Of a stretch of 28,885 nt of DNA, positions 1 to 28,885 are shown piece by piece. The stretch's first letter is position 1; every line of letters begins with the position of its first letter. Location: positions 1-28,885 of the forward strand of contig JAVCCG010000008.1 of assembly GCA_030765605.1 (NCBI GenBank). The letters run 5' to 3'. The notes beneath the pieces are model-generated. The model was not told the origin of the DNA. It ran no database searches and saw only the letters and a program-made list of their open reading frames with translations. The position numbers and the translations under genes are program-made. Source of the DNA: Candidatus Alcyoniella australis. Its GTDB lineage: Bacteria; Lernaellota; Lernaellaia; JAVCCG01; Alcyoniellaceae.

Positions 1-1986
1 GCCGCCATCGGCGCGCCGATCAAGACCTTCACCTACGACGGCGATACGCCCGACGACGCGCGACGCGCGATCCGCTCCCAGGGGCACATCGTGGTCAGCA
101 ACCCGGACATGCTGCACGCCGGCGTGCTGCCGCACCACACCAAGTGGCAGAAGCTGTTCACCAACCTGCGTTACGTGGTGCTCGACGAGCTGCACACCTA
201 TCGCGGCGTGTTCGGCAGCCATCTGGCCAACGTGCTGCGTCGGCTGCGGCGCATCTGTAAGTTCTACAACTCCGAACCGACCTTCATCTGCTGCTCGGCG
301 ACCATCGCCAATCCCGGCGAGCTGGCCGAGGCGTTGATCGAGCGGCCGGTAAAGGTCGTCGACCGCTCGGGCGCGCCGCGCTCACGCAAGCGACTAATTC
401 TCTACAATCCGCCGGTGGTCAACCGCGAGCTGGGGATTCGTAAGAGCGCGGTGACCGAGGCGCGCAAGATCGCCGCGAACTTCATCGAGAACGGAATCCA
501 GACCATCGTCTTCACCACCAGCCGGCTCAACGTCGAGGTGCTCACCCGCTACCTCAAGGACCGCTTCTCACGCGACAAGCTGGTGCCCGACGACTTCATC
601 TCGGGCTACCGCGGCGGATATTTGCCCAACCTGCGACGCCGCATCGAGTCCGGGCTGCGCACGGGCAAGGTGATGGGCGTGGTCTCGACCAACGCCCTGG
701 AGCTGGGAATCGACATCGGCGATCTAACGGCCTGCGTGATGGCCGGCTACCCCGGCTCGATCGCCAGCGCCTGGCAGCAGGCCGGACGCGCCGGACGCCG
801 CAGCGGCAGCTCTTGCGCAGTGCTGATCGCGCGCTCCAACCCGCTGGACCAATACATCGTCACCCACCCCGAGTACTTCTTCGGCGCCAGCCCGGAACAC
901 GCGCGGATCAACGCGGACAACCTGCTGATCCTGCTCTCGCACATCAAGTCCGCATCCTTCGAGCTGCCGTTCGAGGACGGCGAGAGCTTCGGCCGCGAGA
1001 ACCTGATCGAGCTGCTGGAGTTCCTCGAGGAAAAGAGCGTATTGCACCACTCGGAGGGCCGCTGGCACTGGAACACCGACGCCTACCCCGCCGACGAGAT
1101 CAGCCTGCGCAACATCAGCACCGAGAACTTCGTCGTGGTGCTCAAGGACGCCCAAAACAAGGTGATCGCCGAGGTCGATTTCAGCGCCGCGCCGACCACG
1201 ATCCATCCCGACGCGATCTATATGGTGGAGAGCCAGCAGTACTACGTGGACGAGCTGGACTGGGAGCGCCGTCGCGCGCTGGTCCACCCGGTGGACGTGG
1301 ACTACTACACCGACGCTATGACCTACACCAACGTGCGCGTGCTCGACCGCTTCGACTTCGACAAGGCCGGAAGCGAGATCGTCGAACACGGCGAGGTGCA
1401 GGTGGTGCGTAAGGTTGTGGGCTTTAAAAAAATAAAATTCTACACCTCCGAGAACGTGGGCTTCGGCGACGTGACCCTGCCGGACAACCAGATGCACACC
1501 ACCAGCTACTGGTTCACCGTGCCCCAGGACATGCTGCGCTCGCTGGGCTACAACCGCTCGGACCTGATCGACGGTCTGCTGGGCATCGGCCATGCCCTGC
1601 ACCACCTGGCCTCGGTGGCGCTGATGTGCGATGTGCGCGACCTGGACCGCTGTGTGGGCGACAAGTCGGCCGAGTGGTTCGTGCGCCACGACCCCGGCGG
1701 CCGCGGGATCTACAGCGCGGACGACGCCGCGGGCCTGATCGACCCCGAACGGATCGACGCCTTCGACCCCACGCTGTTCATCTACGACACCTACCCCGGC
1801 GGGATCGGGCTCTCCCCCGAGATCTTCCGCCTCCACGTCGAGCTGATCGCACGCGCGCGGGAGCTGATCGCAGGCTGCGCCTGCGAGGCCGGCTGCCCCA
1901 GCTGCGTCGGTCCGGTCAACGAGGTCGGCGTCAAGAGCAAAGAGGTTGCGCTGAAGATCCTCGAGCTGTTGCTGAACGGACGATGA
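1..1986 (+). CDS. mrfA: MrfA/YprA-type DEAH-box helicase with DUF1998, 5' truncated by window
   Basis: This is the C-terminal part of a superfamily 2 DNA helicase. The reading frame is open from base 1, so the start, Walker A and motif Ia lie outside the window. Visible are motif II as DELH (base 184 on), the SAT motif in ICCSATIANP, the TNALELGIDIG segment and motif VI QQAGRAGRR (near 775-800). The C-terminal DUF1998 region ends with a CACEAGCPSC cluster whose four cysteines (codons at 1876, 1882, 1894, 1903) match the metal-binding cysteines of MrfA. In Bacillus subtilis MrfA works with the exonuclease MrfB in a UvrABC-independent repair route for mitomycin C lesions. The stop overlaps the mrfB start (ATGA), supporting the same pairing here. 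The family call rests on strong similarity of the stretch around DELHTYRGVFGSH to YprA. The role in repair is inferred from the family. Confidence 0.93.
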   Translation, partial: AAIGAPIKTFTYDGDTPDDARRAIRSQGHIVVSNPDMLHAGVLPHHTKWQKLFTNLRYVVLDELHTYRGVFGSHLANVLRRLRRICKFYNSEPTFICCSATIANPGELAEALIERPVKVVDRSGAPRSRKRLILYNPPVVNRELGIRKSAVTEARKIAANFIENGIQTIVFTTSRLNVEVLTRYLKDRFSRDKLVPDDFISGYRGGYLPNLRRRIESGLRTGKVMGVVSTNALELGIDIGDLTACVMAGYPGSIASAWQQAGRAGRRSGSSCAVLIARSNPLDQYIVTHPEYFFGASPEHARINADNLLILLSHIKSASFELPFEDGESFGRENLIELLEFLEEKSVLHHSEGRWHWNTDAYPADEISLRNISTENFVVVLKDAQNKVIAEVDFSAAPTTIHPDAIYMVESQQYYVDELDWERRRALVHPVDVDYYTDAMTYTNVRVLDRFDFDKAGSEIVEHGEVQVVRKVVGFKKIKFYTSENVGFGDVTLPDNQMHTTSYWFTVPQDMLRSLGYNRSDLIDGLLGIGHALHHLASVALMCDVRDLDRCVGDKSAEWFVRHDPGGRGIYSADDAAGLIDPERIDAFDPTLFIYDTYPGGIGLSPEIFRLHVELIARARELIAGCACEAGCPSCVGPVNEVGVKSKEVALKILELLLNGR

Positions 1987-3293
1987 CCAAGCTGCGCGAG
2001 CGCCTCGAGGGTGTGCTCGGCTCAAGCGGCAGGGCCCCTGAGCAAGATAAACAGCGCACGATCTCGCAGTTGCGGCAACGGATCGACGAGCTCACCGGCG
2101 GCCGCGGTATGGTGCAGCCGCAGGCAATGGAACCTACGACCCAGCGCGTTGACATCCAGGGGCTGGTCCCGGGTCGGGTCGTGGACACGCCGTGCGGGCC
2201 GACGTTCGTGGCGCAATACCGTTACCCGATGGCGCTGACCCACGGTCGGCTGCGACTCGACCGGCTGTTCGACGTGGATCCGGCGATGCTCGCCCTGCTC
2301 GGCGCGGACCCGAGCCTGGCGGCCCTTGACCCTCGGCGCACGCTGTTCTTCGACACCGAGACCACGGGGCTGGCCGGCGGCACGGGCACCTACGCCTTCC
2401 TCATCGGCCTGGGCGAGTTCGAGGGCGACGAGTTCGTGGTAACGCAACTGTTCATGCGCGACCTGAACGAGGAGGGCGCCAGCCTGCACCTGCTGACCCA
2501 AAAGCTCGAGCGTGCTGCATTCCTGGTCAGCTTCAACGGAAAGACCTTTGACGCTCCGCTGCTCAACACGCGGCTGGTGCTCAACCGCCTTCCCGCCTCC
2601 CTGGACGACACGCCGCACCTGGACCTGCTGCACCCATCCCGGCGGCTGTTCCGCGAGCAACTGCCCGACTGCCGCCTGGGCACCCTTGAGCAGTACGAAC
2701 TGGGATTCGAGCGGCGCGGCGACGTGCCCGGCTCGATGGTGCCCGAACTCTATCGCTCCTATCTGCGCTCCCGCGACGGCCGGTTGGTGGCCAAGGTTTT
2801 TACCCACAACGTCTACGACGTGCTCTCGCTGGTCACGCTGACCAGCCACCTGGCCCAGCTTGTCGCACAGGCGGATAGTTCGACGCTCGATCCGGCGCTG
2901 ATTCTCGCCACAGCACGGCTGTTGCGCGACCGCGGCCAAATCGACCGCGCCCGGCGTTGCTTTAATCTGGCGTTGGAGCGCTCGTCAGAGGCCGACCCGC
3001 ACACCGCGAGTCGCGCACGTCTCGAGGTGGCCCTTGATTTAAAACGCGGGGGCGAGCACGAGCGCGCTGCCGAGCATTTCACGATTTTGGTCGATTGCGG
3101 ACCGTTCGATCCCCTGCCCTACGAACAGTTGGCGATTCATCTGGAACACCACGCCAATGATTACATTCGGGCTGAACAGCTCACGCAGCGCGCGTTGCAG
3201 TTTCTGCGCGCCGGCGCATTCGCTTCGCGCCGCGAGTACTGGATCGCGGCGTTCGAGCATCGGCTCAGTCGGCTACAGAGAAAACTCGGTTGA
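1983..3293 (+). CDS. mrfB: MrfB/YprB-type DEDDh 3'-5' exonuclease with TPR-like tail
   Basis: A 436-residue RNase H-like exonuclease. The metal ligands of the DEDDh class are all visible: D124 and E126 in FDTETTGL, D190 in FNGKTFDAPLL, H275 and D279 in HNVYDVLSL. Their spacing closely matches B. subtilis MrfB (D107, E109, D172, H258, D262, from memory). The last ~130 residues are helical and TPR-like (RARRCFNLALE, AAEHFTILVD). The N-terminal ~45 residues are polar and may tether it to the helicase. The start is the ATG that overlaps the mrfA stop (ATGA), implying translational coupling. In the frame there is open sequence further upstream inside mrfA, but family length argues against using it. 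Likely function is degradation of a damaged strand exposed by MrfA; this is inferred from the B. subtilis pair. Confidence 0.92.
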   Translation: MTKLRERLEGVLGSSGRAPEQDKQRTISQLRQRIDELTGGRGMVQPQAMEPTTQRVDIQGLVPGRVVDTPCGPTFVAQYRYPMALTHGRLRLDRLFDVDPAMLALLGADPSLAALDPRRTLFFDTETTGLAGGTGTYAFLIGLGEFEGDEFVVTQLFMRDLNEEGASLHLLTQKLERAAFLVSFNGKTFDAPLLNTRLVLNRLPASLDDTPHLDLLHPSRRLFREQLPDCRLGTLEQYELGFERRGDVPGSMVPELYRSYLRSRDGRLVAKVFTHNVYDVLSLVTLTSHLAQLVAQADSSTLDPALILATARLLRDRGQIDRARRCFNLALERSSEADPHTASRARLEVALDLKRGGEHERAAEHFTILVDCGPFDPLPYEQLAIHLEHHANDYIRAEQLTQRALQFLRAGAFASRREYWIAAFEHRLSRLQRKLG

Positions 3294-4222
3294 GTCCAGA
3301 GCCGCGCGATCTGGTGATCTCGGCGTCGCGCACTAAGGATCTGGTGCGTTGCAACGCCGACCTGCTGGCCGCGGCGCTGTGCGGCGCTCACCCGGTGCGC
3401 TTCGGCCTGGCGCCGCACTCTGCTCCGTTGGATTTGGAGCATCTCGGCGCGCTGGTGCTCTGGACCTGCGATCCGTCCAACCTCACGGCGCACCGTCCAT
3501 TGCGCGAAGCATTGGAAGGACTCGAACGTCGCGGCGTGGTGCTCAGCGTGCAGCTCACCGTAACCGGACTGGCCGGCAGCGCAGTGGAGCCCGGAGTACC
3601 TGACGAGCGTTTCGTGCTCGCGCAGATGCAGCGCGCTATCGACGCGCGGCTGATCCGGGCCGAGGCCGTGACCCTGCGCTTCGATCCGTTCGCCCGCTTT
3701 CACTTGCCGGGTGGACGCGAGCTGTGCAACGCCGACCCAAAGGTGTTCGAGCGCGTACTCGACCTTTTTTCGTCGATCGGAGTTACCCGCGTGGTGACAT
3801 CACAGTTGGACGTGGAGAACTATCCGCACGTGGCCCAGCGGTTTGTTCGGCTGGGCATCGAGGTGCTAAAGACCGATGCTGAGTCGCTGGTGCAAGGCTT
3901 CGATGCCGTGGCAAAGACCTACGGCATTGAGTTCGCTGTCTGCTGTCACCCGGCGCTGCCCGAGTACACCGAACGCTTCGGCTGCATCGACGGGCGAATG
4001 CTCAATGCATTGATCGGGCCGAAGCGCGTGGGGCCGTTCAGCGAGACGCTGCACAACCAAATCGGCAAACAGCGGCCGGACTGTTGCTGCACCTACTCGC
4101 GCGACATCGGTCACAGCAAGGGGTTCCGCAACTGTTTCTCGTTCGGAACCGGCTGCCTGTACTGCTATGCGCAGCGCGGCCTGCCGCCACAGATCGAGGC
4201 CGCGGTCAAAGATCTGCTCTGA
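3290..4222 (+). CDS. DUF1848 family protein with radical-SAM-like cysteine motif
   Basis: A 310-residue protein beginning at TTG, which overlaps the mrfB stop (TTGA). The N-terminal LVISASRTKDLV and internal VTLRFDPFARF resemble the conserved ISASRRTDI and RFDP segments of DUF1848. Near the C-terminus are cysteines C265-C267 (CCCTYSRDIG) and C282, C289, C292 (CFSFGTGCLYCYA), corresponding to the family's terminal CGC...C..GC.YCYA block that suggests an iron-sulfur, radical-SAM-like site. Here the first cysteine of the final triad is six residues from the second instead of the three I recall as typical. No function is established for the family. Its place as third gene of an mrfAB operon suggests a nucleic-acid repair or modification role, which is inference. 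It ends just before the convergent dut terminator. Confidence 0.8.
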   Translation: MSPEPRDLVISASRTKDLVRCNADLLAAALCGAHPVRFGLAPHSAPLDLEHLGALVLWTCDPSNLTAHRPLREALEGLERRGVVLSVQLTVTGLAGSAVEPGVPDERFVLAQMQRAIDARLIRAEAVTLRFDPFARFHLPGGRELCNADPKVFERVLDLFSSIGVTRVVTSQLDVENYPHVAQRFVRLGIEVLKTDAESLVQGFDAVAKTYGIEFAVCCHPALPEYTERFGCIDGRMLNALIGPKRVGPFSETLHNQIGKQRPDCCCTYSRDIGHSKGFRNCFSFGTGCLYCYAQRGLPPQIEAAVKDLL

Positions 4223-4239
4223 TCAATTTTTTCAATTTG

Positions 4240-4262
4240 AAAAAACCGGGCTATGCCCCGGT
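4240..4262 (-). terminator. Intrinsic terminator of the rimP-to-dut operon
   Basis: Read on the minus strand, a 6-bp stem (ACCGGG / CCCGGT, arms at 4257-4262 and 4245-4250, 6-nt loop) is followed by six T residues. The dut stop codon (4251-4253) lies in the loop. Just beyond, on either strand, is a 9-1-9 palindrome of T6CAA/TTGA6, giving further U-rich sequence. It ends the minus-strand operon between convergent dut and the DUF1848 gene. No comparable hairpin followed by a U run was seen for the plus strand. Confidence 0.75.
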
Positions 4263-4702
4263 GTGCCCGAAGCCGCCCTCTCCGCGCGAGCTGGGGGGCA
4301 GCTCGTCGCATTGCTTGAACTCGGCGCGCGCCACCGGCGCGATCACCAGCTGGGCAATGCGCTCGCCGCGCTTGATCGTCGCCGGCTCCTGGCCGAGGTT
4401 GATCATCAGAATCTTGAGCTCGCCGCGATAGTCCGCGTCGATGGTGCCCGGCGTGTTGAGCAGGGTCAGGCCGTAGCGCACGGCCAGGCCCGAACGCGGC
4501 CGGACCTGGGCCTCGAATCCTTCGGGCATGGCCAGCGCCAGGCCGGTGGGGACCAGCGCGCGCTCGCCGGGCGCGAAGATCATGTCGGTATGCACTGCGG
4601 CCGCGATGTCGGCGCCGGCCGCGTGCTGGGTCATGTATTGGGGAAGGGGCAGGTCGGCGTCCCCAGATGGGTCGAGACGCCGGACCATTACCCGCGGATC
4701 GA

Positions 4703-4706
<4 letters not shown>
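4251..4706 (-). CDS. dut: dUTP diphosphatase
   Basis: A 151-residue trimeric-type dUTPase, normal length for the family, hydrolysing dUTP to dUMP and pyrophosphate. All five motifs are present: AGADI (30-34), PRSGLA (70-75), [10 protein letters not shown] (88-96, with the catalytic D90 and Y93), [10 protein letters not shown] (113-122), and the C-terminal glycine-rich arm [10 protein letters not shown] (141-150) that closes over the substrate. The ATG start overlaps the pnp stop (ATGA), so it is the last cistron of the translation/RNA-turnover operon. In several deltaproteobacteria a peptidase gene lies between pnp and dut; here they are directly coupled. Identity is secure. Confidence 0.97.
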
Positions 4707-6817
<2,111 letters not shown>

Positions 6818-6844
6818 TTGCATGGCCTTTCTTCAGACCAGGGT

Positions 6845-6897
6845 CGGGAGCACACGGGGCCTGTTCGCTTTTATGCTTTTGGCCCGCTGTAGTCCCG
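6845..6897 (-). promoter_or_regulatory. Long imperfect stem-loop in the rpsO-pnp gap (candidate RNase III/PNPase autoregulation site)
   Basis: On the minus strand CGGGA (from 6897) pairs with TCCCG (to 6845). A UACA/UGUG helix (one G-U pair) and then GGGCC/GGCCC follow, separated by a 1x1 and a 2x2 internal mismatch. The loop is 19 nt and A-rich (6862-6880). The stem ends 22-28 nt before the pnp start. In E. coli a stem-loop at the equivalent place is cut by RNase III and mediates PNPase autocontrol. The pairing is seen directly; the regulatory role is inferred by position. Confidence 0.45.
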
Positions 6898-6903
6898 TCT
6901 CGC

Positions 6904-7173
6904 CTATTTACGGATTCCAAGCTCGGCAATGAGCTTGCGATAGCGTTCGATATCCTTCTCTTTGAGGTAGTTCAAAAGCCGGCGACGCTGGCTAACGATC
7001 TTGAGCAGCCCTCTGCGACCGTGGTGATCCTTCTTGTGAGTCTTAAAATGCTCGGTCAAGTAGATGATCCTGTTAGTCAACAGAGCGACTTGCACCTCGG
7101 GTGAGCCGGTATCATTCTCGTGTAGTTTATGTTTCTCGATAATACTTTTCTTCTCGTCGGTCTGCAGGGTCAT
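6904..7173 (-). CDS. rpsO: 30S ribosomal protein S15
   Basis: An 89-residue protein, exactly the usual S15 length. Diagnostic segments are [23 protein letters not shown]-like [33 protein letters not shown] and the closing [13 protein letters not shown]15 binds the 16S rRNA central domain early in 30S assembly. The ATG is preceded by a strong AGGAGG at about 7 nt spacing, the best ribosome-binding site in this operon, fitting a highly expressed ribosomal protein. truB lies 55 nt upstream and pnp downstream, the classic truB-rpsO-pnp order. Confidence 0.98.
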
Positions 7174-7211
7174 TTAACTTAGCCTCCTATGGACGAAAAG
7201 TGCGCAGATGC

Positions 7212-7231
7212 TAGCACGGGCTAATGTGCTA
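7212..7231 (-). other. Small hairpin at the truB stop, in the rpsO leader
   Basis: The arms TAGCAC (minus strand from 7231) and GTGCTA (to 7212) form a perfect 6-bp stem with an 8-nt loop. The truB stop codon TAG is the first three bases of the stem. No U run follows, so it is not a convincing terminator. S15 represses its own mRNA in several bacteria through leader structures, and this is the only obvious fold in the 55-nt gap, but no recognised S15-binding motif could be confirmed by eye. Confidence 0.35.
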
Positions 7232-8179
7232 AGTAAAGGAGTTATCCCGCACGTTAATTACCTTTAGCGGGCCGAGCCTCAGGGCTCCGGATCCGCCTTC
7301 GGCGAACGCGCCGAGAACCGCCAGCAGATCGCCGCGCTCGTCAGTGAGCACGAAACGGTCGGCCTGCGGTCGATCGCCGATCAATTCGGCGGTCTGTTCG
7401 GCACTTAGGCGGTCACCCGCCGTTAACCTCTTTGTCGTCTGCGGCTCCAGCCGCAGTTTTGGCCATTCCTGAGGCAGTGCTTGCTGCGCGGGCAGCAGCA
7501 CGGCCTCGGGCCCCTGCTCGGCCAGCAGTTGCTCCATTCGCTCCGGGCCCAGCGCCGATTCAACGGCAAAGGGCTCGACCACGGTGCGCCGCAGCCGCTC
7601 GACGTATCCCAGCGTGTCCAGCCGCACGGCGATGTCGCGCGCCAGGGCGCGGACATAAGTTCCCTTGCCGCAACGCACCTTCAGCTCGATCAGGTCCGTC
7701 CCAAAATCGAGCAGCTCGATACAGCGTACCACGATTTTGCGCGGCGGCGGATCAAACTTCTCGCCGCGACGCGCACGCTGATAGAGCGCCTCACCGTTGA
7801 CCTTGAGCGCGCTGAACAGCGGCGGCACTTGCTCAGTCTCGCCGACGAATTCGTCGAGCACCCGGCGCACGCGGTCGCGGTCCAGATCGGGCAGCGGCGC
7901 CTCGCCTGTGGTTCGGCCGTCGATGTCCAGGGTGTCGGTGGTCTTGCCCAGCCGCATACTGAACACGTACTCCTTGTCGCCGGAAGTGACGTATTCGATC
8001 AACCTGGTCGCCGGGCCGATTGCGATCGGCAACAGTCCGGTGGCAAATGGATCGAGCGTACCGGCGTGGCCGGCCTTGCGCACTTTGAGCGCCGAGCGCA
8101 CCCGCGAGGTCGCGCGGAAACTGCTTTGGCCCGCGGGCTTGTCCAGCAGCATGAAACCGCAGAGAGGGGAAGCGCTCAT
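7229..8179 (-). CDS. truB: tRNA pseudouridine(55) synthase
   Basis: Makes pseudouridine 55 in the T-loop of tRNAs. The N-terminus shows GFMLLDKPAGQSSF and KAGHAGTLDPFATGLLP with the catalytic aspartate at D43; RCGKGTYVRALARDI follows further on. The C-terminal ~60 residues fit a PUA-like domain (LRLEPQTTKRLTAGD, VLTDERGDLLAVLG). With the ATG at 8179 the protein is 316 residues, near the 314 of E. coli TruB, and begins seven residues before GFMLLDKPAG as in relatives. A TTG at 8218 in the same frame would add 13 residues and overlap nrnA by 20 nt; it cannot be excluded because neither start has a strong ribosome-binding site. ribF, often next to truB, is absent between truB and rpsO. Confidence 0.95.
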   Translation of the reverse strand: MSASPLCGFMLLDKPAGQSSFRATSRVRSALKVRKAGHAGTLDPFATGLLPIAIGPATRLIEYVTSGDKEYVFSMRLGKTTDTLDIDGRTTGEAPLPDLDRDRVRRVLDEFVGETEQVPPLFSALKVNGEALYQRARRGEKFDPPPRKIVVRCIELLDFGTDLIELKVRCGKGTYVRALARDIAVRLDTLGYVERLRRTVVEPFAVESALGPERMEQLLAEQGPEAVLLPAQQALPQEWPKLRLEPQTTKRLTAGDRLSAEQTAELIGDRPQADRFVLTDERGDLLAVLGAFAEGGSGALRLGPLKVINVRDNSFT

Positions 8180-8198
8180 CTCATCGACTCGTTTGCGC

Positions 8199-9170
8199 TC
8201 AACCAGCGTGGTCTCCAATGATCTCGAGCAGCCGGGAGATCGCTTGTTCCAGCGGCAGATCGGTTGTCAGCCCGGCGGCCGCGCGGTGTCCGCCCCCGCC
8301 CAGCTTTGATGCAACGGCGCTGACGTCGATCGGGCCGTTGGAGCGCAGGCTGGCCTTGGTCTTGCCGCCGGGAGCCTCGCGTACCAACATCGCGACCTCG
8401 ACTCCGTTGATGCTGCGCACTAGTTCGACAAAGCCCTCCAGGTCGTCGACCGTGGCCTCGGTCTTGTCGAAGTCGCTCTGGGTGACCACCACCGAGGCGA
8501 AGCGCCCGCCGTGCAGATCGAGAGTCAAGAGCGCCCGGCCCAGCAACTTAAGCCGCGACGCGGTCTGACGCTGGTACAGCTCGCGGGCCGTGCCCACCGG
8601 GTCGGCCCCCAGGGCCATCAGCTCGCCGCAGGCGGCAAAGGCCGCGGGCGTGCAAGCGCCGTTGGAAAGTTGGGTGGTGTCGGTGTAGATCGCGGTGTAG
8701 AGGTTGGCCGCCACGCGCTGATCCGCGGGCAAGTCGGCGGTCTTGATCAGCCGCCACAGAACCTCGCCGGTGCTGCTGGCCTGCGGATCGACGTATGCAA
8801 GCGTGCCGAAGCCATCGTTGCTCAGGTGGTGATCGAAGTTCAGCAGGTTCGGATGATCGGCCAACTTGTCGGCGATGCGCCCTACCCGGTGAAGCGCGCC
8901 GCAATCGACCACCGCCACTAGGTCGAACTGCTGCGGGTCCAGCTCGCTTGCGACCAACCGATCGGAGCCGGGCAGAAATCCGAGCGTCTTGGGCAGCGGG
9001 TCCTGGTTGGCGCAAACGACCTGCGCGCCGAGCAGCTCGAGCACCGCGCCGAGTCCCAGCGTCGCGCCGATGGCGTCGCCCTCGGGATTGGCGTGGGCGA
9101 TCACCAGCGCACGTCGGGCGTTGCGCAACGCCTCGGCCGCGGCCAACAAGGTCTCGCGATCGCCGATCAA
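8199..9170 (-). CDS. nrnA: Bifunctional oligoribonuclease / pAp phosphatase, DHH-DHHA1 type
   Basis: A 323-residue DHH phosphoesterase of the NrnA type, which removes nucleotides from very short RNA oligomers and dephosphorylates 3'-phosphoadenosine-5'-phosphate. Motif I is HANPEGDAIG (26-35), with glutamate where many members have aspartate. D88 lies in VAVVDCGALHRVG, the DHH triad is NFDHHLSN (D113-H115), YTDTTQLSN gives motif IV, and the DHHA1 domain ends with KLGGGGHRAAAG. The start is TTG overlapping the rbfA stop (TTGA), with GAGG 7 nt upstream and no alternative start nearby. Its place between rbfA and truB is common outside the gammaproteobacteria and links nanoRNA clearance to the downstream pnp. 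Confidence 0.94.
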   Translation of the reverse strand: MIGDRETLLAAAEALRNARRALVIAHANPEGDAIGATLGLGAVLELLGAQVVCANQDPLPKTLGFLPGSDRLVASELDPQQFDLVAVVDCGALHRVGRIADKLADHPNLLNFDHHLSNDGFGTLAYVDPQASSTGEVLWRLIKTADLPADQRVAANLYTAIYTDTTQLSNGACTPAAFAACGELMALGADPVGTARELYQRQTASRLKLLGRALLTLDLHGGRFASVVVTQSDFDKTEATVDDLEGFVELVRSINGVEVAMLVREAPGGKTKASLRSNGPIDVSAVASKLGGGGHRAAAGLTTDLPLEQAISRLLEIIGDHAG

Positions 9171-9541
9171 GCCTTGCCCTCCTCGGAGACTTCATCCAGC
9201 AGTTTATTGATCTGCGCCGCCTTGGCGAAGCTGTCGTCGTGCAGGATGCGGATCTCCGGAGTGTACTTCAGCCGCAGACGTCGACCCATCTCGCGCTGGA
9301 TATATCCGGCCGCCGATTGCAGGCCTTTGATCGTATCGACGCACGCCTGCTCGGAACCGATCACGCTGACGTAGACTTTGGCGATTCGCAGGTCTTTGGT
9401 CAGGCTGACCCTGGTCACGGTGGCGAACCCCCGCCCGATCCGCGGGTCCTTGATCTCGCCGCGCAGCAGCAGATCGCCGATCTCGCGCTGGATCTGATCG
9501 CCGACGCGTTGGGCGCGGCTGTAGGGCGGTTCGGAGTTCAC
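9167..9541 (-). CDS. rbfA: 30S ribosome-binding factor A
   Basis: A 124-residue RbfA with a KH-like fold that assists 16S rRNA 5'-end maturation and 30S assembly. Recognisable segments are SRAQRVGDQIQREIGDLLL, EIKDPRIG, TRVSLTKDLRIAKVYVSV and MGRRLRLKYTPEIRILHDDSF. The start is GTG overlapping the ylxP stop (GTGA), with GGAG about 8 nt upstream inside ylxP. The same frame is open far upstream inside infB, but that translation is arginine-rich nonsense, so the GTG is the real start. Typical length for the family is 110-130. Confidence 0.95.
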   Translation of the reverse strand: MNSEPPYSRAQRVGDQIQREIGDLLLRGEIKDPRIGRGFATVTRVSLTKDLRIAKVYVSVIGSEQACVDTIKGLQSAAGYIQREMGRRLRLKYTPEIRILHDDSFAKAAQINKLLDEVSEEGKA

Positions 9542-9837
9542 GGTTCTTCTCCGAAGTGGATGATTTCCAGCTCGCTGTCGAGCACTTCCACCTCTGCAAT
9601 CTCGTGAATCGTGTCCTGGGCCTTGTCGAGCATCGAGTTGGCGTGAGGGCCGGAGTTGCTCACCACCGAGGCGCCGACCAGAGAACGGTTCCACAGCTCG
9701 TTGTCGCCGACCTCGGCCACGGAGATGTTGTAGCGCGCCCGCAGGCGGTCGACCACCTTGCGCAACGCCCTGCGCTTGGTCTTCAGATCGTGCGCCCCCT
9801 CGATGGCGAGCAGGACGCGCAGCACTCCGATGACCAC
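9538..9837 (-). CDS. DUF503 family protein (YlxP-like)
   Basis: A 99-residue DUF503 protein, usual length. Family features visible are the N-terminal VIGVLRVLLAIEGAHDLKTKR, then SVAEVGDNELWNRSLVGASVVS and a C-terminal beta strand LEIIHFGEE. The gene is placed between infB and rbfA in many bacteria, where it is called ylxP; a role in ribosome assembly is suspected from context but not established. The start is GTG directly after the infB stop (TAA then GTG), with AGAGG about 9 nt upstream. The stop overlaps the rbfA start. Confidence 0.88.
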   Translation of the reverse strand: MVIGVLRVLLAIEGAHDLKTKRRALRKVVDRLRARYNISVAEVGDNELWNRSLVGASVVSNSGPHANSMLDKAQDTIHEIAEVEVLDSELEIIHFGEEP

Positions 9838-12603
9838 TTACTCCTGCCTCTGTTCCTCGATTTTGAAGCATTCGATGTGATCGCCGTCCTTGATGTCGTT
9901 GTAGCTTTCCAAGCCGATACCGCACTCGAATCCGGTGGCGACCTCGCGCGCATCGTCCTTGAAGCGCTTGAGCGAGGAGATCTTGCCCTCGTAGATCACG
10001 GTGCCGTCGCGCACCAGGCGGACCTGGGCGTTGCGCAGCATCTTGCCGTCGATCACCGAGCAGCCTGCGATCGTCCCCAGCCGGCTGATGTGGAATATAT
10101 TGCGTACCTCGGCGCGTCCGAGAAACACCTCGGCCATCACCGGATCGAGCATCCCCTTGAGCGCCTGCTGTACGTCCTCGATTAGCTCGTAGATCACGGT
10201 GTAGAGCTTGATGTCGATCCGTTCCTGATCGGCGAGTTTCTTGGCCTTGGGCTCGGGACGAATGCTGAAACCGATGATCACCGCGCCGGAGGCGACCGCG
10301 AGGTTGACGTCCGATTCGTTGATCGCGCCCACTCCGGTGTGGATGATCTCGACCTTGGTCTGCTCGGTGGAGAGTTTCTCCAGCGATTCCTGGATCGCGC
10401 CGATCGAGCCCTGAACGTCGGCCTTGAGCACCAGCCGCAGTTCCTTGGTCTCGCCCTCCTGCAGCTTGTCGTAGAAGTCCTCCAGACGCATCCGGCTGAG
10501 CTGGGAGCCCTCGGACTGACGCTGCTTGTCCTGGCGCATGTCGATCAGCTGCTTGGCGGCCTTTTCGTCCTTGGGTGAGTTGAAGACCTCGCCCGCCTCG
10601 GGCACGCCGGTAAGGCCCATCACCTCGACCGGCGTACTCGGTCCGGCCTCCTTGAGCTCCGTACCCTGATCGTCGCTCATCGAGCGCACCCGGCCGAGGA
10701 TCGTGCCCACTACCAGCGGGTCGCCCACGTGCAAAGTGCCCTGCTGGATCAGGATCGTCGCCACGGGCCCGCGTCCGCGCTCCATCCGCGATTCGATGAC
10801 CACGCCGCGCGCCGCCTTGTTCGGATTGGCCTTGAGTTCGAGCAGCTCGGCCTGTAGCAGAATCTGCTCGAGCAGTTTCTCGATGCCGGTGTTCTGCTTG
10901 GCGGAGACCTCGGTGAACAGCGTCTCGCCGCCCCACTCTTCGGACAGCAGGTTGAACTCGGTCAGTTCCTGGCGCACGCGATCGGGTTGCGACTCGGGCT
11001 TGTCGATCTTGTTGATCGCCACGATGATCGGCACCTCGGCGGCCTTGGCATGGTTGATCGACTCGCGGGTCTGGGGCATCACCCCATCGTCCGCAGCGAC
11101 AATCAGCACCACGATGTCAGTCGACTTGGCGCCGCGGGCGCGCATCGCGGTGAACGCCTCGTGGCCCGGCGTATCGAGGAAGACCACCTCGCCCGCTACG
11201 TCATCGGTCTTGAGCTGCACCTTGTAGGCGCCGATGTGCTGGGTAATGCCTCCGGCCTCGCCCTGGGCGACCCGCGTCGAGCGGATGCTGTCGAGCAGCG
11301 AGGTCTTGCCGTGGTCGACGTGTCCCATGATCGTCACCACCGGCGAGCGGGGCTGCAGATCATCAGCGGAATCCTGCTCCACAGCGAGGAAGTCCTGCTC
11401 GTGCTTCTCCACGTTCTCGACGGTGAAACCCAGATCGTCGCCGAGAATCGTCGCGGTCTCGGGATCGATGGCCATGTTGATCGTGACCATCATGCCCATG
11501 CCCATCAGCTTCTTAATCAGCTCGCCGGCCTTGATGCCCATCCGCTTGGCCAAATCCGAGACGATGATGTCGCCCACGATGCGAATCTTCTGCTTGACCC
11601 CCGGGGGCATGGTCGTGGGGCGCTTGATCTTGCTCTGGCGACCGCGTTTGACCTTACGCGAGAACATGCGCTCGGCGCGCTCGGCGCGTTCGCGCTCGTA
11701 GGCCTCGCGTTTGCGGCTGGCGCTGGTGGTCGAACGACGTCCGGAAGTATCGGGCAAAACCTCGATTACTCGACGTCCCTTGCGGCCGGGCTTGGCCGGT
11801 GCCGTGGAATCGGCGGGCCGACTGGGAACCTGCGGCTTGAGGTGCTCGGGCAGCACCGCCGGTTTCTCGAGAATCTTGGCGTTGTAGGAGTCATCCTTGG
11901 CATTGGCCTTGCGCGCCTTGGCCTGCTCGGCCAACATCTTGGTCCGCAGCACGCGGGCCTCTTTGGCGACCTTGGCCCGGCGCTGGGACAGCAGCGCCTG
12001 CTCGATGGTGTTCATCGGGCGCTTGGAGACCTCGATCTCCTTGTTGGCCACGTGAATCTGCTCGGGCTCGATGCTCTGCACCGGCATTTCCCCGGCATCG
12101 AGCTCCTCATCGATCTCCAATTCGTCGACGTCAAGCTCGTGCTCTACCTCCTCTTCGGGCAGCAGCCCCGCCTCCTCCTCGGACTTCTCGGGAGCTTGTT
12201 CCGGTTCGGAGATTTCCGGCTCGTCGAGGGACTCGACCGCTGTCAACTCCTGCTCGGGCTCGGGCGCCTCAAGCGCTGCTTCCAGCGGCTCAACCGACGC
12301 TTCATCCTCGGGCTGCAGGGGCTGCTCGACGGGCTCGGCCGCGACGGGCGATTCGGTCGCCGGCATGTGCTTGCGACGTTTGCGGATCACGCCTCCGCTG
12401 ATCCGCTTCTTTACTACGACTTCGTCCGGATCGACGGGCTCCTCGCGCTTCTCGAGCAGGATTCTCACCTGTTTGAACCGCTCTTGGCTCAGCTCGGAAA
12501 ACCCATCAATGACGTTCACGCCCAATTCTTTAAGCTTGCGTAAAAATTCGTCGGGCGGAATGCCTAGGCGTTTAGCCGCCTCCGAAACTGTAATCTTAGC
12601 CAT
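9838..12603 (-). CDS. infB: Translation initiation factor IF-2
   Basis: A 921-residue IF-2, the GTPase that places initiator tRNA on the ribosome. There are two N-terminal IF2_N modules: [20 protein letters not shown] at the start, and [20 protein letters not shown] near residue 350. They are separated by a long Glu/Pro/Ala-rich acidic stretch (about 90-190) and a basic region (about 195-335). The G domain starts near residue 425 with GHVDHGKT (G1), [10 protein letters not shown] (switch I), DTPGHEAF (G3), NKID (G4) and SAKQNTG (G5). The C-terminal domains end with [26 protein letters not shown]. The long charged insert is typical of large IF-2 forms in deltaproteobacteria and actinobacteria. 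The ATG overlaps the ylxR stop by 8 nt. Confidence 0.98.
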
Positions 12604-12886
12604 TTAGCTCTCCCGATCCTGCATTTAACTGCTCGCGCAATCCGTTCCAGTAGCCAGGATCGACTTCGGTGGGCCTTTTAAAAGCCCTGTTCCACTCTCT
12701 GCCAACCAGCGACGCCGCTTTGAGGCAACGCTGGCTACGACAGAGATACGCGCCCCTGCCGGGCATCGTCCTGTGTGGGTCGTGGACCACCTTTCCTCGG
12801 TGGTCCAACACGAACCGCAGCAACAGCGCCTTGGGCGCACTCTTTGCGCAGATCACGCAGCGGCGCAGCGGTTCACGTTTGCTCAC
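12596..12886 (-). CDS. ylxR: YlxR/DUF448 family RNA-binding protein (RnpM-like)
   Basis: A 96-residue YlxR protein. The family signature is clear: PLRRCVICAKSAPKALLLRFV at the N-terminus, then PGRGAYLCRSQRCL, with the residues GRGAYxC that form the conserved RNA-binding face. In B. subtilis the homologue (RnpM) binds RNase P RNA and modulates it; the role here is inferred. The gene lies between nusA and infB, its standard location. The start is GTG overlapping the nusA stop (GTGA), and the 3' end overlaps infB by 8 nt, so all three are likely translationally coupled. Confidence 0.93.
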   Translation of the reverse strand: MSKREPLRRCVICAKSAPKALLLRFVLDHRGKVVHDPHRTMPGRGAYLCRSQRCLKAASLVGREWNRAFKRPTEVDPGYWNGLREQLNAGSGELNG

Positions 12887-14517
12887 TTAACCGGCTCCCC
12901 CTGATCGGGTTCGGCCTGCTGTTCCTGCGGCTCCTCGGCCTGCGGCTCCTCGGCTTGTTCGGCCTGCTCCTGCTCGGCCTGCGCCTGCTCCAGGGTCTTG
13001 CGGGCCTCTCTGATCGCACTCCGGGCCGCCTCGGTAATCTTCTCGGCCTTGCGCATGCCGATGCCTTGGATCTTGACGATCTCGTCGACTTTGGCTTGCA
13101 CTATCTGTTCCGCAGTATCCAGCCCCGCGTCGCTGAGCAGCTCGGCGGTCTTCGATCCGACGCCGGCGAGCTTGTTCACCAAGATCTCGGGCACGGCGAC
13201 GACCTCGACCTGTTCGACGGGCTCTTCAATGACCTCGGGCTGGTTCTCGGCCTGAATCTCGGCCAGGATCTCGACCACGCGTCCGGAATCGATCAGCTCG
13301 TTGGCCTTGCCCACGATGACCGCGGCGCTTTCCAGATCGAGGTTGGGGAAGGCAAGTAGATCCTCGGGCTCGGCGTCGGCCAGATCGTCGATCTCGCGGA
13401 ACCCGGTACGGATCAACAGCTCCATCAGCATGTCGTTGATCTCCGGTATCTCGCTGTAGATCCGACGCGCCTGCTCGTCGAGTTCCTTGGTCTTGGACTC
13501 GGAGTGGATATCGATCCGCCAGCCGGTGAGCTGCACCGCCAGACGCACGTTCTGGCCGCGGCGTCCGATCGCCAGGCTCAGCTGAGCGTCGGGCACGATG
13601 ATCTCCATCTCGCGGTTCTCCTCGTCGAGGATCACCTTGGAGATCTGCGCCGGCAGCAGTGCGTTGCACACGAACTTGGCCGAGTTCTCCGACCAGGGAA
13701 CGATGTCGATCTTCTCGCCGCGCATCTCGTTGACCACCGCCTGCACGCGCGAGCCCTTCATGCCCACGCAGGCACCCACCGGATCGACGTTGATATCGGA
13801 GCTGGCCACGGCGACCTTGGCACGGCTGCCCGGCTCTCGCGCCACGCTCTTGATCGAGACGATCCCCTCGTAGATCTCGGGGACCTCAAGCTCGAACAGA
13901 TTTATCAACAATTCGTTACAGGCGCGGCTGAGCACGATCTGCGGCTGGTTGGGCAGGTCGACCACATCCTGGATGTATCCGCGGATGCGATCGCCGGGCT
14001 GATAGCTCTCGCGCGGGATCTGCTCGCGGTGCGGCATGATCGCCTCGGCGCGCCCCAGGTCGACGATAATGTTGCCGCGTTCGAAGCGGCGCACGATGCC
14101 GTTGACGACCTCGCCCTTGCGGTCTTTGTACTCGTCGTAGATGTTTTTACGTTCGGCGTCGCGGACCTTCTGGATGATTACCTGCTTGGCCATCTGGGCC
14201 GAGATGCGGCCGAAGCTCTGGCTGTCGAGCTTCTCGCCGATCATGTCGCCCACTTCGCAGTCCGGGTCGAGCTCGATCGCCTCTTTGACGTTGATCTGCA
14301 GTTGGCTGTCCTCGACCTCATCCACCACCTCGCGGTAGCGGAACAGCTCGACCTCGCCGTTCTCCTCGTTATATTGCGCCTCAATCTCCATGGCGAGCCC
14401 GAGTTTCTTGCGCGCTGCGGTGATCATTGCGGCCTCCAGGGCCTCGATAATCACGTCACGCGAGACCCCGCGGTCCTTGACCACCATTTCGATGACTTGC
14501 GATAGGTCGTTTTCCAT
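12883..14517 (-). CDS. nusA: Transcription termination/antitermination factor NusA
   Basis: A 544-residue NusA that binds RNA polymerase and nascent RNA and tunes pausing, termination and antitermination. An N-terminal domain is followed by S1 ([22 protein letters not shown]), KH1 ([29 protein letters not shown]) and KH2 ([22 protein letters not shown]). C-terminal helix-hairpin-helix repeats come next ([33 protein letters not shown]). The last ~40 residues are a Gln/Glu-rich tail of repeated AEEPQ and AEQEQ units, an unusual low-complexity extension. Two ATGs six bases apart are possible; GGGGAG abuts the one at 14523 but sits 6 nt from the one at 14517, so the second is preferred. It follows rimP by about 20 nt. 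Confidence 0.97.
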
Positions 14518-14538
14518 GGCCATCTCCCCAGAGCAGGG

Positions 14539-15000
14539 TTAAAGCTCAATCTCCAGATTGGCGCGTTCGATCCCCTCCAGCGGCAGGTCGAACAGTTGTC
14601 CGTCGACATCGAGCTGGAGCGTCTCCGCAGCACACTGAACTATCGTCCCCTTAAACTTGCGACGTCCGTCGAGCGGCTCACGGAGTCTGATCTTGGCCAT
14701 GCGGCCTTGATACTTGATGAAATCGTCCGCAAATCGAAGCGGGCGGTCCATCCCCGGGCTCGAGACCTCCAGATCGTACGCGCCGCTGAACAGGTCCTCC
14801 ACGTCCAGCGCCGGGCTCAGCCGCCGACTGACTTCGACGCAGTCCTGAATACCAACGCCATCCATGGCGTCAATGTAGATCCGCACAGTGGGCCGCCGGA
14901 CTGAACCGGCGAGTTCCACGTGATACAGATCCACTCCCAATGATTGGCACACCGGTTCCGTGATGGCGGCTATCTTCAGTATCAGCTGTGTGCTATCCAT
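14539..15000 (-). CDS. rimP: Ribosome maturation factor RimP
   Basis: A 153-residue RimP acting in 30S subunit maturation. Characteristic segments are EPVCQSLGVDLYHVELAG, RIYIDAMDGVGIQDCVEVSRRLSPALD and the signature YDLEVSSPGMDRPL, followed by a C-terminal Sm-like domain (KIRLREPLDGRRKFKGTIV). The ATG at 15000 is chosen because it gives the family length and starts a few residues before the conserved core. A TTG at 15042 in frame would add 14 residues but lies inside a terminator-like hairpin tail. No good Shine-Dalgarno precedes the ATG. It is the first gene of the eleven-gene operon and is transcribed away from the MBL-fold gene. Confidence 0.94.
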   Translation of the reverse strand: MDSTQLILKIAAITEPVCQSLGVDLYHVELAGSVRRPTVRIYIDAMDGVGIQDCVEVSRRLSPALDVEDLFSGAYDLEVSSPGMDRPLRFADDFIKYQGRMAKIRLREPLDGRRKFKGTIVQCAAETLQLDVDGQLFDLPLEGIERANLEIEL

Positions 15001-15033
15001 ACTCTTGCGCGTACCAATCCGTCCTTCCGGCCT

Positions 15034-15067
15034 GAAATACAAACGGCCGGCTTAGTCAAGCCAGCCG
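15034..15067 (-). terminator. Intrinsic-terminator-like hairpin in the rimP leader (possible attenuator)
   Basis: On the minus strand CGGC-T-GGCTT (from 15067), loop GACT, AAGCC-G-GCCG (to 15044) form nine pairs with one mismatch, followed by a T-rich tail (TTTGTATTT, 15043-15035). The hairpin ends about 35-45 nt before the rimP ATG, and no minus-strand gene lies between it and the promoter region. It would therefore act on the rimP operon itself. The structure is seen; attenuation, perhaps sensitive to NusA made by the second gene, is inference. Confidence 0.55.
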
Positions 15068-15093
15068 CTTAAACAAGCAAGCCAGAATGTGGC

Positions 15094-15126
15094 GTGTTCT
15101 TAACACATCCTGCGGCGTAAACGCAA
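15094..15126 (-). promoter_or_regulatory. Candidate rimP operon promoter with overlapping palindrome
   Basis: Read on the minus strand, TTGCGT (15126-15121), an 18-nt spacer and TAAGAA (15102-15097) make a weak sigma-70-like promoter that would start transcription before the leader hairpin. A perfect palindrome GTGTT-CTT-AACAC (15094-15106) covers the -10 box and could be an operator for this promoter or for the divergent MBL gene. Both boxes are poor matches, so this is tentative. Confidence 0.3.
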
Positions 15127-15148
15127 GGGGAAAAAGGGTTTCTTTTTA

Positions 15149-15958
15149 GTGACAGCCAGGCAACGGGAGCATGAAAACAGCGGAGCAGAAGCCAATCGAC
15201 TGCGTTTGAGCGTGGTCGGCAGCGGCACCTGCGTATTGCGTGGCGACCGTGGCCCCACGGCCCTGCTTTTTTCAAACGCCAGATCGAGCCTGCTGATCGA
15301 CATCGGCCCGGGCGTGGCGCGTAAGCTCGCGGACCATTGCGATCCCTACGGCCTCGACGCCATGTGCCTGACCCACCTGCACGCTGACCACGTGTGCGAT
15401 CTGCCGGCCCTGCTCTTCGCCTTTCGCAATACTCCCGGAGCCGTGCGCCAGAAGCCGCTGAAAATCTACGGCCCCATCGGACTGAAAAAGCATCTGGATC
15501 TGCTGACTGCGTTGCACGGCCATTCGATTGCCCCCGAGTGCGGCGTGGAGTCGGTGGAACTCGATCCCGCAGGAGGCAACATCGAGCTCGAGGGCGGTAT
15601 GCGCCTCGCGTGGTCGCGGGCCGACCACGGCGCGCAGCCGGCGCTGAGCTACCGTGTGCAGGCCGATGGCCGTTGCGCCGCGTACTCGGGTGACAGCGGA
15701 CCGTGCGACGAGCTGGTCGACCTGGCCCGCGGGGCCGATCTGCTGATCGCCGAGTGCTCGGCCACGGACCAGGCCCCGTTGCCCGGTCACCTGGCCCCGA
15801 GCCAGATCGCCTTGATCGCCAAACGTTGCGCAGTAAAACGCCTGCTGCTGGTGCACCTCTACCCCGAATCCGCGGCAGCCGATCCACTGAGCATCATCGG
15901 CAATCAATACTCCGGCGAAGCGCTGCTAGGCTTTGATGGGATGCAGATCGAAGTCTAA
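15149..15958 (+). CDS. MBL-fold metallo-hydrolase, RNase Z/ElaC-like
   Basis: A 269-residue metallo-beta-lactamase-fold protein. The N-terminal SVVGSGTCVLRGDRGPTALLF followed by LLIDIGPG is the RNase Z-type opening. The metal motif HLHADH gives H76, H78, D80 and H81; later ligands are likely the D and H in RADHGAQPALSYRV, D in AYSGDSGP, and the histidine of LLLVHLYP. The segment GHLAPSQIALIAKR before it resembles RNase Z-like hydrolases. A long tRNA-binding exosite arm is not obvious, so it may be a phosphodiesterase or other hydrolase rather than true RNase Z. The start is GTG with AAGGG about 10 nt upstream. It stands alone, divergent from rimP and convergent with pyrD. Confidence 0.82.
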   Translation: MTARQREHENSGAEANRLRLSVVGSGTCVLRGDRGPTALLFSNARSSLLIDIGPGVARKLADHCDPYGLDAMCLTHLHADHVCDLPALLFAFRNTPGAVRQKPLKIYGPIGLKKHLDLLTALHGHSIAPECGVESVELDPAGGNIELEGGMRLAWSRADHGAQPALSYRVQADGRCAAYSGDSGPCDELVDLARGADLLIAECSATDQAPLPGHLAPSQIALIAKRCAVKRLLLVHLYPESAAADPLSIIGNQYSGEALLGFDGMQIEV

Positions 15959-15965
15959 TTTTAGA
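15954..15965. repeat. Short palindrome at the MBL gene stop codon
   Basis: TCTAA-TT-TTAGA is a perfect 5-2-5 palindrome that contains the stop codon. It lies in an AT-rich stretch (15954-15980) that contrasts with the GC-rich genes on both sides. It is too short to be a convincing terminator by itself. Nothing else was recognised in the AT-rich 15959-16028. Confidence 0.35.
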
Positions 15966-16028
15966 TTAAACCATTAATTATCAGCCAGCTAGAAGGCGCA
16001 TTCCCGCGGCTAAAAAGGAGTGTGCGTG

Positions 16029-16060
16029 TAAGTAAAGATCGACTTTGCGATCTTTACTTA
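16029..16060. repeat. Perfect 13-bp inverted repeat between convergent genes
   Basis: TAAGTAAAGATCG, a 6-nt loop (ACTTTG), then CGATCTTTACTTA form a perfect 13-bp stem. The right arm's last three bases are the pyrD stop codon read on the minus strand. No U run follows directly on either strand (the nearest is TTTTT about 12 nt past it on the minus strand), so it is not a standard terminator. It may block 3' exonucleases, work as a bidirectional terminator, or be a protein-binding site. Confidence 0.6.
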
Positions 16061-16981
16061 TCCATCCACCTTTAGCGTGCCGGTCAGCTCGCGAACAGCC
16101 CCAATCCCCTGCTGTTCGCAGAACTGTTCGAGCTCGCCCACGATCCTGCACGGCGCCTGCGGATCGTTGAACGTGGCGGTCCCCACCTGGACTGCGGATG
16201 CACCGGCGATCATGAACTCGGCCGCATCCTGGCCGCACATGATCCCGCCCAGGCCGATCACCGGGATCGATACCGCCTGGCTTACCACCCATACCAGGCG
16301 CAGGGCCACCGGCTTGATCGCCGGTCCTGACAGCCCGCCGCTGATATTGCTCAGTTTGGGTTTGCGCGTGGCAGCGTCGATCGCCATGGCGGGGATGGTG
16401 TTGGTCACGCTCAGGGCATCGGCCCCGGCCTGCTGAGCGGCGCGGGCGATGGCGGCAATATCCGTGACCTGCGGGCTGAGCTTGACGATCAACGGCAGGT
16501 CCACGGCCTGGCGCACGCTCTGGGTGAGGCGGGCGACGACATCGGGGTCCACGCCGAATGCCATGCCCCCGGCCTCGACGTTGGGGCAGCTGACGTTAAG
16601 CTCGATACCGTGTACCCGGCCCGCGCCGCGTTGATCCAGCAGCTGCGCCACCTCGACGTACTCCTCGATGCTGTGGCCGTAGACGTTGGCGATGATCGCG
16701 CAATCAAAGTCGGCCAGCCTGGGCAGCTTTTCGTCGAGAAACGCATCGACCCCGATGTTCTGCAGGCCGATGGCGTTGAGCATGCCGCAGGCGGTCTCGC
16801 AGATGCGCGGCGGCTTGTTGCCCGGAATGGGCCAGCGGCTGAGCCCTTTAACTACTATCCCGCCGAGTTTGCTCAGGTCTAGAAGATCAACGTACTCCAG
16901 GCCGTAGCCAAAGGTGCCCGAGGCGGTCAGCACAGGATTGTTCAGCTTCAGGGAGCCCACAGTCACGCTCAGATCAACCAT
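16058..16981 (-). CDS. pyrD: Dihydroorotate dehydrogenase, class 1B catalytic subunit
   Basis: A 307-residue FMN-binding TIM-barrel enzyme that oxidises dihydroorotate to orotate in pyrimidine synthesis. It opens with VGSLKLNNPVLTASGTFGYG and carries ELNVSCPNVEAGG with the catalytic base C132, the cysteine that marks class 1 enzymes (class 2 uses serine). The FMN phosphate site is near PVIGLGGIMCGQDAAEFMIAGA. Coupling with pyrK makes it the NAD-dependent 1B type. The ATG at 16981 overlaps the pyrK stop by 8 nt and has GGAG 8 nt upstream; an in-frame upstream start at 17023 would lie deeper inside pyrK and add 14 residues without family support. Confidence 0.96.
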   Translation of the reverse strand: MVDLSVTVGSLKLNNPVLTASGTFGYGLEYVDLLDLSKLGGIVVKGLSRWPIPGNKPPRICETACGMLNAIGLQNIGVDAFLDEKLPRLADFDCAIIANVYGHSIEEYVEVAQLLDQRGAGRVHGIELNVSCPNVEAGGMAFGVDPDVVARLTQSVRQAVDLPLIVKLSPQVTDIAAIARAAQQAGADALSVTNTIPAMAIDAATRKPKLSNISGGLSGPAIKPVALRLVWVVSQAVSIPVIGLGGIMCGQDAAEFMIAGASAVQVGTATFNDPQAPCRIVGELEQFCEQQGIGAVRELTGTLKVDG

Positions 16982-17816
16982 CGGACCACTCCACTTTATC
17001 GGCGTCGAATACCGGTCCCTCAAGGCAGACCCGCTCGTAGTGAGCCGGCCCGGCCGTGGAGCATTCGGCGTGGCCTTCCCTGGCCAGCGGCGCGCCGTGC
17101 ACCCCGGTCACGCAGCCCATGCACGACCCTACCCCGCAGGCCATCTGACGCTCGAGGCTGACCTCGCAGGCGATCTGCGCCATGTCGGTCAATTGCGCCA
17201 CGCGCTTGAGCATCGGCGTGGGGCCGCAGGCGAAGACTTTGGCTCGCGCCGGATCGATCCCGGCCAGCCGCGGCTGGAGCAGCTCAGTGATTAAACCCCT
17301 CTGGCCCCGGCTGCCGTCATCGGTGGATAGCGTGATCTTTACGCCCAGATCCTCGAACTGCTCGAGGGCAGCCAGATCCTGGGCGCTACGGCCGCCGAAA
17401 AACAGCTCGACCTGCGGCGGCTGCGGCCTTGCGAGAATCCGCTGGGCCAGAAACAACAGCGGCGCGACTCCGATGCCGCCGGCCACGAGCAGTGCGCTGT
17501 CCAATTCCACAGGCAGGCTGAACCCGTTGCCCAACGGACCAAGCAGGTGCAGCCGCTGTCCGGGGATCAGCGCCGCCAACAGCTCGGTGCCCCGACCGAC
17601 CACTTTATAGAGTAACTGCACGGATCCACCGGACTCGAGCACGCGGTGAATCCCCAAGGGTCGGCGCAAGAGCGGGTCGTAACTGTCGCTGACCCGCACG
17701 GTGACGAACTGACCGGGCCGGGCCTGCGCGGCAAGCTGCGGCGCCTCGAGGGTCATGCGGCACAGGTCCTGGGCCAACCGCTCGTTGCTCAACACCATCA
17801 ACGGCTCGGAGATCAT
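16974..17816 (-). CDS. pyrK: Dihydroorotate dehydrogenase electron-transfer subunit
   Basis: A 280-residue FAD- and [2Fe-2S]-containing partner of class 1B PyrD that passes electrons to NAD. The FAD-binding part shows PGQFVTVRV and DPLLRRPLGIH. The NAD-binding part shows LLVAGGIGVAPLLFLAQR and VFACGPTPML. The cluster ligands are C227, C232, C235 (ACGVGSCMGC) and C264 (RVCLEGPVF). The gap between the third and fourth ligand is 28 residues, about twice that of the Lactococcus protein as I recall it, and includes an extra cysteine, C252. The ATG overlaps the rimI stop (ATGA). Function is secure from motifs and from the pyrD neighbour. Confidence 0.95.
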   Translation of the reverse strand: MISEPLMVLSNERLAQDLCRMTLEAPQLAAQARPGQFVTVRVSDSYDPLLRRPLGIHRVLESGGSVQLLYKVVGRGTELLAALIPGQRLHLLGPLGNGFSLPVELDSALLVAGGIGVAPLLFLAQRILARPQPPQVELFFGGRSAQDLAALEQFEDLGVKITLSTDDGSRGQRGLITELLQPRLAGIDPARAKVFACGPTPMLKRVAQLTDMAQIACEVSLERQMACGVGSCMGCVTGVHGAPLAREGHAECSTAGPAHYERVCLEGPVFDADKVEWSDG

Positions 17817-18274
17817 GCTCCGCCTCCCATCTGGAAATCCAACAACACCGCGTCCTCCCCGCTGTCCGTATAATAGCCCGGTCGCAGGCCTGCCTGCACA
17901 AATCCCAACGCGCGGTAGAACCCCAGGGCCGTATCATTGTTGGCGCGCACCTCGAGCTGGATCACCCGCATGTTGCTACGCCTGGCCCGTTGGATCAGCT
18001 GCTGCACCATCTGCCGACCGATCCCCTGTCTGCGAAAGCGCGGGCTGCCCGCGATTTTGAGCATGTGCAGCTCGTCGACCACCTCCCAGCATAGCGCATA
18101 CCCGGCAAGCTGCGCTTGCTGATCCGAGACCAGGGCCACGAGGAACACCGCGCGCGGGTCTGCAAGCAGCGCGGCCAACGCTTCGCGGCTCCACGTTGCG
18201 GCAAACGACTCGCTCTCGATCGACCAGATTTGATCGATCCAACGTACGCTCGCGGGTTGGATAAGGACCTGCAT
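17813..18274 (-). CDS. rimI: RimI-type ribosomal-protein-alanine N-acetyltransferase
   Basis: A 153-residue GNAT-fold acetyltransferase of RimI length. Visible are the family N-terminal half IDQIWSIESESFAATWSREAL, the central AGYALCWEVVDELHMLKIAGSP, the acetyl-CoA loop RRQGIG (81-86), LEVRANNDTALGFYRALGF and the terminal RPGYYTDSGEDAVLL. RimI acetylates the N-terminus of ribosomal protein S18, though relatives may act on other proteins. The start is the ATG at 18274, giving the family length; the frame stays open further upstream with no similarity. No Shine-Dalgarno is seen, and a good promoter -10 ends 8 nt before the ATG, so the mRNA may be leaderless. First gene of a rimI-pyrK-pyrD operon. 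Confidence 0.87.
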   Translation of the reverse strand: MQVLIQPASVRWIDQIWSIESESFAATWSREALAALLADPRAVFLVALVSDQQAQLAGYALCWEVVDELHMLKIAGSPRFRRQGIGRQMVQQLIQRARRSNMRVIQLEVRANNDTALGFYRALGFVQAGLRPGYYTDSGEDAVLLDFQMGGGA

Positions 18275-18282
18275 TGCGCGCA

Positions 18283-18312
18283 ATCGTAATTCCGCCGCTT
18301 GATGGCGGTCAA
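18283..18312 (-). promoter_or_regulatory. rimI-pyrK-pyrD promoter, near-leaderless
   Basis: On the minus strand TTGACC (18312-18307), an 18-nt spacer and TACGAT (18288-18283) form a sigma-70-type promoter with five of six -35 matches and four of six -10 matches. Only 8 nt separate the -10 from the rimI ATG, so transcription would begin at or next to the start codon. It lies in the 80-nt gap shared with the divergent envelope operon. Confidence 0.55.
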
Positions 18313-18342
18313 CCCGGATATGCAGCCACGACGTCGATGGTG

Positions 18343-18348
18343 TAAATT
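18343..18348 (+). promoter_or_regulatory. Candidate -10 box for the envelope operon
   Basis: TAAATT lies 6 nt before the ATG at 18355 and has four of six matches to TATAAT. No good -35 at 16-18 nt spacing and no Shine-Dalgarno were found. If real, it implies a leaderless mRNA. Its spacing resembles that of the TerB-like gene and rimI, which is the main support. Confidence 0.3.
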
Positions 18349-18354
18349 GCCGCC

Positions 18355-20289
18355 ATGCCGCCACAGCCCGTCGAGAGGACCGATTCCGCCCGCATCACGG
18401 TCGCGGCACTGATCGCGTGCGTTGCGGGGTTCGGCCTGGCGCTGTTCAAGATCACCAGCTACGACGTCTGGTGGCACCTGGCCCTGGGCCGCCGCATCGC
18501 CGTGCAGGGGATCATCGGCGGGCCCGACCCGTTCTCCTACACCTTCAGCGAGCGGATCTATCCGCACTCGGACTGGCTGTTCGACCTGTTGCTCTATCTA
18601 TGCCACTCGGCCCTGGGCGTCGCGGGACTGCCGATGGTCAAGGCGCTGCTGTTCGGGCTGCTGGCCGCGGCCATCGTGCTCTGGAGCGTGCGGCGCGGCC
18701 TGTCCGCGGGGACTGCGTTGTGGGTCGCGCTGCTGTGCCTGACGCTGATGCGCTACCGGCTGTTCCTGCGGCCGCATTTGGCATCGATCCTTCTGTTCGC
18801 CGCGCTGCTGTGGCTGCTCGAGGCCTCGCGCGCGCGGCCGCGGCTGTTGCTGGGTCTGCCGCCGCTGCTGCTGCTGTGGTCCAACCTGCACGACGGCGTG
18901 ATCTTCGGCCTAATCCTCGGCGGGCTCTACCTCGCCGCGGCGTTGCTGCGGCCCGTGCTGAAAAGCGGGGCTGATACGCACAATCCGTGGAAGCTGGGGG
19001 CGGCCCTGATCCTGGGCTTGGGCCTGACCCTGGTCAATCCCGCTCCGGGCAGCTACCTGGTCCACGCGCTGAGCTCGGCCGCGCCCAACGTCGGGCCGTT
19101 CCCCGAGTCCGGGCCGCTGGTGGCCCGCGGCCACTACCTGCTGCTGTTCGCCATGGCCCTGAGCACCGCGCTGCTCTCCTGGCGGCTAAGCCGCCAATCG
19201 CTGCTGCCGCTGCTGCTGTTGCTCCCCTTCGCCGCCTTGAGCATCAAGCACGGCCGCCTCGGCCCGTACTTCGCCCTGGTGCTTCCCGTGGCCTTTGTCA
19301 GCCTGCTGTCTGCCGGAGATTTCCCCAACAACCGGCGCGCGCGCCATGCGCTGTGGGCGTTGGGGTGGACGGCCCTGATCGTCCTGGGCGGGCTGGACAT
19401 CTGCGCCGGCCGCGCGCTGTTCCCCCGGGGCACCGGGATCGCCCAACGCCGCGTGCCCGTGGCGGCCACGCGCTTCGTGTTCGATCAGTTGCCCCTCGAC
19501 GGGCTGCGGCTCTACAACTCCTACGAATTCGGCGGCTACCTCGACTGGGAGCTGCCGCAGAACGCCAAAGTCTTTTGGGACGGCCGCACGCGCTTCAACC
19601 TCGACTTCGTCTACCAGGCGCTGTCCGAGGACCCGGCGCAGCTCTTTTCGCGGCTGCGGCCCGACGCCGCCCTGGTGGCGCTGCCGCGCGGTCAACGCGG
19701 ATCGTGGTTCGCCCTTGACGAGTATTTCCTGGACAACCCGCAATGGACGCCGGTGTTCTTCGACGACACGGCGATCGTGCTCGCGCCCAGCGACGGCCCG
19801 CTGGCCCGGCGCCTGGGCTACCGGGCGCTGCAGCCCCACGTCAACGGCCTGGAATACCTGGCCTTGGCGCTACGCAACCCCGGCGTGCTCGAGCTGGTGC
19901 GGTCCGAGATCGATCGCGCCGTATCCGGCTCGGAGGACAACTCCGTCGCCGTGCTGCTCGCGGCGCGGCTGCTGCGCATCGAGCAACGGCCCGACGCGGC
20001 CCTCGAGCTGGCCGAGCAGCAGGCGCGCGACAACCCTGACTTCTACGAGGTCCAGAACCTGCTGGCTACGATGCTCTTTGAACGCGGAGAGCATCGGCGG
20101 GCGCTGGAGCATTTCCGCCGCGCCGTGCGGCTGGCGCCGGAGTCGGCCGCAGCGCGCAACAACCTGGGCGTGGCGCTGCAGGGCCTCGGCCGGGTCGACG
20201 CGGCGCGCCGCGCATTCGAGCAGGCGCTGAAGATCGACCCACAGAATCCCGACGCGCTGTACAATCTGGCCCGGATCAACCAGCCCTAA
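18355..20289 (+). CDS. Polytopic GT-C-like membrane protein with C-terminal TPRs
   Basis: A 644-residue membrane protein with roughly ten or more hydrophobic segments in the first ~370 residues and a soluble C-terminal part. The first predicted outside loop holds YDVWWHLALGRR (36-47) and DPFSYTFSERIYPHSDWLFD, a pattern shared by uncharacterised GT-C-fold proteins of Planctomycetes, Chloroflexi and deltaproteobacteria. After the membrane part is LRLYNSYEFGGYLDWELP and KVFWDGRTRFN, another conserved block of that family. Residues ~545-640 form about three TPR units (EVQNLLATMLFERGEHRRALEHF, ARNNLGVALQGLGRVDAARRAFEQALKIDPQNPDALYNLA). It is probably involved in envelope glycan or lipid chemistry, but substrate and activity are unknown. 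First gene of an operon with lgt 11 nt downstream. Confidence 0.8.
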   Translation: MPPQPVERTDSARITVAALIACVAGFGLALFKITSYDVWWHLALGRRIAVQGIIGGPDPFSYTFSERIYPHSDWLFDLLLYLCHSALGVAGLPMVKALLFGLLAAAIVLWSVRRGLSAGTALWVALLCLTLMRYRLFLRPHLASILLFAALLWLLEASRARPRLLLGLPPLLLLWSNLHDGVIFGLILGGLYLAAALLRPVLKSGADTHNPWKLGAALILGLGLTLVNPAPGSYLVHALSSAAPNVGPFPESGPLVARGHYLLLFAMALSTALLSWRLSRQSLLPLLLLLPFAALSIKHGRLGPYFALVLPVAFVSLLSAGDFPNNRRARHALWALGWTALIVLGGLDICAGRALFPRGTGIAQRRVPVAATRFVFDQLPLDGLRLYNSYEFGGYLDWELPQNAKVFWDGRTRFNLDFVYQALSEDPAQLFSRLRPDAALVALPRGQRGSWFALDEYFLDNPQWTPVFFDDTAIVLAPSDGPLARRLGYRALQPHVNGLEYLALALRNPGVLELVRSEIDRAVSGSEDNSVAVLLAARLLRIEQRPDAALELAEQQARDNPDFYEVQNLLATMLFERGEHRRALEHFRRAVRLAPESAAARNNLGVALQGLGRVDAARRAFEQALKIDPQNPDALYNLARINQP

Positions 20290-20300
20290 CGGAGAGACGG

Positions 20301-21155
20301 ATGTTCTGGGAAATCGATCCCGTAGCGTTTTACATCCTCGATCACCCGATCCGCTATTACAGCCTGCTGGCCAGCAGCTTCTGGATCACTCTGGTGGTTA
20401 GCTGGGCCTGGCAGACCAAACGCGGAGGCTACCCGCCCTCCGCGCAGTACAATTTGCTGCCCTGGGCCTTTGGCACGGGCGTGGTGCTGGCGCGGGCCTC
20501 AGAGGTTTTCTTTTACCGCTTTGACGAGTTCCTCGCGCACCCGCTGATGTTCTTCCAGGTCTGGAAGGGCGGGCTCTCGAGTCACGGGGTGGCCGTGGCC
20601 TTCATACTGGTAGCGGTGTTCTACGGCCGCCATTACAAGATGGGCGTGCTCGAATCGTTCGACCGGCTGTCGTTCTCCGGGCCGTGCCTGGTGGTGCTGA
20701 TCCGGCTGGGCAACTTCTTCAACTCCGAGATCGTCGGCCGCGTGACCGACGCGCCCTGGGGTGTACGCTTCGTGAACTTCGACGGCGGAGCGCTGGCGCG
20801 CCATCCGGTGGTGCTCTACGAGGCGCTGCTGGGTGCACTGTGCCTGATTGTACTGCTGCTGCTCGACCGCCGGATCAAGGAGAACCGTCCCAACGGGCTG
20901 TTATTCGGCGTCGCCACGACGATCTATTTCGGCGGACGGCTGCTGCTGGAGTTCACCAAGGAGTATCAGGTGTTCGATGCGGGAAGCGTGTTGACCATCG
21001 GCCAGCTGCTCTCGGCGCCGTTTTTCATGCTCGGCATCGCAATGCTCTACCTAGCGCTCTCGGGTCACACCGGCAGGCCGCGCCCAGCCGCGCAAACCCG
21101 CAAGCTGTTTGCCAAGATCGAGACCAAGCAACGCGGGAGATCACGGGGCAAATAG
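20301..21155 (+). CDS. lgt: Prolipoprotein diacylglyceryl transferase
   Basis: A 284-residue, seven-helix inner-membrane enzyme that attaches diacylglycerol from phosphatidylglycerol to the lipobox cysteine of prolipoproteins. Diagnostic segments are WKGGLSSHGVAVAF (the HG motif), the Lgt signature RLGNFFNSEIVGRVTDAPWGVRF, RHPVVLYEA and GRLLLEFTKEYQ. The SSHG and HPVVLYEA spellings are closer to Bacteroidetes-type and deltaproteobacterial Lgt than to the E. coli enzyme. GGAGAGACGG lies just before the ATG. The C-terminal ~25 residues are basic (KQRGRSRGK). It follows the GT-C/TPR gene by 11 nt and is 78 nt ahead of tatB. Confidence 0.95.
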   Translation: MFWEIDPVAFYILDHPIRYYSLLASSFWITLVVSWAWQTKRGGYPPSAQYNLLPWAFGTGVVLARASEVFFYRFDEFLAHPLMFFQVWKGGLSSHGVAVAFILVAVFYGRHYKMGVLESFDRLSFSGPCLVVLIRLGNFFNSEIVGRVTDAPWGVRFVNFDGGALARHPVVLYEALLGALCLIVLLLLDRRIKENRPNGLLFGVATTIYFGGRLLLEFTKEYQVFDAGSVLTIGQLLSAPFFMLGIAMLYLALSGHTGRPRPAAQTRKLFAKIETKQRGRSRGK

Positions 21156-21218
21156 CGACAAGCGCCCGGCTTGATTGACGCCTACAATGTAATATCCTAC
21201 GCTCTGACGCCTATTTAC

Positions 21219-21225
21219 AGGAGGG
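21219..21225 (+). promoter_or_regulatory. Ribosome-binding site that sets the tatB start
   Basis: AGGAGGG lies 8 nt before the GTG at 21234. This decides against an in-frame upstream start at 21171, whose extra 21 residues have no family similarity. The AT-rich stretch 21183-21198 just upstream could also hold a -10 element for an internal promoter, but no matching -35 was found. Confidence 0.7.
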
Positions 21226-21233
21226 AATTACAG

Positions 21234-21548
21234 GTGTTTGGCATCGGTAGCGGCGAGTTGATGATCATCATCTTGATCGCGCTTCTCGCCGTGGGACCCA
21301 AAGGCATGACGCGCCTGCTGCGCGACCTGTCCCGGCTGACTTTGACCCTCAGGCGCCACTATTACGACTTCAGGCACCAGGTCGAGCACGAGCTGCGGCT
21401 GGACGAAATGCGCGAGCTCGATCAGCTGCGGCGCGACCCGTTGGGCTACCGACCCAAGTCGCAACCGCAAAAGCCCAAGCCCGAGTCCAAACCCGAACCC
21501 ATACCGCAACCGGCCGATGAACGGGCCGAGGATAGTCCCGAGAAGTGA
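21234..21548 (+). CDS. tatB: Sec-independent translocase subunit TatB
   Basis: A 104-residue TatA/B-family protein. An N-terminal membrane helix (VFGIGSGELMIIILIALLAVGP) with the conserved glutamate is followed by an amphipathic helix and a Pro/Lys/Glu-rich tail (KPKPESKPEPIPQP). The VGP at the hinge and the later VEHELRLDEMRELDQL, similar in pattern to the E. coli TatB NELTQELKLQEFQDSL region, favour TatB over TatA. The usual RLP after GPK is replaced by GMT, an odd hinge. Translation starts at GTG 21234. Its stop overlaps the tatC start (GTGA). No tatA is present in the window, so either this protein serves both roles or tatA lies elsewhere. Confidence 0.88.
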   Translation: MFGIGSGELMIIILIALLAVGPKGMTRLLRDLSRLTLTLRRHYYDFRHQVEHELRLDEMRELDQLRRDPLGYRPKSQPQKPKPESKPEPIPQPADERAEDSPEK

Positions 21549-22468
21549 AGAACGACAACGGACCCGAGCCCGATCGGACCCGGCCGGCGCCTCCCTCCGA
21601 GCCCGTGCCGCACGGCGACGAGAGCGACCCGAGCCTGGATGAGCAGGACGGCGCAGGCGCCCGGATGCCGGTGATCGATCACCTGACCGAGCTGCGCACC
21701 CGGCTGCTGTACTCGGTGCTCGCCTTCCTCGGGGCGTTCATCGGCTTGTACTATCCGCTGCGCACCAAGGTGCTGGTCTTTCTGCTCCAGCCGTATTTGG
21801 ACGCCTACAACAGCCTGATCCTCTGGGGCGAAGAAAAGACCCGTAGCTTCCAGGAGGTGACCACCGCACTCTCACCCCAGGAGGTGCTGTTCACCGACAT
21901 GAAGGCGATCGCCCTGGTGGCGCTGATCGTCTCCAGCCCGGTGATCTTCTATCAGGTCTGGCTCTTCGTCCGCCCGGCGCTGAAACGCGCCGAGCTGCGC
22001 TTTACCTTTCCGTTTGTAATCGCCTCGACCATCTTCTTCATGGCGGGCACGGCGTTTTGCTACAAGGTGATCCTCAACATCTCCTCGGCGTTCCTGATCC
22101 TCTACGCCGCGCCGGTGACCGCGGTGCGGGTAAGCATCGCCTCATATTTCAGCTTTGCCCTGCGGCTCGAACTGGCGTTCGGCCTGGCCTTCGAGCTGCC
22201 GGTGGCGATTTTTATTCTGGCGCGGATGGGCCTGGTCAACGCCAAGTTCCTCTGGAGCAAGTTCCGTTGGGCGATCCTGGTGATCGCCTTGTGCTCGGCG
22301 GTCCTTACGCCGCCGGACATCGTCAGCCAGACGCTGCTGGGTATCCCGCTGATCGGCCTGTACGTGCTTTCGATCGGCGTGGCCCACGTCTTCGGCAAGT
22401 CCAGGCCGGCCGCGGCGAAAGATGACGACGAAGAGGACGAACCGCCGGAGGACGAACCGGCGGGCTGA
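21545..22468 (+). CDS. tatC: Sec-independent translocase subunit TatC
   Basis: A 307-residue TatC with six membrane helices; the receptor for twin-arginine signal peptides. Family motifs are HLTELRTRLLYS, LSPQEVLFTDMKA, YQVWLFVRPALKRAE, FGLAFELPV and the near-terminal LTPPDIVSQTLLGIPL. It is longer than E. coli TatC (258) because of a ~40-residue hydrophilic acidic N-terminal extension and an acidic tail (KDDDEEDEPPEDEP). The GTG start overlaps the tatB stop. An in-frame ATG at 21665 would start right before the conserved core and remove the extension, so the true start is uncertain. The stop overlaps the next gene (TGATG). Confidence 0.95.
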   Translation: MKNDNGPEPDRTRPAPPSEPVPHGDESDPSLDEQDGAGARMPVIDHLTELRTRLLYSVLAFLGAFIGLYYPLRTKVLVFLLQPYLDAYNSLILWGEEKTRSFQEVTTALSPQEVLFTDMKAIALVALIVSSPVIFYQVWLFVRPALKRAELRFTFPFVIASTIFFMAGTAFCYKVILNISSAFLILYAAPVTAVRVSIASYFSFALRLELAFGLAFELPVAIFILARMGLVNAKFLWSKFRWAILVIALCSAVLTPPDIVSQTLLGIPLIGLYVLSIGVAHVFGKSRPAAAKDDDEEDEPPEDEPAG

Positions 22469-24645
22469 TGATCCGGCAAGCCGGAGCCCGGCAACAGCTC
22501 CTGGCCGGCGCAGCGATCTTCGCCGCGCTGGTTGCCTGGATCGTATTGGCCGACGTCCATAGTCTCAATCAAGACGAGGGCTACTACACTCGCGCCGCGC
22601 TCAGCGTACTTGAGGGCGACCCGCTGCTCTCGAACACCGACCTTGATAAGCCGCCGCTGCTATTCTGGCTGATGGCCCCGGGGATCGCGTTGCTGGGGCA
22701 CAACGAGCTGGGAGTGCGGTTGGTCGGCGTGCTGGCCTGCCTGGGGATACTGCTGCTGTGTGGCCGCATCGCCCGCCGCCTGGCCCAGCTATCGGGCCTG
22801 GACCCGCGAGCCGCGCGCAACGCGGCGCTGTGGCTTTGCGCGGCATCGCCCTACCTGCTGTTGCTCGGACCGCTGGGCATGACCGACGCACCGGCCGCCC
22901 TGCTCTCGCTGTTGGCGATCGACGCGGCCCTGAGCCGCAAGTCGCGGATGGTCGGCGTGTGGGTCGGGCTGGCCTGGGCCGTGAGGCAGCTTGGGTTGCT
23001 GGGGGCGGTGGTGCCCGCGCTGATGATTTTTACGCTGCACCTGCAAGCGGGCGATCGCGGCAGGCGGTTGTTGCAGGAGTTGTGGCGCGAGCTGCGCGCG
23101 TTCCTGATCGGGTTCGCCATACCCGTACTGCCGCTGATGCTCTGGTCGGGCCTAGCCGCTCGCGAGCCGTTCGTCTGGATCTTCGGCGAGATATTCAACA
23201 AGTCCGGGATGGCGGCCCCGGCGGCTGATCCGCTGGCCAAGCTCGGCCACTGGCTCGAGGTAGCCACGGGGTTCGCGCCCTCGGCGGGCCTGTCGCTGCT
23301 GGGCCTCGCGGCGCTGATCGTCTTGCCCGCAGCGCTGCGCTCGCCGCAGCAACGCACCCTGCGTGGGCTGCTGTGGGCAATGGCCGCAGCCGCCGCATTG
23401 TTCCTGGCGCTGTTCACGCTCTGGGGATTCCCACGCTACCCGCGCTACCTGTTTCCCCTGCTGCCGCTGTGCATCTGGGGCCTGGCCCTGAGTTGGTCGC
23501 TGTTGATCCACAGGCTACGTGAGGGATTGCGGCCGATCGCCTCGACCCTGCTGGCCCTGTCCTGCGTTCTGAGCTTGATTGCCTCGACCCAGCGCATGGC
23601 GCAGCCCTATCCGCGCGACGACCTGCCCGCCCTGGCGCGGATGATCCGACACGAGGCCCGGCTGCGACCCAGCGCCGTGATCTCGCGCGATCTGAATCGG
23701 CAGCTGCTGTTCTATTTGCACAACGTCGAAATCAAACGCGGCCAGTGGCACGATGATCCGGCCGACCGCATTCCGAGCCTGCTTAGCAAGTACGAGGCGC
23801 GACGGGTGCTGATGCTGCTCCAACGCCAGGAGGGCGAGCTCGAAAATCCGGCACGCTTGGCTGACTACGCCGGAAAGCTGCGCATCATGCGGCTCGTTGC
23901 AACCGGACCGCGCGACACGATTCGCATCTACGAAATCATCCCGGCCAAACAGCCGCGCCGCACGCCCGAGGGCTTGGCGCTGTACGACGCGAGAGCAGAC
24001 ACCATCAGCCCGATCAGCGCCGCGGATCTGGAACAGTGGGTCGAGTCGGCGCTGAGCCGCGGATTGACGGCCCAGGGGGTCGCGGTAAACGCGACTGTCG
24101 CAATCGATGACAGCGGCGTGCAAACGGTTGCGCTAAGCGAGCTGACCGTCCAGGCCCAGTCGATCGAGCTGGACCACGCGCGATTTAGCGATCTGCGGCT
24201 GCACTACAGCGACGCGCGCGCCCTGACCGGCCCGCTGGTCTCGTTCGGATCGTTGCGGCTGCAGGACGTGGGCCAGGCCGACGGCTCGATGCTGATCCGC
24301 ATCGTTGATCTTGAGCACGAGATCGCGCGCAAGAACCGCAATATGTCCGTCGTGCGCGTACAGACCGCGGGCGAGCGGCTGACGATCGGCGGCCAAACGC
24401 CTGCCCTGGGACGCACCTTTAAATTCGAGGTCAGCGGAATCCTGCGCGCCGAGCACGGTAGGCTCTACTTCGACCTGATCTCTGCGCGCCTGAACGGAAT
24501 CCAGGCTCCGGAATGGCTGCTGGGCCAGGTCGCCTCGCGCATCAACCCGGTAATTAAGAGCAGTATCCCGAGGCTCGGGCTCGAGATCAACAGCGCGCAG
24601 GTCTGTCCCGAGGGCGTGCGGCTGTCGCTCGGCCCGCGCCGATGA
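22468..24645 (+). CDS. GT39-type glycosyltransferase fused to DUF2993/LmeA-like domain
   Basis: A 725-residue two-part protein. The N-terminal ~450 residues are a GT-C glycosyltransferase of the ArnT/PMT type: the first periplasmic loop has NQDEGYY with the D36-E37 pair, and the KPPLLFWL motif begins at K61, followed by many hydrophobic helices. These enzymes move sugars from polyprenyl-phosphate donors on the outer side of the inner membrane. Residues ~515-725 are soluble and match the DUF2993 pattern: a helix (ISAADLEQWVESALSRGL), then alternating strands with VQAQSIELDHARFSDLRLHY, KFEVSGILRAEHGRLYFDLISARLNGIQAPEWLL and a closing LGLEINSAQVCPEGVRLSLG. In mycobacteria the DUF2993 protein LmeA binds phospholipid and supports lipomannan elongation. 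The reading frame is continuous with no frameshift. Sugar and acceptor are unknown. Confidence 0.78.
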   Translation: MIRQAGARQQLLAGAAIFAALVAWIVLADVHSLNQDEGYYTRAALSVLEGDPLLSNTDLDKPPLLFWLMAPGIALLGHNELGVRLVGVLACLGILLLCGRIARRLAQLSGLDPRAARNAALWLCAASPYLLLLGPLGMTDAPAALLSLLAIDAALSRKSRMVGVWVGLAWAVRQLGLLGAVVPALMIFTLHLQAGDRGRRLLQELWRELRAFLIGFAIPVLPLMLWSGLAAREPFVWIFGEIFNKSGMAAPAADPLAKLGHWLEVATGFAPSAGLSLLGLAALIVLPAALRSPQQRTLRGLLWAMAAAAALFLALFTLWGFPRYPRYLFPLLPLCIWGLALSWSLLIHRLREGLRPIASTLLALSCVLSLIASTQRMAQPYPRDDLPALARMIRHEARLRPSAVISRDLNRQLLFYLHNVEIKRGQWHDDPADRIPSLLSKYEARRVLMLLQRQEGELENPARLADYAGKLRIMRLVATGPRDTIRIYEIIPAKQPRRTPEGLALYDARADTISPISAADLEQWVESALSRGLTAQGVAVNATVAIDDSGVQTVALSELTVQAQSIELDHARFSDLRLHYSDARALTGPLVSFGSLRLQDVGQADGSMLIRIVDLEHEIARKNRNMSVVRVQTAGERLTIGGQTPALGRTFKFEVSGILRAEHGRLYFDLISARLNGIQAPEWLLGQVASRINPVIKSSIPRLGLEINSAQVCPEGVRLSLGPRR

Positions 24646-26393
24646 CAACCGATCGCGCGCGCCGGGTTCTGCGCCTCGTGGCGTGGGCCGCGCTGGGACT
24701 GCTGATCACCATCGTACTGACCTACCCCGTGGCCCTGCGCCCGGGCACGCACCTGCCCTCGGATCTGGGCGATCCGCTGCTCAACAGCTGGATCCTCTGG
24801 TGGGATTTCGAGCATCTGTTGAGCCTGGACTTCAACGGATATTGGAACGCGCCGATCTTCCACCCGCTGCCGCACGCGCTGACGCTCAGCGAGCATCTGC
24901 TGGGCGCGGCGCTGCTCGCAACGCCGATCTACGCTGTGAGCGGCAACCAGTTGCTGGCCTACAACCTGCTGCTGCTGTTTACGTTCTTTGCCGCGCTGAC
25001 CGGCGGCGCGGCCCTGGCGCGACACCTCGGTCGCTCATGGATCGCCTCCTGGCTGTGCGGAATGATCTTCGCCTTTTGCAGCCACCGCTATGCCCAGCTG
25101 CCGCATTTGCAGGTGCTGTTCGGCGGACTGGCGCCGTGGACTATGCTGTTCCTGCTGCGGCTGACCGAGAAACCGCGACTGCGCGATTCGCTGGGTCTGC
25201 TGGTCAGCCTGTGGCTGATCAGCTTCAGCTGCCTGTATCACGCGGCGTTCTTCAGCGTGCTGTTGATTTTGGCCTGCGCGATGCTGTTCTGCACGCGCCG
25301 CCTGTGGACCAAACCGCGCTCCCTGGCGCTGATCGCCCTGCCCGCGCTGCTGGTGGGGCTGAGCATGCTGCCGGTGATCCACGCCTACCGCCAAGGTGCG
25401 CAGTACTTCGGCTTGCAACGCTCCCTGGCCGACGCAGCCTTTTACTCGGCGCACCTGAGCAGCTTTCTGGCGAGCAGCGAGCACAGTCGGCTGCTGGGCC
25501 TGCTCAGCGCACGCTGGCGCGGCCCCGAGGGCGAGCTCTACCCGGGGATCGTAGCCGCGAGCCTGGCGCTGGCGCTGTTCGGTCTGGCGTTGCGTAAAGC
25601 CCGACGCGAGGGCGGCCGCGGCCTGCGACGCACCATCGAGCTGACCTATCGCGAGTCCGGAGGAGACGTCACGCTGCTGTTCGTGCTGCTGGGGCTGGCC
25701 GCGTTGCTGTTCACCCTCGGACCGGAGCTGAGGCTGCACGGAAAAATCCTAGGGCCGGGTCCCTACCTGCTGCTCTACAAGTTCGTACCCGGCTTTCAGT
25801 CGATCCGCGTGCCGCCGCGCTTTGCCACCTACCTGATGCTCAGCCTGGCCGTGCTCGCATCCGGCGGTCTGGACGCGCTGCTGCACCGCATCCCGCGACG
25901 CGGGGTCGCACTGGTAATCGGCTTGGCAGCGCTGGCGCTGTGCACGGCCGAGAACCTCTCGATTCCCCTGCGCTGCGTGGCCGTGCCCCAGGTTCCGGCG
26001 GTTTACGAACAGCTGGACGACCTGCCTCCCGGAGCGCTGCTCGAGCTGCCCCTCAACCGCGAGTACCGCTTCCCGGACGTGATCTACCAGCACTACCAAA
26101 CCGTGCATCGCCGGCCGCTGATCAACGGCTACTCCGGCTTCTTCCCGCAGCACCGCGATGAGTTGCTACGCGCGCTGGCCGCGGATCGTGCGATCACGCC
26201 CTTGCTCGAACGGCAGCTGCGCGAGGCTGATCCGCGCTATTTAGTGGTGCACCAGGATAGCCCGGAGTGGGATCGCAACGGTCAGTTGCCCGCGATGTTT
26301 CTTGAGTCAGCGCTGTTCGTGCCGCTGCTTGTCGACGGCCCGATCACGATTCTGGTTTGGCGAAGTGATTCAGCGCTTGGGGAGCTGCTTTAA
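24642..26393 (+). CDS. Large GT-C/YfhO-like membrane protein of unknown specificity
   Basis: A 583-residue polytopic membrane protein with about ten to twelve hydrophobic segments in the first ~440 residues and a small soluble C-terminal domain. The first outside loop contains SDLGDPLLNSWILWWDFEHL (about 40-59), and FQSIRVPPRFATYLMLSLAV lies near residue 385; both patterns are seen in uncharacterised YfhO-like GT-C proteins. The C-terminal part has GALLELPLNREYRF and PLINGYSGFFPQHRDELL, also typical of them. No donor or acceptor can be assigned. The ATG overlaps the stop of the GT39-DUF2993 gene (ATGA), and the 3' end overlaps the convergent TerB-like gene by 24 nt. Likely last gene of the envelope operon. 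Confidence 0.8.
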   Translation: MTTDRARRVLRLVAWAALGLLITIVLTYPVALRPGTHLPSDLGDPLLNSWILWWDFEHLLSLDFNGYWNAPIFHPLPHALTLSEHLLGAALLATPIYAVSGNQLLAYNLLLLFTFFAALTGGAALARHLGRSWIASWLCGMIFAFCSHRYAQLPHLQVLFGGLAPWTMLFLLRLTEKPRLRDSLGLLVSLWLISFSCLYHAAFFSVLLILACAMLFCTRRLWTKPRSLALIALPALLVGLSMLPVIHAYRQGAQYFGLQRSLADAAFYSAHLSSFLASSEHSRLLGLLSARWRGPEGELYPGIVAASLALALFGLALRKARREGGRGLRRTIELTYRESGGDVTLLFVLLGLAALLFTLGPELRLHGKILGPGPYLLLYKFVPGFQSIRVPPRFATYLMLSLAVLASGGLDALLHRIPRRGVALVIGLAALALCTAENLSIPLRCVAVPQVPAVYEQLDDLPPGALLELPLNREYRFPDVIYQHYQTVHRRPLINGYSGFFPQHRDELLRALAADRAITPLLERQLREADPRYLVVHQDSPEWDRNGQLPAMFLESALFVPLLVDGPITILVWRSDSALGELL

Positions 26394-26903
26394 AACCGAC
26401 ATCTTTTCCGCGAACTCGCTGCGCAGCGCCACGAACTCCTCGTGACTCAGGCCCAGGCCCTTGGCGATCACACGGATTTCCTCGTCCTCGATCGTCGAGA
26501 TATTGTCGTCGGCCGCGGCCACGCTGAACAGCGCGCGCAGCACGTCGAAACGCTGCTCACGTGCGGCGTTGTTGCGCAGAACCCGGGTGTAGATGTGGTT
26601 CTCCAGGCCCAGCAGCGTCTTGGTCTGTTCGTGGATCACGTCGGCCACCAAGTCGGCGTCGGGCTCGTCCAGTCCGCCGTGCTCGCGCAATACCTGACGA
26701 ATGCGCTCCATCTCCTCGGGCGACATTTCCAGGTCGGCGTCAGCCACGCGGCCCAGCAGCCCGGCGAAGGCCGCCAGAAAACGCGCGCGCTGCTCGGGCA
26801 TGCCCTGCAGCCGCGATTCGATCTGTTGTTGGATGCTCGAACGCGCCGCAGCCGCGCCGGGCTCGGTCGCCTTAACTCCGAAAAGCCTCTCGATAAATCC
26901 CAT
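26370..26903 (-). CDS. TerB-like tellurite-resistance/co-chaperone-domain protein
   Basis: A 177-residue soluble helical protein. After an N-terminal MGFIERLFGVK and a polar linker, two TerB-type helical repeats are visible, each with an acidic loop followed by helix: VADADLEMSPEEMERIRQVL (53-72) and VAAADDNISTIEDEEIRVIAKGLGLS (128-153). Such AxADxxxSxxE loops are typical of TerB, also seen in DjlA co-chaperones, and may bind metal. Function is unknown; despite the name most members are not known to resist tellurite. The ATG at 26903 is chosen because sequence upstream in the frame has no family character. An extended -10 lies 6 nt upstream and there is no Shine-Dalgarno. Confidence 0.78.
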   Translation of the reverse strand: MGFIERLFGVKATEPGAAAARSSIQQQIESRLQGMPEQRARFLAAFAGLLGRVADADLEMSPEEMERIRQVLREHGGLDEPDADLVADVIHEQTKTLLGLENHIYTRVLRNNAAREQRFDVLRALFSVAAADDNISTIEDEEIRVIAKGLGLSHEEFVALRSEFAEKMSVLKQLPKR

Positions 26904-26909
26904 GGCGCG

Positions 26910-26939
26910 AGGATAGCACCTTCGCCGATCGCCGCGCAA
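26910..26939 (-). promoter_or_regulatory. Candidate leaderless promoter of the TerB-like gene
   Basis: On the minus strand TTGCGC (26939-26934), an 18-nt spacer and TATCCT (26915-26910) resemble a sigma-70 promoter. TG at the extended -10 position strengthens it. The -10 ends 6 nt before the ATG, so transcription would start at the start codon. Confidence 0.4.
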
Positions 26940-26997
26940 AGGATTGGCAGGCTGAGCGGTTTTGCGTAAGAATCGAGGGCAACACAGAGGAGATCGG

Positions 26998-28143
26998 ATG
27001 ATCCACGTTTCGCGCAAGGCCCAGCAGATTCCGCCGTTCCTGGTGATGGAGGTGCTCGAGCGCGCCCAGCAACTCCAGCGCGAGGGGGTCGACGTGATCC
27101 ACCTCGAGGTCGGCGAACCGGACTTTGCCACGCCGCAGTGCGTTAAGCAGGCGGCGATCGAGGGGTTGCAACGCGACATGACCCACTACACCCACAGCAT
27201 GGGCCGCATCGAGCTGCGCCAGGCGATCTGCGAGCTGTATCGCAAGCGCTACGGGGTCGAGGTTTCGCCCGAACGGGTGATCGTCACCAGCGGCACCAGC
27301 CCGGCGATGCTGCTGGCATTCGCCGCGCTGCTCGATCCTGGCGACGACATCGTACTGACCAACCCGCACTACGCGTGCTACCCCAACTTCATCCGACTGG
27401 TCGACGGCGAGCCGAACTTCGTCGACGTCAGCGAGTCCGACGGCTTCGCCTACCGGCCGCAGCGGGTGCGCGAGAAACTCACCCCTCGCACGCGCGGCAT
27501 CCTGGTCAACTCGCCGGGCAACCCAACGGGCACGCTGGTGCCGCCCGAGGTGCTCGCACAGCTGTGCGAGCTGGGGCCGCCGGTGATCTCGGACGAGATC
27601 TATCACGGCCTGGTCTATCAGGGGCAGGAGCACACAATCCTCGAGTTTTGCGACCACGCGCTGGTGCTCAACGGCTTTAGCAAGCTCTATGCTATGACCG
27701 GTTGGCGCCTGGGATGGGTGATCGCGCCCGAGGAGCTGGTGCGGCCGATGCAGAAGCTGCAACAGAACTTTTTTATCGCCGCGGCCGACTTCGTACAACA
27801 CGCGGCGCTCAGTGCGCTTCGCGACTGCGATGACGAGGTTGAGACGATGCGCGCCGAGTACGACCGCCGCCGTAAGGTGCTGGTCCCGCGGCTGCGCGAG
27901 ATCGGCTTCCGCGTGGCCGGCGAGCCCAATGGCGCGTTTTACGTATTCGCCGGAGTCGATCACTGGACCGACGACTGCCGACGCTTTGCCTTTGATGTGC
28001 TGGAGCAGGCGCACGTGGCGATCACGCCGGGCGTGGACTTCGGCTCCGGCGGCGAGGGCTACGTGCGCTTCTCCTACGCCAATTCGCTGGAGAACATCAT
28101 CGAGGGCTGCGAGCGACTCGAACGCTTCATCGCGCAGCGGTAG
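26998..28143 (+). CDS. Class I/II PLP-dependent aminotransferase
   Basis: A 381-residue fold-type I aminotransferase of aspartate-aminotransferase type. Visible are VIHLEVGEPDFATP near the N-terminus, TSGTSPAMLLAF, LVNSPGNPTGT with the conserved asparagine, ISDEIYHGLVY with the PLP-contacting aspartate and tyrosine, the Schiff-base lysine K229 in NGFSKLYAMTGWRLGW, and the carboxylate-binding arginine in GYVRFSYANSLENI. The amino donor cannot be told by eye; it may act on aspartate, alanine or aromatic amino acids. GAGGAG lies about 6 nt before the ATG at 26998, which decides against an in-frame start at 26962. The 3' end overlaps the convergent class IV aminotransferase by 17 nt. Confidence 0.92.
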   Translation: MIHVSRKAQQIPPFLVMEVLERAQQLQREGVDVIHLEVGEPDFATPQCVKQAAIEGLQRDMTHYTHSMGRIELRQAICELYRKRYGVEVSPERVIVTSGTSPAMLLAFAALLDPGDDIVLTNPHYACYPNFIRLVDGEPNFVDVSESDGFAYRPQRVREKLTPRTRGILVNSPGNPTGTLVPPEVLAQLCELGPPVISDEIYHGLVYQGQEHTILEFCDHALVLNGFSKLYAMTGWRLGWVIAPEELVRPMQKLQQNFFIAAADFVQHAALSALRDCDDEVETMRAEYDRRRKVLVPRLREIGFRVAGEPNGAFYVFAGVDHWTDDCRRFAFDVLEQAHVAITPGVDFGSGGEGYVRFSYANSLENIIEGCERLERFIAQR

Positions 28144-28885
28144 CGGCGGCCACCTCGTCGAGCATCATCCGCTGTAAACGCGCGGTGAGCGCTCCGGGAA
28201 TTTTTTCGCCCAGCGCTCGGCCGTCCACGGCGCGCAGCGGCATCACGTAGACCACGGCGTTGGTCACGAACGCCTCGTCCGCGGCCTTGAGCTCGTGGGT
28301 GCTCAGCGGCGCAATGCGCAACGCCAGTCCGGCGGCTCGCGCCAGCTCGATCACCCGGCCGCGGATGATTCCCGGCAGGCAATGCTGACGGATCGAGGGC
28401 GTGATGATCTGGCCGCGGCGAATCGCAAACAGGTTGGCGGTGGCCGCCTCCACCGGACGTCCGCGGCCGTCGCGCAGCAGGGCCACGTCGTCGCCGGCCT
28501 CGATCGCCTCGCTGTGCGCCAGCACGTTGGGCAAATAGGACAGCGTCTTGTGCGCCGCCTGCCCCGTGGTGTGGCGCAAGGTCAGGCGCGCGGTCCAGCT
28601 CAGAGTATTGCGTCGGTCGAGGTCGGAAAACTTTTTATCCAGCTGCGTCGCGCCGACCAGGCAGGTCGATTGCGATTTACGACCGTGCTCGAGATGCCCG
28701 TCAAACGCGCCGCGGGTCAGGGTGATTCTGATGCGCGCGGCGCTCAGTCCGTTGGCGCGGCACAGCTGTGCCACCAGCTCGTCCGCCGAATCCAGGTAGG
28801 CCGGAAAGGCGATGCCCAGGGCCGCGGCGCTGTCGCGCAGGCGTCGAATGTGCCGTTCGAGCAAATAGACCCGCTGGTTAAAAGC
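28127..28885 (-). CDS. Class IV PLP aminotransferase (aminodeoxychorismate lyase/BCAT-like), 5' end outside window
   Basis: About 252 residues are visible; the frame is open to the window edge (residues AFNQRVYLLERHIRRL), so the true start lies beyond base 28885. Fold-type IV features are the LERHIRRLRDSAAALGI block, the PLP lysine in HKTLSYLPNVLA, EAATANLFAIRRG with the PLP-binding glutamate, TPSIRQHCLPGIIRGRVIELA and DEAFVTNAVVYVMPL. HKTLSYLPNVLA is close to the KTLNYLENVLA of aminodeoxychorismate lyase and some branched-chain aminotransferases, so folate-precursor or amino-acid metabolism are both possible. It overlaps the convergent class I/II aminotransferase by 17 nt. Confidence 0.88.
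   Translation of the reverse strand, partial: AFNQRVYLLERHIRRLRDSAAALGIAFPAYLDSADELVAQLCRANGLSAARIRITLTRGAFDGHLEHGRKSQSTCLVGATQLDKKFSDLDRRNTLSWTARLTLRHTTGQAAHKTLSYLPNVLAHSEAIEAGDDVALLRDGRGRPVEAATANLFAIRRGQIITPSIRQHCLPGIIRGRVIELARAAGLALRIAPLSTHELKAADEAFVTNAVVYVMPLRAVDGRALGEKIPGALTARLQRMMLDEVAAATAAR

Follow-up and report, generated by a model that had tools for sequence, protein, structure and literature searches.

The window analysed here, 28,885 nucleotides in length, consists of the first bases of contig JAVCCG010000008.1 (C8) of Candidatus Alcyoniella australis. At its beginning three genes follow each other on the plus strand, joined by start/stop overlaps, and are met by a convergent gene on the minus strand. 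The features of this region are as follows:

1..1986, plus strand: mrfA, encoding a YprA-type SF2 helicase with a C-terminal MZB zinc domain; the 5′ end is missing, as the contig starts here
1983..1986, plus strand: ATGA start/stop overlap of mrfA and mrfB
1983..3293, plus strand: mrfB, encoding a DEDDh 3′–5′ exonuclease core with a C-terminal TPR
3290..3293, plus strand: TTGA start/stop overlap of mrfB and the DUF1848 gene, with a presumed start codon
3290..4222, plus strand: DUF1848 gene, 310 amino acids, predicted circularly permuted radical-SAM domain
3941..3985, plus strand: codons C218 to C232, both cysteines invariant in DUF1848; putative ligands of an auxiliary cluster or zinc
4082..4090, plus strand: codons C265-x-C267 (CxC motif), invariant; putative ligands of an auxiliary cluster or zinc
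4133..4165, plus strand: codons C282 to C292, C-terminal CX6CX2C, the counterpart of the CX3CX2C loop in other DUF1848 proteins
4251..4706, minus strand: dut-like gene, convergent and downstream, named from its sequence only; it marks the boundary and lies outside the system

The first base of the window is also that of the contig, so the mrfA reading frame is truncated on its 5′ side and lacks a start codon; 661 amino acids are readable and the N-terminal part lies outside the contig. The readable part matched the Pfam families DEAD, Helicase_C, WHD_HRQ1 and MZB (the MrfA zinc-binding domain), showing an SF2 helicase core with a C-terminal four-cysteine MZB domain (CACEAGCPSC), and it matched the structure of Bacillus subtilis YprA/MrfA (PDB 6znp) with an E-value of 3.5e-206. 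MrfB (436 amino acids) matched Pfam RNase_H_2 (5e-39) and TPR as well as the MrfB structure 8un9 (E 8.5e-33). Its DEDDh residues are D124, E126, D190, H275 and D279, with a C-terminal TPR behind this core, and their spacing of 66/85/4 is nearly that of B. subtilis MrfB (65/86/4, residues taken from PMC11194089). These matches bear out the initial annotation, which had assigned the helicase and exonuclease to MrfA and MrfB and had pointed to the shared spacing of the catalytic residues. By domains and motifs, both proteins are clearly related to the B. subtilis mitomycin repair pair MrfA-MrfB (YprA-YprB), in which the MZB helicase likewise precedes the DEDDh-TPR exonuclease. They presumably work as in B. 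subtilis, as a helicase together with a 3′–5′ exonuclease (PMC11194089, PMC12458937). What differs from B. subtilis is the additional DUF1848 gene after mrfB in A. australis; the accessible parts of PMC12458937 and PMC11194089 make no mention of a DUF1848-like partner of MrfAB.

The DUF1848 gene is the only copy in the A. australis genome. Its product matched Pfam PF08902 with 86.9 bits (cut-off 30.5) over the full length of the model (positions 1–262 of 262) and keeps all invariant cysteines of the family; no NCBIfam model matched it. As noted initially, the gene overlaps the mrfB stop codon, and TTG at 3290 would be the start codon, with GTG at 3314 as the alternative. We favour TTG because the related protein L082 likewise begins with ‘MSP...’ at a GTG within the upstream stop codon.

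Seven cysteines were invariant in 57 aligned DUF1848 members, namely C218, C232, C265, C267, C282, C289 and C292 in A. australis numbering. In nearly all members the last three read CX3CX2CY, within the loop CX3CX2CYA, and the C-terminal CX3CX2C occurred in 119 of the 122 distinct sequences (118 by script and one mis-scored on account of a preceding cysteine). The three others, the A. australis protein (C282, C289, C292) and the relatives L081 and L082, read CX6CX2C; they form one clade with a support of 1.0, and their loop is three residues longer. The A. australis protein therefore belongs to a divergent clade of PF08902, with two other members found. Furthermore, its WTK motif reads WTC, so that an otherwise nearly invariant Lys is lost. 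The radical-SAM-like cysteines reported initially are real, and the whole family looks radical-SAM-like, but in this protein their spacing is not the canonical one. Since CX6CX2C replaces CX3CX2C we do not call it a canonical member, but a relative of the radical-SAM enzymes that probably works like one. The seven invariant cysteines would be enough for a second cluster.

For a comparison with radical-SAM domains, the C-terminal cysteine segment was moved ahead of the DUF1848 body. After this rotation 9 of 12 single sequences matched Pfam Radical_SAM (best 5.4e-7 with 30.4 bits, one match above the curated cut-off), although several of the nine matches cover the loop only; in natural order only one of the same 12 sequences did so, at 0.021. 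The best rotated match fell to 0.45 once the body had been shuffled. This single-sequence control covered five members. The rotated A. australis protein and L082 gave no Radical_SAM match singly. Most NCBIfam matches of the rotated set were to radical-SAM families, the first being PA0069 (6.5e-4).

Profiles were compared as well. Against 19 SplB/PA0069-like proteins, the rotated DUF1848 profile aligned over 229 columns (E 8.4e-19, 99.1%). The natural-order profile aligned with the same 19 proteins over 193 columns (E 2.6e-12), starting beyond the cysteine loop, and controls made of the cysteine segment and a shuffled or reversed body aligned over 22–25 columns only (E about 4e-8 to 1e-7). Pairwise profile E-values are not database-calibrated, and it is the contrast with the shuffled and reversed controls that serves as evidence. 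Together, the three kinds of profile show that loop and body are both similar to these proteins and that only the rotated order joins them. A PDB sequence search with the natural or rotated alignment gave no significant chain. Rotated DUF1848 shares the cysteine loop and the TK and EP positions with the SplB/PA0069/Rv2578c-like radical-SAM proteins (NF033668, NF038135; spore photoproduct lyase-like), but differs from them in its order, with the loop at the C-terminus, and in four further invariant cysteines. The A. australis genome (G000) itself gave no match to PA0069/SplB-like radical-SAM proteins, and several of its relatives have one.

Structures were predicted with AF2 for the A. australis protein (pLDDT 90.5, pTM 0.90) and for a canonical DUF1848 member (pLDDT 94.0). 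Foldseek returned no clear radical-SAM match for either model and ranked other TIM barrels first. As Foldseek alone is weak here, the structural case rests on VIA-align Z-scores of 10–12 in combination with the profiles. VIA-align placed radical-SAM enzymes on top for the A. australis model, with 3can (Z 10.2, rmsd 2.7, 157 aligned residues) and RlmN 3rf9 (Z 10.2, rmsd 3.6, 174 aligned), and the canonical member reached Z 11.6 with 3can and Z 10.7 with 3c8f (rmsd 2.8, 165 aligned). The 50 VIA-align rows listed include no spore photoproduct lyase structure, which carries no weight either way. The predicted barrel thus superposes on pyruvate formate-lyase activating enzyme and RlmN (3can, 3c8f, 8fo0, 3rf9), and the partial (β/α) barrel of radical-SAM enzymes is present in both models, in line with the rotated profile. 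The position of the loop is different. Residue 2 of the A. australis model falls on residue 61 of pyruvate formate-lyase activase, beyond its cysteine loop, which we take to span about residues 30–36, and residue 1 of the canonical member falls on residue 72. Whereas the loop is N-terminal in the radical-SAM domains of these enzymes, following strand 1, it lies near the C-terminus in DUF1848, at residues 282–292 of 310 in the A. australis protein.

Most probably, with a likelihood of roughly three in four, A. australis carries a normal mrfAB pair next to which a DUF1848 gene was placed in this genome only, as far as found, and DUF1848 represents a radical-SAM domain in circular permutation, with kin among SplB/PA0069-like proteins. 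The chain would start near strand two of the partial barrel, and its end would be formed by the loop that opens ordinary radical-SAM domains, an arrangement that may go back to a permutation in the evolution of the family. C282, C289 and C292 would hold a [4Fe-4S] cluster, and this cluster would cleave SAM to a 5′-deoxyadenosyl radical for use on a substrate. C218, C232, C265 and C267 might serve as ligands of an auxiliary cluster or of zinc.

The three additional residues in the cluster loop and the missing Lys of WTK in the A. australis protein raise the question whether the family is radical SAM, but SAM chemistry has been lost or changed in the CX6CX2C clade. We regard this as unlikely. 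L081 and L082 retain the Lys of WTK, and all three proteins have kept the seven cysteines and the SR, E and R-DP positions at a mutual identity of only 42–46%, which argues for continued selection.

It appears quite improbable that DUF1848 makes no use of SAM and is instead a TIM barrel with zinc or a structural cluster bound to its cysteines. Such a protein would agree with the Foldseek ranking, with the lack of an NCBIfam match for the A. australis protein and with the invariant cysteines, as these suit zinc as well as iron-sulfur clusters. It would not agree with the specific CX3CX2CYA loop, with the extent of the rotated profile match relative to its shuffled controls or with the first rank of radical-SAM enzymes in the structural comparison of two models.

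In the reading preferred here, a rearrangement or the acquisition of a gene would have put DUF1848 at the end of the transcription unit of a normal mrfA-mrfB pair. The nearest genomes available for comparison were six others of the same class, outside the genus and family of A. australis, and DUF1848 was absent from all six. Two of them (G002 and G004) contain mrfA-mrfB at about 68% and 41–43% identity; in both, the next genes are serS and one for a phosphoesterase (names given by sequence). A search of genome contigs with the family alignment gave 80 DUF1848 loci, among which L081 and L082 stood out and the others reached 2e-30 or weaker. L081 from a Myxococcota MAG is the closest relative (45% identity, E 2e-68), and its gene precedes fusA. 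L082 from a Deltaproteobacteria MAG (42% identity, E 9e-65) directly follows a thiolase gene; its genome has an mrfA-mrfB pair, but on another contig, and the genome of L081 gave no RNase_H_2 match. Two further searches, centred on the genomes of L081 and L082 and covering 192 and 186 genomes, yielded no closer relative than these two, and relatives were likewise absent from the viral contigs and plasmids searched. The check for adjacency in related genomes that accompanied the initial annotation therefore came out negative, with serS after mrfAB in the class and fusA or thiolase genes beside the closest DUF1848 genes.

Profiles for MrfA and MrfB, built from sequences of this analysis, were run over 151 DUF1848 locus records of about 1 Mb, some of them overlapping, and found a true mrfAB pair at the A. 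australis locus only. Many of these loci carry a flank of only 1.5 kb, so that a direct neighbour is visible and a distant one is not. Weak matches near other DUF1848 genes belonged to TPR proteins (L172, L100), a RecQ-like helicase (L188) and another kind of exonuclease (L057). Among the genomes examined, the mrfA-mrfB-DUF1848 trio is a single occurrence, and its adjacency was not found in more than one lineage.

The start/stop overlaps that run through all three genes, together with the relationship of the nearest radical-SAM group to spore photoproduct lyase, might suggest that DUF1848 is a partner of MrfAB in DNA repair that supplies radical lesion chemistry or serves as a sensor, and a repair route of this kind had been proposed for the locus. 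We consider it highly unlikely. Besides the unconserved adjacency, the two families do not co-occur beyond chance: among 60 relatives, 10 genomes had DUF1848 and 45 had RNase_H_2 proteins, with no association between them (Fisher p = 1.0; 0.74 for strong matches only). Clustering of the neighbours of 85 DUF1848 loci revealed few recurrent families, several of them confined to single clades, and no repair genes. Moreover, a GTGA overlap joins DUF1848 to the stop codon of the thiolase gene at L082 and of a dapA-like gene at L077; the four-base overlap thus reflects how this gene joins operons of many kinds and is no mark of MrfB. At the A. australis locus it may allow co-expression, and we saw in it no sign of joint function. 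As the trio is known from one genome, taking it as a repair system would mislead. Spore photoproduct lyase repairs DNA. Nothing found here points to DNA as the substrate of DUF1848; kinship with the SplB/PA0069-like group, which includes this lyase, would allow DNA but does not favour it, because the group is broad. Least probable of all is the recruitment of an SplB-related permuted radical-SAM enzyme with CX6CX2C to the MrfAB excision route, where it would act on a lesion or crosslink remnant exposed by MrfAB.

The mrfAB pair is already known. A radical-SAM family with a circular permutation would add a variant to a kind of enzyme already described, and we do not claim priority for it. A literature search, with most subscription journals outside its coverage, found no paper naming DUF1848 or PF08902, and the part of the literature on radical SAM and circular permutation that was surveyed describes no DUF1848-like family. 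DUF1848 is distributed over Clostridia, Bacteroidota, many candidate phyla and Asgard archaea. A widespread family of ‘unknown function’ thus looks like a radical-SAM fold with a C-terminal cysteine loop, and surveys designed to find the loop close to the domain start may overlook it. If the permutation is real, this natural example would show that the cluster loop of radical-SAM enzymes can be attached from either end.

Elsewhere in the window, a frame of 725 amino acids (22468–24645) pairs an N-terminal PMT_2 glycosyltransferase with a C-terminal LmeA-like phospholipid-binding domain, which is an unusual combination. It overlaps by 4 bases with a frame of 583 amino acids (24642–26393) that had no Pfam match at 1e-5. 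The exonuclease at L057 (682–1425; genome G079, contig C108) is a DEDD 3′–5′ exonuclease just downstream of DUF1848 on the same strand; it resembles the PolB-exo2 group and not MrfB, and was seen at one locus only among those examined. Two observations concern other genomes of the class. In G004 (L017/L072) an open frame of 1228 amino acids runs through the mrfB match, lying in another frame over mrfA, and in G003 (L073, 4386–8387) an MrfB-like gene is directly followed by a mutS-like gene.
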